From Streptococcus oralis (GTDB lineage Bacteria > Bacillota > Bacilli > Lactobacillales > Streptococcaceae): a DNA stretch of 64,000 nt. Made by a program: the position numbers and the translations under genes. How positions within the stretch are numbered: the stretch's first letter is position 1; every line of letters begins with the position of its first letter. Below the pieces are notes generated by a model that did not search any database, was not told the origin of the DNA, and worked only from the letters and a program-made list of their open reading frames with translations. Of this stretch, positions 1 to 64,000 are shown one piece after another. Where the stretch lies: contig NZ_CP097843.1 of the NCBI RefSeq assembly GCF_023611505.1, positions 1,550,001 to 1,614,000 on the forward strand, given 5' to 3'.

Positions 1-472
1 CCAAAGCCAGAACATGATTGGGGGTATGGCCTGAAAAATCAAGACCAGCAAATTCCTGCCACATGGCCTGGGTTTTCTGGGGATAAGATAGTGAATCAGG
101 CAGATTTTCCACAAATTTCTCCATCTCAGTACCTCGCTCTGTGTATAAGTCAGCAATTTTCTGATAATCCAGAACTTCCTCTGTCCCGAAAGCTAGGCTA
201 TCAATACCTAACCGCGCCAAGATATCCACAGCCCCTTGACCGAAGAAATCTGCCGCCTGAACACTGACTAAAAAGGGCAATTCCACTACCAGATCCGCTC
301 CATTTTCAAGCGCCATCTGAGCCCGAGTCCACTTATCCACGATAGCAGGCTCTCCACGCTGCATGAAATTCCCAGACATGGCAACGATTTTCAGTCCCTT
401 CGCCTGCTCAAGCAAGTATTTGTGCCCATTATGAAAAGGATTGAACTCCGCGATAATACCTGTGATGGTCAT
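1..472 (-). CDS. tmcAL: tRNA(Met) cytidine acetate ligase TmcAL, N-terminal part (cut by window edge)
   Basis: The reading frame runs off the left edge, so only about 157 N-terminal residues are visible. It starts [20 protein letters not shown], the HxGH-type nucleotidyltransferase signature of the YlbM/TmcAL family, which uses ATP and acetate to form N4-acetylcytidine at the wobble base of elongator tRNA-Met. Further conserved segments ([11 protein letters not shown], then [10 protein letters not shown]) follow at about residues 32-55. It lies just downstream of the methyltransferase gene on the same strand, 10 bases away, so the two are probably co-transcribed. The C-terminal RNA-binding part is outside the window. 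Confidence 0.88.
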
Positions 473-481
473 AGAAATCTC

Positions 482-1222
482 CTACTTCTGCGCTACAAAA
501 AACCAACGGGTACTTGTCTCTGTCGGCTCCTTATCCTCAAAGTCCGCATAGAGTTTGAAGAACTTGAAACCAGCCTGTTCCAGCAAGATATCATAGGTCA
601 AGACCTCATAGGTCCGCTCCTCATGCACTTCATCGTGGCGACTAAAGGAACCGTCCACTTCCTTGACAAAGAAGGTCAACTCATGCACGATGGAGTGAGG
701 AGCTTCGTCCTCATAGGTGTCCCAAAGCATAGCAAAATCTTCCGCATTTTCATGGTAGGAATAGCCTGGGAATACTTCATCTGTCTGGTAGATCGAATGC
801 ACATCAAAGATGAATACTCCGTCTTCATTGAGGGCATTGTATACTTCCTTAAAGACGTCTCCTACCTCTACCTCATCCTGCATGTAGCAGATAGAGTCCG
901 AGTAGCAAGTCACAAAATCATATTTACCAGCCTTAGATAAATCCAGCATATTGCCTTCAATAAAATCAATCTTTTGCTTGGCTGAAGTAGCTCTTTTCTC
1001 CGCAATCTTCAGCATACCCGCGCTCAAGTCAAGTCCTGTCACATCAAAGCCAGCCTGAGAAAAGCGAACAGACTGGATACCTGTTCCACAAGCCAATTCC
1101 AAAAGCTTCTTTCTCTCCTTGGTCTTAGGCAAATGACGTAGCGAAAAATCCGTCCATTTATCGTATAAACTATCATCCATGACCGCATCATAGACCGCCG
1201 CAAAGGTTTCATAAGTAGCCAT
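482..1222 (-). CDS. class I SAM-dependent methyltransferase
   Basis: This is a soluble protein of 246 residues. The start MATYETFAAVYDAVMDDSLYDKW is the usual start of this streptococcal family; upstream in-frame codons give a hydrophobic extension that I reject. The SAM-binding glycine motif is LELACGTGIQSVRF (about residues 41-54), followed by an acidic strand end (VTGLDLS) and the motif FVTCYSDSICY. This matches the small methyltransferases encoded beside rsfS and tmcAL in streptococci. The substrate is unknown; the context with ribosome- and tRNA-related genes suggests translation, but that is inference. A long non-coding stretch separates it from rsfS upstream. Confidence 0.85.
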   Translation of the reverse strand: MATYETFAAVYDAVMDDSLYDKWTDFSLRHLPKTKERKKLLELACGTGIQSVRFSQAGFDVTGLDLSAGMLKIAEKRATSAKQKIDFIEGNMLDLSKAGKYDFVTCYSDSICYMQDEVEVGDVFKEVYNALNEDGVFIFDVHSIYQTDEVFPGYSYHENAEDFAMLWDTYEDEAPHSIVHELTFFVKEVDGSFSRHDEVHEERTYEVLTYDILLEQAGFKFFKLYADFEDKEPTETSTRWFFVAQK

Positions 1223-1673
1223 AATTAAGATACAAAGAGCGTTAAAAGCAAGGAGAAAATAGGAAACTTTCTGCTGTATCGTCAGATACAAAGTAAGTTT
1301 ATCTTTTTCTCGCAGCTTTTAGCTCGTGTTCAGTTTCGAGATGAACAAAACACGACGCCCTTTACCTTTCTATCCATTTTTTCTAAAATAAGCAAATAAA
1401 ACCCAGTTGACTGCAACTGAGTTCGATTAAAGACAAAGTCTTTTTAAGACTTTCCTTAGGTGATTTCGGACGTCTGCGACCTTCTTCGAAGTTCCAAGAC
1501 TTAGTTTTGAGCCTAAGATCTCAAAACTCCCGAGTTCTTGAAACATTAATATTTCAAGAACTTTTATCACAACGGAAAGTCTCGGCAATCTCTCACTTCT
1601 TACTCAAAATAAGAATAATCTCAATACATTGTCGAATTTCAAAGTAATTTCCATCCGAAGTTCAAGTCATCTT
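1223..1673. other. 451-base intergenic region with a structured repeat
   Basis: No convincing gene lies here. It holds a small hairpin (CAGTTG/CAACTG at about 1404-1420), an AAAGAC/GTCTTTTT stem near 1434-1446, and the 136-base structured repeat listed separately at 1447-1582. The rest is AT-rich and has no recognisable features. Confidence 0.6.
1447..1582. repeat. structured intergenic repeat, copy 1 (BOX-like architecture)
   Basis: The ends pair with each other (AGACTTTCC with GGAAAGTCT), and a short inner stem GTGA/TCAC follows. Inside are the conserved linker GGACGTCTGC and three hairpins: CTTC-ttc-GAAG, GTTTTGAG-cctaagat-CTCAAAAC, and GTTCTTGAAA-cattaata-TTTCAAGAAC. Copy 2 at 3640-3770 has the same layout, the same linkers and the same central loop, but different stem sequences that are still complementary. 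The layout (closing stem plus internal hairpin modules) resembles pneumococcal BOX elements, though the sequence is not one I can match to BOX. Confidence 0.75.
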
Positions 1674-2027
<354 letters not shown>

Positions 2028-2621
2028 TTAGTCCTCTTTCAAATAGTGCACAAAGGCGTTATAGGTTTCAAGGGTTTGGGGATAGATGGGGAATCCCTGA
2101 TGAGCTAAATGCTCCACGGTACGAGCTGTTTCGTAGGCCACTGCCTTATTGAGCGATAGCTCAGCAATTTCACGCGCCTGGTCCACGCCTGGAAAGGCAC
2201 GATTGTGCTCGATATAATCTGCGACGTAGACAACCTTATCTAGGTCTGTCATCTGACCAGCACCGACTGTATGGATTTCAATAGCTCGCAGGATTTCAGA
2301 ATCATGCAAATCCAAGTCCTCCTGAATCTTGTATATGCCAACCATCCCATGCCAGACATTATTGCCCCAGTTTTTGAGGTCAGGGTCTAGCTGATAACGG
2401 TCAATCAAGTCTAGAAATTCCTGATCTGACAACTTTTTAGCATAGTCGTGGAGAAGGCCTGCTAGGCCTGCTTTCTCACTATCTACAGCAAAACGATGAG
2501 CCAGTTCTATGGCCGCACGCTCCACTCCTAAACAATGGGTTAACCGTTTTTCAGGCAGAAGCTCTGCCATTTTTTCCAACAAAGCCTCACGGGAACAGTT
2601 GATATAGTCTTGGTATGCCAT
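2028..2621 (-). CDS. yqeK: HD-domain hydrolase YqeK (probable diadenosine tetraphosphatase)
   Basis: 197 residues with an HD-superfamily metal-binding fold: H29 in [11 protein letters not shown], the HD pair in [12 protein letters not shown] (about 56-67), and downstream IHTVGA and [12 protein letters not shown]. YqeK proteins cleave Ap4A symmetrically to two ADP and so clear stress-made dinucleotides. The start shares one base with the nadD stop (overlap at 2621), showing tight coupling. The function is assigned from the family and has not been shown for this protein. Confidence 0.92.
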
Positions 2622-3250
2622 CAGTAGAGCCCCTCCTTCTCGATGTAGTCTAGCACTGGCTGAGGTAGCAGAAAGTTAGGTTTTCGACCTTGGGCAATAA
2701 AGTCACGGACCATGCTGGACGAGATGTCCATGAGAGGCACATCCACCCAGATAACTGGATAGGAAGTCCCTGCCTTGTAGCGTGGGCGCTGAACTCCAAC
2801 AAACTGAACCATGTCGACCAGCTCATCAATTCGGTACCATTTAGGCAGATAGTCCACCATATCCGCCCCGATAATGAAGTAATAATCCGTGTCTGGATGT
2901 TGCTCGGTCAAGATTTTCATGGTGTCATAGGTGTAGGAAATGCCCTTGCGCTCTAACTCAATGGTTTCAATGGCGAGGCCTTCAATTCCCTCTATCGCCA
3001 ACTCAAGCATCTTGAGACGGTGGTGTTCAGGGATGGTTTCCTTTTTATCCACATGAGGTGGTTGGTATTCGGGCATAAGCAGGACCTGGTCCAGTCCTAA
3101 CTGTTGTCGTACTTGGTCCGCCACAACAAGATGGGCATTGTGAACAGGGTTAAAATTTCCCCCTAAAATCCCGACTTGTTTGCGTTTTTTCTCCTTGATT
3201 TCTGGCTCCAACTCTACCTTGGTAAAGGGAGTCAATAATTCGATTGCCAT
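2621..3250 (-). CDS. nadD: nicotinate-nucleotide adenylyltransferase NadD
   Basis: 209 residues. It transfers AMP from ATP to nicotinate mononucleotide, giving deamido-NAD in NAD synthesis. It has the nucleotidyltransferase motif [18 protein letters not shown] (about residues 28-45, with the HxxH pair) and the C-terminal [14 protein letters not shown] (the ISSTxxR motif). About 25 residues precede the catalytic domain; this N-terminal tail is common in streptococcal NadD. It sits between yhbY and yqeK on the same strand. Confidence 0.96.
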
Positions 3251-3301
3251 AGGCTCGTCTTCCTTTAATTCTCTGTAAAAACAGTTGTTTGGAGTAGGGT
3301 T

Positions 3302-3613
3302 TTAGATTTCTTTGACTTTTTTAGAAATCTTGCGATTTTCTTTCTTGCTGGATTGTTTATACAAAATCAAGATGCGTCCGATTTTTTGGACTGTATCCAC
3401 ACCGATTTCTTCTTCCAAGATTTCAGCTACTTCGTGGATGTTTTCATCTGTGTTTTGCAAGAGCGTAACTTTAATCAATTCACGGGCGTCAAGAGCCTGA
3501 CGGACGCTGGTTTTGATTTGGTCGTTAAGTCCATTTTTCCCGATTTGGATGATGGGTTTGAGGGTGTGTGCCTGGCTGTTGAGGAAGGCACGTTGTTTTG
3601 ATGTTAATGACAT
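3302..3613 (-). CDS. yhbY: YhbY/CRS1-type RNA-binding protein
   Basis: 103 residues with a single CRM domain. The start MSLTSKQRAFLNSQAHTLKP is typical, and GKNGLNDQIKTSVRQALDARELIKV (about 27-51) contains the GxxG RNA-contact loop as KNGL. YhbY proteins associate with pre-50S particles. The C-terminus is very basic. The gene is 51 bases upstream of nadD and downstream of yqeH, from which it is separated by structured repeat copy 2. Confidence 0.94.
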   Translation of the reverse strand: MSLTSKQRAFLNSQAHTLKPIIQIGKNGLNDQIKTSVRQALDARELIKVTLLQNTDENIHEVAEILEEEIGVDTVQKIGRILILYKQSSKKENRKISKKVKEI

Positions 3614-3639
3614 AATTTCTTTAAAAGAGTTTCTTTTTA

Positions 3640-3770
3640 TACTTTTCTAAGGTGGTGGCGGACGTCAGCAAAGTCCTTTGGACTTTCATGACTAAAATTT
3701 GAGCCTAAGGTCTCAAATTTTCCGCAGTTGGTACAACTCCTTGTACCAACTGACACCACGGCGAAAAGTA
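3640..3770. repeat. structured intergenic repeat, copy 2 (BOX-like architecture)
   Basis: The ends pair (TACTTTTC with GAAAAGTA), then GTGGTG/CACCAC. Inside are the linker GGACGTCAGC and hairpins AAAGTCC-ttt-GGACTTT, AAAATTTGAG-cctaaggt-CTCAAATTTT and AGTTGGTACAA-ctcc-TTGTACCAACT, all perfect. It shares the linkers and the central loop GAGCCTAAG.TCTC with copy 1 at 1447-1582, while the stems have changed on both sides. It lies between yqeH and yhbY and would be transcribed with them in the same orientation as copy 1. Confidence 0.78.
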
Positions 3771-3826
3771 TTCGTTATGGGCTCGCAGAGCTCGCCCTAA
3801 TCCAGACAACTCTTTCCTTTCTGTGT

Positions 3827-4933
3827 TTAAATAATGGCTTTTCGTGTGACGACTGCGACGCCTTCTGGTGCCCAGACGGCGACTTTGGCCGTGCCTGATA
3901 CGCGGATCCAGCCGAGTCCTGAGATGACTAAGTCAGTCTTGTCCTTGATAGTAAATACATGCTGGACTAGTTTTGGAAAATCTTCTTTTTCCTTGCTATT
4001 TGGTGGTGTGAGAAGGGTTCCCAGGTGCTTGTCGTAGAAGGCACTAGCACCTTCAAGCTTGGTACGATGGAGTTTGAGTTCATTGTCAAAGAAGGCAGTA
4101 AATCCTTGCTTTTCTCCTGATATAAAGTCAAAGCGTCCAAGACCACCTAGAAACAGAGTTTGTTCAGGGTTAAGCTGGTAGGTTTTGGGCTTGATTTCCT
4201 TTTTAGGGCTGACATACTTGAGGTTTTTAGCCGTCAAGTAGTGGGCCATCTGGTGGCGGTGGATAATCCCTGGCGTATCGTAGATATAAGATCCGTCGTC
4301 AAGCGGAATCTCAATCTTATCCAAGGTTGTCCCCGGAAAACGCGAAGTCGTGATGACATTTTGGTCACCCGTGATTTCTTGGATAATGGCATTGATAAGA
4401 GTTGATTTTCCAACGTTAGTCACACCGACCACATAGACATCGCGTCCCTTACGATAATGCTCAATCTTGTCAATGACTTCCTTGATAGCGTGCTTATTCT
4501 GTGCTGAAGTCAGGACGACATCCACAGGGCGAAGACCTTCTTCGTGGGCACGCTCCATGAGCCATTGGCTAATCTTGCCCGGTTTAACAGACTTGGGCAG
4601 GATATCGTTTTTATTTCCAACCAAGAGGACATCATTGCCCGATACAAAGCGTGGCAAGCCTGGGATGACAGAGCCATTAAAGTCAAAGATATCAATGACA
4701 TTGACCACCAAGGCATCGCTATCTCCCACCTCATGCAAGAGTTTGAGGAAATCATCGTCCGTCAACTGGACATCTGTGATTTCATTGTAATGGCGGAGAC
4801 GGAAACAGCGTTGGCAATAGACTTCGCCTGTCTCCAAACCTTTTTCGAGTGCCGACTGGGGAGTAAATCCAAGACCAGCCTTGTCTGTCGTCTGAATGGT
4901 TGCTCCACAACCAATACAGAGAATTTCTTCCAT
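3827..4933 (-). CDS. yqeH: ribosome biogenesis GTPase YqeH
   Basis: 368 residues; a circularly permuted GTPase that acts in 30S subunit assembly. The N-terminal zinc finger has CIGCG (about 6-10) and CQRC (about 40-43). The G motifs come in permuted order: NKND (G4) first at about 107, then the P-loop GVTNVGKST (about 170), then DTPG (about 219). The C-terminal part carries the RNA-binding region typical of YqeH. The gene is preceded by yqeG with a short overlap and followed by the structured repeat and yhbY. Confidence 0.96.
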   Translation of the reverse strand: MEEILCIGCGATIQTTDKAGLGFTPQSALEKGLETGEVYCQRCFRLRHYNEITDVQLTDDDFLKLLHEVGDSDALVVNVIDIFDFNGSVIPGLPRFVSGNDVLLVGNKNDILPKSVKPGKISQWLMERAHEEGLRPVDVVLTSAQNKHAIKEVIDKIEHYRKGRDVYVVGVTNVGKSTLINAIIQEITGDQNVITTSRFPGTTLDKIEIPLDDGSYIYDTPGIIHRHQMAHYLTAKNLKYVSPKKEIKPKTYQLNPEQTLFLGGLGRFDFISGEKQGFTAFFDNELKLHRTKLEGASAFYDKHLGTLLTPPNSKEKEDFPKLVQHVFTIKDKTDLVISGLGWIRVSGTAKVAVWAPEGVAVVTRKAII

Positions 4934-4935
4934 AG

Positions 4936-5463
4936 TTAAATTCCTTTTTTATATGTAATCGGTCCGTACTTTTCAGTAATTTGCTTCATGACACGGCGCT
5001 CGCGAGCCCGGTTGATTTGCGTTTTGATAGAGTCATGTTGGACCAAGGGTTTGACCAAAATTGAGCGAATACCTGCACGATGCGCTGCTCGTATATCTGT
5101 CATAAGTTGGTCGCCGACCATGACCACTTCATTTTTCTCATAGTGAAATTCCTTCATGGCACGGTCAATCCCAAATGTGAAAGGCTTCAAGGCCCAATAA
5201 ACGTAATCAATCCCAAATTTCTCAACTGCACGTTGAACCCGTTTTTTGGTATTATTTGAGACTACGATGATGCGAATGCCCGCGTCCCGAAGGTCATGTA
5301 GCCATTGCTTCATCTCTGGCGTCCCATCAGGGTTGTTCCAAGCAATGAGGGTGTTGTCCAAATCGACCAAAACAGCCTTGATTCCCTGCGCCTGCAGGCT
5401 TGGGACTGTCAGATCATAGACTGCTTCCACAGCAAAATCTGGCATATAGTTTTCAATCGCCAT
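4936..5463 (-). CDS. yqeG: YqeG family HAD-superfamily (IIIA) phosphatase
   Basis: 175 residues. The HAD motif I is VLVDLDNTLIAW (nucleophile in DLDNT at about 33-37), motif II is IIVVSNNT and motif III/IV is VVMVGDQLMTDI. This is the YqeG family of small HAD phosphatases, always found next to yqeH in Firmicutes; the substrate is unknown. The stop is 2 bases from the yqeH start, so both are translated from one message. Confidence 0.94.
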   Translation of the reverse strand: MAIENYMPDFAVEAVYDLTVPSLQAQGIKAVLVDLDNTLIAWNNPDGTPEMKQWLHDLRDAGIRIIVVSNNTKKRVQRAVEKFGIDYVYWALKPFTFGIDRAMKEFHYEKNEVVMVGDQLMTDIRAAHRAGIRSILVKPLVQHDSIKTQINRARERRVMKQITEKYGPITYKKGI

Positions 5464-5477
5464 TCTGGCTCCTTTTT

Positions 5478-6386
5478 TTAATTTCTAGCAATTTTCTTTA
5501 AACATTGAGCTAAGACTGCCCATAAAATGAGACTAGCTATCAAAATATAAATCCAAGCATTTGGTTCATCTGTAAACGGTAAGGGAACATTCATTCCGAA
5601 AAATCCTGTAATAACCGCAAGGATAGCTAGCAAGACTGAGATAATTGTCAAAGTTGTCAAATTATCATTCAGATTATTATTTAGGATGTTATTGTAAGAG
5701 GCTGAGAGTTGTTGCAAGACTTGAGATATCAAATCTGTCATTGAAACCAACTGATGGGCTTCAATCATAGCATCGTCAAACTGCTCTCTTTCCACCTCAT
5801 TAAGATTGCGATAAAGTGCATGCCCTTGAATGTGTTCCAAGAGGAGACGATTTTGTTTAGCAGCAGCTGTCAGGTAAACCATACCAGTTTCCAAGTCAGA
5901 GAGGGCAAAAAGATTTTTTTTAGTTGTTTTTTGACGAAGAAGTGCACTGATTTCATCCTTACTTTTATCCATCTCTTCAATAACTGGATAGTAAGCATTG
6001 CTAATAATCTCTAAACTGGCAAAAAGAAATTTGTAGATTGAAATAATTTCATGGCTTTCAAGGTAGGTTGCCATGCGTTTAATCACATAAGTATTCTTGT
6101 GATTGCTGATAGTAATCAGCCGTTGTTTTTCAACGATAAAGGTCATCGGAATCGCTTCATAATATTCTTTGTCTTTTTCTAAATCAAGAACATTATAAAT
6201 AAAGGTTACCGTCTCCGTTTCACGGTTATAATCCATGTGGGCTCGTTCATTTCTATCCAGAGCATACTCGATGGTTTCCTTGTCCAATCCATAGATGTCA
6301 GAAAGATCTTCCATATTTTTAATCTTATCCACATCAAGGTCTATCCAAGTACGATCGTGACCTAATTTTTTCTCTACAAATAGCAT
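5478..6386 (-). CDS. CorA-family divalent cation (Mg2+) transporter
   Basis: 302 residues. It has a long soluble N-terminal domain ending in a helical stalk and two C-terminal membrane segments (about 246-264 and 275-293) joined by a loop. The first segment ends in GFFGMN, the GMN selectivity signature of CorA channels. The periplasmic loop after GMN reads VPLPFTDEPNAW. The gene is 14 bases upstream of yqeG on the same strand and may belong to that operon. Transport of Mg2+ is known for the family; Co2+ or Zn2+ are possible alternatives. Confidence 0.93.
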   Translation of the reverse strand: MLFVEKKLGHDRTWIDLDVDKIKNMEDLSDIYGLDKETIEYALDRNERAHMDYNRETETVTFIYNVLDLEKDKEYYEAIPMTFIVEKQRLITISNHKNTYVIKRMATYLESHEIISIYKFLFASLEIISNAYYPVIEEMDKSKDEISALLRQKTTKKNLFALSDLETGMVYLTAAAKQNRLLLEHIQGHALYRNLNEVEREQFDDAMIEAHQLVSMTDLISQVLQQLSASYNNILNNNLNDNLTTLTIISVLLAILAVITGFFGMNVPLPFTDEPNAWIYILIASLILWAVLAQCLKKIARN

Positions 6387-6443
6387 ACTCTCTCCTTTAC
6401 CAAACTCCTTCTATTGTACCACAAATCTGCTAAAAAAGTCGGA

Positions 6444-7004
6444 CTATTCAGTACGGGATAAATTACTAACAACGGTAATATTGCGGTTAGGAACAAAGTG
6501 AAGGGCTTGATCGTCACCTCGCAGTTGTGTTGTACGGATTCCTACACTAACGACCTTTCCAGAAACGGTAATCGGTCCGTTTGTGAGGACCACTTCATCG
6601 CCCACATCGAGCTGGCGTTCAAAGAGGATGAAGAAGCCATTAATGACATCGGATAGAAAACCTTGCGCCCCCATCCCAATGGCTACACCAGCAATCCCCG
6701 CACCGGCAAGCAAACTAGAAACCGGCAAGCCTAAAATAGACAGGATGCAATAGATCAAAAAGAAATAAAGAATGTAGTTAAAAACATTCTCCAGCAAACG
6801 GGAGATGGTTTTTTGTCTGCCTGCATCCCGATTTGAAAATTTAAGCGAGGGCTTGACAATCTTTCGTACAGTCGCGTGAAGCATCTTTTTAGCTATATAA
6901 AATAGCAGAAACAAAATCAAAAGAGAAATCACCTTGGTTAAGAGATTCTCTAAGATGGTTGTTAAATCAAGTTTATCAAAATAACGTTGAAAAAAATCTT
7001 GCAT
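6444..7004 (-). CDS. MscS-family small mechanosensitive channel
   Basis: 186 residues from MQDFFQRYFDKLDL, chosen because AAGGAG lies at the right distance upstream; an in-frame ATG 18 codons earlier has no good ribosome site. There are membrane segments at about 22-40 and 67-100, with the pore-helix pattern GAGIAGVAIGMGAQGF (A/G-rich helix of MscS TM3). The beta domain contains DVINGFFILFERQLDVGDEV. It is shorter than E. coli MscS (286 aa) and lacks much of the C-terminal cage. Likely role: release of solutes on hypo-osmotic shock. Confidence 0.92.
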   Translation of the reverse strand: MQDFFQRYFDKLDLTTILENLLTKVISLLILFLLFYIAKKMLHATVRKIVKPSLKFSNRDAGRQKTISRLLENVFNYILYFFLIYCILSILGLPVSSLLAGAGIAGVAIGMGAQGFLSDVINGFFILFERQLDVGDEVVLTNGPITVSGKVVSVGIRTTQLRGDDQALHFVPNRNITVVSNLSRTE

Positions 7005-7095
7005 ATAAAACTCCTTTTTCCTATTATACCATAAAATCGTCCTTCTCTTTTCTTTCATAATTATTCAATTATCATCTCCGTTTTCAAAATATCAC

Positions 7096-7124
7096 TTGCC
7101 TCTATAGAATATTTATACTATAAT
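7096..7124 (+). promoter_or_regulatory. promoter of the sstT-like gene
   Basis: -35 TTGCCT (7096-7101), a 17-base spacer and -10 TATAAT (7119-7124), 30 bases before the start codon. Confidence 0.7.
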
Positions 7125-7154
7125 TATAAACAATACATTTTGAAGGAGACTGCT

Positions 7155-8366
7155 ATGAAACGAATCATTAGAGCCTGGACCAAGGCAAGCCTCATCAAAC
7201 GAATCCTTATTGGAATGATTTTGGGAGCGACATTGGGGATGCTCTTTCCAAACCTTACAGGAATTGGTCTGCTTGGAGATCTCTTTGTAGGCGGACTGAA
7301 AGCCATCGCTCCTATTCTAGTTTTTTCCCTTGTTGCCAATGCCCTTTCCCAGCACCAAAAGGGGCAAAACACCAATATGAAGATGGTTATTTTCCTATAC
7401 TTGCTCGGAACCTTTGCTGCTGCATTGGTAGCCGTTCTAGCTAGTTTCTTACTGCCTGTGCAAATCACCCTGACCAGTGCAAATACAGAAGTTGCTGCTC
7501 CTGATGGTATCGGTCAAGTCCTCAGCAACCTCTTGCTCAAACTGGTGGACAATCCCTTGAATGCCATAGTTGAAGCCAACTATATCGGGATTCTCTCTTG
7601 GGCAGTCGTCTTTGGCTTGGCTATGAGAGAGGCAAGTAAACACAGCAAAGAATTACTGAAAACCATGGCGGATGTCACCTCTAAAATCGTGGAATGGATT
7701 ATCAATCTGGCACCCTTTGGGATTTTAGGTTTGGTGTTTAAGACCATCTCTGACAAGGGCATTGCCAGTCTGGCTAACTACGGTGTCCTCCTAGGACTCT
7801 TGATTGCTACCATGGCCTTTGTAGCTCTCATCGTCAACCCACTCATCGCCTTTCTCTTTATAAGGAAAAATCCCTATCCCCTTGTTTTGAAATGCCTACG
7901 TGTCAGTGGTATTACAGCCTTTTTCACTCGTAGCTCTGCTGCCAATATCCCAGTCAATATGAAACTCTGCCAAGACTTGGGACTGAATCCTGACACCTAC
8001 TCTGTCTCCATCCCGCTTGGTTCGACCATCAATATGGCTGGCGCTGCTGTTACCATTAACATCCTGACCCTAGCTGCCGTCAACACACTCGGAATCTCGG
8101 TAGACTTTGGGACAGCATTTGTGCTCAGTGTAGTGGCTGCCATTTCTGCCTGCGGGGCATCTGGAATTGCTGGGGGATCGCTTCTCCTCATCCCAGTGGC
8201 TTGTAGCCTCTTTGGGATTTCCAACGACTTGGCTATGCAAGTTGTCGGAGTCGGATTTGTGATCGGGGTCGTTCAAGACTCCTGCGAAACAGCTCTGAAC
8301 TCTTCAACAGATGTCCTCTTTACAGCAGTTGCTGAGTATGCTACAAACCGAAAACTTCGCCCCTAG
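7155..8366 (+). CDS. sstT: Na+/serine-threonine symporter, SstT-like (DAACS family)
   Basis: 403 residues from [19 protein letters not shown] sits 6 bases upstream, so a TTG codon 5 codons earlier is rejected. Strongly hydrophobic with about eight membrane segments. It has the family signatures [10 protein letters not shown] (serine-rich hairpin, about 267-276), [14 protein letters not shown] (about 288-301) and GASGIAGGS near the C-terminus, as in SstT rather than in GltP-type glutamate carriers. It is followed 49 bases later by the exporter-like gene. Confidence 0.93.
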
Positions 8367-8415
8367 TCTCTGATTTCTCATTAAATACTTGACTCTATTC
8401 GTTTAGGAAATTTTC

Positions 8416-9369
8416 ATGTCCCTCACTCAACGTACGACAAAACTGATCTTAGCGACCTGTCTCGCTTGTTTTCTCGCTTATTTTTTAGATTTATCATCAG
8501 CAGTCTCAGCTGGAATTATCGCCCTATTAAGCCTCTCCGACACGCGCAGAAGCACGCTAAAGTTAGCTCGAAACCGCCTCTTTTCCATGATCCTAGCGCT
8601 CGCTATCGGTGTTCTAGCCTTTCAGCTGACGGGCTTTCACATCTGGAGCCTAGGCCTCTATCTGGCTCTCTATGTCCCTCTTGCTTACAAAATGGGCTGG
8701 GAAATCGGCATCACACCTAGCAGTGTCTTGGTTGGTCATCTCTTGGTACAGGAGTCTACTTCTCCAGCTCTCTTGCTCAATGAAGTGCTCCTCTTTCTCA
8801 TCGGGACAAGCTTTGCCCTATTGGTCAATCTTTACATGCCCTCTCGCGAGAAAGCCATCCAAAGTTATCACCTTCAGGTCGAAGAAAAGTTAAAAGACAT
8901 CCTGCTTCGCTTTAAATACTATCTGTCAAGAGGAGACGGACGCAATCAAGCTCAACTCGTTGACCAATTAGACAAGCTCCTCGATGAAGCTCTCAAACTG
9001 GTCTACCTGGATCACTCGGACCATCTCTTTCACCAGACGGACTACCATATCCACTACTTTGAGATGAGACAGCGACAAAGTCGTATCCTGCGAAATATGG
9101 CCCAGCAGATTAATACCTGTCATCTGGCCGCAAGTGAGAGTTTGATTTTGGCCCAGCTCTTTTCCAAGATCGCTGCCCAGCTAAGTCAGTCCAATCCTGC
9201 TCATGACCTACTTGATGACATCGAACGCTATCTGCAAGTCTTCCGCAATCGAAGTCTCCCTAAAACACGTGAGGAGTTTGAAACCCGTGCCACCCTCCTG
9301 CAACTACTACGCGAAGCCGAAACCTTCATCCAGGTCAAGGTCGATTTTTACCAAAAATATGGAAACTAA
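8416..9369 (+). CDS. aromatic acid exporter (ArAE/DUF939)-like membrane protein
   Basis: 317 residues. The first half has about five to six membrane segments with the ArAE pattern TTKLILATCLACFLAYFL (about 7-24) and SAGIIALLSLSDTRRSTLK; the second half is a soluble, helical cytoplasmic domain with many charged residues (from about 140). This is the architecture of the Gram-positive aromatic-acid-exporter family proteins, one half of FUSC-type exporters. The substrate is unknown. It ends just before a strong terminator. Confidence 0.88.
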   Translation: MSLTQRTTKLILATCLACFLAYFLDLSSAVSAGIIALLSLSDTRRSTLKLARNRLFSMILALAIGVLAFQLTGFHIWSLGLYLALYVPLAYKMGWEIGITPSSVLVGHLLVQESTSPALLLNEVLLFLIGTSFALLVNLYMPSREKAIQSYHLQVEEKLKDILLRFKYYLSRGDGRNQAQLVDQLDKLLDEALKLVYLDHSDHLFHQTDYHIHYFEMRQRQSRILRNMAQQINTCHLAASESLILAQLFSKIAAQLSQSNPAHDLLDDIERYLQVFRNRSLPKTREEFETRATLLQLLREAETFIQVKVDFYQKYGN

Positions 9370-9374
9370 AACGC

Positions 9375-9412
9375 AAAGAACCTCAGAGAATTCCTCTGAG
9401 GTTCTTGTTTTC
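9375..9412 (+). terminator. rho-independent terminator after the exporter gene
   Basis: A 13-base-pair stem AAGAACCTCAGAG / CTCTGAGGTTCTT with a 5-base loop, followed by TGTTTT. It ends the plus-strand pair sstT-exporter. Confidence 0.85.
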
Positions 9413-9504
9413 CCTTAACTCCAATTATCTTTACTGCACAGAAATTAGTCTAACCCACCTTATTTATCCATACAGAATTTAGAGAGTAATTAGAAAAATC
9501 TTTT

Positions 9505-9790
9505 GCCTAGTGAAGCGCCTAGCCAAGTTCCATAGAAACTTGGCGTTACTTATTTAGATTGTTACACATTCAAATAAATTTACTGAGCTACGACACTGAG
9601 TTTTACAAATGGAATCGATTTGTAAAACTCAGTTAGTGAGGCAGTTAGGTAGTTCGATTCCTTACCATTACGACGGAAAAATCCACGAATCGATAATATT
9701 CGTGGATTTTTACTAGTGAAGCGTTTAGGTAGACCGCCATAGCGGTTACCGTCAAATGACAGCAACTTTATGTTGCTAGTCATTTGTAAC
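9505..9790. repeat. array of hairpins separated by a repeated connector
   Basis: A connector of the form TAGTGA(A/G)GC...TAG..A, with its own short stem, recurs at about 9508, 9634 and 9714, with a reduced version (ACTGAGCTACGAC) at about 9582. Between connectors are long inverted repeats unrelated in sequence: a 16-bp perfect stem (ACTGAGTTTTACAAAT with its complement) at about 9595-9633, a 13-bp stem (AAAAATCCACGAA) at about 9677-9711 and a 14-bp stem (CAAATGACAGCAAC, one bulge) at about 9753-9786. The connector stems also differ but pair (GCCAAGTT/AACTTGGC; GGTA/TACC; GGTA.ACCGC/GCGGT.TACC). The array has no coding potential and lies between two convergent genes. Confidence 0.75.
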
Positions 9791-9793
9791 GAT

Positions 9794-11338
9794 TTACATT
9801 TTTTCCTCCAACTCTACGTCTGGATATTTATCCGCAAACCAGCGGAGGGCAAAGTCATTTTCAAAGAGGAAGACTGGTTGGTCAAAGCGGTCCTTAGCCA
9901 AGATATTGCGGCTTGAGGACATCCGTTCATCCAAGTCCTCAGGCTTGATCCAACGAACAGTCTTTTTACCCATTGGGCTCATGACCACTTCTGCATTGTA
10001 CTCGCCTTCCATGCGGTGCTTAAAGACTTCAAACTGGAGTTGTCCCACAGCCCCTAGCATGTACTCGCCAGTTTGGTAATTCTTATAAAGCTGAATGGCT
10101 CCTTCTTGCACCAATTGCTCAATCCCTTTGTGGAAAGATTTTTGTTTCATAACGTTCTTAGCAGAAACTTTCATGAAAATCTCAGGTGTAAAGGTTGGCA
10201 GTGGTTCAAATTCAAACTTATTTTTTCCAACTGTCAAGGTATCCCCAACCTGATAAGTACCAGTATCGTAAACCCCGATAATATCACCTGCCACGGCATT
10301 GGTCACATTCTCACGACTTTCCGCCATAAACTGGGTGACATTAGAAAGCTTGGCAGTCTTCCCAGTACGAGGCAGATTGACACTCATCCCACGCTCAAAT
10401 TCGCCCGATACGATACGGACAAAGGCGATACGGTCACGGTGACGAGGATCCATGTTGGCTTGGATTTTAAAGACAAATCCTGAGAAATCCTTGTCATAAG
10501 GATCCACAATTTCGCCATCTGTTTTCTTGTGGCCATGTGGTTCAGGAGCAAACTTAAGGAAGGTCTCAAGGAAGGTCTGAACCCCAAAGTTTGTCAAGGC
10601 TGAGCCGAAGAAGACTGGTGTTAATTCACCCGCTAAAATAGCTTCTTCTGAAAACTCATTCCCAGCTTCTTGAAGGAGTTCGATATCGTCCTTAACCTGA
10701 GCGTAGAAAGGATTGCTTCCAAAAAGCTTATCCCCATCTTCTAGACTGGCAAAGCGTTCATCCCCTTTATAAAGCTCCAAACGTTGGTTATAGAGGTCAT
10801 ACAATCCTTCAAAAGCTTTCCCCATCCCGATTGGCCAGTTCATTGGATAGCTGGCAATCCCCAATACTTCTTCTAGCTCTTGCAAGAGGTCCAGTGGCTC
10901 ACGGCCATCACGGTCTAGCTTGTTCATAAAGGTAAAGACTGGAATTCCACGGTGCTTCACAACCTCAAACAATTTCTTGGTTTGGGCCTCGATACCCTTG
11001 GCAGAGTCCACGACCATGACCGCAGCATCCACCGCCATCAAGGTACGATAAGTATCTTCTGAGAAGTCTTCGTGCCCTGGTGTGTCGAGGATGTTCACGC
11101 GCTTGCCGTCGTAGTCAAACTGCATAACAGATGAGGTTACCGAAATACCACGTTGTTTCTCGATATCCATCCAGTCAGACTTAGCAAAAGTCCCTGTTTT
11201 CTTCCCTTTTACCGTACCAGCCTCACGAATCTCGCCCCCAAAATAGAGCAACTGCTCAGTGATGGTTGTTTTCCCGGCGTCCGGGTGGGAGATGATGGCA
11301 AAGGTACGGCGTTTCTTGATTTCTTCTTGAATAGTCAT
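9794..11338 (-). CDS. prfC: peptide chain release factor 3
   Basis: 514 residues; a translational GTPase that recycles class I release factors from the ribosome. G1 is SHPDAGKTT (about 18-26), G3 is DTPGHEDF (about 85-92) and G4 is NKLD (about 139-142). The RF3-specific features are [17 protein letters not shown] after G1 and the C-terminal [17 protein letters not shown]. Its 3' end abuts the hairpin array, and a good promoter lies upstream. Confidence 0.97.
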
Positions 11339-11428
11339 AAGTTCTCTTTCTTTGATTTTCTATTTTTAGTTGTTTCAGTAGCTAAGAATGATGTTTACAT
11401 TGGATTTTACTATTCCTTTCAACTCTCC

Positions 11429-11457
11429 ATTATAGCGGATTTTGGGGAGTTTTTCAA
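11429..11457 (-). promoter_or_regulatory. promoter of prfC
   Basis: Read on the minus strand: -35 TTGAAA (11452-11457), 17-base spacer, -10 TATAAT (11429-11434). The start codon is about 90 bases downstream, so the leader is fairly long. Confidence 0.7.
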
Positions 11458-11481
11458 TTGCTCATCTGATGAAAAGGCAAG

Positions 11482-12174
11482 CTAGAGTATAGATTTTACC
11501 TGATTTCTATTTTCCCACCGTTTCTTGAACAAGATATCAAAGAGAACAAGAGCCAGTGAAAGGATGACCGACACAAGGAGGTACTTTATCCATAGAGGAG
11601 CATTCGAGATAAACGGGGTATCTCTTAAGAGACCATAATTTCCACCCGTTACCTGATTAACCCCAACTAAAAAGAGGTTGAGAATAAAGGTATAGGCTAC
11701 AATCATATACTTCTTAAGCAAGGTCTTGTCATAGTGATTCATCAAGTAAATCAAGGAATTCACTAGAAGGGCATAGTGCCCAATCAAAAATGAAAAACTG
11801 GTGATATGGGGGAAATCATAGGGGTCAAAAACAGGGTAAACCAAAGCAAATACCGCTCCACTTGCTCCTAAGAGAGCAAAATATTGCTTGCTCCGCCATT
11901 TATCTGGCAAGAAAACCACCGCAAACATAGCCAAACGGCAATGATAAAAAGGAAGACTATTAGAAAATGGGATCCCAAAGCCAACATACCAGCTATATAG
12001 GGCTAGCAACTGGAGGATCTGAATCCCCTTAAACAAGCGGACAAATTTCGGATTTTTATGATAAACAAGCGCTCCATAAATACAAAGCACTAAGAGAAGC
12101 ATCATGATCCCATACCAAAAGAGCGAAATGGGAGGAGGAACCGTTTGAGATCTGGTGATAAATTGATGGAACAT
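11482..12174 (-). CDS. YwaF/TIGR02206 family integral membrane protein
   Basis: 230 residues with about seven membrane segments. The pattern LPFYHCRLAMFAVVF (about 74-88) and the following HITSFSFLIGHYALLVNSLIYL (about 126-147) match the TIGR02206/YwaF family of unknown function. It ends about 140 bases upstream of the prfC start and has its own promoter. No function can be given. Confidence 0.85.
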   Translation of the reverse strand: MFHQFITRSQTVPPPISLFWYGIMMLLLVLCIYGALVYHKNPKFVRLFKGIQILQLLALYSWYVGFGIPFSNSLPFYHCRLAMFAVVFLPDKWRSKQYFALLGASGAVFALVYPVFDPYDFPHITSFSFLIGHYALLVNSLIYLMNHYDKTLLKKYMIVAYTFILNLFLVGVNQVTGGNYGLLRDTPFISNAPLWIKYLLVSVILSLALVLFDILFKKRWENRNQVKSIL

Positions 12175-12217
12175 ATTTCTATCCTAACCCTTATTTTCTC
12201 TATTCTCTAGTTTAACC

Positions 12218-12246
12218 ATTATAGCGAATTAAAAGCGATTTTTCAA
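12218..12246 (-). promoter_or_regulatory. promoter of the ywaF-like gene
   Basis: On the minus strand: -35 TTGAAA (12241-12246), 17-base spacer, -10 TATAAT (12218-12223). It closely resembles the prfC promoter. Confidence 0.68.
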
Positions 12247-12339
12247 TTTCTATTTCTTTTCAGTTTGGCTCCCTTATTTATAGGAAAATATGGTAAAATA
12301 GAACAGACTAAAAATCATCATTTCACGAAAGGATGCAAG

Positions 12340-12642
12340 ATGAAAATTACGCAAGAAGAGGTAACACACGTTGCCAATCTTTCAAAATTAAGATTCTCTG
12401 AAGAAGAAACTGCTGCCTTTGCGACAACCTTGTCTAAAATTGTTGACATGGTTGAATTGCTAGGCGAAGTCGACACAACTGGTGTCGCACCTACTACGAC
12501 CATGGCGGACCGCAAGACCGTACTCCGCCCTGATGTGGCCGAAGAAGGAACAGACCGTGACCGCTTGTTTAAAAACGTACCTGAAAAAGACAACTACTAT
12601 ATCAAGGTACCAGCTATCCTAGATGATGGAGGAGATGCCTAA
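12340..12642 (+). CDS. gatC: Asp-tRNA(Asn)/Glu-tRNA(Gln) amidotransferase subunit C
   Basis: 100 residues from [23 protein letters not shown]; an AAAGGA site precedes this ATG, and the upstream in-frame extension is not GatC-like. GatC is the small helical chaperone-like subunit that wraps around GatA and GatB. The conserved C-terminal pattern is LRPDVAEEG followed by the KVP segment. The stop codon overlaps the gatA start by one base. Confidence 0.97.
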
Positions 12643-14108
12643 TGACTTTTAATAACAAAACGATTGAAGACTTGCACAACCTCCTTGTCTCTAAGGAAAT
12701 TTCTGCAACTGAATTGACCCAAGCAACGCTTGAAGATATTAAGTCTCGCGAGACAACTATCAACGCATTTGTCACCATCGCTGAGGAGCAGGCCCTTGCT
12801 CAAGCTAAGGCTATTGATGAAGCTGGAATTGACTCGGATAATGTCCTTTCAGGAATTCCGCTAGCTGTTAAGGATAATATCTCTACAGACGGTATCCTGA
12901 CAACTGCCGCCTCAAAAATGCTCTACAACTATGAGCCTATCTTTGATGCGACAGCCGTTGCCAATGCCAAAGCTAAAGGTATGATTGTTGTCGGAAAAAC
13001 CAACATGGACGAATTTGCCATGGGTGGTTCAGGTGAAACTTCTCACTACGGTGCCACTAAAAATGCTTGGGACCATAGCAAGGTTCCTGGTGGATCATCA
13101 AGCGGTTCTGCGGCTTCTGTAGCTTCAGGACAAGTTCGTTTATCACTTGGTTCTGATACTGGTGGTTCTATCCGCCAACCTGCTGCCTTCAACGGGATTG
13201 TTGGTCTCAAACCAACCTACGGAACAGTTTCACGTTTCGGTCTCATTGCTTTCGGTAGCTCACTAGACCAGATTGGACCTTTTGCACCAACTGTTAAGGA
13301 AAATGCCCTCTTGCTCAACGCTATTGCCAGCGAAGATGCCAAAGATTCTACTTCTGCTCCTGTCCGCATTGCCGACTTTACTTCAAAAATCGGCCAAGAC
13401 ATCAAGGGCATGAAAATTGCTTTGCCTAAAGAATATCTCGGTGAAGGAATTGACCCAGAAGTTAAAGAAACCATTATCAAGGCAGCCAAACACTTTGAGA
13501 AACTTGGTGCCATCGTCGAAGAAGTGAGCCTTCCTCACTCCAAATACGGTGTTGCAGTTTACTACATCATTGCTTCATCAGAAGCATCCTCAAACTTGCA
13601 ACGTTTTGACGGTATTCGTTACGGCTACCGCGCAGAGGATGCGACTAATCTTGATGAAATCTATGTAAACAGCCGTAGTCAAGGTTTTGGTGAAGAGGTA
13701 AAACGCCGTATCATGCTGGGTACTTTCAGCCTTTCATCAGGTTACTATGATGCCTACTATAAGAAGGCTGGACAAGTCCGTACCCTCATCATCCAAGATT
13801 TCGAAAAAGTCTTTGCGGATTACGACTTGATTTTGGGACCAACTGCTCCAAGTGTTGCTTATGACTTGGACTCACTCAACCACGACCCAGTTGCCATGTA
13901 CTTGGCTGACCTTTTGACCATCCCTGTCAACTTGGCAGGTCTCCCAGGAATTTCGATTCCTGCTGGATTTGCTCAAGGTCTCCCTGTCGGACTCCAATTG
14001 ATCGGTCCTAAATACTCAGAAGAAACCATTTACCAAGTTGCTGCTGCTTTTGAAGCGACAACAGACTACCACAAACAACAACCCGTGATTTTTGGAGGTG
14101 ATAACTAA
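12642..14108 (+). CDS. gatA: Asp-tRNA(Asn)/Glu-tRNA(Gln) amidotransferase subunit A
   Basis: 488 residues. An amidase-signature enzyme that frees ammonia from glutamine for GatB. The catalytic Ser-cisSer-Lys set is visible: Lys in LAVKDNIST (about 78), [14 protein letters not shown] (about 150-163) and [15 protein letters not shown] with the nucleophile serine at about 176. One base overlaps gatC and one overlaps gatB, so the three subunits are translationally coupled. Confidence 0.97.
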
Positions 14109-15553
14109 TGAACTTTGAAACAGTCATTGGACTTGAAGTCCACGTAGAGCTCAACACCAATTCAAAAATCTTCTCACCAACTTCTGCCCACTTCGGAAAT
14201 GACCAAAACGCCAACACCAACGTGATTGACTGGTCTTTCCCAGGAGTTCTGCCAGTTCTCAATAAAGGTGTTGTCGATGCTGGTATCAAGGCGGCTCTTG
14301 CCCTCAACATGGACATCCACAAAAAAATGCACTTTGACCGCAAGAACTACTTCTATCCTGATAATCCCAAAGCCTACCAAATTTCTCAGTTTGATGAACC
14401 TATCGGCTACAACGGCTGGATTGAAGTCGAGCTCGAAGACGGTACGACCAAGAAAATCGGTATCGAACGCGCCCACCTAGAAGAAGACGCTGGTAAAAAC
14501 ACCCACGGTACAGATGGTTACTCTTATGTTGACCTCAACCGCCAAGGGGTGCCTTTGATTGAGATTGTATCTGAAGCTGACATGCGTTCTCCTGAAGAAG
14601 CCTACGCTTATCTGACAGCCCTCAAGGAAGTTATCCAGTACGCTGGCATTTCCGACGTTAAGATGGAAGAAGGTTCTATGCGCGTGGATGCCAACATCTC
14701 TCTTCGTCCTTATGGTCAAGAGAAATTCGGTACCAAGACTGAGTTGAAAAACCTCAACTCCTTCTCTAACGTCCGTAAGGGGCTTGAATACGAAGTCCAA
14801 CGCCAGGCTGAAATCCTTCGCTCAGGTGGTCAAATCCGCCAAGAAACACGCCGTTATGATGAAGCTAACAAAGCAACCATTCTCATGCGTGTAAAGGAAG
14901 GTGCTGCAGACTATCGCTATTTCCCAGAACCAGACCTACCCCTCTTTGAAATCTCAGACGAGTGGATCGAAGAAATGCGGACTGAGTTACCAGAGTTTCC
15001 AAAAGAACGCCGTGCGCGCTATGTATCTGACCTTGGCTTGTCAGAATACGATGCTAGTCAGTTAACTGCTAATAAAGTCACTTCTGACTTCTTTGAAAAA
15101 GCTGTTGCCCTCGGTGGTGATGCCAAACAAGTCTCAAACTGGCTCCAAGGTGAAGTTGCTCAATTCTTGAACGCTGAAGGAAAAACACTCGAACAAATCG
15201 AATTGACTCCAGAAAACTTGGTTGAAATGATTGCCATCATCGAAGACGGTACCATCTCTTCTAAGATTGCCAAGAAAGTCTTTGTCCACCTTGCTAAAAA
15301 TGGCGGTGGCGCGCGTGAATACGTGGAAAAAGCAGGTTTGGTGCAAATCTCTGATCCAGATGTTCTGATTCCAATCATCCACCAAGTCTTTGCCGATAAC
15401 GAAGCTGCCGTTGCCGACTTCAAATCAGGTAAACGCAACGCAGACAAGGCCTTCACAGGATTCCTTATGAAAGCTACCAAAGGTCAAGCCAACCCACAAG
15501 TTGCCCTTAAACTACTTGCTCAGGAATTGGCTAAGTTGAAAGACAGTGAGTAA
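14108..15553 (+). CDS. gatB: Asp-tRNA(Asn)/Glu-tRNA(Gln) amidotransferase subunit B
   Basis: 481 residues; the kinase/transamidase subunit that phosphorylates misacylated Glu-tRNA(Gln) or Asp-tRNA(Asn) and accepts ammonia from GatA. It begins [21 protein letters not shown], the GatB signature, with [18 protein letters not shown] (about 79-96) and [16 protein letters not shown]. The C-terminal YqeY-like tail domain ends [17 protein letters not shown]. Last gene of gatCAB; the next gene starts 73 bases on. Confidence 0.97.
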
Positions 15554-15626
15554 TTCGCTACTAGTCACCCAGTAGTCTACTCAGCAAGAGAGGAACTACC
15601 TTTTCAATCATATAGTTAGGAGACAC

Positions 15627-16583
15627 ATGAAAAAGTTTTACGCTCTTTTAATGACCTGTTTATTACTTGTTTTTCTATCCGTGCCTCAAATCGTTGATGC
15701 GGGTGTAGGACATTCCAGAAGTGGAGGGAGCAGCCACAGTAGCTCCAGAAGTAGCAGCCGCTCAAGTGGAGGTGGAAGTCGTTCTGGCGGCTCATCCTAC
15801 CACTACTACCGCTCTGGATACGGCTCATCCTCTGACAGTTCTAATAGCTCTCCCTATCTAGGATTTATGTTCATATTAATCGGAGGAATCATACTAGTTG
15901 TTATCGTCAAATCCTTGCAGAATAAGTCTGGAGATTCGAGTTCAACCTACACTAGTAATGATTATCAAACGCTTCATCGTCGAGTTGAACACAACACACT
16001 GGCCATTAGCCGTGTGAAATACGGGGATCCGAACTTTGACGCGGAAGCCTTCACATCTTGGGTTAAGGAAGTCTACCTTAAATTGCAGGTTGCCTGGACT
16101 GAGAAAAATTGGAACTCTGTCCGCGCTTTGGAAAGTACCAGTCTCTACTCTCAACATAGTACCCAACTTGAGGACCATATTCGAGCTAAAACAACTAATG
16201 TTTTAGAGAAAGTTTGTATCGAAAATGTTCGCATCAAGGAGTTCATTGAAAATCCTGACGGAAACGATACCTTAGTGGTGATCCTGTCATCTACCTTGCG
16301 GGACTATGTCATTGACGATGAGACTCGCCGTGTCCTTGAAGGAGATCCTAAAAAAGATCTCTTCACCGTGTACCAATTGAACTTTATCCGTCAACATGGT
16401 AGCCAAACGCAGGCAGTTAATCCAGACCAAGTGGTGAGCGACCACTGTCCAAACTGTGGCGCCCCATTGAAAATCTCTGCAGTTAGCGAGTGCGACTACT
16501 GTGGTGCCAATCTCTCTCGCAGTCCAAACCAATGGGTACTTGATACCTACGATGTTGTGGATGAAGACGAACTATATAATTAG
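15627..16583 (+). CDS. Tim44-like membrane protein with a C-terminal zinc ribbon
   Basis: 318 residues. A signal-like N-terminus (1-25, possible cut after VDA) is followed by a Ser/Gly/Arg-rich low-complexity stretch (about 26-74), a membrane segment (about 77-97, FMFILIGGIILVVIV) and a globular domain (about 115-265) that resembles the Tim44/MBA1 fold (WVKEVYLKLQVAWTEKNW, then SSTLRDYVID). A zinc ribbon CPNC...CDYC (Cys274, 277, 289, 292) lies near the end. The downstream SPFH gene starts 8 bases later, so the two form an operon. Function unknown; family assignment is by eye. Confidence 0.72.
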   Translation: MKKFYALLMTCLLLVFLSVPQIVDAGVGHSRSGGSSHSSSRSSSRSSGGGSRSGGSSYHYYRSGYGSSSDSSNSSPYLGFMFILIGGIILVVIVKSLQNKSGDSSSTYTSNDYQTLHRRVEHNTLAISRVKYGDPNFDAEAFTSWVKEVYLKLQVAWTEKNWNSVRALESTSLYSQHSTQLEDHIRAKTTNVLEKVCIENVRIKEFIENPDGNDTLVVILSSTLRDYVIDDETRRVLEGDPKKDLFTVYQLNFIRQHGSQTQAVNPDQVVSDHCPNCGAPLKISAVSECDYCGANLSRSPNQWVLDTYDVVDEDELYN

Positions 16584-16591
16584 GAGGAATT

Positions 16592-17719
16592 ATGGGATTT
16601 ATACGTGCAGCCTTATCAGCAGGCTTAAATAGTTTTAATGATAGTAAATTCAAGGAAGCCATCGTCCTTCCAGACAATGTCTCTGGCAACGCCTTGGCCG
16701 TCAAGGGTCAATTACTCACTAAAGACCCAGATGGACGTTCTCGTCACAGCAATCAAAATACAGGCCTCTTGTCAGATGGCAGTGTGGTTATCGTTCCTCA
16801 AGGTTATACCGCTGTTTTGGTAAACAACGGTACCTTTCTTGGTGATGTCCTCGAAGCTGGTAGCCACGAATGGCAAGCTGGTGATAATGCTTGGCTCCTT
16901 GAAAAAGGTGGTTTAAAAGGCACTTGGGAAAACTTTAAAAACCGTTTCTCTTTCGGTGGACAAGTCATCACCCAACAGGAAATTATCTTTATCCGCATGC
17001 AACCTATTGCAGGTAATAAGTTCGGCACACAAAATGCGGTCGAATACTTCAGCGAACGTTACCAACAATTGCTTAACATCCGTTTCTATGGCTTGTTTGA
17101 TGTAAAAATAGCAGATCCAGTCCTCTTCTACGTGAGTTCTGTTAGCCGTCAAATTACTGACGGACAGCCATTTACTCTCCAAGATGTAGCTCAAGGAACG
17201 CTCCGTCAAAATATCGCACCGAAAATCGCGATTGCCATTGCCAAATACACTAACGAAAACAAGGTTGATATCTATAGCCTCAATGCCAACCAAGATACCT
17301 TTAACGAACTCGCTAAACAAGAGGTCAACAAGGTTTGGACAGGCCTCTACGGAATTGAAGCAACTAATATCTTGCTTGAAGACCTCAGCTACGATCAAGA
17401 AAGTCTTGATATCGTTCGCAAGCTTGATAGTGAGCTCGTGGCAATGAAGTACAACACGATTGAAATCGAAGAACGCCGTGCTCGTAACGAAGCCCTCATT
17501 GCTGCAGCTGCCAACGAAGGGAATGGCAATGGGATGAACATGTTTATGGGTATGAATCTTGGCCAAACTCTCGGTGGTCAACTAAGCCAACAAGTCCAAA
17601 ATCAAGCGCCGGCTCAAAAAACTGGGCAAACTGCCAGCAAGAATTTTTACATCGAAGTCGATGGAAAATACGTCCTCGTTACTAAAGACGAAGATGGAAA
17701 TATCGTACCAGTCAACTAA
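16592..17719 (+). CDS. SPFH/Band 7-domain protein (YdjI-like)
   Basis: 375 residues preceded by a strong AGGAGG site. No membrane segment or signal peptide is evident. The SPFH region (about 55-270) begins VVIVPQGYTAVLVNNGTF and includes WLLEKGGLKGTWENFKNRFSFGG, which matches the soluble 'virion core protein'/YdjI family. In Bacillus, YdjI joins PspA at stressed membranes. After a helical part and a Gly/Asn/Met-rich linker (about 310-330), it ends with a short segment KNFYIEVDGKYVLV. The zinc ribbon common at the end of this family is absent here but present in the partner gene. Confidence 0.85.
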   Translation: MGFIRAALSAGLNSFNDSKFKEAIVLPDNVSGNALAVKGQLLTKDPDGRSRHSNQNTGLLSDGSVVIVPQGYTAVLVNNGTFLGDVLEAGSHEWQAGDNAWLLEKGGLKGTWENFKNRFSFGGQVITQQEIIFIRMQPIAGNKFGTQNAVEYFSERYQQLLNIRFYGLFDVKIADPVLFYVSSVSRQITDGQPFTLQDVAQGTLRQNIAPKIAIAIAKYTNENKVDIYSLNANQDTFNELAKQEVNKVWTGLYGIEATNILLEDLSYDQESLDIVRKLDSELVAMKYNTIEIEERRARNEALIAAAANEGNGNGMNMFMGMNLGQTLGGQLSQQVQNQAPAQKTGQTASKNFYIEVDGKYVLVTKDEDGNIVPVN

Positions 17720-17737
17720 TTAAGCTCCTTCTGACAT

Positions 17738-17766
17738 TTGAGTAATGTTGTCTTTTATGGTACAAT
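17738..17766 (+). promoter_or_regulatory. promoter of efp-asp23-nusB
   Basis: -35 TTGAGT (17738-17743), 17-base spacer, -10 TACAAT (17761-17766). Confidence 0.65.
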
Positions 17767-17800
17767 AAAGAGTAAATTATTTTATTAAAGAGGTAAAAAC

Positions 17801-18361
17801 ATGATTGAAGCAAGTAAATTAAAGGCTGGTATGACCTTTGAAACAGCTGACGGAAAATTGATTCGCGTTTTGGAAGCTAGCCACCACAAACCAGGTAAAG
17901 GAAACACAATCATGCGTATGAAATTGCGTGATGTCCGTACTGGTTCTACATTTGACACAAGCTACCGTCCAGAGGAAAAATTTGAACAAGCTATTATCGA
18001 GACTGTCCCAGCCCAATACTTGTATAAAATGGATGACACAGCATACTTCATGAATACAGAAACTTACGACCAGTACGAAATCCCTGTAGTCAACGTTGAA
18101 AACGAATTGCTTTACATCCTTGAAAACTCAGATGTGAAGATCCAATTCTACGGAACTGAAGTGATCGGTGTCACCGTTCCTACTACTGTTGAATTGACAG
18201 TTGCAGAAACTCAACCATCTATCAAAGGTGCTACGGTTACAGGTTCTGGTAAACCAGCAACGATGGAAACTGGACTTGTCGTAAACGTTCCAGACTTCAT
18301 CGAAGCAGGACAAAAACTCGTTATCAACACTGCAGAAGGAACTTACGTTTCTCGTGCCTAA
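17801..18361 (+). CDS. efp: translation elongation factor P
   Basis: 186 residues. It relieves ribosome stalling at proline runs. The N-terminal KOW-like domain has the loop [21 protein letters not shown]; the tip lysine (PGKGN, about 32) is the site that is modified in other bacteria. The C-terminal OB domains end [27 protein letters not shown]. First gene of efp-asp23-nusB. Confidence 0.97.
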
Positions 18362-18382
18362 TCTCTAGAAAGAGGTCATTCT

Positions 18383-18772
18383 ATGGGAATTGAAGAACAA
18401 CTTGGCGAAATCGTTATCGCCCCACGTGTACTTGAAAAAATCATTGCTATTGCTACTGCAAAAGTAGAGGGTGTACACTCTTTTTCAAACAAATCAGTAT
18501 CTGACACCCTTTCAAAACTTTCTCTCGGCCGTGGCGTTTATCTTAAAAATGTGGACGAAGAACTCACAGCAGATATCTATCTCTACCTTGAGTACGGAGT
18601 AAAAGTTCCTAAGGTAGCTGTTGCTATTCAGAAAGCTGTCAAAGATGCTGTCCGCAACATGGCTGATGTAGAACTCGCTGCTATCAATATCCACGTTGCA
18701 GGTATCGTTCCAGATAAAACACCAAAACCAGAATTGAAAGATCTATTTGACGAGGACTTCCTCAATGACTAG
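18383..18772 (+). CDS. Asp23/Gls24 family envelope stress response protein
   Basis: 129 residues. The family signature is GEIVIAPRVLEKIIAIATAKVEGVHSF (about 8-34), then YLYLEYGVKVPKVAVAIQKAVKDAV and the closing INIHVAGIVPDKTP. Homologues are small soluble proteins at the membrane or associated with alkaline and cell-wall stress. It overlaps the nusB start by 8 bases, as in other streptococci. Confidence 0.94.
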   Translation: MGIEEQLGEIVIAPRVLEKIIAIATAKVEGVHSFSNKSVSDTLSKLSLGRGVYLKNVDEELTADIYLYLEYGVKVPKVAVAIQKAVKDAVRNMADVELAAINIHVAGIVPDKTPKPELKDLFDEDFLND

Positions 18773-19187
18773 TCCACTATTAGAATCTAGACGCCAACTC
18801 CGTAAATGCGCTTTTCAAGCTCTTATGAGCCTTGAGTTCGGTACGGATGTCGAAACTGCTTGTCGTTTCGCCTATACTCATGATCGTGAAGATACGGATG
18901 TGCAACTTCCAGCCTTTTTGACAGAGCTAGTTTCTGGTGTTCAAGCTAAAAAGGAAGAACTAGACAAGCAAATCACACAGCATTTAAAAGCAGGTTGGAC
19001 CATCGAGCGTTTAACACTCGTGGAGAGAAACCTCCTTCGCTTGGGAGTCTTTGAAATCATTTCATTTGACACCCCTCAGCTGGTTGCTGTAAATGAAGCT
19101 ATCGAGCTTGCAAAGGACTTCTCAGATCAAAAATCTGCCCGTTTTATCAATGGACTGCTCAGCCAGTTTGTAACAGAAGAACAGTAA
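18765..19187 (+). CDS. nusB: transcription antitermination protein NusB
   Basis: 140 residues from MTSPLLESRRQLRKCAFQAL; this ATG overlaps the asp23 stop. NusB binds boxA RNA with NusE in rRNA antitermination. The conserved ends are present: RRQLRKCAFQALMSLEFG at the start and VAVNEAIELAKDFSDQKSARFINGLLSQF at the end. Last gene of the operon, followed by a strong palindromic terminator. Confidence 0.96.
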   Translation: MTSPLLESRRQLRKCAFQALMSLEFGTDVETACRFAYTHDREDTDVQLPAFLTELVSGVQAKKEELDKQITQHLKAGWTIERLTLVERNLLRLGVFEIISFDTPQLVAVNEAIELAKDFSDQKSARFINGLLSQFVTEEQ

Positions 19188-19192
19188 ACAGA

Positions 19193-19226
19193 AAAAGTGT
19201 TTGACAGCTGTCAAACACTTTTTTCT
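19193..19226. terminator. bidirectional terminator between nusB and the CPBP gene
   Basis: A perfect inverted repeat AAGTGTTTGACA/TGTCAAACACTT with a 2-base centre, flanked by A-run and T-run, so it can stop transcription from both sides. Confidence 0.85.
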
Positions 19227-19236
19227 TTGCCTTCCA

Positions 19237-19959
19237 CTATCTAAAAAAATGATAATAGATGTAATTGTAAATAAAAATCCAGATAGGTTTTGCATGATTG
19301 AGAAAGTTGAAAAAACTATGACAGAGAATGGTCAATCGTAGATTAGATGTATAGCGATAGACAAGAGCGAAAAAGAGACCAATCAGACTATAATATAATA
19401 AACTAATTGGGTCTCGGTGAGATAGTATCAAATGACTGAGTCCAAAGATAAGACCTGATAAGATGACATCTAAATAATACTTTGACTTAGGAAAGAAGGT
19501 GTTCATAAAATACCCTCTATCAAGAGTCTCCTCAAAAATAGGGCCGATGATTACAGGAAGTACAAAAGATAAGATAGTCGATAAAAAAGTTGGTTGTCCA
19601 TTTGAAAGAACCACGGTAAAATACTCATCATGAATATTCCTATGATTAATCAAATGAGCATAGCGTGCCCAAAAATTACCGAGAATCTGATAAACCACAT
19701 AACCTGCAAATAAGTAGAAGATAGTTGACCAGTTCCAGCTCTTTTTCTCAAAGATAAAGAGCATCTTTTTCTTTTTTAACCACCAAATTAATAGAAAGAA
19801 ATTTCCTACTAATCCCATTGTTAAAATAAGAGAATAAACATCAGCGCCTAACCCTAAAATTATCGTCACATACAATCCAATTGTTTGTGGTAAATAGGTA
19901 GATAGTAAAATAATAAGCAAAAATATTCCAAATTGTCTTAGTTTCTTTGTGTTTCTCAT
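19237..19959 (-). CDS. CPBP-family intramembrane protein, probable bacteriocin immunity or processing factor
   Basis: 240 residues, very hydrophobic, about seven or eight membrane segments. The CPBP (Abi/CAAX protease-like) motifs are intact: EETLDR (Glu143, Glu144, Arg148), FGLSH (His176) and HSFFN (His214, Asn218). In streptococci such genes often accompany bacteriocin peptides and give immunity. Here it starts 18 bases after a double-glycine peptide gene on the same strand. The sequence is visibly AT-richer than its neighbours, which could reflect transfer. It could also process the peptide; neither role is shown. Confidence 0.85.
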   Translation of the reverse strand: MRNTKKLRQFGIFLLIILLSTYLPQTIGLYVTIILGLGADVYSLILTMGLVGNFFLLIWWLKKKKMLFIFEKKSWNWSTIFYLFAGYVVYQILGNFWARYAHLINHRNIHDEYFTVVLSNGQPTFLSTILSFVLPVIIGPIFEETLDRGYFMNTFFPKSKYYLDVILSGLIFGLSHLILSHRDPISLLYYSLIGLFFALVYRYTSNLRLTILCHSFFNFLNHAKPIWIFIYNYIYYHFFR

Positions 19960-19977
19960 CGTACTTTTTTTGAAAGA

Positions 19978-20163
19978 TTATCCTGCTCGGAAACCGTACT
20001 TCCAAGCATCCCTATAAGAATTAAGTGCCCCTTGCCCCATATAGGGAGCAAATTCTCTATAATATAACCATCTACCATAACCATCTTCCCAAACGGCAAG
20101 ACCACCTGAAGTTTGCTCTAAGTCCTCAGTTGAAAGAACTGTAAATGTTTCTGTACCTGTCAT
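19978..20163 (-). CDS. double-glycine leader peptide, bacteriocin-like
   Basis: 61 residues from ATG at 20163, which has an AGAAGG ribosome site 8 bases upstream; a longer GTG start 13 codons earlier has none. The 21-residue leader MTGTETFTVLSTEDLEQTSGG has the double-glycine pattern (L..xDLEx..GG) recognised by peptidase-containing ABC exporters such as ComA or BlpA. The predicted mature part has 40 residues, begins LAVWEDGYGRWLYY, is rich in Tyr, Trp, Gly and Arg and contains no cysteine. I do not recognise the mature peptide. No exporter lies in this window. Confidence 0.8.
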   Translation of the reverse strand: MTGTETFTVLSTEDLEQTSGGLAVWEDGYGRWLYYREFAPYMGQGALNSYRDAWKYGFRAG

Positions 20164-20228
20164 TGCAAGTACCTTCTTAAAAATAGATTGTTGTAGGCTC
20201 ACATTTATAGTATATTTCTTTTTTGTCT

Positions 20229-20257
20229 ATTTTATAGTCTATCTCCTCAACTGTCAA
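20229..20257 (-). promoter_or_regulatory. promoter of the double-glycine peptide operon
   Basis: On the minus strand: -35 TTGACA (20252-20257), 17-base spacer, -10 TAAAAT (20229-20234). The -35 overlaps the proximal half of a direct repeat. Confidence 0.72.
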
Positions 20258-20275
20258 TTTTTCAACCTGAATAGC
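20246..20275 (-). promoter_or_regulatory. direct repeat with ComE/BlpR-type spacing
   Basis: On the minus strand GCTATTCAG (20267-20275), 12 bases, then ACAGTTGAG (20246-20254). Streptococcal competence and bacteriocin response regulators bind 9-base direct repeats with 12-base spacing; the second half fits the ComE consensus and the first is closer to the BlpR form. The overlap with a good -35 is a caveat. Confidence 0.45.
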
Positions 20276-20285
20276 ATTTTCAATA

Positions 20286-20311
20286 AAAAATGAGACCTTT
20301 CTAGTCTCATT
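20286..20311 (-). terminator. terminator of the fatty-acid synthesis cluster
   Basis: On the minus strand ATGAGAC-tagaaag-GTCTCAT followed by TTTTTATTG, 10 bases after the accA stop. Confidence 0.85.
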
Positions 20312-20320
20312 TAGTCATTC

Positions 20321-21088
20321 TTAGTATTTTCTAAAGCGTTGGTAACGTTCTTCGATAAGTTGGTCGAGTGGTAGTTCTTTCAACCTATCTAGTTCTGCAC
20401 GCAATTCATTTTTAACGCAACCTAGCAGTTCTTTACTTGACAGCCCTGCTTCTGAGATTACCTTGTCTACGATTCCCATTTCTAGGAGTTCATGTGAAGT
20501 GATTTTCATCAACTCCGCCGCTTCCATAGCACGACTTCCATCCTTCCAAAGGATAGAGGCAAATCCTTCCGGGCTAAGTACTGCGTAGATTGAGTTTTCT
20601 AACATCCAGACACGGTTAGCTACGGCTAGAGCTAGGGTCCCACCAGATCCACCTTCACCGATAATAATCGCGATGATTGGAACCTTGAGGTCACTCATTT
20701 CCATCAGGTTTCGGGCAATTGCTTCACCTTGTCCACGTTCCTCGGCTCCAACACCTGGGTAAGCACCCGCCGTATTGATAAAGGTCACAACTGGACGACC
20801 AAACTTTTCTGCCTGTTTCATTAGGCGCAAAGCCTTACGATAGCCTTCTGGATGTGGTTGGCCGAAATTCCGTTTGAGGTTGTCATGAAGACTCTTCCCC
20901 TTTTGGATACCGACGACAGTTACTGCTTGGTCACCTAACCAGCCAATTCCACCGATAACCGCACCATCATCACGGAAAGAGCGATCTCCATGCAATTCGA
21001 TAAACTCGTCAAAGATTCCATTGGCAAAATCAAGTGCAGTCAAGCGACTCTGCTCGCGTGCCTCTCTGACTATTTTTGCAATATTCAT
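20321..21088 (-). CDS. accA: acetyl-CoA carboxylase carboxyltransferase subunit alpha
   Basis: 255 residues. With AccD it moves the carboxyl group from biotin to acetyl-CoA. The sequence begins with [26 protein letters not shown] and has the crotonase-fold glycine-rich segments [19 protein letters not shown] (as [16 protein letters not shown], about 105-120) and [13 protein letters not shown]. Shorter than E. coli AccA (319 aa), as usual in streptococci. Last gene of the cluster; overlaps accD by 4 bases. Confidence 0.96.
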
Positions 21089-21951
21089 CCGCGACTTCCT
21101 CCGTGCAATCTTACTAATTTAGCAATTGTTTCAGGCAGTTCTCTCCGTTTGACAATTGCATCAACAAATCCATGTTCCAGCAAAAATTCTGCCTTTTGGA
21201 AGTCATCCGGCAAGGTCTCTCGAACTGTATTTTCGATAACACGACGCCCAGCAAAACCAACCAAACTCTGTGGCTCCGCTAGGATAATATCACCTTCCAT
21301 AGCAAAAGAAGCGGTCACCCCACCTGTTGTCGGATCGGTTAAAATAGTTAGGTAAAAAAGTCCGGCCTTGGAATGACGTTGAACTGCCGCAGAAATCTTA
21401 GCCATCTGCATCAAGCTCATGATTCCTTCTTGCATACGGGCTCCACCAGAAGCTGTGAAGAGTACGACTGGCAAGTTTTTTACCGTCGCATACTCAAACA
21501 AGCGCGTGATTTTTTCACCCACAACGGTTCCCATAGAAGCCATGATAAAGTTTGAATCCATAATCCCAAGGGCAACTTTTTGTCCCTTGATGCTAGCTGT
21601 ACCAGTCAGTACTGCTTCATCCAAACCTGTCTTTTCACGCATAGTAGCAAGTTTTTTCTGGTAGCCAGGAAAGTTTAATGGATCTTGAGTTTCAATACCC
21701 GTAAACATCTCCACAAAGCTGTCAGAATCAATCGTCAAATCCAAGCGTTCCTGAGCCGAAATACGGAAAGTATAGCTACAATGGGGACAAATTCGTTCGC
21801 TCCCAAGATCCTTTTGGTAAATGGTGTGTTTACAACCAGGACACTGGGAGAAGAGTTCATCCGGAACCTCAGGCTTGGCTTGTGGTGCCTGCCTTACGGA
21901 ACGATTGGGATTGATCCGAATATACTTATCCTTTTTACTAAATAGAGCCAT
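21085..21951 (-). CDS. accD: acetyl-CoA carboxylase carboxyltransferase subunit beta
   Basis: 288 residues. An N-terminal zinc ribbon is formed by CPGC (about 37-40) and CPHC (about 56-59). The carboxyltransferase domain includes [16 protein letters not shown] and [17 protein letters not shown], which form the oxyanion and acyl-CoA sites. It lies between accC and accA; the 4-base ATGA overlap with accA fits a 1:1 subunit ratio. Confidence 0.97.
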
Positions 21952-21986
21952 AACTCCCCCTTTTAGTTCTCATGCTGTTTGAAAGT

Positions 21987-23354
21987 CTATTCTTTTTCTT
22001 GGTATTTTGGCAAGAAAGTTTCCATCAAGAAGGAAGTATCGTAGTCACCAGCGATAACTCGGCGGTCTGAAATCAGATCCAACTGGAAGTCTGCATTGGT
22101 TTGCACTCCTTCAATATCAAGTTCATAAAGTGCCCGTTGCATCTTCATTAAGGCATCAAAACGATTCTCCCCATGGACAATGATTTTAGCAATCATACTA
22201 TCATAGTAAGGGGGAATGGTATAACCTGGATAAACTGCTGAGTCCACGCGCAAGCCAACTCCACCACTTGGTAGATAGAGATTGGTAATTTTCCCTGGGC
22301 TTGGAGCAAAGTTAAATGCTGGATTTTCTGCATTAATCCGGCACTCGATAGCATGACCTCGTAGGACGATATCTTCTTGTTTGAAAGGCAAGGGTTGCCC
22401 GGCCGCAATGCGAATCTGTTCCTTCACGATATCAACACCTGAAACAAACTCTGTGACTGGGTGTTCAACTTGCACACGAGTATTCATTTCCATGAAGTAG
22501 AAATTGCCACTGGCTTCATCGAGCAGAAATTCAATCGTCCCTGCATTTTCATAGCCTACAGACTCTGCTGCACGAACGGCTGCAGCACCAATTTCATGAC
22601 GAAGGGTTTTGCCGATCGCAATGGATGGGCTTTCTTCTAAGACCTTTTGGTTATTCCGTTGAAGTGAACAGTCCCGTTCACCAAGATGGACAACATGACC
22701 CTCTTGATCTGCAAGAATCTGAACTTCGATATGACGAGCTGGATAAATCACACGCTCAAGATACATAGCGCCGTTTCCAAAGTTGGCCTTGGCTTCACTG
22801 GATGCTGTCTCAAAGGCTGCGACCAGGTCTTCTGCCTTTTCAACCTTACGAATTCCCTTTCCACCACCACCTGCCGATGCCTTAAGCATGACTGGGTAGC
22901 CAATCTTTTCTGCAACTGCAAGGGCCTCTTCAGCCGTATGAACTTCACCATCAGATCCTGGAATAACTGGAACCCCAGCCTTGATCATTTGCTCTCGCGC
23001 ATTTATCTTATCACCCATGGTATCCATTACAGCGCCAGAAGGGCCGATAAACTTAATCCCCACTTCATCACACATCGTGGCAAACTTGGAGTTTTCGCTA
23101 AGAAAACCAAAACCTGGGTGGATGGCTTCTGCTTCTGTCAAGACTGCAGCAGACAAAATTGCATTGATATTGAGATAAGACTCTGTCGCCTTACCAGGTC
23201 CGATACAGATAGCTTCATCCGCTAGGAGTGTGTGAAGAGCTTCCTTATCAGCAGTTGAATAAACTGCTACGGTCGCAATGCCCAATTCACGCGCAGCTCG
23301 AATAATGCGAACCGCAATCTCACCACGGTTGGCAATCAAAATTTTACGAAACAT
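21987..23354 (-). CDS. accC: biotin carboxylase subunit of acetyl-CoA carboxylase
   Basis: 455 residues; carboxylates the biotin carried by AccB using ATP and bicarbonate. The ATP-grasp signatures are present: [20 protein letters not shown] at the start, [15 protein letters not shown] (about 157-171), [28 protein letters not shown]-type block (about 209-232) and [16 protein letters not shown] (here [16 protein letters not shown]). It lies 11 bases after fabZ. Confidence 0.97.
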   Translation of the reverse strand: [455 protein letters not shown]

Positions 23355-23365
23355 GGAGAACCTCC

Positions 23366-23788
23366 TTAGTTTCCAATTGCAAAGGTAAGAGTACCACTCG
23401 CTGCAAGCTTACCATCTACTTCAGCCTTTGCTTCAACCACAGCAATTGTACCACGACGTTTAACAAAAGTAGCCGTCATGACTAATTGGTCACCTGGTAC
23501 AACTTGCTTCTTGAACTTAACCTTGTCCATTCCAGCGTAGAAGACCAGTTTCCCTTTATTTTCAGGTTTGGACAATTCCAAGACACCAGCAGTCTGAGCC
23601 AAGGCTTCCATGATAAGAACACCTGGCATAACTGGGTATTGAGGAAAATGACCATTGAAGAAAGGTTCGTTGATGGTCACATTTTTAATGGCAACAATGG
23701 TATCCTCGCTCACTTCCAAGACACGATCCACTAGGAGCATAGGGTAACGATGGGGTAAAGCTTCTTTGATTCCTTGAATATCGATCAT
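23366..23788 (-). CDS. fabZ: 3-hydroxyacyl-ACP dehydratase FabZ
   Basis: 140 residues with a hot-dog fold. The catalytic segment is [29 protein letters not shown], with His in NGHFP (about 48) and Glu in MEALAQ (about 62). It dehydrates 3-hydroxyacyl-ACP in chain elongation. In this FabM-type pathway FabZ makes trans-2-decenoyl-ACP, which FabM then isomerises. It overlaps accB by 4 bases. Confidence 0.96.
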
Positions 23789-24273
23789 TTGATACGTACC
23801 AATCCTTTACCGAACTCAACCATTTCTTCATTTGAAACGAGAATTTCTGTCACCACACCATCCTTAGGTGCAGGGATTTCATTCATGACTTTCATAGCTT
23901 CAATGATCACCAAAGTCTGACCTTTTTTAACACTGTCTCCAACTGTGACAAAGGCAGGTTTATCTGGTCCAGCAGCCAAGTAAGCCACCCCTACAAGTGG
24001 ACTCTCAACGACATCACCCTCTGGAGCAACAGTCGTTTCAGCAGGTGTCGGAGCTTCGTCCACTTCACTCTCTACTGGAGTTGAAGGGGCAGAAACTACT
24101 GGACTTGCAGCTACTGCAGTTGACACTGGAGCAACTTGAGTTGGTGCTCCAGAAGCCATTCTTGCTTCATTCTTACTGAACTGCAATTCGTCCGTTCCAT
24201 TTTTATAAGAAAATTCTCTCAAACTTGATTGGTCAAATTGAGCCATCAAGTCCTTGATTTCATTTAAATTCAT
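23785..24273 (-). CDS. accB: biotin carboxyl carrier protein of acetyl-CoA carboxylase
   Basis: 162 residues. An N-terminal helix ([17 protein letters not shown]) is followed by a long Ala/Pro/Thr/Val-rich linker (about 38-88) and the C-terminal biotinyl domain. The biotin-accepting lysine is in EAMKVMNE (about 127-134). The thumb region that marks acetyl-CoA-carboxylase BCCPs is present. Adjacent to fabF upstream and fabZ downstream. Confidence 0.96.
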
Positions 24274-24275
24274 AA

Positions 24276-25511
24276 TTATTTATTCTCCCAACGTTTGAAA
24301 GCAAGAACCGCATTGTGTCCACCAAAACCAAAAGTGTTTGAAATAGCATAAGGGATTTCTTGCTCCAAGCCTTGTCCATAAACGACATTCGCTTCGATAT
24401 AATCCGACAACTCACTTGTTCCAGCTGTCATTGGTACATAGTTATGACGCATGGCTTCGATGGTAGCGATGGCTTCTACTGCTCCTGCAGCACCAAGCAA
24501 GTGTCCTGTAAAGGACTTGGTTGAAGATACAGGTACTCCTTTACCAAGAACAGCGACGATCGCACCACTTTCTCCTTTTTCATTAGCAGGAGTTGAAGTT
24601 CCGTGGGCATTGACGTAAGCCACTTGCTCTGGAGAAATCTCTGCCTCTTCCAAAGCTAATTTAATTGCCTTGATTGCACCTTGACCTTCTGGATGAGGTG
24701 AAGTCATATGATAAGCATCACAGGTATTTCCATAACCAACTACTTCAGCCAAGATAGTTGCTCCACGTTTTTCAGCATGTTCAAGACTCTCAAGAACCAG
24801 CATTCCAGAACCTTCTCCCATCACAAAACCATTACGGTCTTTATCAAACGGAATAGAAGCACGAGTTGGATCTTCTGTAGTTGATAGGGCAGTCAATGCT
24901 TGGAAACCAGCGATGGCAAAAGGAGTGATAGATGATTCTGATCCACCTACTAACATGACTTCTTGGAAACCAAACTTTATGGAACGGAAGGCATCGCCAA
25001 TAGCATCATTTGATGAGGCACAGGCTGTATTGATTGATTTACAGACACCGTTTGCTCCAAAGCGCATGGCAACATTTCCTGAAGCCATATTTGGCAAGGC
25101 TTTTGGAAGTGTCAATGGCTTAACACGTTTTGGGCCTTTTTCATGAAGACGGATAACTTGGTCTTCGATTTCTTTAATTCCCCCAATACCTGAGGCAACG
25201 ATGACACCAAAACGATCTTTATCAATTGCTTCTACATCAAGATTAGCATTTGTCACCGCTTCTTGAGCTGCATATAAGGCATACAAAGAATAGTTATCAA
25301 AACGGTTGGTATCTTTTTTGACAAAGTATTTATCAAATGGGAAATCTTGAACTTCTGCCGCATTGTGCACAGCAAATTCGCTGTGGTCAAACTTAGTGAT
25401 TTTTCCAATTCCAATTTTCCCAGTTTGCAAACTGTTCCAAAATTCTTCTGGAGTATTTCCGATAGGAGAGGTCAATCCGTAACCTGTTACTACAACTCGA
25501 TTTAGTTTCAT
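24276..25511 (-). CDS. fabF: 3-oxoacyl-ACP synthase II FabF
   Basis: 411 residues. The condensing enzyme of elongation rounds, with the Cys-His-His triad: Cys in NTACASSNDAIG (about 163-167), His in AHGTSTPANEKGE (about 303) and His in KSFTGHLLGAAGAVE (about 339-344). It begins MKLNRVVVTGYGLTSPIGNTPEEFW. Streptococci have no FabB; FabF together with FabM and FabZ sets the unsaturated-fatty-acid ratio. Confidence 0.97.
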   Translation of the reverse strand: MKLNRVVVTGYGLTSPIGNTPEEFWNSLQTGKIGIGKITKFDHSEFAVHNAAEVQDFPFDKYFVKKDTNRFDNYSLYALYAAQEAVTNANLDVEAIDKDRFGVIVASGIGGIKEIEDQVIRLHEKGPKRVKPLTLPKALPNMASGNVAMRFGANGVCKSINTACASSNDAIGDAFRSIKFGFQEVMLVGGSESSITPFAIAGFQALTALSTTEDPTRASIPFDKDRNGFVMGEGSGMLVLESLEHAEKRGATILAEVVGYGNTCDAYHMTSPHPEGQGAIKAIKLALEEAEISPEQVAYVNAHGTSTPANEKGESGAIVAVLGKGVPVSSTKSFTGHLLGAAGAVEAIATIEAMRHNYVPMTAGTSELSDYIEANVVYGQGLEQEIPYAISNTFGFGGHNAVLAFKRWENK

Positions 25512-25536
25512 CTGTCTTACCTATATCTTTCTTTTT

Positions 25537-26268
25537 TTACATGCTAAGTCCGCCATCAACAGCGAGAACTTGTCCAGTCAAATAATCCTGTCCAGCCAGG
25601 AACACTGTAGCATCTGCGATATGTTCTGCTTGTCCAAAACGCTTCATTGGGATTTGGGCCAATGTCGCTTCCTTGACCTTATCAGACAAAACAGCAGTCA
25701 TATCCGATTCGATCATCCCTGGTGCAAGAGCATTTACTCGCACATTGCGATTGGCAACCTCACGTGCTACTGACTTGGTAAACCCAATCAAACCTGCTTT
25801 AGAAGCTGCATAGTTGGCCTGCCCGATATTTCCCATCAAACCGACCACACTGGACATATTGATGATAGCACCTTCACGCGCCTTTATCATCTGTTTCAAG
25901 ACTACTTGGGTCATGTTGAAGGCACCTGTCAAGTTGATCTTAATCACCTTTTCAAAGTCTTCTTCGGTCATCTTGAGCATAAGCGTATCTTGAGTGATTC
26001 CAGCATTGTTGACCAAGACATCGACAGAACCGAGTTCTGCAATCGCTTGATTTACCATACGCTTGGCATCTGCAAAGTCTGAGACATCACCTGAAATCGG
26101 TACTACTTTGACACCATAGTTTGAAAACTCAGCCAGCAAGTCTTCTGAGATTGTCCCTCGACTATTCAAAACTACATTCGCACCTAGTTTGGCAAATTTG
26201 TGAGCAATGGCAAGTCCGATACCACGACTTGAACCTGTTACAAAGACATTTTTGTTTATAAGTTGCAT
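25537..26268 (-). CDS. fabG: 3-oxoacyl-ACP reductase FabG
   Basis: 243 residues; an NADPH-dependent short-chain dehydrogenase. The cofactor motif is TGSSRGIGLAIA (about 11-22), the NAG motif is NNAGIT (about 87-92), and the catalytic set is Ser in NMSSVVG with YAASK (about 151-155). The C-terminal GQVLAVDGGLSM is standard for FabG. Flanked by fabD and fabF. Confidence 0.97.
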   Translation of the reverse strand: MQLINKNVFVTGSSRGIGLAIAHKFAKLGANVVLNSRGTISEDLLAEFSNYGVKVVPISGDVSDFADAKRMVNQAIAELGSVDVLVNNAGITQDTLMLKMTEEDFEKVIKINLTGAFNMTQVVLKQMIKAREGAIINMSSVVGLMGNIGQANYAASKAGLIGFTKSVAREVANRNVRVNALAPGMIESDMTAVLSDKVKEATLAQIPMKRFGQAEHIADATVFLAGQDYLTGQVLAVDGGLSM

Positions 26269-26314
26269 TCTATTTCTCCTGGTTTCCTGTTGTATTTTGT
26301 GGGAGAAGGGATCA

Positions 26315-27235
26315 TTAGTTTCCTAACAAAGCATCCAAGCTTGCTTGGTCTTCAACATTAGCTAGCTGAGCTGTTTTATCGATTTTTTTGACAAAGCCTG
26401 ATAGGACCTTACCAGGACCAATTTCAATAAAGTTGCTTACCCCAGCATCCTGCATCACAGCAATACTTTCATAAAAACGAACAGGTTCTTTGACCTGACG
26501 CGTCAAAAGCTCTTGGATTCGATCTTTTTCCATAACAGCAGCTTCCGTATTGCCGACTAGTGGGCAAGTAAAATCAGAGAAACTCACTTCCTCAAGAGCT
26601 CCAGCTAGTTGCCGACTGGCTGGCTCAAGAAGGGCTGTATGGAAAGGACCAGATACATTTAAAGGAATCAATCGTTTTGCTCCTGCTTCCTGCAAGAGTT
26701 CAACTGCACGGTCAACCGCAGCCACATCACCACCAATAACAATCTGGCTTGGGGTGTTGTAGTTGGCTGGAGTCACTACTCCAACTTCAGAAGCATTTTT
26801 GCAAGTTTCCTCAATCACTTCAACTGGAGTATTAAGAACGGCAACCATCTTTCCAGAGCCTGCAGGTGCAGCCTCTTCCATATAAGCACCACGTTTAGCA
26901 ACCAAGGCAACTGCATCCTCAAAGTCCAAGGCACCACTTGCTACAAGAGCCGAATATTCGCCAAGGGATAAGCCTGCAACCATATCTGGCAGATAGCCCT
27001 TTTCTTTCAATAGTCGGTAAATAGCAACGGATGTAGCTAGAATAGCTGGTTGCGTGTAACGAGTCTGATTTAACTTTGCTTCATCATTGTCAATCAAGTC
27101 ACGGAGGTCATACCCTAAGACTTGGCTAGCTTGGTCAATTGTTTCCTTGACGATAGGATAGTGGTCATAGAGATCACGTCCCATCCCTATATACTGAGCA
27201 CCTTGGCCCGCAAATAGAAAGGCTGTTTTAGTCAT
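26315..27235 (-). CDS. fabD: malonyl-CoA:ACP transacylase FabD
   Basis: 306 residues from MTKTAFLFAGQGAQYIGMGRDL; an upstream in-frame extension lies inside fabK and is rejected. The nucleophile serine is in GLSLGEYSAL (about 89-98) and the catalytic His in SGPFHTALL (about 198-203). It loads malonate on ACP for FabH and FabF. The start overlaps the fabK stop by 8 bases. Confidence 0.97.
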   Translation of the reverse strand: MTKTAFLFAGQGAQYIGMGRDLYDHYPIVKETIDQASQVLGYDLRDLIDNDEAKLNQTRYTQPAILATSVAIYRLLKEKGYLPDMVAGLSLGEYSALVASGALDFEDAVALVAKRGAYMEEAAPAGSGKMVAVLNTPVEVIEETCKNASEVGVVTPANYNTPSQIVIGGDVAAVDRAVELLQEAGAKRLIPLNVSGPFHTALLEPASRQLAGALEEVSFSDFTCPLVGNTEAAVMEKDRIQELLTRQVKEPVRFYESIAVMQDAGVSNFIEIGPGKVLSGFVKKIDKTAQLANVEDQASLDALLGN

Positions 27236-28202
27236 TTCTTGTAACTCCTGCCCAACGAGCAGCTTCTTCTTGAATTTTTTCAGCTGCACCGTAGTAGATA
27301 TCTTTTAAGATTTCTTCAACAGTTTCTTCTTTAGAAATCAAACCTGCAATTTGGCCGGCCATCACTGAACCGCCATCCACATCACCATGGACAACAGCTT
27401 TAGCTAAAGCTCCTGCACCCATTTGCTCAAAGATTTCTAAATCTGGATTTTCTTGTTTAAAGGCATCCTTTTCAGCCTGCTCAAAATCACGAGTCAACTG
27501 GTTTTTAATGGCACGAACTGCATGTCCAAAATGTTGTGCTGAAATCGTTGTATCAATATCACGAGCTTTTAAAATTTTAGCTTTATAATTTGGATGAGCA
27601 TTAGATTCTCTGGCAACTACAAAACGAGTTCCTACTTGAACGGCTTCTGCGCCAAGCATAAACCCAGCTGCTGCCCCTTCACCATCTGCAATACCACCAG
27701 CAGCAATAACTGGAATTGAAACAGCTGCAGCAACTTGACGAACCAAGGTCATAGTTGTTAATTTCCCAATATGCCCACCAGCTTCCATACCTTCTGCAAT
27801 GACGGCATCCGCACCAATTTTTTCCATGCGTTTTGCCAAAGCAACACTAGGAACAACTGGAATCACTGTAATTCCTGCATCATGGAAACGGTTCATGTAT
27901 TTACTTGGATTTCCAGCACCAGTTGTAACCACCTTAACCCCTTCTTCAATCACGAGATCAACGATGTCTTCTACAAAAGGTGACAAGAGCATGATGTTGA
28001 CACCAAAAGGTTTATCCGTAAGTGATTTGATTTTATCGATATTAGCCTTTACGACCTCTTTGGGTGCATTTCCACCACCGATGATCCCCAAACCACCAGC
28101 TTTTGATACCGCACCAGCCAAGTCACCATCAGCAACCCAGGCCATTCCTCCTTGAAAAATAGGATAATCAATGTTCAATAATTCTGTAATACGTGTTTTC
28201 AT
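27228..28202 (-). CDS. fabK: enoyl-ACP reductase II FabK (FMN-dependent)
   Basis: 324 residues; a TIM-barrel flavoprotein that reduces enoyl-ACP with NADH. It begins MKTRITELLNIDYPIFQGGMAWVADGDLAGAVS, with the nitronate-monooxygenase-like FMN pocket including IAEGMEAGGHIG (about 134-145) and AAGGIADGEGAAAGFMLGAEAVQVGTRF. It replaces FabI in this pathway, which is known to make pneumococci insensitive to triclosan-type inhibitors. It begins a second transcription unit behind a FabT-like operator. Confidence 0.97.
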   Translation of the reverse strand: MKTRITELLNIDYPIFQGGMAWVADGDLAGAVSKAGGLGIIGGGNAPKEVVKANIDKIKSLTDKPFGVNIMLLSPFVEDIVDLVIEEGVKVVTTGAGNPSKYMNRFHDAGITVIPVVPSVALAKRMEKIGADAVIAEGMEAGGHIGKLTTMTLVRQVAAAVSIPVIAAGGIADGEGAAAGFMLGAEAVQVGTRFVVARESNAHPNYKAKILKARDIDTTISAQHFGHAVRAIKNQLTRDFEQAEKDAFKQENPDLEIFEQMGAGALAKAVVHGDVDGGSVMAGQIAGLISKEETVEEILKDIYYGAAEKIQEEAARWAGVTRND

Positions 28203-28227
28203 AGTGCCTCCATCATTCCTTGCTTAC

Positions 28228-28270
28228 GTAATAGTTCGATAAGTTTATCATTTGAATTTCAAACTATTAC
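28228..28270 (-). promoter_or_regulatory. FabT-like operator nested in a 9-bp inverted repeat before fabK
   Basis: The palindrome AGTTTGAAATTCAAAT (minus strand, 28250-28265) fits the TTTGA..TCAAA pattern of FabT sites known in front of streptococcal fabK. It is enclosed by the inverted repeat GTAATAGTT (28228-28236) / AACTATTAC (28262-28270), with a second palindrome GATAAGTTTATC (28238-28249) inside. Confidence 0.7.
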
Positions 28271-28279
28271 CTAAACAAG

Positions 28280-28307
28280 AGGGAGTGGGTCTCCCCTACT
28301 CCTTCTA
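28280..28307 (-). terminator. possible attenuating terminator between acpP and fabK
   Basis: On the minus strand GGAGTaGGG-gaga-CCCACTCC, 13 bases after the acpP stop; the T-run behind it is weak, so read-through is likely. Confidence 0.5.
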
Positions 28308-28319
28308 GTAATATGTTAA

Positions 28320-28544
28320 TTATTTTGTTTGCTCTTCAACGTAGGCAACCAAGTCACCAACTGTTTTCAAGTTATCTTCTGCTTCGATTTGGATATCAAA
28401 AGCATCTTCGATTTCAGAGATTACTTGGAACAAGTCCAATGAATCTGCATCCAAATCATCAAAAGTAGATTCAAGTGTTACTTCTGATGCGTCTTTCCCA
28501 AGTTCTTCAACGATAATTTCTTGTACTTTTTCAAATACTGCCAT
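28320..28544 (-). CDS. acpP: acyl carrier protein
   Basis: 74 residues, highly acidic. The phosphopantetheine site is DADSLDLFQ with Ser35. The usual DSLD is preceded by Asp-Ala-Asp. It carries growing acyl chains through the pathway. It lies between fabH and fabK; the gap to fabH is about 56 bases. Confidence 0.96.
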
Positions 28545-28600
28545 GATAGGACTCCTTTAAAATATAAAATTTTATAACTATGTGTTTACCACATGATTAC

Positions 28601-29575
28601 CTAGATTGTAAGAATGAGTGTGCCCCATGTCAAACCTCCGCCGAAGCCTGATAGGAGAATCGTCTGGCTACTATCTAAACGAATCATGCCATTCTCCACA
28701 CACTCTGAGAGCAAAATCGGGATGCTTGCAGCACTGGTATTTCCATACTCCATCATATTGGCAGGAAGCTTGTCTCGGTCTACACCGATTTTCTTAGCCA
28801 TCTTATCCAAAATACGGATATTTGCCTGATGAAGCAAGAGATAATCCAATTCCGATGCTGCGATTGGACCATTTTCAATGGTCTCTTTGATTGATTTAGC
28901 AACATCTCGATTTGCAAAATCGAAAACTGCTCGTCCATCCATCTTCAAAAAAGCAGGAACTGCTTCTTGTTCTGAGAAGGGCGAAGTTAAAGCCGTTTGA
29001 CCATAAGTCAAACACTCGCTCCGAGAGCCATCTGTATAGAGACTTTCAACGAGGAAGTGTCGTGTTTCACTCGCTTCCAAGAGAACCCCACCAGCACCAT
29101 CTCCAAAGAGAACAGCTGTCGAACGATCAGACCAATCAACTGCCTTGGATAAGGTCTCAGCCCCGATAACAATTCCTTTCTTGAACTGTCCAGAGCTTAA
29201 AAACTTTTCAGCTGTTGAGAGAGCGAATACAAAGCCACTGCAAGCTGCTGTCAAATCAAAGGCGAAAGCTCTATGAGCTCCGATATTTGCCTGAACCCGA
29301 GCCGCCGTAGAAGGCATCATCGAGTCGGGAGTAATCGTCGCTACAATGATAAAATCAATCTGATCTGCTGTTAAGCTCCCTTTAGCCAGCAAACTCTTGG
29401 CAACTTCTGTCGCCAAGTCACTTGTAGACTCTGTTTTTGAGATATGTCTCTGTTTAATTCCTGTCCGACTTGAAATCCACTCATCGCTTGTATCCATGAT
29501 TTGGGCTAAGTCATGATTAGTGACCACTTGCTCTGGAACATAATGAGCAACCTGGCTTATCTTTGCAAAAGCCAT
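28601..29575 (-). CDS. fabH: 3-oxoacyl-ACP synthase III FabH
   Basis: 324 residues; starts fatty-acid synthesis by joining acetyl-CoA to malonyl-ACP. The catalytic Cys is in [12 protein letters not shown] (about 110-114), His in LLHQANIRI (about 248-251) and Asn in [13 protein letters not shown] (about 278-281). The pattern GISSRTGIxxRHI-type ([12 protein letters not shown]) near residue 35 is standard. The start shares a base with the fabT stop. Confidence 0.97.
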
Positions 29576-30009
29576 TATTTCAAATCCTCCAAAAATTGAT
29601 AAAGGTTCGTTAAGCCTCTGCCCATGACTTCTTTTTCCTCGGGACTCATGCCATCAATAATTTTTTCGACCATAGCCTTGTGGAATCGTTTGTGAAGGCG
29701 GTGAAGCAAACGACCTTTCTTTGTCAAATGCAGATAGACCACACGACGGTCTTGGTCAGAACGAATACGCTCAATGTAACCCTTTCTTTCTAGGTTATTC
29801 AAGCTCGTCGTAACTGTTCCCAGGGTCACCATCAGTTCTTTGGAAACCTTACTTGGTGTTGCCTCAGGGAACTTCCCAATCACATCAATCGTGTGCATTT
29901 CTTTGATGGAGATGTCTTTGAATCGACTACCTCGTAAGCTAACCTCCTCAATCACAAGGACGTTATTGAAAATAGATGTTAAATAATCATTTTCTTGTTG
30001 GTAGTCCAA
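29575..30009 (-). CDS. fabT: MarR-family repressor FabT
   Basis: 144 residues with a TTG start preceded by a strong GAGGAGG site. Begins [27 protein letters not shown], matching streptococcal FabT. The winged helix covers about 38-105 ([44 protein letters not shown]). FabT represses fab genes when bound to long-chain acyl-ACP. A palindrome in its own leader suggests autoregulation. Confidence 0.95.
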
Positions 30010-30041
30010 ACTTTTTCCCTCCTCCTCAAAAAACTTTCACA

Positions 30042-30091
30042 ATCAAAACATTTGATAGAAAAGGTATAACAAACTTCAAAGATTTGTGCAA
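30042..30091 (-). promoter_or_regulatory. fabT promoter with FabT-like operator
   Basis: On the minus strand -35 TTGCAC (30086-30091), 17-base spacer, -10 TATACC (30063-30068). Just downstream is the palindrome ATCAAATGTTTTGAT (30042-30056), which would cover the start of transcription and fits the FabT site pattern. Confidence 0.62.
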
Positions 30092-30099
30092 GTATTTTT

Positions 30100-30885
30100 T
30101 TATTTTCCTGAAAATTTTGGTCTTCTTCTTTCAGAATGTGCTCGAACCCCTTCTTTAAAATCTTCAGTTAAAGATAACGATTCTTGTAGTTTCAATTCCA
30201 ATTCGGCATAATCTTGCCAATCTTTAAATTGACTTTCCCAAACTAACTTTTTAATCGCTGCGTATGAGTTTGCTGAACCTCGTCTTAATTTTTTCAGAAC
30301 TTGTTCTCTTGTTTTTTCTAATTTATCAGCTTCACAAACACGGTAAACCACGCCCCATTCTTGCGCTTTTTCCGCAGTTAAGGCTTCTCCTGTCATGGCA
30401 AGTTGTGCAGCTCGTGTTACCCCGATACTACGACTCAAGAGATGAATCCCACCAGCGTCTGGCGCCAAGCCAACTCCGACAAAGGCTTGAATAAATTTTG
30501 CCTTGTCAGTCGCCAAACAAAAATCGACTGCTACTGCCATATTTGCTGCAGCACCAGCAACCGCTCCATCTACCTCCATCAAAACAGGTTTTGGAATTTG
30601 CTTGATTTTAAAAGAAATTGTATTGACTAATTCTGCAATCTTATTCAAAGAAGGGATATCATCTTCGTCTACTGCTCGTTTCATCTCAACCAAGTCTCCC
30701 CCAACTGAAAAAACCTTCCCATTAGCATTAATCAAGATGAACTGAACAGCTTGATCCTGCTCTGCTAGGGTCAAAGCTTCTAAAATCTCCTCACACATTG
30801 GGATATGGAAACCATTTGCCACTTCGGGACGATTCAAAGTAATAATAGCCAGATCATCTACGATCTGATATAAGATATGATTCAT
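30100..30885 (-). CDS. fabM: trans-2,cis-3-decenoyl-ACP isomerase FabM
   Basis: 261 residues from [26 protein letters not shown]; the ATG at 30885 has AGGAGA upstream, so a longer in-frame start is rejected. Crotonase fold, with [16 protein letters not shown] and [26 protein letters not shown]. FabM introduces the cis double bond for unsaturated fatty acids in streptococci. Its position as first gene before fabT is as in S. pneumoniae. A plain enoyl-CoA hydratase is the alternative, but context argues against it. Confidence 0.9.
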
Positions 30886-30932
30886 AGCTTCTCCTTTTCT
30901 TTTGTAAGACAATGAAATTATTTTATTTTCAA

Positions 30933-30961
30933 AGTATACCTTTTTTTGGATAAAGAGGCAA
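30933..30961 (-). promoter_or_regulatory. promoter of fabM
   Basis: On the minus strand -35 TTGCCT (30956-30961), 17-base spacer, -10 TATACT (30933-30938). Confidence 0.68.
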
Positions 30962-31109
30962 GGAAAAACTAAAGGAAAGTGTCTCACCTGATTATTTACC
31001 CATCATTTATGAGTGTGAGTAAAATTTGACTCTCTTACTTTTAAACTGTTGTCGCTTTTCAGAATAAGTTAGCATTTACTTCTATTGTAATAGGGAGCTA
31101 TTTTCTTCA

Positions 31110-31138
31110 TTGAAAAATGCCCCTCTTTCTGCTATAAT
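31110..31138 (+). promoter_or_regulatory. promoter of lysC
   Basis: -35 TTGAAA (31110-31115), 17-base spacer, -10 TATAAT (31133-31138), 29 bases before the lysC start. Confidence 0.72.
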
Positions 31139-31167
31139 CGTATAAAATACTTACTTGAGGAGTCTTT

Positions 31168-32532
31168 ATGAAGGTTGTAAAATTTGGTGGAAGCTCTCTT
31201 GCCTCTGCTGGTCAGTTAGAAAAAGTTTTAAACATCGTTAAAAGTGATAAGGAACGCCGTTTTGTAGTCGTTTCTGCACCCGGAAAACGCAATGCTGAGG
31301 ATACCAAGGTTACCGACGCTTTGATCAAATACTATCGTGATTATGTAGCGGGAAATGATATCAACGCTAGCCAAAGCTGGATCATTGATCGTTATGCCGC
31401 TATGGTTAGTGAACTAGGCCTAAAACCTGCCGTTTTAGAAAAGATTTCTAAAAGCATTCGGGCCTTGGTAACTCTTCCTATAGAAGACAATGAATTTCTC
31501 TATGATACCTTCCTAGCGGCTGGAGAAAATAACAATGCCAAACTCATTGCAGCCTACTTTAACCAAAACGGCATTGACGCACGCTATGTTCATCCAAGAG
31601 AAGCTGGAATCATTGTTACAAGTGAACCAGGAAACGCACGTATCATCCCATCTAGTTATGACAAGATTGAGGGCTTGGCTGATAGCAACCAAGTCCTTGT
31701 CATCCCTGGTTTCTTTGGCGTAACTAAGGAAAATCAAATCTGTACCTTCTCACGTGGAGGTTCAGATATTACTGGTTCCATTATCGCAGCTGGAGTCAAG
31801 GCTGATCTCTATGAAAACTTTACAGACGTAGACGGTATCTTTGCTGCCCACCCTGGTATTATTCATCAACCACACTCCATTCCTGAATTAACCTACCGTG
31901 AAATGCGTGAATTGGCTTACGCTGGATTTTCTGTTCTTCATGATGAAGCCCTTCTACCTGCCTACCGCGGGAAAATCCCTCTTGTCATCAAGAATACCAA
32001 CAATCCTGATCATCCAGGAACTCGTATCGTTCTGAAACACAGTAGCGATAAATTCCCAGTCGTTGGAATCGCTGGTGATTCTGGATTCGTCAGCATCAAC
32101 ATGTCAAAATACCTTATGAACCGCGAGGTTGGATTTGGTCGTAAGATTCTTCAGATCCTTGAAGATCTTAACATTGGTTGGGAACATATGCCAACAGGTA
32201 TCGACGATCTTTCAATCATCCTTCGTTCCCGTGAATTGACTCCTATCAAGGAGGAAGAAATTCTGCGTCAGTTAGTTCAAAAAGCCGAAGTGGACCATGC
32301 TGAAATCGAACACGACCTTTCAATCATTATGATTGTCGGAGAAAAGATGAAGAGCCACATTGGTGTAACAGCTACTGCAACACGTGCTCTGTCTGAAAAC
32401 AAGATCAACATCCAGATGATGTCCCAAGGCTCAAGTGAAGTTTCCATCATGTTTGTTGTCAATAAAGAGCAAGAAAAGGCAGCTATCAAGGCTCTCTATC
32501 ATGCCTTTTTCGATGAAAATAAGGAAGATTAA
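31168..32532 (+). CDS. lysC: aspartate kinase
   Basis: 454 residues. Phosphorylates aspartate, the first step to lysine, threonine, methionine and cell-wall precursors. The kinase start is MKVVKFGGSSLASA, with GxDSG-like ATP loop TFSRGGSDITGSIIAAG (about 194-210). Two C-terminal ACT domains (from about 310, with IVGEKMKSHIGVTATATRAL and NIQMMSQGSSEVSIMFVV) imply allosteric control by an end product. The single-chain type with a full catalytic domain is common in streptococci. The DUF956 gene follows after 2 bases. Confidence 0.95.
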   Translation: MKVVKFGGSSLASAGQLEKVLNIVKSDKERRFVVVSAPGKRNAEDTKVTDALIKYYRDYVAGNDINASQSWIIDRYAAMVSELGLKPAVLEKISKSIRALVTLPIEDNEFLYDTFLAAGENNNAKLIAAYFNQNGIDARYVHPREAGIIVTSEPGNARIIPSSYDKIEGLADSNQVLVIPGFFGVTKENQICTFSRGGSDITGSIIAAGVKADLYENFTDVDGIFAAHPGIIHQPHSIPELTYREMRELAYAGFSVLHDEALLPAYRGKIPLVIKNTNNPDHPGTRIVLKHSSDKFPVVGIAGDSGFVSINMSKYLMNREVGFGRKILQILEDLNIGWEHMPTGIDDLSIILRSRELTPIKEEEILRQLVQKAEVDHAEIEHDLSIIMIVGEKMKSHIGVTATATRALSENKINIQMMSQGSSEVSIMFVVNKEQEKAAIKALYHAFFDENKED

Positions 32533-32534
32533 TC

Positions 32535-32906
32535 ATGGCCCAATCACTCAATAAAGTCATTGACCTACAAACCACTGGAACATCCTATCTCTCCATCTCT
32601 GGAAAAGTCGGAAAATTTCTAGTTGGGGATCAAGCCTTAGAGTTTTATCCTGATGTCAATGTCGAACAATATATCCAAATCCCCTGGTCTAGCGTCAATC
32701 AAATCGGAGCCAACGTAAGTGGTCGCAAAATCAGTCGCCACTTTGAAGTCTTCACTGATCAAGGAAAATTCCTCTTTGCTTCCAAAGACTCTGGAGCTAT
32801 TCTCAAAATCGCTCGGCAAAAACTTGGCAATGACAAGGTTGTGAAACTTCCTACTTTACTCCAAACCATTGGTCAAAAATTCAAAAATCTATTTGCAAAA
32901 AAGTAG
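32535..32906 (+). CDS. DUF956 (ManO-like) protein
   Basis: 123 residues, soluble. The family pattern is VIDLQTTGTSYLSISGKVGKFLVGDQALEFYPDVNVEQYIQIPW at the start and FASKDSGAILKIARQKLG at the end. DUF956 proteins are often encoded with mannose PTS genes (hence ManO), but here the gene follows lysC and precedes serS. The basic C-terminal tail ends KNLFAKK. Function unknown. Confidence 0.88.
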   Translation: MAQSLNKVIDLQTTGTSYLSISGKVGKFLVGDQALEFYPDVNVEQYIQIPWSSVNQIGANVSGRKISRHFEVFTDQGKFLFASKDSGAILKIARQKLGNDKVVKLPTLLQTIGQKFKNLFAKK

Positions 32907-32921
32907 AAACTTTAGTATAAT
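32893..32921 (+). promoter_or_regulatory. promoter of the serS T-box leader
   Basis: -35 TTGCAA (32893-32898, within the end of the DUF956 gene), 17-base spacer, -10 TATAAT (32916-32921). Confidence 0.65.
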
Positions 32922-32928
32922 CATAGCA

Positions 32929-33104
32929 ACGGATAAGTAGGTTATCTCCTTCTTTCAGAAAGTCTGCGGGTGCTGCGAGCAGATAGGAGGGGTAGGTGAA
33001 ATTCTACCGTTAGTAACAATTACATACACAATCAAGTGCACACCTGTGAAGTTGGATGGAACCGTGGCCCTGCCACTCCAACGCTTTGTCAGGTGTGTTT
33101 TTTT
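32929..33104 (+). promoter_or_regulatory. T-box leader of serS, serine-specific
   Basis: Stem I is closed by AACGG (32929) and CCGTT (about 33007) and carries the distal-loop block GGGTGCTGCGAGCAG (about 32968-32982). A TCT serine codon in GAAATTCTACC (about 33003-33005) is placed as the specifier. The antiterminator T-box is ATGGAACCGTGG (33056-33067). The competing terminator is CACACCTG (33039-33046) with CAGGTGTG (33090-33097) and a run of seven T. Uncharged tRNA-Ser would allow read-through into serS. Confidence 0.88.
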
Positions 33105-33119
33105 CATAAAGGAGTTCTT

Positions 33120-34394
33120 ATGTTAGATATTAAACGTATTCGCACAGATTTTGATGTTGTCGCTGAAAAATTAGCTACACGTGGTGTAGATGCTGCTATC
33201 TTGAATGAGATGAAAGAAATCGATACTAAACGTCGTGACATCTTGGTCAAGGTTGAAAACCTCAAGGCAGAACGCAACACAGTTTCAGCTGAGATTGCCC
33301 AAGCCAAGCGCAACAAGGAAAATGCCGATGACAAGATTGCTGCGATGCAAAACTTATCTGCTGAAGTCAAAGCCTTGGATGCGGAATTGGCGGACATTGA
33401 TGCTAAATTGACAGAATTTACCACTACTCTTCCAAACATCCCAGCTGACAGCGTTCCTGTTGGGGCTGATGAAGATGACAATGTGGAAGTTCGCCGTTGG
33501 GGGACTCCACGCGAGTTTGACTTTGAACCAAAAGCTCACTGGGATCTTGGTGAAGACTTGGGTATCCTTGACTGGGAACGTGGAGCAAAAGTTACTGGTG
33601 CTCGCTTCCTCTTCTATAAAGGGCTTGGTGCTCGTTTGGAACGTGCTATCTACAACTTTATGTTGGATGAACATGGAAAAGAGGGCTATACTGAAGTCAT
33701 CACACCATACATGGTTAACCATGATTCTATGTTTGGTACTGGTCAATATCCAAAATTCAAGGAAGACACTTTTGAATTGAAAGACACTAATTATGTCCTT
33801 ATTCCTACCGCCGAAGTGCCTTTGACAAACTACTATCGCGATGAAATCCTTGACGGAAAAGACCTACCAATCTACTTCACTGCTATGAGCCCATCATTCC
33901 GTTCTGAGGCTGGTTCTGCTGGTCGTGATACTCGTGGTTTGATTCGTCTGCACCAATTCCACAAGGTTGAAATGGTCAAATTTGCCAAACCAGAAGAATC
34001 TTATGAAGAATTAGAAAAAATGACAGCCAACGCTGAAAACATCCTTCAAAAACTCAACCTTCCATACCGTGTCGTTGCCCTCTCTACTGGGGACATGGGC
34101 TTCTCAGCTGCCAAAACTTACGACTTGGAAGTTTGGATTCCAGCCCAAAATACCTACCGTGAAATCTCAAGCTGTTCAAATACAGAAGATTTCCAAGCCC
34201 GTCGTGCTCAAATCCGTTACCGAGATGAAGCCGATGGCAAGGTAAAACTCCTTCACACTTTGAACGGTTCTGGACTTGCAGTTGGACGTACAGTGGCTGC
34301 AATTCTTGAAAACTACCAAAACGCAGATGGTTCTGTGACCATTCCAGAAGTTCTTCGTCCATATATGGGTGGAGCTGAAGTTATCAAACCATAA
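33120..34394 (+). CDS. serS: seryl-tRNA synthetase
   Basis: 424 residues from [12 protein letters not shown], preceded by AAAGGAG; an upstream in-frame start lies inside the T-box leader and is rejected. An N-terminal coiled-coil tRNA-binding arm (about 30-100) precedes the class II catalytic core: motif 2 [26 protein letters not shown] (about 260-285) and motif 3 [20 protein letters not shown] (about 379-398). Expression is set by the T-box. Confidence 0.97.
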
Positions 34395-34395
34395 C

Positions 34396-34429
34396 AATAA
34401 GGCCTAGCTATTTCTAGCTAGACCTTTTT
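34396..34429. terminator. terminator after serS, shared with the convergent TDT gene
   Basis: Stem AGG(c)CTAGCTA-tttc-TAGCTAG(a)CCT followed by TTTTT. It overlaps the last codons of the convergent transporter gene. Confidence 0.75.
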
Positions 34430-35317
34430 TCGTAACCAAATCAGATAAGCACCCAATACAAAGAATAAAATAGTTAGGCATAGAACAGTTTCAGACAACA
34501 CCAGATAATCCAGAAATGGAAGTTTCAAAATTCCCTGAGCCATCTTGAGCGAAGTAGCTGTGATAATTGTTGGAAAAGTGAGGGCTGAGAAGGCTGGTTG
34601 AAAGCCTTGTTTTAAAATATTAGGCAAGCGAGTTAAAACAAAGAAAAAGAAGGACTGAGATGCCAAAATCATGACGATCAAGAGCCAAGTCGGTAAACCT
34701 GCTCCTCCAACTCGAACTAGGGATGCCAGAAGTAGAGAAAAGGGAGCACAGTAGATTCCTTCCTGTCCAAGCAAGGCCGCTGGGAGTGGAGTTTTCTTTA
34801 AATCCCTATAAATAAGCGGATAGAGATAGAAGGTCAAGACAAAACCAAAACTCAAGGTCGCATAGGCAATTTCAATGATACCTACCAGAGGATAGGTCAA
34901 GGCTGCTACTGCTATCCCCACATAGAGCACCGTCCAGCTAGGAGTCGCATTAGTCTTCCGACCTGGGCAGGCAAATTTGATGGTAAAAGTAGCAATCAAA
35001 GCCAAATCCAAGAGAAAGGAAAACCACCAGATTCCTTGTGCTACTATAGGAAAAGCAGGGAATACACGAAAGACATAGGTCGATAAAATCATCCCAGCCA
35101 TGGGAAAGGTGGCCATTCCTGACAAAAGAGAGGGCTTGGTCAATTCTTGTTTGGTTTCTTTCCAATTAAGCAGATGAAAAATCAGAAAGAAATTCCACAA
35201 CACTAGACCAATCAGACTCAATAAATGCGACAGAACAGGCCAAGTATCTGCAATCAGATTTCCTGCACCTGCTAAGCCTAATAAACAGCCAGAGAATACC
35301 AAGGGGAGCTTTTTCAT
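34418..35317 (-). CDS. TDT-family (TehA-like) membrane transporter
   Basis: 299 residues from MKKLPLVFSGCLLGLAG; GGAGG lies 7 bases before this ATG, so a TTG four codons earlier is rejected. About ten membrane segments, with the conserved opening LPLVFSGCLLGLAGAGNL and the middle segments FGFVLTFYLYPLIYRDL. TDT proteins include anion channels (TehA, SLAC1) and dicarboxylate carriers. The substrate is not evident from the sequence. A single gene between serS and the AhpD-like gene. Confidence 0.85.
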   Translation of the reverse strand: MKKLPLVFSGCLLGLAGAGNLIADTWPVLSHLLSLIGLVLWNFFLIFHLLNWKETKQELTKPSLLSGMATFPMAGMILSTYVFRVFPAFPIVAQGIWWFSFLLDLALIATFTIKFACPGRKTNATPSWTVLYVGIAVAALTYPLVGIIEIAYATLSFGFVLTFYLYPLIYRDLKKTPLPAALLGQEGIYCAPFSLLLASLVRVGGAGLPTWLLIVMILASQSFFFFVLTRLPNILKQGFQPAFSALTFPTIITATSLKMAQGILKLPFLDYLVLSETVLCLTILFFVLGAYLIWLRKKV

Positions 35318-35379
35318 CCGAGCCTCCAATAATCATGTTATTATTAGTATAGCATAAAGGCGCTTAAATAAGGACTTAA

Positions 35380-35416
35380 AAAATGAAGTTCGATTATTTC
35401 AGACTTCATTTTTTCT
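35380..35416 (-). terminator. terminator of the AhpD-like gene
   Basis: A perfect 12-bp inverted repeat AAAAAATGAAGT / ACTTCATTTTTT with a 13-base loop, immediately after the minus-strand stop at 35427. Confidence 0.82.
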
Positions 35417-35426
35417 CAGATATGAA

Positions 35427-35975
35427 TTAAGCATACGGTTGCAATTCTGGGTTAATAGGCGTATTGGCTAGGTTGTTGGCATAGTTGCAGAGGCTAGCAA
35501 GACTAACACCGAGAACCACATCCAAGGCATTTTGTTGCGTGTAGCCAGCTTCCAAAAATTCAGTCAAGGCTTCATCTCCCACACGCCCTTTGGTATTGAT
35601 AACCGCCAAGGTAAACTTAGCTAGAGTATCTAGTTTTAGATCTATCTCGATTGGAGTACGGTTGCGGAGGGCTTGGAGAAGATCATCATTCATCTGGATT
35701 TGTTTGATCGAAAAGGCAGTATGACCTGCGACGCAGAAAGCACAACCATTGGTTACGGCAGCTGTGATTTGCACTACTTCGCGTTCCACTGGTGTCAGGC
35801 TATTGCGACGGTTGATGGCTCCGACAGTTCGGTAGGCTTCAAGAGCAGTAGGAGCATTGGCCAAGAGACCAATCAGATTGGGAATATAGCCATTGTTGTC
35901 TTTTTGTACTGTTTCAAGGACTTCTTTCACTTCTGCTGGTGCTGATTCTACTGTGTGGATGGTAAATGTTGTCAT
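35427..35975 (-). CDS. carboxymuconolactone decarboxylase/AhpD-like protein
   Basis: 182 residues. Contains the AhpD-type redox motif in VTNGCAFCVAGHTAFSIKQ (Cys-x-x-Cys with the downstream His, about 76-94) and the upstream ERE-type helix NSLTPVEREVVQITAAV. Such proteins reduce peroxides or protect against oxidative stress. It appears to be a single gene with its own terminator. Confidence 0.9.
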   Translation of the reverse strand: MTTFTIHTVESAPAEVKEVLETVQKDNNGYIPNLIGLLANAPTALEAYRTVGAINRRNSLTPVEREVVQITAAVTNGCAFCVAGHTAFSIKQIQMNDDLLQALRNRTPIEIDLKLDTLAKFTLAVINTKGRVGDEALTEFLEAGYTQQNALDVVLGVSLASLCNYANNLANTPINPELQPYA

Positions 35976-36076
35976 AAGAAACCTCTTTTCATTTTATTGT
36001 CATTTAGTCTATCATAGAATTTCCCCCTTGGATAATATATATTTTCAATCGCCTTGATAGGAAATGTCTATGAAAT

Positions 36077-36104
36077 GAAAAAAATCACACTAAAAGTGTG
36101 ATTG
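36077..36104 (-). terminator. terminator of the AgcS symporter gene
   Basis: On the minus strand AATCACACT-ttt-AGTGTGATT followed by TTTTTC, just after the stop codon. Confidence 0.85.
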
Positions 36105-36106
36105 GG

Positions 36107-37429
36107 TTAGTGCTTAAAATACTTTTTGGTCTCAGCAACAACTACTGGGGACAAGACCAAAAGGGCAATCAAGTTTGGTAGAGCCATCAAGGCATTGACG
36201 ATATCTGCAATAATCCAGACCATATCCAACTCGATAAAACCTCCCAACAAGACCATGACTACAAAGACTACACGGTAAAGCCAGATAAAACGAACACCAA
36301 AGAGAAACTCAAAACAGCGCTCTCCGTAGTAGTTCCAACCTAGGATTGTCGTAAAGGCAAAGAGTACCAAGAAGATTGTTAGGACAATTGAGCCAAAATC
36401 TGAAAAGACCATAGAAAATGCTGACTGGGTCAAGGCAACTCCATTCAATTCACCACTCCAAACCCCAGTTACCAAGATTGTTAAACCAGTCAAAGTACAG
36501 ATAATCAAAGTATCAATAAAGGTTCCTGTCATGGAAATCAAGCCTTGCTCGACAGGCTCATTTGTCTTAGCTGCAGCCGCCGCAATGGGAGCAGAACCAA
36601 GACCAGATTCGTTAGAGAAGACTCCTCGCGCCACACCATTTTGGATAGCCATCCGAATGCTGGCACCTGCAAAACCACCTACCGCAGCAGCTGGACTAAA
36701 GGCTGAAGTAAAGATGAGGGCAAGCGTGGCTGGGATTTTCTCGATATTAAAGAGAATAACTGTAAGAGTTCCCAAAATATAGACAATAGCCATAAATGGA
36801 ACAACTGCTGTCGAAACTTTTGATATGGATTTGAGGCCACCAAAGACTGCAATCCCTACAAAAATGGATAAAATCAGAGTCGTGATAGCTGGTTCCACTT
36901 GAGCCGTATTTTGAATGGATTCTGTAATTGAATTGACTTGGGTAAAGGTACCAATCCCCAGAAGGGCAACCAATACACCCGCTAGGGCAAAGAAGATAGC
37001 AAGGGGGCGCCACTTTTCTCCCATCCCCAAAAGGATGTAGTGCATGGGCCCTCCAGCTACAGCGCCGTTTGCATCCTTGCTACGGTATTTGATAGCCAGC
37101 AAGCCTTCGGCATACTTGGTCGCCATCCCAAAAAAGGCTGCCATCCACATCCAAAAGAGCGCCCCTGGTCCCCCAACCTTAATGGCCGTCGCGACTCCTA
37201 TGATATTTCCCGTACCAACGGTGGCAGCTAGAGCTGTACAAAGAGCTGCAAAGCTCGACACATCGCCATGTCCCTTGTCCTTGGTAAAGATCAACTGAAA
37301 GGCCTTGGGGAGACAAGCTAACTGTAAAAGTCCTAGTCGGATGGTCAAGTAGATTCCCGTTCCGACCAATAACAGTAAGAGGGGAGGTCCCCAAACGAAA
37401 GCATCAAGCGCTTTTAGCAATTCTAACAT
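36107..37429 (-). CDS. Na+:alanine/glycine symporter (AgcS family)
   Basis: 440 residues with about ten to eleven membrane segments. Family signatures are GTGNIIGVATAIKVGGPGALFWMWMAAFFGMATKYAE (about 72-108), the motif GGPMHYI (about 126-132) and SNESGLGSAPIAAAAAKT (about 274-291). The gene is preceded by a glycine riboswitch, so glycine is a likely substrate; alanine is the classic one in the family. Confidence 0.95.
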   Translation of the reverse strand: MLELLKALDAFVWGPPLLLLLVGTGIYLTIRLGLLQLACLPKAFQLIFTKDKGHGDVSSFAALCTALAATVGTGNIIGVATAIKVGGPGALFWMWMAAFFGMATKYAEGLLAIKYRSKDANGAVAGGPMHYILLGMGEKWRPLAIFFALAGVLVALLGIGTFTQVNSITESIQNTAQVEPAITTLILSIFVGIAVFGGLKSISKVSTAVVPFMAIVYILGTLTVILFNIEKIPATLALIFTSAFSPAAAVGGFAGASIRMAIQNGVARGVFSNESGLGSAPIAAAAAKTNEPVEQGLISMTGTFIDTLIICTLTGLTILVTGVWSGELNGVALTQSAFSMVFSDFGSIVLTIFLVLFAFTTILGWNYYGERCFEFLFGVRFIWLYRVVFVVMVLLGGFIELDMVWIIADIVNALMALPNLIALLVLSPVVVAETKKYFKH

Positions 37430-37459
37430 ATCCTTCTCCTATCTTTTCAACCCCAAAAG

Positions 37460-37488
37460 AAAGAGCACATGCAAGATACATGTACTCT
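37460..37488 (-). terminator. terminator hairpin of the glycine riboswitch
   Basis: On the minus strand AGAGTACATG-tatctt-GCATGTGCTCT followed by TTCTTTT, 3' of the aptamer and before the symporter start. It probably forms the expression platform. Confidence 0.65.
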
Positions 37489-37519
37489 GGAATGCTTAGA
37501 TAAATGCCTAAAAGCGGTC

Positions 37520-37620
37520 TATCCTAGCTCTGTCCTTTTACCTGAGAGTTTGAGCAGTTGCCTGCCTTGCCCCTTCGGTGCCTTTACGGTCTCTCCAGAG
37601 TTCCGTCCATTTACAGTCAT
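37520..37620 (-). promoter_or_regulatory. glycine riboswitch (one recognisable aptamer)
   Basis: On the minus strand the core elements follow in order: ACTCTGGAGAGACC, GGCACCGAAGGGGCAA, ACTCTCAGGTAAAAGGACAGAG. These are the conserved parts of a glycine aptamer. I find only one aptamer core; the rest of the 348-base gap (37430-37777) holds the terminator and promoter. It controls the symporter. Confidence 0.92.
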
Positions 37621-37684
37621 GGAAAATCAAACATTTCTCCACTTCTATTAAACTTCATTCGGTGTTGGTATTTAATTTTTTATT

Positions 37685-37713
37685 ATTTTACAAGAAAAGT
37701 TAGCCTTTGTCAA
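37685..37713 (-). promoter_or_regulatory. promoter of the riboswitch-symporter unit
   Basis: On the minus strand -35 TTGACA (37708-37713), 17-base spacer, -10 TAAAAT (37685-37690). Close to consensus. Confidence 0.78.
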
Positions 37714-37777
37714 TATATTCTATGAAAATTTTTGACTTTTCATTTCTTTTTTCAGAAAGAGCGAATCCTTCTTCTCT

Positions 37778-40114
37778 CTATCCTTTAAAGGTCACAATGG
37801 TGGCACCACTGCCTCCAGCATTTTGTGGGGCATAGCCAAAACTCTTGACATGCTTGTTTCTTTGTAGGTATTTGGTGACGCCCTCACGGATGACTCCCGT
37901 ACCGATACCATGGATAATATCAACCTGAGCCATATTATTAAGCAGGGCTTGGTCGATAAAGACGTCCAGCTCATTCATAGCCTCTTCGTACCGTTTTCCT
38001 CGGAGATCCAGTCTGGCTTGTGGACCACGTCCAGATGCTCGTTTCACAACATTGACTTGTTTTTTCTTGACTGGGGCTTCTTGCTGAGCCTGAACAAGAT
38101 CAAATTCTTTCTCTTCCAAGGTCATCTTGATCAAACCAACTTGGGCTTCCCAACGGCCGTCCTTAAGCTGATTGGTCAGGGTACCACGCTGACCATAACT
38201 GAGAACCACAATGTCATCTCCCACCTTTGGAGCTCGTTTTTTCTTGGCTTTTTGAAGGACCTTGTTTTTAGATAAGTCGACTTTTTCAGGAGCTAGTTTT
38301 TTCAGTTTAGCCTTGGCTTCAATGATTTCATGGGGTTTGAGTTGAGACTTACTATGAAGGGTCTTAAGAATCTGGTCACTCTCACTTAGAGCGAGTTCCA
38401 CAATCTCGGCAGCCTGTTCACGCGCCTTGTTGAGCTCAGTTTCCTTTTCACGATTAAGCTCGTTGTAGAGTTTTTTGAGCGCTCGGTTCATCTTGAGGTT
38501 TTCTTGCTCCACCTCACGGATATTGTCCAAGCGTTTGCGACTTTCAAGCGTTTGCTCTTCCAATTGTTCAATGATACGGTTGACGTCATTATCTTGGTTG
38601 ACCTGCTGACTGGCATCCCCTACGATGACATCTGACAAGCCCAGGCGTTTGGCAATTTCAAAGGCATTGCTTCGCCCTGGAACGCCCTGCATAAAGCGAT
38701 AGGTCGGACGAAGAGTCGCAGTATCAAACTCCATGCTGGCATTTTGCACAAAGGCTGTTTCAATACCGTAGGCCTTGAGTTCAGGATAGTGGGTCGTCGC
38801 CATGGTCTTAACCTGACGGAGACGAAGATCCTCCAAAATAGCCATAGCAAGGGCTGCACCTTCCTGCGGATCGGTACCAGCCCCGAGCTCATCTAGTAAT
38901 AAGAGCGAATGTTGGTTGACCTTGCCAAGAATATCTACGATATTAGTCATGTGGCTGGAGAAGGTAGACAAGCTTTGCTCGATAGACTGCTCATCCCCAA
39001 TATCTGCGAAGATTTCCTCGAAAATACCGACACGGCTTCCCTTATCAGCTAGAATGGGCAAGCCAGATTGGGCCATGAGTTGAGTCAAGCCCAGGGTTTT
39101 GAGCATGATGGTCTTCCCACCAGTATTGGGACCTGTAATGACAATGGCCGTTAATTCCTTACCAAAATGTACATCGTTTGCCACTGCATTTTTGACCAAA
39201 GGATGGCGAACATGAAGGAGTTGAATCTCTTGATTCTCTGAAAGTTGAGGAACAACTGCTTGCATTTCTTGGATGAAACGTACCTTGGCACGAATTAAGT
39301 CTAAATGGCCGATGATCCAAGCGTCATTAGCAATCTCAGCAGCATGAGGGCGGACGCGTTCTGAGAGCTCCTGCAGGATGCGAATCATCTCATAGCGTTC
39401 GTCTGCTCGCAGACTAGCGATTTCTTCGCTCAGCTTGACCACCTCACGTGGCTCGATATAGACCGTATTCCCACTGGCAGAGATGTCATGGACAACACCT
39501 GCAATCTTATTGCGATAGGTGTTCTTTACTGGTAAAACTTGACGGCCATTTCTGCTAGCGATTATACCTTCCGTCAACATCTGCGCTTTTTGCTTGAGTA
39601 AGTCTTGCAAGACATCTCGAACTTGACTCTCGCTATCATGGATTTTCCGACGGATGCGTGCTAGCTCTTCACTGGCGAAATTTTCGATAAATCCTGCATC
39701 ATTTAGGGATTGAAGACTCCCTTGCAAGTGTGGAAAATCATGTAGTTTTTCAAACCATCTCGCCAACTGCTCCAAGCGTACATTTTCAAGATTGGCATAA
39801 AAACTTTGCAACTCTCTGCTAGCCAGCAAGACCCGTTTGAGGAGCAGGAACTCCTCAATATTGAGGTCCGCCCCCATCTCCAGACGCTTGCAAACCGCTG
39901 ATATCTCACGCGTCGCTAGGATGGTAAAGTGAGGTTGCTCCACAAATAGAGCTTGCATTTCCTCCATCTCTGTAAAGGCTTGTTTGATCTTATCCACCTT
40001 GGCAGTTGGAGCCAAGCCTTTTAGCTCCTCTAAGCCTTGCTCAGTCAGGAGATGCGGTTCAAACAAGGCTTTGATTTTATTAAATTCTAAGGTTTCTAGT
40101 ATTTTTGTATTCAT
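37778..40114 (-). CDS. mutS2: endonuclease MutS2
   Basis: 778 residues. MutS-like ATPase core with Walker [14 protein letters not shown] (about 329-341), Walker [19 protein letters not shown] (about 403-420) and the STFSSHM signature. A coiled-coil region (about 515-630) and a C-terminal Smr domain ([19 protein letters not shown], then [12 protein letters not shown]) follow. It lacks the mismatch-binding domain of MutS. Known roles of MutS2 are suppression of recombination and rescue of collided ribosomes. Preceded by zapA and cvpA on the same strand. Confidence 0.96.
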
Positions 40115-40131
40115 ATTCTTTCCTTGTATGC

Positions 40132-40202
40132 TTGTTTACAAGATTGTAGTGCCTAGAGGTTTTTGGACTTTACCTGACCCTAGTCGTCCAATCTGTAAAC
40201 AA
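40132..40202. repeat. 71-base element with 14-bp inverted ends between cvpA and mutS2
   Basis: TTGTTTACAAGATTG (40132-40146) pairs with CAATCTGTAAACAA (40189-40202), with one bulged A. A further AAAGGGC/GCCCTTT stem follows at 40201-40227. No reading frame is apparent. Confidence 0.55.
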
Positions 40203-40227
40203 AGGGCTAGGAAAAATCCCGCCCTTT

Positions 40228-40776
40228 TTATCCGATTAAATTTGTCACCCAGAGTTGTTTGATAAGGTTTGTCGTAAAAGGGACACTTTGGATGATATGT
40301 TTGGCTACTATACTTTTTTCGAGTGAATTTTGAATGACTGCCAGAGGCACTGTTGCAAGAATGGTCAGAGCCATTTGCAAGACAAATAAGGTTACCAATA
40401 GAGATAAAAGGCCTGATCCGATACGCAACCATTTGACATCGAGCTTTTTAGTTGGAATCAAGTGCAGGAACAAACCGATAAAACGTCCGATACTATAACA
40501 AATTCCGAAAACTAAAAGGTAGGCTAGGCCTGCATAAAAGACCTTGTCTAGGTGAAACAGCTGGTCTGAAGGGAAGAAAAAGGTGCCCTGTCCTTCCTGA
40601 GGATTGGCATAAGGGACAAGTAAGTGGAAGTGATCTCCCAATGATTTATAAAACTGTCCCGCAACAAAGGCTGAAATCACTGCCACGAGGAAATAATAAA
40701 CTTGCAGGACCAAGCCTCTACGGTAGCCGATGTAAAAGCCCCAAGCCAGAACCAATAAGAGTAGGATTGAAATCAT
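40228..40776 (-). CDS. CvpA family membrane protein
   Basis: 182 residues with four membrane segments (about 2-20, 24-42, 77-100, 113-140). The opening LLLLVLAWGFYIGYRRGLVLQVYYF matches CvpA/YshB-type proteins, which occur with zapA and mutS2 in Firmicutes. Homologues are linked to colicin V production in E. coli and to envelope stress; the molecular role is not known. It overlaps zapA by 4 bases. Confidence 0.9.
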   Translation of the reverse strand: MISILLLLVLAWGFYIGYRRGLVLQVYYFLVAVISAFVAGQFYKSLGDHFHLLVPYANPQEGQGTFFFPSDQLFHLDKVFYAGLAYLLVFGICYSIGRFIGLFLHLIPTKKLDVKWLRIGSGLLSLLVTLFVLQMALTILATVPLAVIQNSLEKSIVAKHIIQSVPFTTNLIKQLWVTNLIG

Positions 40777-41075
40777 AGGGAGTCCTCAATCTTGCTCTGT
40801 TCTTGTTTGACAGCAATCAACTTGTGGCGGAGTTCTAACAACTCTTGCTCCTTGTCATCAAATTCAATCTCACGGTTGAGCTGTGTAGACAGACAATTGA
40901 CCGCCAAAAGAAGCGCAATGGTTTCATCATCCGCCCCAGGCATTTGTTCTTTAATTGCTTGGTATTTTTCAGTCGCAACCTTGGCAATTTCCTCCATAAA
41001 GAGGTTGTCATGCTCGGTTGTCAAGGTTAATGTCTTTTTCCCGAATGTAAACTTATATCGATTTAGATTTGCCAT
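40773..41075 (-). CDS. zapA: cell division protein ZapA-like
   Basis: 100 residues from MANLNRYKFTFGKKTLTLTTEHD, chosen because GAGGTG sits 6 bases upstream; a GTG three codons earlier is the alternative. The N-terminal fold binds FtsZ, and the C-terminal half (about 55-100) is a coiled coil, as in ZapA, which bundles FtsZ filaments. A divergent promoter region separates it from rnhC. Confidence 0.9.
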   Translation of the reverse strand: MANLNRYKFTFGKKTLTLTTEHDNLFMEEIAKVATEKYQAIKEQMPGADDETIALLLAVNCLSTQLNREIEFDDKEQELLELRHKLIAVKQEQSKIEDSL

Positions 41076-41092
41076 AAAATTCACCTCACGAT

Positions 41093-41121
41093 ATTATACC
41101 AAATTTCGCTAACTTTGTCAG
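41093..41121 (-). promoter_or_regulatory. promoter of zapA-cvpA-mutS2
   Basis: On the minus strand -35 CTGACA (41116-41121), 17-base spacer, -10 TATAAT (41093-41098), 18 bases before the zapA start. Confidence 0.75.
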
Positions 41122-41124
41122 TTT

Positions 41125-41154
41125 TTACCAATTCTCCTGCTTTTGTGGTACAAT
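41125..41154 (+). promoter_or_regulatory. extended -10 promoter of rnhC, very close to the start codon
   Basis: -35 TTACCA (41125-41130), 18-base spacer, extended -10 TGGTACAAT (41146-41154). Only seven bases separate the -10 from the ATG at 41162. Confidence 0.7.
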
Positions 41155-41161
41155 AGAGACT

Positions 41162-42043
41162 ATGGCAAGTATCACACTCACACCAAGTGAACAGGAAATT
41201 CAGAGCTTTTTAAGTCAGTATCAGAAGGCTCTCAGTCCTAGTAAAAATCCCTATATTCGCTTTTTTTTGCGATTCCCTCAGGCAACAGTTTCCATCTATA
41301 CTTCTGGAAAAGTCCTCCTGCAGGGCGAAGCTGCTGAGCAGTACGCCAGTTTCTTTGGCTACCAAGTTCAACAAGAAAACAGTGGACAAGATTTTCCTAT
41401 AATTGGAACCGATGAGGTGGGAAATGGTTCCTACTTTGGTGGGCTAGCTGTCGTAGCTTCCTTTGTGACACCGGACCAGCACGACTTCTTGCGAAAACTC
41501 GGTGTGGGGGATTCCAAGACTCTGACAGACCAAAAGATTCGTCAGATTGCCCCTATCCTTAAAGAAAAGGTCCAGCACCAAGCGCTCCTCCTTTCACCGA
41601 GCAAGTACAACGAAGTTATCGGAGAGCGCTACAATGCTGTTTCTGTAAAGGTTGCCCTTCACAACCAGGCTATCTTTCTCCTGCTTCAAAAAGGAGTCCA
41701 GCCAGAAAAAATCGTGATTGATGCTTTTACAAGCCCTAAAAACTATGACAAGTACTTGGCGCAAGAAGCCAACCGTTTTCCAAACAAAATTAGCTTAGAA
41801 GAAAAAGCCGAGGGCAAATACCTGGCTGTTGCAGTTAGCTCTATCATCGCGCGAGATCTCTTCCTCGAAAACTTGGAAAATCTTGGACGGGAACTAGGCT
41901 ATCAACTGCCAAGTGGCGCTGGAACTGCATCTGATAAGGTTGCTAGCAAAATCCTTCAAGCCTATGGCATGAAGGGACTTCATTTCTGCGCCAAACTGCA
42001 TTTTAAAAATACTGAAAAAGCCAAAGCACTTCTAGAAAGGTGA
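41162..42043 (+). CDS. rnhC: ribonuclease HIII
   Basis: 293 residues. Cleaves the RNA strand of RNA/DNA hybrids. An N-terminal TBP-like substrate-binding domain (about 1-75) precedes the RNase H core, with catalytic residues in [14 protein letters not shown] (Asp and Glu at about 81-83), GDSKTLTD and the C-terminal acidic residues. The start [16 protein letters not shown] is typical, yet no ribosome-binding site precedes it and the -10 box ends 7 bases upstream, so the message is probably leaderless. No other in-frame ATG follows nearby. Confidence 0.94.
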
Positions 42044-42046
42044 GTT

Positions 42047-42661
42047 ATGAATTCGTTTAAAACATTTCTAAAAGAATGGGGAGTTTTCTTCCTGATTATC
42101 GCGCTGGTCGGCCTTAGCCGTATCTTCCTTTGGAGCAATGTCCGTGTGGAAGGGCACTCTATGGATCCTACCCTAGCCGACGGAGAGGTTCTCTTCGTTG
42201 TCAAACATCTCCCAATTGACCGTTTCGATATCGTGGTTGCGCATGAGGAAGACGGAAATAAAGACATTGTCAAAAGGGTCATCGGTATGCCTGGAGATAC
42301 CATCCGCTATGAAAATGACAAACTCTTTATCAACGGTGAAGAAACGGATGAACCCTACCTAGCTGAATACCTCAACTTGTTCAAAACAGAAAAGTTGCAA
42401 AACACCTATACTGGAAAAGGATTTGAAGGCAATAAGGGAGTTTACTTTAGAGAACTTGCTCAAAAGGCGCAGGCCTTTACAGTTGATGTCAATTCCAATA
42501 CCAGCTTCAGCTTTACTGTCCCTCAAGGTGAGTACCTTCTCCTTGGTGACGATCGTCTAGTCTCTAGCGACAGCCGCCATGTTGGTACCTTCAAGGCCAG
42601 CGATATCAAGGGCGAAGCAAAATTCCGTTTCTGGCCACTTAACCGTATCGGAACTTTTTAA
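42047..42661 (+). CDS. lepB: signal peptidase I
   Basis: 204 residues. One N-terminal membrane segment (about 11-29). The serine nucleophile is Ser38 in VEGHSMDPTL and the base is Lys76 in KDIVKRVIGMPGD; the box E motif is LLGDDRLVSSDSR (about 164-176). It removes signal peptides of exported proteins outside the membrane. It follows rnhC by 3 bases and is probably co-transcribed. Confidence 0.96.
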   Translation: MNSFKTFLKEWGVFFLIIALVGLSRIFLWSNVRVEGHSMDPTLADGEVLFVVKHLPIDRFDIVVAHEEDGNKDIVKRVIGMPGDTIRYENDKLFINGEETDEPYLAEYLNLFKTEKLQNTYTGKGFEGNKGVYFRELAQKAQAFTVDVNSNTSFSFTVPQGEYLLLGDDRLVSSDSRHVGTFKASDIKGEAKFRFWPLNRIGTF

Positions 42662-42670
42662 GATAAGGAA

Positions 42671-42706
42671 GAGGCCGAGAATGCTAAGTCTCAGTCTCTT
42701 TTTCTA
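42671..42706 (+). terminator. probable terminator after lepB
   Basis: Imperfect stem GAGgCcGAGA / TCTCaGtCTC followed by TTTTT. Confidence 0.55.
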
Positions 42707-42789
42707 TTGCGAGAAAAAGACCTTTTAGCCTCCTAGCTTGTTGAAGAAGCTAAGGGGCCAATTCTCACGAACTCATGTAAAGGAAACCT

Positions 42790-45156
42790 ATGGAAGTTTA
42801 TTTTTCAGGCACCATTGAACGCATTATTTTTGAAAATCCCAGTAATTTTTATCGTATTCTCCTCCTAGATATCGAAGATACCAATGCGGAGGACTTCGAT
42901 GATTTTGAAATCATCGTTACAGGAACCATGGCGGACGTGATTGAAGGGGAAGACTACACTTTTTGGGGGCAAATCGTTCAGCACTCCAAGTATGGGGAAC
43001 AGCTTCAGATCAGCCGTTATGAACGGGCAAAACCAACTAGAAAAGGGCTAGTCAAATATTTTTCCAGTAGCCATTTCAAGGGAATTGGCCTCAAAACTGC
43101 TCAGAAAATCGTCGATAGCTATGGTGACAATACCATTGACGAAATTCTGGAACATCCTGAAAAGCTAGAAAGTATTGCAGGACTCTCTGTCAAAAACCGT
43201 GAGGCTTTTGTTTCCACCCTCCGTCTCAACTATGGGACAGAAATGGTTTTGGCTAAACTTGCCAACTACGGCATTCCCAATAAACTAGCCTTTCAGATTC
43301 AAGACTTTTACAAGGAAGAAACTCTTGATGTGGTTGAAAATTATCCCTATCAACTGGTTGAGGATATCAAGGGTTTGGGCTTTACCATTGCTGACCAATT
43401 AGCTGCCGAACTAGGCATCGAAAGTCAAGCTCCTGAGCGCTTCCGCGCTGGCCTTGTCCACAGTCTCTTTCAAGGCTGTATGGATACGGGCGATACCTAT
43501 ATGGAAGCCCGAGATTTGCTGGAACAAACCCTGACTCTCCTAGAGTCTTCCCGTCCCGTGGAACTCGATCCCAGCCAAGTTGCTCAGGAATTATCTCATC
43601 TGATCGAAGAAGATAAGGTTCAGCAGATTGATACCAAAATCTTTGATAACAGCCTCTTTTTCGCCGAAGAAGGCATCCGCAATAACTTGGTTCGTATCCT
43701 CGAAAAAGGAAAGCAAAAGAGTCATGATTTGGAAGCCATTCAAAAGCATATCGCTAGTGTTGAGGAAGAACTGGGTATCCAATACGATAGCATCCAAAAG
43801 CAGGCTATCTGCGACGCCATCCAGAACAAGGTCTTTATCCTGACAGGTGGACCTGGTACTGGTAAGACGACTGTTATCAATGGGATTATCGCTGTTTATG
43901 CCCTCTTAGAAGGACTCGATCTCAGAAAAAAAAGCAACTTACCTATTCTTCTCGCTGCACCAACTGGTCGAGCGGCTCGGCGCATGAATGAATTGACAGG
44001 TTTGCCAAGTGCTACCATCCACCGCCATTTGGGAATGACGGGTGATGATGATACCAGCCATCTGGAAGATTATCTGGATGCCGACTTCATCATCGTGGAT
44101 GAGTTTTCTATGGTGGACACTTGGCTAGCTAACCAACTCTTCTCCAATATCTCCTCAAATAGTAAAATTCTCATCGTGGGTGATAGCGACCAGTTACCTT
44201 CTGTCAGTCCTGGACAAGTCTTAGCTGACCTACTCCAGATTCAACTGATTCCGCAGACTCGCTTGGAACGGATTTACCGTCAGAGCGAAGAATCAACTAT
44301 CGTTACCTTGGCAAGTCAGATTCGACAAGGCATCTTGCCAGCCGACTTTACCCAGAAAAAAGCAGACCGTTCCTACTTTGAAATCGCTAGTGGCCATATC
44401 CCCGCTACCATTGAGAAAATCCTCGGTGCCGCCCTCAGAAGTAGCATTTCAGCTCGTGATATTCAGGTGCTGGCGCCTATGTATCGAGGAACTGCTGGTA
44501 TTGACGCCATCAACCAACTCATGCAAGACCTGCTCAATCCTCTTCAAAAGGGGCAAGTTAGCTTTGAAGCAACTCAGTGTCACTATCGAACAGGGGACAA
44601 GGTCATTCACCTAGTCAACGACGCCGAAGTCAATGTCTTTAACGGAGACCTAGGCTACATCACAGATTTGATTCCTGGAAAATACACCGAGTCCAAACAA
44701 GACGAGATTGTCATTGATTTTGATGGCAATGAGGTCATCTATCCTCGAAACGAATGGTACAAGATTCGTCTGGCCTATGCCATGAGTATTCATAAGTCGC
44801 AGGGAAGTGAGTTTCCCGTTGTCATCCTTCCCATCACCAGTTCCAGCAAGCGCATGCTGGAGCGCAATCTCATCTACACAGCTATCACACGGGCCAAGAG
44901 CAAACTCATCCTTCTTGGCGAATTACAGGCCTTTGACTATGCAGTTAACCATATCGGAACTGCCCGCAAGACCTATCTGATTGAACGTTTCGCTGACTTG
45001 ATGGAAAACGCCGAGGAAACCAACCAACTTGCAACCGATACTGCTACCTCAACAGAAACTGAACAATCCTACATCCTAACTGAGGAAAACTGGTCTAGCA
45101 TCCCAGCCATGATTGGGATTACAGACGCAGACTTAAAAGAGATTTTTGGAAAATAG
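42790..45156 (+). CDS. recD2: RecD2-type ATP-dependent DNA helicase
   Basis: 788 residues; superfamily 1B helicase of the RecD-like type not tied to RecBC. An N-terminal region with helix-hairpin-helix parts (KGIGLKTAQKIVDSYG, about 96-111) is followed by Walker A GGPGTGKTT (about 351-359), DEFSMVD (Walker B, about 435), GDSDQLPSV and the C-terminal SIHKSQGSEFPVVILP. RecD2 acts in replication-fork repair. The last ~45 residues are Thr-rich, then IGITDADLKEIFGK. Confidence 0.95.
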   Translation: MEVYFSGTIERIIFENPSNFYRILLLDIEDTNAEDFDDFEIIVTGTMADVIEGEDYTFWGQIVQHSKYGEQLQISRYERAKPTRKGLVKYFSSSHFKGIGLKTAQKIVDSYGDNTIDEILEHPEKLESIAGLSVKNREAFVSTLRLNYGTEMVLAKLANYGIPNKLAFQIQDFYKEETLDVVENYPYQLVEDIKGLGFTIADQLAAELGIESQAPERFRAGLVHSLFQGCMDTGDTYMEARDLLEQTLTLLESSRPVELDPSQVAQELSHLIEEDKVQQIDTKIFDNSLFFAEEGIRNNLVRILEKGKQKSHDLEAIQKHIASVEEELGIQYDSIQKQAICDAIQNKVFILTGGPGTGKTTVINGIIAVYALLEGLDLRKKSNLPILLAAPTGRAARRMNELTGLPSATIHRHLGMTGDDDTSHLEDYLDADFIIVDEFSMVDTWLANQLFSNISSNSKILIVGDSDQLPSVSPGQVLADLLQIQLIPQTRLERIYRQSEESTIVTLASQIRQGILPADFTQKKADRSYFEIASGHIPATIEKILGAALRSSISARDIQVLAPMYRGTAGIDAINQLMQDLLNPLQKGQVSFEATQCHYRTGDKVIHLVNDAEVNVFNGDLGYITDLIPGKYTESKQDEIVIDFDGNEVIYPRNEWYKIRLAYAMSIHKSQGSEFPVVILPITSSSKRMLERNLIYTAITRAKSKLILLGELQAFDYAVNHIGTARKTYLIERFADLMENAEETNQLATDTATSTETEQSYILTEENWSSIPAMIGITDADLKEIFGK

Positions 45157-45162
45157 TACAGC

Positions 45163-45197
45163 AGAAAGCCCACCTAGTCAGGTGGGCTCTTTTCTCT
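45163..45197. terminator. bidirectional terminator between recD2 and tig
   Basis: AGCCCACCT-agtc-AGGTGGGCT with a T-rich tail on the plus side; the minus side also has a short T-run. Confidence 0.85.
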
Positions 45198-45204
45198 TTT
45201 AAGA

Positions 45205-46488
45205 TTATTTTACTGTTGCAGTGCTTGTAATCAATTCAACAGCTTTTTTGATTGCGATATCGTGTTTCAACATGTCAGCTGAAAGCAAGTTTTGTACTTG
45301 TGCAACTTCCATATTGTAGTCTGCTGCCAATTGCTCGATTTCTTTTTGGATTTCTTCTTCAGTAGCGTCAAATCCTTCAGCTTTGGCAACTGCTTCGATA
45401 ACAAGGTTAGTCTTGGTACGTGACTCAGCTTCTGCTTCGTATTGTTTGTGAAGGTCTTCTTGAGTAGTTCCTGTGATTTGGAAGTACATGTCAGGGTTGA
45501 TCCCTTGACGTTGCAAGTTTCCAAGGAATTCATTTACTGAACGGTGAACTTCTTCGTGGATCATTTCTTCTGGAAGTTCTACGATTTCAGCATTTTCTAC
45601 AGCTTTATCGATTGCTGCACCTTCAACGGCATCTTTGTATGCTTCTTCTTTCGCAGCAGTCAATTCTTTGCGGTATTTTTCTTTCAATTCGTCAAGAGTT
45701 TCTACTTCTTCGTCGATATCTTTTGCAAGTTCATCGTCAAGAGCTGGAACTTCTTTAGCTTTTACTTCGTGAATAGTTGTCACGAATTTAGCTTCTTTAC
45801 CTGCAAGGTCTTCTGCTTGGTAGTCTTCTGGGAATGTTACGACAACGTCAACAGTTTCGCCAGCTGAGTGTCCAACCAATTGGTCTTCAAAACCAGGGAT
45901 AAATTGACCTGATCCAAGTCCAAGTGAGAAGTTTTCACCTTTTCCACCGTCAAATTCAACACCGTCGATAGAACCAACGAAGTCAATAACAACAGTGTCG
46001 CCATTTTCAGCAGCGCCTTCTTTGATAACCAATTCAGCCAAGTTGTTGCGTTCGCGTTCGATACGTTCTTCAACGTCAGCGTCAGTTACTTCTTTTTCTA
46101 CATCTACTGATACTTCAAGGTTTTTGTAGTCACCCAATTTTACTTCAGGTTTTGTCACGACTTCAGCTGTGATAACCCAGTCTTGACCTTTTTCCATTGA
46201 AGTCACATCGATTTTTGGTTGTGCAACGACTTCAAGACCAGCTTCTTTTACTGCAGCTTCATAAGCGTTTGGCAAAAGAGCGTTCATAACGTCTTGGTAA
46301 AGTGACTCTTCACCAAATTTTTGGTCGAAGATAGGACGTGGAAGGTGACCTTTACGGAAACCTGGAACGTTAAGAGATTTCTTTACTGAGTTGAAGACAC
46401 GGTCCAATTCTGGTTTGATTTGGTCTTGAGAGATAGTGAAAGTCAAGACACCACGGTTTGTTTCTTTGTTTTCAAATGATACAGACAT
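45205..46488 (-). CDS. tig: trigger factor (ribosome-associated chaperone and prolyl isomerase)
   Basis: 427 residues, strongly acidic. The ribosome-binding loop is GFRKGHLPR (about 44-52), the FKBP-like isomerase domain covers about 150-245 ([20 protein letters not shown]), and the C-terminal helical arms follow. Also known as RopA in streptococci. Flanked by a shared terminator and a good promoter, so it is a single-gene unit. Confidence 0.97.
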
Positions 46489-46523
46489 TCTGTCATTTCT
46501 CCTTAAATTTTTTAATACAGTCC

Positions 46524-46553
46524 ATTATATCATAGATTAACCTTATTTTTCAA
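46524..46553 (-). promoter_or_regulatory. promoter of tig
   Basis: On the minus strand -35 TTGAAA (46548-46553), 18-base spacer, extended -10 TGATATAAT (46524-46532). Confidence 0.72.
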
Positions 46554-46578
46554 GTCATGAATGCGCTTTTCAATGATG

Positions 46579-47235
46579 CTAAAGGTACTTGCTTGCTTCC
46601 CTGATACTGAGTTCAGCCATTCTTTCCCTGTTTTTTTCGATGAAGCTTGCTACCCATTCCGGATTGGTTTTGGAGTAGTCTCTTAGGGCCCAGCCGATGG
46701 CTTTGTTGATAAAAAATTCTGTCTGGTCCAGATTGTTGAGCAGGATCTTTTCCATCAGTTGGACATTTGTTTTCTCTTTCCTTAACAACTGGTGGTTAAT
46801 AGCGACTCGTCTCAGCCAGATATTATCTGATAAACTCCATTGGAGGATGATTTCTCCCAGTTCTGGCTTGTCATATACCAAACTTCCTACTACTCGGTCT
46901 AGAATATCTACCGTATCCCACCAGGACTTGGTCACAACCAGACGCTCAAGCTTAGGCAAATCATTCTCTGTTAGATAAGACTGCATAGTTTTCAAATAGT
47001 TGGCAGCCACATACTGGTATTCTCTAGGCTCCTTTTCCCAGCAAGTGTCTACAAAATCCCAATCGATGAGCTTTGTTTTTTTCGCGCTTGGAAAGTATTT
47101 TTTATAAAGGGCATTTCTTTCAGGAGCTGCAATACCTAAAAAGGAAAATTGGTAGCGCATATAGGCTTCCATGGGCCCTGCTTTATGCAGATCTTTTGCC
47201 GCTTCTAGCTCCTCAAGTATATCTGCAAGACTCAT
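46579..47235 (-). CDS. DNA alkylation repair protein (AlkD-like)
   Basis: 218 residues, all-helical HEAT-repeat protein. It matches the AlkD family through YQFSFLGIAAPERNALYKKYF at the start, DFVDTCWEKEPREYQYVAANYL (about 59-80), TKSWWDTVDILDRVVGSLV (about 103-121), NIWLRRVAINHQL, and IGWALRDYSKTNPEWV. AlkD enzymes excise bulky or cationic alkylated bases by stacking. It starts directly at the end of liaR and may be co-transcribed with the lia genes. Confidence 0.9.
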   Translation of the reverse strand: MSLADILEELEAAKDLHKAGPMEAYMRYQFSFLGIAAPERNALYKKYFPSAKKTKLIDWDFVDTCWEKEPREYQYVAANYLKTMQSYLTENDLPKLERLVVTKSWWDTVDILDRVVGSLVYDKPELGEIILQWSLSDNIWLRRVAINHQLLRKEKTNVQLMEKILLNNLDQTEFFINKAIGWALRDYSKTNPEWVASFIEKNRERMAELSIREASKYL

Positions 47236-47868
47236 CTAAAAATCCTCCTGCCCTACCAAGTGGTGCTGAAAGGCATAGACCGCCGCCTGAGTGCGATCAC
47301 TGACCTCAAGCTTGGCAAGGATGTTGGACACGTGGGTCTTGACCGTCTTGAGAGAGATAAAGAGTTCATCTGCGATGCGCTGATTTTCGTAGCCCTTGGC
47401 GATGAGTTGAAGCACGTCACGTTCACGAGCAGTCAATTCCTCATGAAGTTCCATATGATTGCGGTGGTATTCAACCTTCTTGCTGACCTCTTGTTCAATA
47501 GCAAGTTCACCAGCTGCGACCTTACGGACAGCGTGGAGCAGTTCGTCTGCACTAGAAGTCTTGAGCATATAGCCTTTGGCACCAGCGTTCAAGACCGGCA
47601 TGATTTTTTCATTGTCCAAGTAAGAGGTCACAATCAAAATCTTGGCTTCAGGCCATTCTTTGAGGATGGCTAAGGTAGCATCAATCCCATTCATCTCAGG
47701 CATGACAATATCCATGACAATGACATCTGGGCGCAGTTCCAAGGCCAACTCAATACCTTGAGACCCATTGGCCGCCTCGCCCACAACTTCTACATCGTCT
47801 TGGAGGTCAAAGTAGCTTTTCAAGCCCAATCGGACCATTTCATGGTCATCTACCAGTAAAATTTTCAT
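47236..47868 (-). CDS. liaR: LiaR/VraR-like response regulator
   Basis: 210 residues. Receiver domain with phospho-acceptor Asp53 in PDVIVMDIVMPEMNG and a C-terminal LuxR-type helix-turn-helix (ELTARERDVLQLIAKGYENQRIADELFISLKTVKTHVSNIL, about 145-190). Encoded with a NarL-type sensor kinase and a LiaF-like protein, which together sense cell-wall damage by antibiotics such as bacitracin and vancomycin in Firmicutes. In S. pneumoniae the equivalent pair is TCS03. Confidence 0.94.
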   Translation of the reverse strand: MKILLVDDHEMVRLGLKSYFDLQDDVEVVGEAANGSQGIELALELRPDVIVMDIVMPEMNGIDATLAILKEWPEAKILIVTSYLDNEKIMPVLNAGAKGYMLKTSSADELLHAVRKVAAGELAIEQEVSKKVEYHRNHMELHEELTARERDVLQLIAKGYENQRIADELFISLKTVKTHVSNILAKLEVSDRTQAAVYAFQHHLVGQEDF

Positions 47869-47881
47869 CTCTACTCCTTTA

Positions 47882-48877
47882 TCATTCCTTGTCTAGCAAG
47901 GGAATACGGATATCAACCGCTAGTCCTTGCTTAGGTGCTGTCAAGAGTTGAACAGTACCTGCCATATCTTCGACCCGCTCCTTAATATTTCTCAGTCCAT
48001 AACTCAAGTCGTCTAAGCTCCCTAACTGGAAACCAATCCCATTGTCCACTACCTTTAGCTGCAATTCAACATCTGTCTGATAGAGATAGACATCCAAACA
48101 AGATGCCTGAGCATGGCGAAGGGTATTGCTGATCAACTCCTGAATAATGCGGAAGATGTGCTCTTCGATTTTCTTAGGCAATTTAGACACATTTTGCTTG
48201 AGACTTACCTTGAGATCACTCTTGTCCTCAAGTTCTTTTAAGAGAATTTGAATCCCTTCAACCAGACTCTTGTCTTCCAACTCAACGGGTCGCAAATGCA
48301 AGAGCAAGACCCGTAGATCTTTCTGGGCTGTTTCGAGGATGGCTGCGACACTTTGCAACTGGATCTGCATCTTTTCTCTATCAAGCTTCAAAGCCTGCTG
48401 ACTGACACCTGATAAAATCATATGCGCCGCAAACAACTCCTGACTAACCGTATCATGTAAGTCACGCGCTATCCGCTTCCGTTCTTTCTCGATGATTTCT
48501 TCTTCCTTGACTAGGCTTTGGTTTTCAGCCTTTTGAACAGCTTCTGTCAAAAGATTGAGCTTACCAGATAAGGACTTGAAACTGGCATCCAAGTCTGGAT
48601 CTGCAAAAGAAACTAGTTCTTTCCCTGCTAATAAGCGCTTGAGATTGACCTGCATTTTTCTGCGAGAAATTTCTTCCATCACCCTCCAAAAGAGGACAAA
48701 AAAGAAGGACATGGAAAGACTAAAGACAAAGATCAAGAAGATTAACTTTTCCAGTTTTTCGATATCTTGTAGCAAATAGGACCAATCAAGATTGAGAATA
48801 TCCAGTAGACTATTGGTCAAAAAGAGGATAAAAAGGAGAGAAGTCAGCCCGATTAATAGATAGGATTGCTTTTTCAT
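47882..48877 (-). CDS. liaS: LiaS/VraS-like sensor histidine kinase
   Basis: 331 residues. Two N-terminal membrane segments (about 7-26 and 45-64) with a very short outside loop, as in intramembrane-sensing kinases. The HisKA_3 motif is KERKRIARDLHDTVSQELFA with His141; the ATP-binding domain has NTLRHAQASCL and DNGIGFQ. It lies between liaF and liaR and overlaps liaF by 4 bases. Confidence 0.94.
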   Translation of the reverse strand: MKKQSYLLIGLTSLLFILFLTNSLLDILNLDWSYLLQDIEKLEKLIFLIFVFSLSMSFFFVLFWRVMEEISRRKMQVNLKRLLAGKELVSFADPDLDASFKSLSGKLNLLTEAVQKAENQSLVKEEEIIEKERKRIARDLHDTVSQELFAAHMILSGVSQQALKLDREKMQIQLQSVAAILETAQKDLRVLLLHLRPVELEDKSLVEGIQILLKELEDKSDLKVSLKQNVSKLPKKIEEHIFRIIQELISNTLRHAQASCLDVYLYQTDVELQLKVVDNGIGFQLGSLDDLSYGLRNIKERVEDMAGTVQLLTAPKQGLAVDIRIPLLDKE

Positions 48878-49572
48878 CCTCTAACCACCTCCACATCTCC
48901 AATCATACTGGTTAGGAAAATTTTGACGCTCTTGTTACTCTTGAGGTAGTCTCTGGTTTCCTGATGATAGTGTTCATTACGAAGGGATCTCTTAGGTTGA
49001 TGAAGGAAGGTAAGATCTCCATAAAGACAGTTGACACTGAGGCTGATTTCCACATCTACAGGTACGATAATCCTAGTCGTTCCGACCATTTTTCTAAGGA
49101 TAATGACATTGTCATGATTGGTTAGGATAACTCTTTCTAGATGAATGGTGTCCTTGCCCATGAGGCGAAAGAGGTTGATATCATCAAATTGGCAGGTCTG
49201 GTGACTAGAGAAATGATGGAGATTGCCAAACCAAGGATTGCGTTCATTTTTAATCGTCACCACCTCTTCAAAGACCAAGTCCGTCTCCTCTCTTTCTTGA
49301 TTCATCATCGGATAAAGAAGAAAGAGACTATAGATAACTGCCACAAAGATAGCTAAAATCACAAAGGGATTGAGCATGACGATGAAAAAGAAAAGAATGG
49401 TTGCAACAAGGAGAAAAGCATTGTTGCCTTCTTTCCCTGTATAATAGCGGAGCAAGAGCAAAAAGAGGAATAGAATCAGCAGAAAACGCGAAAAATGCTC
49501 TGATACCATCAAAATCAGAGCTCCCGTCAATAGACAGGCTTCAATAAATAAAAAGATTTGAAATTTTTTCAT
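48874..49572 (-). CDS. liaF: LiaF/VraT-like negative regulator of the LiaSR system
   Basis: 232 residues with four membrane segments in the first 90 residues (FLFIEACLLTGALILMV, then LLILFLFLLLLRYY, FLLVATILFFFIVML, LAIFVAVIYSLFLLYP) and a soluble C-terminal domain (about 120-232, KMVGTTRIIVPVDVEISLSVNCLYGDLTFL) of the cell-wall-active-antibiotics-response family. LiaF inhibits LiaS until cell-wall stress. First gene of the lia operon, preceded by an extended -10 sequence. Confidence 0.92.
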   Translation of the reverse strand: MKKFQIFLFIEACLLTGALILMVSEHFSRFLLILFLFLLLLRYYTGKEGNNAFLLVATILFFFIVMLNPFVILAIFVAVIYSLFLLYPMMNQEREETDLVFEEVVTIKNERNPWFGNLHHFSSHQTCQFDDINLFRLMGKDTIHLERVILTNHDNVIILRKMVGTTRIIVPVDVEISLSVNCLYGDLTFLHQPKRSLRNEHYHQETRDYLKSNKSVKIFLTSMIGDVEVVRG

Positions 49573-49706
49573 AGCTGCATCCTCTCCCTTCTATTTTATC
49601 ACAATTCAAAAAAGTCACCTCGGTCTGAGGATGGAAAAAGGAGATGGGACAGAAATCGCTCGTACAAGCTTGGTTTCATCAACTCACTACAGTTGACAAA
49701 AGGCTA

Positions 49707-49738
49707 CAAAAAAGGGCGGGATTCTTGTCCCGACCTCT
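49707..49738 (-). terminator. terminator of the mevalonate operon
   Basis: On the minus strand GGTCGGGA-caagaa-TCCCGCCC followed by TTTTTT, immediately after the fni stop. Confidence 0.82.
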
Positions 49739-51717
<1,979 letters not shown>

Positions 51718-51731
<14 letters not shown>

Positions 51732-52671
51732 CTTGGCTCAAATCCTTTGTTTTTGACACAATCAAGCGATAACGTTGACCGAAGATTTCTGACAAATGCT
51801 CCAAGTCTTTCTCCTGACAGAGGACTTTGACATTGGGACCAGCATCCATGGTAAAGTAGCAGGCCTCCCCTTGCCCACGAAGCTGGCGAACAAAATCCAT
51901 CGCTTCATAAGTCGCATCCGTTAGATAAGAAAAGGATGGTGATGCTGTTTTTGTCGTAGCGTGCATAGCAAGGGCATTTTTCTCAGTCAATTCCCCAACC
52001 TTGGTAAAGTCATTCTCTTTGAGATAAACCAGCATATCCTGATAATCCTTCTCAGACTGGCGTACCCAGTCATCAAAGGTCGTCGAGGTTTCCACACAGA
52101 GTTTCATCCCATCACGGCTAGAAATTGGTTTTTTCTTGTCCTCTAGCACCAACATGATCATAGCTAGCTTCAAGTCAGTATCAACAGGGTAAATCTCTCC
52201 ACTATCCTTGTCCCAGGCACCGAGTGGCCCATAAAAACTACGAGAGGAAGAACCTGAAGCGAACTTAGCCTCCTGTGCCAACTGACTTCTATCCAATCCA
52301 AGCTGGAAATAAGCATTGCATGCCTTGACCAAGGCGGACAAACCACTAGAACTAGAGGACAGGCCCGCTGCGGTCGGCATGTTGTTTTGGGTATCGATAC
52401 GGACAAATCCCTCACCTTCTGGACGGTAGCGGTCAATGATTTTGCTCATTTTGGCATGCTCAGCCTCATTTTGGAGCTGACCATTGATATAAAAGGCATC
52501 AGCCGTCGCAAGGGCTGGCAGAGGCGACAAGGTCGTCTCTGTATACATATTTTCCAAAGTCAGAGAGATACTGCTAGTAGCAGGAACCATCTCTTTTTCT
52601 TTTTTCTTTCCCCAGTATTTGATAATGGCAATATTTGCGTAGGAACGTACTGTTACAGGCTTTCGATCCAT
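51718..52671 (-). CDS. mvaD: diphosphomevalonate decarboxylase
   Basis: 317 residues. It has the N-terminal RSYANIAIIKYWGKK signature (about 9-23), the GHMP loop PTAAGLSSSSSGLSALVKA (about 99-117) and the catalytic Asp in FTMDAGPNVKVL (about 274-285). Makes isopentenyl diphosphate from mevalonate diphosphate. In streptococci this pathway is the sole source of isoprenoids. Overlaps mvaK1 by 19 bases. Confidence 0.96.
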
Positions 52672-53531
52672 GTCTGAACAGCTCCTTTCTCTTCTAATCG
52701 TTTTGCTAGTTCTTGTGCTTGGTCCAGATTGGCTACCAAGGCGATAATACAGCCTCCTAGTCCACCACCACTCATCTTGGCGCCTAGAGCACCATGGCTA
52801 ATAGCCGTTTCAACGAGGGAGTCTGCCTCAGGGCTGCTGACACCAATTTCTTTTAAATGTAAATGCGCTTGACTGAGGATTTGTCCCAGTCCCTCAGCAT
52901 CTTTTCGTCTAATCGCATCTTCTGCCTGCTGGGTCAATTCTCCCAAGGCATGCAAAAACGGTAGGGCATCCTTCCCCTTGCTTTGAACCACTTGGATGGC
53001 TTCACGAGTGTGACCATACACGCCCGTATCTGCAATAATCAAATAAGCGGATAGTTCCATCTTAAGCTCTGTAAATCCAACGTTTTTAATAAAGCGAATA
53101 GGTTGGTCACTGAGACAGGTCTTGGCATCCAACCCGCTTGGATTCATATGGGCAATCATCTCAGCCCGATTGACCAAGATTTCTAATATATCATGAGGCA
53201 GGTCGGCTTGATAGTAGTCAAAAACAGCTCGAATGGCTGCTATGCTGATAGCTGCTGACGAACCCATTCCCCGTTTTTCAGGGATAGCCGAGTCAATCAC
53301 ACAGCGAATGCAGGCCTCTTTAATCTCTAAATATTCTAACGAAGCATAAACTGCCATGGACAAAGTATCCTCCTCATAAAGACGCCACGGACTCGCTGCA
53401 GGAACTACCTTACATGTCACCTCTACCTCTAAGAGAGGCAGGGAAATGGCAGGATAGCCGTATACAACAGCGTGCTCTCCTATTAAAATAATCTTACTAT
53501 GTGCCTGACCGACACCAACTTTTTTTATCAT
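52653..53531 (-). CDS. mvaK1: mevalonate kinase
   Basis: 292 residues, GHMP family. It starts MIKKVGVGQAHSKIILIGEHAVVYGYPAI, with the ATP loop KRGMGSSAAISIAAIRAVF (about 85-103) and the C-terminal GALGAKMSGGGLGGCIIAL. The first step of the cluster, which runs mvaK1-mvaD-mvaK2-fni with overlapping ends. The gene is followed on the other side by the choline-binding protein gene and its terminator. Confidence 0.96.
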   Translation of the reverse strand: MIKKVGVGQAHSKIILIGEHAVVYGYPAISLPLLEVEVTCKVVPAASPWRLYEEDTLSMAVYASLEYLEIKEACIRCVIDSAIPEKRGMGSSAAISIAAIRAVFDYYQADLPHDILEILVNRAEMIAHMNPSGLDAKTCLSDQPIRFIKNVGFTELKMELSAYLIIADTGVYGHTREAIQVVQSKGKDALPFLHALGELTQQAEDAIRRKDAEGLGQILSQAHLHLKEIGVSSPEADSLVETAISHGALGAKMSGGGLGGCIIALVANLDQAQELAKRLEEKGAVQTWIESL

Positions 53532-53616
53532 GTTTTCCTTTAATCAGACGGAAAGACCGTCTTGCTTTTCATACAGTTGTATTTCCTCCTATCTATTTTA
53601 TTATATTTTCACAAAA

Positions 53617-53645
53617 AAAGCGATTGTTTCCTTCACAATCGCCCC
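53617..53645 (-). terminator. terminator of the choline-binding protein gene
   Basis: On the minus strand GGCGATTGTGAAGGAAACAA.. folds as GCGATTGT/ACAATCGC followed by TTTTTTTG, 6 bases after the stop. Confidence 0.82.
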
Positions 53646-53650
53646 TTTCA

Positions 53651-54670
53651 TTATTGGATCCATTCGCCATTATAATTGACGTAATAGCCTTCTACAGTCG
53701 TATTCACTGCTAAGGCGCCTGAGTTATAAGCATAGTACCATTTCCCTCCGACCTGGAACCAGCCTGTCTTCATGTCACCATTACTTGCGTTTAGATAATA
53801 CCACGTCGAACCTTCCTGATACCAACCAGTTGCCATAGCTCCTGATGAACGGAGGTAGTACCACTTGTTCCCCAGGTATTGCCAGCCCGTTTTCATATCG
53901 CCATTTGGCTCGTCTAAATAATACCAAGTGGAGCCTTCCTGATACCAACCAGTTGCCATGGCTCCTGATGAACGGAGATAGTACCACTTATTGCCAAGTT
54001 GTTGCCACCCAGTTTGCATAATTCCAGTTTCTGGGTCTAGGTAGTACCATGGAGCAGGTTTGCTTCTGTCAATGCCAAAAATAACATGAAAATCTTGAGT
54101 CCAACCCTTAGCCATTTCACCAATTGGTAGTGGATAGTAAGGATCATCACCAGAACTTCCTAGCTTATTTAAATAATACCAATGACCATCTTCATAAATC
54201 CAACCTGTCTTCAAGGCGTAATCTGCATCGAAGTAATAGGCTCTCTTCTCGGCAGAAGGATTGTACTGTTCACCATATACTTTTCCTGTATTTTCAGACG
54301 ATTTTGCCTCTAAGACTTGTTTCTCTATCTGTTCTAGCAAAGCTCCATCCGGACCAAAGTAATACCATCTTTGTTGGAGCCCAATTTCTTTTACCCCATG
54401 ATTATCAAATAAATTATCGCGATAGCCTGATCCTGAAATTTCTATGTATTGCCAACCGACAACCATTTCTCCTCTATCACCAAAATAGTACATTTTCCCG
54501 TCAATCTTATGCCAATAGATTGCTTTATGGTCATCTTTTATATAATATCTTCTATTGTCCTTATCAACAAACTGTCCACCTGTGGTATCCGCCAATACGG
54601 TGCTTGTCGCTAGCAAACTAAAGAAAAAGACGGCTAGTCCAACTTGCATCATTATTTTAAATTTTTTCAT
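53651..54670 (-). CDS. choline-binding surface protein
   Basis: 339 residues. Signal peptide 1-27 (KKFKIMMQVGLAVFFF..VLA). The protein is almost entirely choline-binding-type repeats (GWxxxxxxWYYLxxxGxM pattern), starting with atypical repeats at about 35-190 and ending with four regular ones (about 215-325, e.g. TGWQQLGNKWYYLRSSGAM). No separate catalytic domain is visible. Such proteins attach to phosphocholine on teichoic acids. The position between ritR and mvaK1 is where S. pneumoniae has CbpC/CbpJ-type genes. Two regular repeats are nearly identical at DNA level with a 123-base period. Confidence 0.92.
   Translation of the reverse strand: MKKFKIMMQVGLAVFFFSLLATSTVLADTTGGQFVDKDNRRYYIKDDHKAIYWHKIDGKMYYFGDRGEMVVGWQYIEISGSGYRDNLFDNHGVKEIGLQQRWYYFGPDGALLEQIEKQVLEAKSSENTGKVYGEQYNPSAEKRAYYFDADYALKTGWIYEDGHWYYLNKLGSSGDDPYYPLPIGEMAKGWTQDFHVIFGIDRSKPAPWYYLDPETGIMQTGWQQLGNKWYYLRSSGAMATGWYQEGSTWYYLDEPNGDMKTGWQYLGNKWYYLRSSGAMATGWYQEGSTWYYLNASNGDMKTGWFQVGGKWYYAYNSGALAVNTTVEGYYVNYNGEWIQ
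53809..54050 (-). repeat. near-identical 123-base tandem repeats inside the choline-binding gene
   Basis: The segment beginning ACCAACCAGTTGCC at 53821 recurs at 53944 with few changes. Each unit encodes two choline-binding repeats (41 residues), so the copy number could change by recombination. Confidence 0.75.
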
Positions 54671-54734
54671 TCGATCTTTCCTCCATAACTGATTGTAGCA
54701 AAGAGTTGACTGTATGTCAATATATAGAAATCCC

Positions 54735-54769
54735 TCAAAAAAAGCAGTTACACAACTGCAACTGCTTTT
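54735..54769 (-). terminator. terminator of ritR
   Basis: On the minus strand AAAGCAGTT..AACTGCTTT stem with an inner loop, followed by TTTTG. Confidence 0.8.
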
Positions 54770-55459
54770 CTATTCTTGCATGGTGTACCCAACACCACGC
54801 ACGGTTTTAATGTAGCTTTTTTGACCTTTTACATCAAGCTTGCTACGTAGATAACGGATATAAACATCCACGATATTGGTCTCTGTCGCACTTTCGTACT
54901 TCCAAACACTTTCCAACAACTGCTCACGAGTCAAGACCTTCTTGCTTCCCATGAGAGTGGCCAAAAGGTCATACTCACGGCGCGTCAGAGCAATCATCTC
55001 CTCGCCACGATAAACGGTATGATGTTCTACATCCATACGTAGGTTACGGTATGACGTTGGGACCTTCATCTGACTACAGTGTTGGTCAATGAAGTCCCGA
55101 CCTCGGAAAATCGCTGAAATACGAGCCACCAGCTGATCAATAATCACTGGCTTATAGATGTAAGAAACGGCGAATCGCTGGATTGTCTCAATCTGGTCTT
55201 GCAATTCTTCGCGATGGTCCAAGACTATAATCACTGAGGCTGGTTTTGTCCGACTAAGCCTCTCTGCAAAATCCTGGGCTGTCATATCCCCCAGACGAGC
55301 ATTCAGTAAAATCAAGTCATAATCTGTCTGGAGAGCCATGGAGAGGGCTTTTTGCCCCTTCTCTACAAGATCAACACGGTATTGCTCTTTTTGGAGTTCC
55401 AGACTGAGAAAACGAGCGAGATTTCGTTCTTTCTCATGTAATAAAATCCGTTTCCCCAT
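54770..55459 (-). CDS. ritR: orphan response regulator RitR-like
   Basis: 229 residues. Receiver domain (about 1-118) followed by an OmpR-type winged helix (about 135-228, ending YIKTVRGVGYTM). The phospho-acceptor position is Asn53 (LILLNARLG) instead of Asp, and a cysteine sits at 128 (IDQHCSQ). Both are the hallmarks of pneumococcal RitR, a repressor of iron uptake that is controlled by oxidation of Cys128, not by phosphorylation. There is no sensor-kinase gene next to it. It lies 11 bases after gnd. Confidence 0.95.
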   Translation of the reverse strand: MGKRILLHEKERNLARFLSLELQKEQYRVDLVEKGQKALSMALQTDYDLILLNARLGDMTAQDFAERLSRTKPASVIIVLDHREELQDQIETIQRFAVSYIYKPVIIDQLVARISAIFRGRDFIDQHCSQMKVPTSYRNLRMDVEHHTVYRGEEMIALTRREYDLLATLMGSKKVLTREQLLESVWKYESATETNIVDVYIRYLRSKLDVKGQKSYIKTVRGVGYTMQE

Positions 55460-55470
55460 GGCAGACCTAC

Positions 55471-56895
55471 TTATTTTTCGTCATACCAAGAGTAGTGGAA
55501 GATTCCTTCTTTGTCTTTACGTTGGTAAGTATGGGCACCAAAGTAGTCACGTTGTGCTTGGATTAAGTTAGCAGGAAGGTCTGCTGAACGATAGCTATCA
55601 AAGTAAGTAATAGCTGCTGAGAAAGTTGGCACTGGTACACCAGCTTGAACAGCAAGAGCTACGATATCACGAACTGCTTGTTGGTACTTGGCAGTAACAT
55701 CCAAGAAGTACTCATCCAAGAGAAGGTTTGCAAGGTCTGCATCACGGTTGTAGGCATCTGTGATCTTTTGCAAGAAACGAGAACGGATGATACAGCCATC
55801 ACGCCAGATAGAGGCGATGTCTGCAAATGGCAAGTTCCAGTTATTTTCTTTAGAAGCCACACGCAATTGGGCAAATCCTTGTGCGTATGAGATAATTTTT
55901 GAGAAGTAAAGTGCTTGACGGATCTTTTCGATCAACTCAGCCTTGTCTCCTTCAAATTTGAAGGCAGCTGGTTTTGGAAGAACCTTGCTTGCATGCACAC
56001 GTTCTTCTTTGTAAGTTGAAATGTAGCGAGCAAATACTGATTCAGTGATGAGTGACAATGGCACACCAAGGTCAAGAGCTGATTGGCTAGTCCATTTACC
56101 AGTTCCCTTGTTCCCTGCAGCATCAAGGATATAGTCTACGATTGGTCCATCCTGACCTTCATCGTCTTTACGGCTCAAGATATCAGCTGTGATTTCGATC
56201 AAGTAGCTGTCCAATTCACCCTTGTTCCACTCAGTAAAGATTTCAGCCATATCTTCTGCAGAAAGACCAAGCAAGTGTTGCATCAAGTCATAGCTTTCTG
56301 CGATTAATTGCATGTCACCATACTCGATACCGTTGTGAACCATTTTTACATAGTGACCAGCTCCATCAGGACCGATGTAAGTCACACATGGTTTGCCATC
56401 TTCTGGTGCTTTAGCTGAGATTTCTTCAAGAACATCAGCAACCAATTCGTAGGCTTCTTTTTGTCCACCAGGCATGATAGAAGGACCTTCAAGGGCACCT
56501 TTTTCACCACCGGAAACTCCAGTACCGATAAAGTTGATCCCTGAGTTTGCCAATTCTTCATTACGACGGATGGTATCTTTATAGAAAGTGTTTCCTCCGT
56601 CAATCAAGATATCACCCTTGTCGAGGTGTGGAAGAAGGGCTTGAATTGTAGCATCTGTACCAGGTCCAGCTTGAACCATGAGCATGATACGACGAGGTTT
56701 TTCGATTGAGTTTACAAAGCTTTCCACGTCATAGCTTGGCACAAAGTTCTTTTCAGGATGGCAAGCAATCACGTCTTCTGTTTTTTCTTTACTACGGTTG
56801 TAAATGGCAACTGTATAACCACGAGATTCGATATTTAGGGCAAGGTTACGACCCATTACGGCCATACCTACGACACCAAAGTTAGCTTTTGTCAT
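55471..56895 (-). CDS. gnd: 6-phosphogluconate dehydrogenase (decarboxylating)
   Basis: 474 residues. NADP-dependent oxidation of 6-phosphogluconate to ribulose 5-phosphate. It begins [27 protein letters not shown] (Rossmann motif GxAxMG), with [21 protein letters not shown] (about 125-145) and [18 protein letters not shown] (about 177-194). The gene is usually the only gene between mapZ and ritR in streptococci, as here. Confidence 0.97.
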
Positions 56896-56970
56896 GTGAC
56901 ACTCCTCTTATTTCATTTGTTTTATTTTATCATTTTTACCTATGAAAGGAAAGAATTTTGTAACGGACTC

Positions 56971-58413
56971 CTAATAGTCCAAGTCATCTGCATGACCAGA
57001 ACCATTCCCTACAAAGTAACCCGTCTTACAGTTGAGGGTGAAGAGGTAGGTTCCATCCGGTTTGTAGAGGTTGTAATAGCCGTTTCCGTTTACAATATTG
57101 ACACGTTCGAGAATGTATTGGTTGCCAGTGATGTAGCCACGTGCACGTGATGTTGCTAGGATCTGTTCCAATACACCATCTGCAAACGTCCAGGCAGGAT
57201 TGTTGCTATCGTCTACAGCTGATTGGTTATACGGTACACGACTAAGTCCTCTCTGTAGATTTACACCATCACCAGATAAACCACCATTTGTATCTCTAGC
57301 TGGTGCCGTAGTGCTTGTTGAAGGCGTCGTACTGCTTGCATTGTTTTCTGTAGCGGAACTTGAACTTGCTTGACTTGAGCTGGAACTTGAGCTGGAAGCA
57401 CTGGTTTGTTGGCTCTTACCAAGGCTAATCGCCTGAGCTAACAGTTTATCAAGCTCTGTATTTCCCGTTTTAACTTCCGTGAACTTAGCATCCGCCTTGG
57501 CTTTAGCATTGGTATCCAAGACACCGTCAGTAATAGCTGGACTTTCAAAGAGGGCATTGATATCTTGAATGGCCTTGATTTGAGTTGCTAGGCTATCGTA
57601 TTTTGACTTAGCTAGTGTATAATCACGGCTACCTTCTAACTTATCTAGCAAGTTTTTTAGCTGGCTCAACTTATCGAACTGGCTATTTTTTAAAGCAGTC
57701 TTATTGGCATCTGTATAGAAGGAGTCATAAAGCGTATTGAACTCTTGCAAGTCGGTTTGCGATTCTTGATTTCCTGAAGATGCTTGAGAAGACTGAATTT
57801 CTTGGTTTGAACGAGATACCTGACGGTAGACATAATACGTCCCAGCAAGAACAAGAATCGCAGCTACCACAGAAACGATGGTAATCACACGTTTCTTTTT
57901 AGAGCCTGTTTCAGGTTCCGTCTGTACTGATCGTGATAGGGAAGTGTAGGTTTCTTCTTGTTCCTCATTTTCCTCATTCATTTCCTTGGATGCTGTTTCT
58001 GTTAAAACGAGAGGCTCTATTTCAGTACTTTCTTCATCTTGAAGTGGAGGAACAAACTGAGTAGTTTCTTCATTGTCTATCTCTTCAATAGATTCCTCGG
58101 AAACCACATCTGAACCTTCTACCTCTCCAGAAAGTTCACTTGTTTCACGAACTTCTTGGATCAATTCCTCTAAGTTTCGAGTAGAAGCCAATTCTTCTTT
58201 TTCAAACTGACGAGTTTCGAACTTATCTGCCTCGATCTCTTCGCGGTGCCGTTTGATGTATTTGTCCAAGATATTATCTTCAGGCAATACTCCAGCCTCA
58301 ACCTCTTCATTCTTACGAATTGCTTGACCAACAGTCAAATCTTTTGCTTTGTCAAAGTCGAATTGTGGCTCTTGCTGTTCTTTTTTATGACGATCATGTC
58401 TTTTCTTGCTCAT
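56971..58413 (-). CDS. mapZ: mid-cell-anchored protein MapZ (LocZ)
   Basis: 480 residues. A long acidic cytoplasmic part (1-170) begins [47 protein letters not shown]. One membrane segment follows (about 175-196, [20 protein letters not shown]). The outer part has a helical domain (about 215-335), a Ser/Thr-rich linker (about 337-370) and a C-terminal peptidoglycan-binding domain ending [14 protein letters not shown]. MapZ marks the division site ahead of FtsZ and is a StkP substrate; a Thr-rich motif ([10 protein letters not shown]) is near 115. Confidence 0.94.
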
Positions 58414-58425
58414 GAGTTTACCTTT

Positions 58426-59583
58426 CTATTTTACCTCTTGGCGTTTCACACGCTGACCAAAGTACTGATACAAATCCACTTTTAAGGTCCCGTTATACAG
58501 TTTTCGTTTTTTATCAGCTGGGCTTCCGTACTTACTTTCAAATGCTTCATCACTGGTCAGGATAAATTTACTCCAGGTTTTCAGTGGCGCAAACACCTGT
58601 CCCATCTCAGCATAGAGCTTGGTAACTCCTGCATCATCAGACAAACGCTCACCATATGGAGGATTGGAGATGATGACACCATTTACCTTGTCCGAGCGCA
58701 AGTCTTGTACCCGCATTTGTTTAAAGGTGATATCACCTGCCACACCTGCTGCTTGAGCATTTGCCTTGGCAATTTCAACCATACGAGCGTCTATATCACA
58801 GCCCATGATATCCAGTTCCAGTTCACGGTCAATTTTCTTGGCAGCATCCGTACGCACTTCTTGAATTAACCGATCGCTGACCCAGTTCCATTCTTCAAAA
58901 GCAAAGGAACGGCGAAGACCAGGGGCCATCTTCTTAGCTATCATAGCCGCCTCGATACAGAAGGTTCCTGAACCACAGGTCGGATCAATCAAGGGCTTGT
59001 CTGGATACCAGTTTGAGAGTTGTAAAATGGCTGCTGCCATGTTTTCTTTGATAGGCGCTCCACCCTTTTCCGTACGATAACCACGTTTAAAAAGGCTAGA
59101 ACCTGTCGTGTCAATCATGACAGTTGCCACATCTTTCAGGATAGATACCTCAATCTTAAACTCAGGACCAGTTTCCATCAAAGGAACTCCTTCTGGGCGG
59201 GCATAGTGTTTTTGTAATTTCTTCACAACAGCTTTCTTAGAAATAGCCTGAACACTGGGCTCGTTATGAAGTTTAGACTTAACACATTTGGCCTTTGAAA
59301 TCGGGAAACGCGCCCCAAGTGGGAGATAGTTTTCCCAATCTAGAGCAAAAACTCCTTGAAAGAGCTCTTCAAAGGTCTTTGCAGGGAAGCTTCCAACTAC
59401 AATCTTGATGCGATCCGCTGCACGAAGCCAAAGATTGGTCTTAATGATTGCCCGCACATCACCGTGGAAACGAACACGGCCGTTTTCAACCTGGCAATCA
59501 TAGCCTAATTCTCGCACCTCACGTCCAACGACAGCCTCAAGACCCGCTGCAGCAGTTGCGATTAAATTAAATTGTTCTTTCAT
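58426..59583 (-). CDS. THUMP-domain class I SAM-dependent RNA methyltransferase (YpsC/RlmL-like)
   Basis: 385 residues. N-terminal ferredoxin-like and THUMP domains (about 1-160) precede the methyltransferase: DPTCGSGTFCIEAAMIA (about 200-216), MGCDIDARMVEIAKANAQAAG (about 260-280) and the N6-adenine/guanine-type motif VIISNPPYGERL (about 304-315). The family modifies 23S rRNA or tRNA; the exact base cannot be read from sequence. In B. subtilis the same gene, ypsC, also neighbours rnpB and gpsB. Confidence 0.93.
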   Translation of the reverse strand: MKEQFNLIATAAAGLEAVVGREVRELGYDCQVENGRVRFHGDVRAIIKTNLWLRAADRIKIVVGSFPAKTFEELFQGVFALDWENYLPLGARFPISKAKCVKSKLHNEPSVQAISKKAVVKKLQKHYARPEGVPLMETGPEFKIEVSILKDVATVMIDTTGSSLFKRGYRTEKGGAPIKENMAAAILQLSNWYPDKPLIDPTCGSGTFCIEAAMIAKKMAPGLRRSFAFEEWNWVSDRLIQEVRTDAAKKIDRELELDIMGCDIDARMVEIAKANAQAAGVAGDITFKQMRVQDLRSDKVNGVIISNPPYGERLSDDAGVTKLYAEMGQVFAPLKTWSKFILTSDEAFESKYGSPADKKRKLYNGTLKVDLYQYFGQRVKRQEVK

Positions 59584-59616
59584 TTCTAGTCTTGCAAGAC
59601 CTTTCTCTTGTTCACT

Positions 59617-59657
59617 TTAAAAAATGAGGTTGAGAAAGATTTCTCAGCCCCAACCTA
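59617..59657 (-). terminator. terminator of rnpB
   Basis: On the minus strand GGGGCTGAGAAA-tc-TTTCTCAACCTC (one mismatch) followed by ATTTTTT. Confidence 0.8.
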
Positions 59658-59659
59658 TA

Positions 59660-60053
59660 TGCAATTTTCTATAAGCCATGTTTTGTTCCAGAAGTGACTA
59701 GGACCACTTCCTTCGATAATCATCTGTCTACCGCTAACAGCATAACTCTGCTAGCAGTCAGAGTACTACGTTCGTTTCCGTGCACTCCATGCCCCGACCA
59801 AAATTTGGGTTGCTAGCTTGAGGGGTTTACCGCGTTCCACTCTCTCTGTTTCCAGAGAGACTCCGTCACTGTGGCACTTTCAAGCCTAATCTGACTTATC
59901 CGAAGACTTAGCCATTTCGACTGCCGTAACGATCTCTCGTCCCTAGGCTTATGGTTTCGCCTAGCACAAACACTACAGGCATCACAGCCTGTGCTAGCAT
60001 GGACTTTCCTCATGAAAAGAGAATCTCTTCACGCGATTATCCAAAAATTGCAT
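59660..60053 (-). ncRNA. rnpB: RNase P RNA (class B)
   Basis: On the minus strand the ends pair (TGCAATTTTT with GAAAATTGCA, P1). Conserved parts include GAGGAAAGTCCATGCTAGCAC near the 5' end (CR I), GTAAACCCC..GAGCAACCCAAA-type region (as GGTAAACCCCTCAAGCTAGC), and CAGATGATTATCG with ACAAAACATGGCTTATAG near the 3' end (CR V region). The length of about 394 bases fits class B. It is the catalytic RNA that trims tRNA 5' ends. The exact ends are estimated from the P1 stem. Confidence 0.96.
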
Positions 60054-60075
60054 TTATGCACTTGATAGACACTCA

Positions 60076-60081
60076 ATTATA
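60076..60081 (-). promoter_or_regulatory. -10 box for rnpB overlapping the gpsB stop codon
   Basis: TATAAT on the minus strand; its TAA is the gpsB stop. The -35 is poor. It would place the start of rnpB at about 60069. Confidence 0.5.
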
Positions 60082-60406
60082 CATCTTCATTGTCTAAAAT
60101 TTGTTTACCAAACACTTCTTTTTCAAGTCGATTCAATCGTTTCAAGATATCAAAGTTTGTCATCGAGGTAGAAGCGGTAACTTCGATAGAATCAGGCTGA
60201 GTGGGAACTGACTGTGGTTTACGAGACAATTCATCCTTCAAATCCGCTATCTCTTGACGAAGAGATTTGACCAAAGCCGCATAAGTCTCATAATCCTTAA
60301 TCACATCATCGAGGAATTCATCCACCTCTGCTTTACTGTATCCACGTACTTCACGTCCAAACTCTTGTTCAAAAATATCTTTTGCTGAAAATATAATACT
60401 TGCCAT
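60077..60406 (-). CDS. gpsB: cell division regulator GpsB
   Basis: 109 residues from [41 protein letters not shown] precedes this ATG, and another ATG 4 codons earlier is the alternative. DivIVA-like N-terminal coiled coil (lipid- and PBP-binding, about 1-65), a short linker ([14 protein letters not shown]) and a C-terminal trimerisation helix (about 82-105). GpsB ties septal and peripheral peptidoglycan synthesis together; it is located between rnpB and the ypsA-like gene as in other Firmicutes. Confidence 0.95.
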
Positions 60407-60435
60407 GTCTCTCTCCATTCTGGGTTACTAGTATT

Positions 60436-60465
60436 ATTATATAAAAAAAGACAAGTAAAAATCAA
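60436..60465 (-). promoter_or_regulatory. promoter of gpsB
   Basis: On the minus strand -35 TTGATT (60460-60465), 18-base spacer, -10 TATAAT (60436-60441). Confidence 0.6.
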
Positions 60466-60475
60466 GGTCAAAGGG

Positions 60476-61003
60476 TTACTTTTCAGAAAAATTTTCTGCT
60501 AGTTCATTTAACTCATCAAATGTTAATTGCCTTGTAACATAGTCCGCTTGATTTTTCATCATTTGGTAAAAATATTGTAACTTAGTTTTGTTTTCTTCAT
60601 CATAAAAAAGATAGCAAATATCTGTGTTCTCTAGTAAAAATTTCTGATAATCACGTAGTTGTCCCTTGTGTTCATACTGTGAATAGGCATATTTGACAAA
60701 ATCAACTTGCTTGAATTCGCTCAACTTCACTTGATTGGCTTCATTCCAGTTACTGCCATGGGTTTCAAAATCAAAAATGGTCGCCAGCTGAAATCCATAG
60801 TCTATTTTCATGTCTTTCGCCACCTGAAGTACCCAGTACTCAAAACCCAGAGCCCCAGTAAAGACAAGCCAGTTCACCCCATCCTCTGCTAGACGTTCCA
60901 GGTCTCTCCGAATAGCTGTTTTGATAATATCAACGCGAATATCCTTGTCATTAAAGAGACCAAGGTCGAAGGCTGAATAGCCTAAAATCAAGGCTGATGT
61001 CAT
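60476..61003 (-). CDS. DUF1273/YpsA-family (SLOG-fold) protein
   Basis: 175 residues from [21 protein letters not shown], with AAAGGG upstream; the longer in-frame start reaches into the divergent promoter region. The pattern [11 protein letters not shown], then [21 protein letters not shown] (about 41-61) and C-terminal [23 protein letters not shown] matches the YpsA/DUF1273 family. YpsA affects cell division in B. subtilis and S. aureus. It is divergent from recU. Confidence 0.9.
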
Positions 61004-61028
61004 TTTTAACCCTTTCTTTGTAAATTTA

Positions 61029-61037
61029 TGATATAAT
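61029..61037 (+). promoter_or_regulatory. extended -10 promoter of recU-pbp1A
   Basis: TGATATAAT extended -10, about 33 bases before the recU start; the -35 is weak, as expected for extended -10 promoters. Confidence 0.62.
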
Positions 61038-61069
61038 AGAGTGATGTTATTGTACCAATAAGGAGAATT

Positions 61070-61666
61070 ATGGTCAACTATCCACATAAAATTTCATCTC
61101 CGAAGAGACAAGCGCCCCTTTCACAAACTAAAAATTTCGCAAATCGGGGAATGTCTTTTGAAAAGATGATCAACGCTACGAACGATTATTACTTGTCGCA
61201 TGGGATGGCAGTGATTCACAAGAAACCGACTCCCATCCAAATCGTACGTGTCGACTATCCCCAACGAAGTCGAGCCAAGATCGTTGAAGCCTACTTTAGA
61301 CAAGCTTCAACCACAGACTATTCAGGGGTTTATGAGGGATACTACATCGACTTTGAAGCAAAGGAAACCAGGCAAAAACATGCGATTCCGATGAAGAATT
61401 TTCATCTTCATCAGATCCAGCATATGGAACAAGTCCTTGCCCAGCAAGGAATCTGCTTTGTACTCCTTCACTTTTCTTCTCAGCAAGAAACCTACTTATT
61501 ACCGGCTGTTGACCTGATTCGTTTCTATCATCAAGATAAGGGACAAAAGTCAATGCCACTTGGATATATTCGAGAAAATGGATATAGGATTGAGCTGGGT
61601 GCCTTTCCCCAGATTCCCTATCTCGATATTATCAAAGAACATTTACTAGGTGGTAAAACAAGATGA
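61070..61666 (+). CDS. recU: Holliday junction resolvase RecU
   Basis: 198 residues with a type II restriction-enzyme-like fold. Conserved [19 protein letters not shown] (about 23-41), then KTPTPIQIV-type segment, [40 protein letters not shown] (about 79-118) with the catalytic acidic residues and the Glu-x-Lys (EAK). It cuts Holliday junctions in recombination and segregation. The stop overlaps the pbp1A start by 4 bases. Confidence 0.95.
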
Positions 61667-63837
61667 ACAAACAAACTATCCTGCGAATAGCTAAATATAT
61701 CAGTATCTGCTTCTTAACTGTATTTATCGCAGCTATTATGCTGGGCGGAGGTCTCTTTCTCTACTATGTTAGCAAGACTCCAGCCCTATCTGAAAGTAAA
61801 CTAGTCGCTACAACGTCTAGTAAAATTTATGACAATAACGATGAACTCATCGCTGATCTTGGATCAGAACGTCGGGTCAATGCACAAGCAAACGAAATAC
61901 CGACCGATTTGGTCAACGCTATTGTTTCGATTGAAGACCATCGCTTCTTTAATCACCGAGGAATCGATACTATCCGTATCCTAGGTGCTACCCTACGAAA
62001 TCTTCGTGGTGGCGGAGGCCTTCAAGGAGCTTCAACTTTGACGCAGCAGTTGATCAAGTTAACCTATTTCTCTACGTCAACTTCTGACCAAACCCTTTCT
62101 CGTAAGGCTCAGGAAGCATGGCTCGCCGTCCAGCTAGAACAAAAAGCGACTAAACAAGAGATCTTGACCTACTACATCAACAAGGTTTACATGTCAAACG
62201 GGAACTACGGAATGCAAACGGCTTCTCAAAGTTACTATGGCAAAGACCTCAAAGATTTGAGTATCCCTCAATTGGCCCTCCTTGCCGGAATGCCTCAGGC
62301 TCCAAACCAGTATGATCCATACTCGCATCCGGAAGCCGCCCAAGAACGCCGTAATCTCGTCCTCTCTGAGATGAAGGGGCAAGGTTACATTACAGCCGAA
62401 CAATATGAAAAAGCGATTAATACTCCGATTACAGATGGACTTCAAAGCCTAAAATCAGCTAACAGTTATCCTCCATACATGGATAATTACCTCAAAGAGG
62501 TGATTGACCAAGTTGAACAGGAAACAGGTTATAACCTTTTAACTACGGGTATGGAAGTCTACACAAACGTTGATTCTAAGGTTCAACAACGTCTCTGGGA
62601 TATTTACAATACGGACGAGTATGTCAACTATCCAGATGATGAGTTACAGGTAGCCTCTACTATCGTTGATGTCACAAACGGGAAAGTCATTGCTCAGTTA
62701 GGTTCTCGTCACCAATCAAGCAATGTTTCCTTCGGAATCAACCAAGCTGTTGAGACCAACCGTGACTGGGGTTCTACCATGAAGCCAATCACAGACTATG
62801 CTCCTGCCTTGGAGTATGACATCTACGACTCAACTGCTTCGATTGTACATGATGTTCCTTACAACTATCCTGGAACCTCTACCCCTGTCTATAACTGGGA
62901 TAAGAGTTACTTTGGAAACATAACACTCCAGTATGCTCTCCAGCAATCACGGAATGTGCCGGCTGTAGAAACGCTAGAGAAAGTAGGACTTGATCGTGCC
63001 AAGACGTTTCTAAATGGACTCGGTATTGACTACCCAAGCATACACTATGCTAATGCTATTTCAAGTAATACAACCGAATCTGACAAAAAGTATGGAGCAA
63101 GCAGCGAGAAGATGGCTGCGGCTTATGCTGCTTTTGCCAATGGCGGTATCTACCGCAAACCTATGTATATCAATAAGATTGTCTTTAGTGATGGCAGTTC
63201 AAAAGAATTCTCTGATTCTGGTACACGTGCTATGAAAGAAACGACAGCCTATATGATGACAGATATGATGAAAACCGTTTTGGCATACGGAACTGGTCGA
63301 GGAGCCTACCTCCCTTGGCTACCACAAGCTGGTAAAACTGGTACGTCAAACTATACAGATGATGAGATTGAAAACTACATTAAAAATACGGGTTATGTAG
63401 CTCCGGACGAAATGTTCGTTGGTTATACTCGTAAATATTCAATGGCCGTTTGGACTGGTTACTCGAACCGCCTTACTCCTATCGTTGGTGATGGCTTCTA
63501 TGTTGCTGCTAAGGTTTACCGTTCGATGATGACTTATCTATCTGAAGATGATCATCCTGGTGACTGGACTATGCCAGAAGGACTCTACAGAGGTGGAGAA
63601 TTTGTCTTTAAAAATGGTGCTCGTTCTACATGGACTACACCTGCTCCACAGCAAGCCCCAACACCTGAAAGTTCTAGCTCAACATCTGAGAGCTCGACTT
63701 CTCAGTCAAGCTCAACTACTCCAAGCACAAATACAAGCACAAATAATAGTACGACTACCAATCCTAACAATAATACGCAACAATCAAATACAACTCCTGG
63801 CCAACAAAACCAGAATCCGCAACCAGCACAACCATAA
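61663..63837 (+). CDS. pbp1A: penicillin-binding protein 1A (bifunctional)
   Basis: 724 residues. N-terminal membrane anchor (about 10-35), glycosyltransferase domain (about 60-240) with Glu91 in [12 protein letters not shown] and GASTLTQQL, and transpeptidase domain with Ser371 in STMK, SRN (429-431) and KTG (558-560). The C-terminal tail (about 655-724) is Ser/Thr/Asn/Gln-rich. The sequence NTGY at 575-578 is at the position where susceptible pneumococci have TSQF; STMK itself is unchanged. Class A aPBP; co-transcribed with recU. Confidence 0.97.
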
Positions 63838-63840
63838 CAT

Positions 63841-63873
63841 TTATCACCCAGAGTATTCTGGGTGATTTTTTCA
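63841..63873 (+). terminator. terminator of recU-pbp1A
   Basis: ATCACCCAGA-gtat-TCTGGGTGAT followed by TTTTTC. Confidence 0.87.
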
Positions 63874-63899
63874 TAGCAGTATCGTATTTATATGATTAG

Positions 63900-63933
63900 C
63901 AAAAGCCTGAGAAGAAATCTTCTCAGGCTTTCT
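63900..63933 (-). terminator. second terminator, for a gene to the right of the window
   Basis: AAAGCCTGAGAAGA-aat-CTTCTCAGGCTTT; works on the minus strand with a following T-run (TTTTGC). It overlaps the stop of the possible partial gene. Confidence 0.65.
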
Positions 63934-64000
63934 GCGTACTATAAACCTCATTGGAAAAGATGAGAAACTGATTTTGTAATCTTGTTAAGAGGTTTTGTTG
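63923..64000 (-). CDS. possible C-terminal end of a gene entering from the right
   Basis: An open frame of 25 codons runs to the window edge on the minus strand and ends QFLIFSNEVYSTQKA with TGA inside the terminator stem. It is too short to name or to prove; it is supported only by the open frame and the terminator right behind it. Confidence 0.3.
   Translation of the reverse strand, partial: QQNLLTRLQNQFLIFSNEVYSTQKA

Follow-up and report, generated by a model that had tools for sequence, protein, structure and literature searches.

BriC and its CPBP neighbour YdiL in Streptococcus oralis: one of several peptide and CPBP cassettes at the accA-nusB site

In Streptococcus pneumoniae, BriC (spd_0391, sp_0429) is a Gly-Gly peptide induced by ComE, and it promotes late biofilm formation and colonisation (PMC6181422). 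ComAB was reported to be its major, perhaps not its sole, transporter, and the spacing of the ComE boxes was given in the same paper (PMC6181422). The briC gene is co-transcribed with the fab genes/accA and affects fatty acid synthesis in pneumococcus (PMC8265628). Four further BriC alleles were mentioned in related streptococci in 2018 (PMC6181422), and a review gives the receptor of BriC as unknown (PMC7595303). Killing by BriC is not reported in the extracts of BriC literature found.

The ydiL gene belongs to the pneumococcal ComE regulon as a putative membrane peptidase, with a log2 induction of 5.3 at 3 min (PMC6560143, Table 2), and neither a terminator nor a start site was detected in the briC-ydiL gap (PMC6212715). 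It is a frameshifted pseudogene in D39V (PMC6212715) and is truncated in R6, R6D and D39, where it was left unstudied (PMC6181422); it was set aside in pneumococcal work because of this truncation. R6D, a strain with a truncated ydiL, was used to measure how BriC affects biofilm, and extra briC expression there makes up for the biofilm defect caused by deleting comE; a BriC-leader reporter was secreted by R6, which also carries a truncated ydiL (PMC6181422). A protease review merely lists ydiL (PMC7939560). No paper on the function of ydiL was found in the literature covered, which included extracts of PMC10269507, PMC6004102, PMC6001120 and PMC6328492 and lay outside most subscription journals.

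Two other peptide systems resemble the locus in part. The cab bacteriocins of S. mitis are likewise competence-linked cassettes of variable Gly-Gly peptides, but they are located upstream of comAB and carry SigX boxes, and the CabAB pair was shown to lyse pneumococci (PMC13059744). SilX of S. anginosus is a CAAX-type membrane protein next to a peptide system, but was reported to be unnecessary for immunity and was suggested to process the signal peptide (PMC9298176).

The window is the whole stretch of S. oralis DNA analysed (64,000 nucleotides; contig NZ_CP097843.1, positions 1,550,001 to 1,614,000). The locus and its flanks contain the following features:

18747..19187, plus strand: nusB, convergent flank (ORF; synteny)
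19191..19224, strand not assigned: putative bidirectional terminator-like hairpin in the ydiL/nusB gap
19237..19959, minus strand: ydiL-type CPBP membrane protein (PF02517), 240 aa (ORF; Pfam; motifs)
19978..20163, minus strand: briC, 61-aa double-glycine precursor, mature part LAVWEDGYGRWLYYREFAPYMGQGALNSYRDAWKYGFRAG (ORF; NF033771)
20172..20178, minus strand: putative ribosome binding site AAGAAGG before the briC ATG (read from the sequence)
20229..20257, minus strand: putative sigma-70-like promoter TTGACA-17-TAAAAT (consensus scan, 11/12)
20246..20275, minus strand: predicted ComE site, GCTATTCAG - 12 nt - ACAGTTGAG (two-box scan)
20288..20312, minus strand: putative terminator-like hairpin in the accA/briC gap
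20321..21088, minus strand: accA, upstream flank (ORF; synteny)

The 61-aa precursor consists of a double-glycine leader (MTGTETFTVLSTEDLEQTSGG) and a 40-aa mature part without cysteine, as the sequence-only reading had described it. That reading had also called the peptide unrecognised and perhaps undescribed, a view to be given up on a match to a known family. The HMM search was run, and the NCBIfam equivalog model NF033771 (BriC) matched over model positions 1-60 of 60 with 150.9 bits (cut-off 120); an undescribed peptide was thereby ruled out. The 61-aa peptide is almost certainly BriC, a family already known and with a published role in biofilm formation and colonisation (PMC6181422). From the proposal of a novel bacteriocin or signalling peptide, the type was retained (a secreted, signalling-type Gly-Gly peptide partnered by a CPBP), but not the novelty. 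A Pfam search of the precursor gave no match, and both bacteriocin models applied to it remained below their cut-offs (TIGR01847, 13.1 vs 15.7 bits; TIGR03949, 12.1 vs 21.5 bits). The ORF listed by the program begins further out, with TTG or GTG at 20202; AAGAAGG precedes the ATG at 20163, and this ATG corresponds to position 1 of the BriC model. Two other candidates were rejected: a ComC-type pheromone, the genome's own comC being located elsewhere (G000:2059898-2059984; G000, source genome), and a phage-defence gene, PADLOC giving 0 families for the briC product and for YdiL.

The CPBP gene follows briC after 18 bases, and its product was matched by PF02517 with 67.2 bits (cut-off 22.4). All seven motif residues are present (E143, E144, R148, F172, H176, H214 and N218; EExxxR, FxxxH, HxxxN), so the short gap and the intact motifs had been read correctly before. 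The AlphaFold prediction for YdiL had low confidence (pLDDT 58, 30 sequences). YdiL included, 10 CPBP matches above the Pfam cut-off were found in the genome. S. oralis BriC resembles pneumococcal BriC in exceeding the cut-off of the 60-position model, in its Gly-Gly leader and ComE site and in its position after accA; it differs in being followed by an intact 240-aa CPBP, which is truncated in R6, R6D and D39 (PMC6181422). The ydiL genes agree in operon position and CPBP type (PMC6560143), but the S. oralis copy is full length, unlike the D39V pseudogene (PMC6212715).

The pair had also been described as AT-rich and as standing alone between housekeeping operons. GC content was 0.33-0.37 over the pair (500-base windows) and 0.39-0.49 in the flanks shown, in agreement with the former. 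The latter holds in part: nusB is convergent, but briC begins 157 bp past the accA stop on the same strand, and co-transcription with accA has been published for pneumococcus (PMC8265628).

The predicted ComE site before briC scored 14 of 16, a value that none of 200 base shuffles reached; the promoter of the genome's own comC has the same two-box arrangement (GCGTTTCAG-12-ACAGTTGGG). The consensus letters used in the two-box scan were those that we take to be the ComE consensus. The near-consensus, putative sigma-70-like promoter shares bases with the right ComE box and could provide basal expression without competence. An exporter had been noted as missing, which is correct for the locus but not for the genome. 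The TIGR01193 search of the genome gave 76 matches, one of which was above cut-off (1125.9 bits, model positions 1-707; G000:71302-73419), and the idea of a missing exporter was rejected on account of this one full-length peptidase-type peptide exporter. We take it for ComA, although the 500 bases upstream of this putative comA contain no good ComE site (best 10/16). ComE control of BriC and its export by ComA are regarded as very probable.

Following the published work on pneumococcus, the one species for which CSP induction and the biofilm effect are described, ComE would bind the two-box site during competence and would induce briC and ydiL. A peptidase-type transporter, mainly ComAB, would remove the leader at the Gly-Gly and export the 40-residue peptide, and the exported BriC would alter how neighbouring cells behave (biofilm, membrane lipids). 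YdiL, we infer, may serve as a dedicated partner that protects or desensitises the cell against BriC-like peptides of its own class. The whole explanation, i.e. a ComE-induced briC-ydiL operon of a Mitis-group streptococcus (S. oralis-like by accA/nusB identity) with exported BriC and an immunity-type YdiL, was given a probability of about 60%. For the immunity-type role of YdiL as such, a prediction from sequence comparison, the chances are put slightly below even.

For comparative analyses, 284 Streptococcus genomes (one per species) were surveyed. NF033771 matches were obtained in 30 of these, with 9 above cut-off and many of the others confined to the leader, and YdiL matches (E <= 1e-20) in 70. 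Regions were taken from 67 of the 70 (G148, G280 and G281 left out), and the 11 regions with neither accA nor nusB (L088-L098) were dropped. The 56 genomes analysed, all with accA and/or nusB, include S. mitis, S. oralis, S. infantis and others. A comparison set consisted of 44 more genomes with a NusB at least 83% identical and without a YdiL match at E <= 1e-20. The accA-nusB gap was just 113-323 bp in 36 of these 44 genomes (gaps worked out by eye), and all ten of the 36 short-gap sites whose sequence was read were free of peptide and CPBP. Among the other YdiL-less genomes, accA and nusB were separated by 4.8-6.5 kb in three, placed on different contigs in three and 31 kb apart in one, and one had no listed AccA (also by eye). 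Three states of the accA-nusB site were seen in Mitis-group genomes: empty, filled by one to three CPBP cassettes (some with peptide, some without), or filled by another insert (3 genomes). BriC/YdiL is one of several such CPBP cassettes.

The other insert occupies the 4.8-6.5 kb interval of L150, L151 and L152, in which no CPBP cassettes were seen. It encodes a larger protein, two small proteins and repeated proteins of ~133-140 aa that begin with a hydrophobic stretch. In L152, the sole insert scanned, the larger protein matched the cutinase/lipase family PF01083 with 28.6 bits. The insert presumably resembles TslA, a lipase toxin of the T7SS, together with the immunity genes of that toxin.

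Four CPBP classes were distinguished, with the tandem order C-B-A-D. Class A CPBPs come after BriC, and class B CPBPs come after a different mature peptide (e.g. GMIWLVDDRHWDSPYAYSLATEWSTILTHATRRAYGIGY) on a leader similar to that of BriC; classes C and D are without peptide. In a quick tree of 61 rows (CPBPs shorter than 200 aa, L043_1361, L071, L074 and L050 left out), classes A, C and D each formed a single clade (SH-aLRT 99-100), and class B required two changes. The class B CPBP of L034 and S. oralis YdiL were 34-53% identical in N-terminal windows and 60-88% identical in catalytic ones. A natural chimera, with a B-type N-terminal half and an A-like C-terminal half, was found in L045 together with a B peptide. 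Two class B precursors tested scored below the BriC cut-off of 120 (34.9 and 41.3 bits). The variant precursor of L042 (class E) was also below it (61.3 bits) and passed the bacteriocin leader model TIGR01847 (17.5 vs 15.7). Some of the four further alleles already published may be class B.

A database search with one class B peptide yielded 102 clusters, of which 85 were full length with 65 distinct mature parts; 12 of the 102 were off the leader pattern and 5 more were short. Mosaic mature peptides were observed among these clusters (P0001-P0102), e.g. a class A start with a class B remainder, and suggest recombination of mature-part segments between alleles. The ydiL and briC products are 98-100% identical to those of L033, and the flanking accA and nusB products 90% and 89% identical (protein), which points to an exchange of the cassette between species.

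In total, 73 CPBP ORFs or fragments were recorded, 62 of them at least 225 aa long with all seven motif residues (intact CPBPs). Where both partners were intact, peptide and CPBP were class-matched in 22 of 22 cases (7 A/A, 15 B/B, 0 crossed; the class B peptide of L065, the C-terminal part of which looks frameshifted and the leader of which ends in GS, was counted as intact here). B and A pairs occur in tandem in one genome in L034, L036 and L037, each of them class-matched. The peptide was broken next to 10 of the 62 intact CPBPs (9 B, 1 A) and absent from 30, i.e. from 9 of class A/B and from all 21 of classes C and D. An intact peptide without an intact CPBP was found three times (L035, L042, L043); in L035, an intact briC is located beside a 157-aa YdiL. 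Of the class A/B/E cassettes with exactly one intact partner, 19 had kept the CPBP and 3 the peptide. The more frequent survivor is the CPBP gene, even though it is about four times as long as the peptide gene. Because related genomes share losses, the 19 and 3 losses do not represent 22 independent events. In L059-L062, the class B peptide ends early at the same place, after 12 mature residues, and the CPBP behind it is intact.

A ComE site (score at least 13) was present before 45 of 47 class A/B/E cassettes, and was kept in 8 of the 9 peptide-less intact A/B CPBPs; the ninth is truncated by the end of its contig. The second fragments L042_828 and L086_567 were left out of these ComE-site counts. 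No class C gene had such a site (0/12), and weak sites (12-14) were found before 10 of 11 class D genes.

The mean dN/mean dS ratio of class B CPBPs was 0.26 in the peptide-less or peptide-broken group (14 sequences, including L065) vs 0.20 in the paired group (13); L051, L055 and L056, the peptides of which lack an ATG, were placed in neither group. Class A gave 0.18 for paired CPBPs (7) and 0.20 for those without an intact peptide (3), class C 0.10 (10) and class D 0.17 (10). To judge from the ratio of 0.26, class B CPBPs without an intact peptide are under purifying selection. In the N-terminal half, which is the part that differs between classes, the class B ratio was 0.40 for peptide-less or peptide-broken vs 0.21 for paired CPBPs; this looser N-terminal half fits a lost partner, not continued guarding. 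Distances of class B peptides and CPBPs were not correlated in a Mantel test (r = 0.04, p = 0.33; 17 pairs, with L051, L055, L056 and the short CPBP of L043 included). The N-terminal CPBP half differed by 0.154 within and 0.143 between mature subtypes. L049 and L050 are near-identical.

An immunity-type YdiL, which the sequence-only reading had guessed, is indirectly favoured by the class match in 22 of 22 pairs and the 19 CPBP-only vs 3 peptide-only cassettes, and by the purifying selection that apparently acts without an intact peptide and the ComE site kept in 8 of 9 peptide-less A/B cassettes. Against it stand the intact briC beside a 157-aa YdiL in L035, the absence of class B co-variation (r = 0.04) and the N-terminal half that is looser without a peptide; physical linkage alone could produce the class match, and the losses are not independent across related genomes. 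Since BriC acts in R6D with a truncated ydiL, YdiL is dispensable for BriC action and for survival of the producer. The CPBP family can have a peptide-independent role, as classes C and D are peptide-less in 21 of 21 cases and class C has no ComE site. It was considered whether YdiL itself is not tied to BriC, i.e. whether it is a competence-induced CPBP with an envelope role of its own, like ComM, that only shares the operon. The peptide-less classes C and D would agree with this, as would selection persisting after peptide loss and the lack of fine-scale co-variation in class B. Septal synthesis is slowed by ComM, a protein with one of three CAAX-type motifs (PMC12214887) that is likewise ComE-induced (PMC6560143). 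Such independence is nevertheless rather unlikely in view of the class match of all 22 intact pairs, the three genomes with both classes in tandem, and the comparison of the L034 class B protein with S. oralis YdiL, in which N-terminal windows (34-53%) diverged more than catalytic ones (60-88%).

YdiL could also help to mature, export or sense the peptide, much as SilX was suggested to process SilCR in S. anginosus. Such a function would be consistent with the adjacent and co-induced gene, with its predicted intact catalytic site and with the SilX precedent (PMC9298176). It is judged clearly unlikely, given that a BriC-leader reporter was secreted by R6 and BriC was active in R6D, both truncated-ydiL strains (PMC6181422), and that no intact peptide accompanies 19 of the class A/B CPBPs. 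Very unlikely, finally, is that BriC-type peptides are killing class II bacteriocins and YdiL a classical immunity protein: S. oralis BriC is below the TIGR01847 cut-off, and R6D, in which ydiL is truncated, survives extra briC expression, through which the comE deletion regains its biofilm (PMC6181422). Killing peptides would be compatible with the Gly-Gly leader, the 65 distinct mature parts in 85 full-length clusters on a common leader, the CPBPs standing without peptide, the L042 variant passing TIGR01847, and the three genomes with a lipase-type, toxin-like module and repeated small proteins at accA-nusB.

An immunity-type YdiL could be part of a wider scheme, in which BriC, rather than a lone pheromone, is one allele of a family of ComE-induced peptide/CPBP cassettes at accA-nusB of Mitis-group streptococci, and the CPBP is a class-dedicated immunity or desensitising protein that outlasts the lost peptide and stays under ComE control. 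BriC would then have been domesticated, with its guard gene decaying in pneumococci. This scheme is conceivable, though on the doubtful side. The BriC peptide was already described, and the comparative picture of its CPBP partner is added by this analysis. With strains in which briC and ydiL are both intact, and with class B cassettes, guarding, processing and sensing roles become testable, and so does the derivation of the pneumococcal biofilm signal from a peptide competition system.

In S. pneumoniae, CPBP decay seems to follow several routes: database clusters named after this species include 157-aa and C-terminally altered forms of YdiL. Shortened, internally deleted or C-terminally altered YdiL sequences were observed in P0105, P0119-P0121, P0150, P0168 and P0169, and wherever the source name gives a species (P0120, P0121, P0150 and P0168), it is S. 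pneumoniae.
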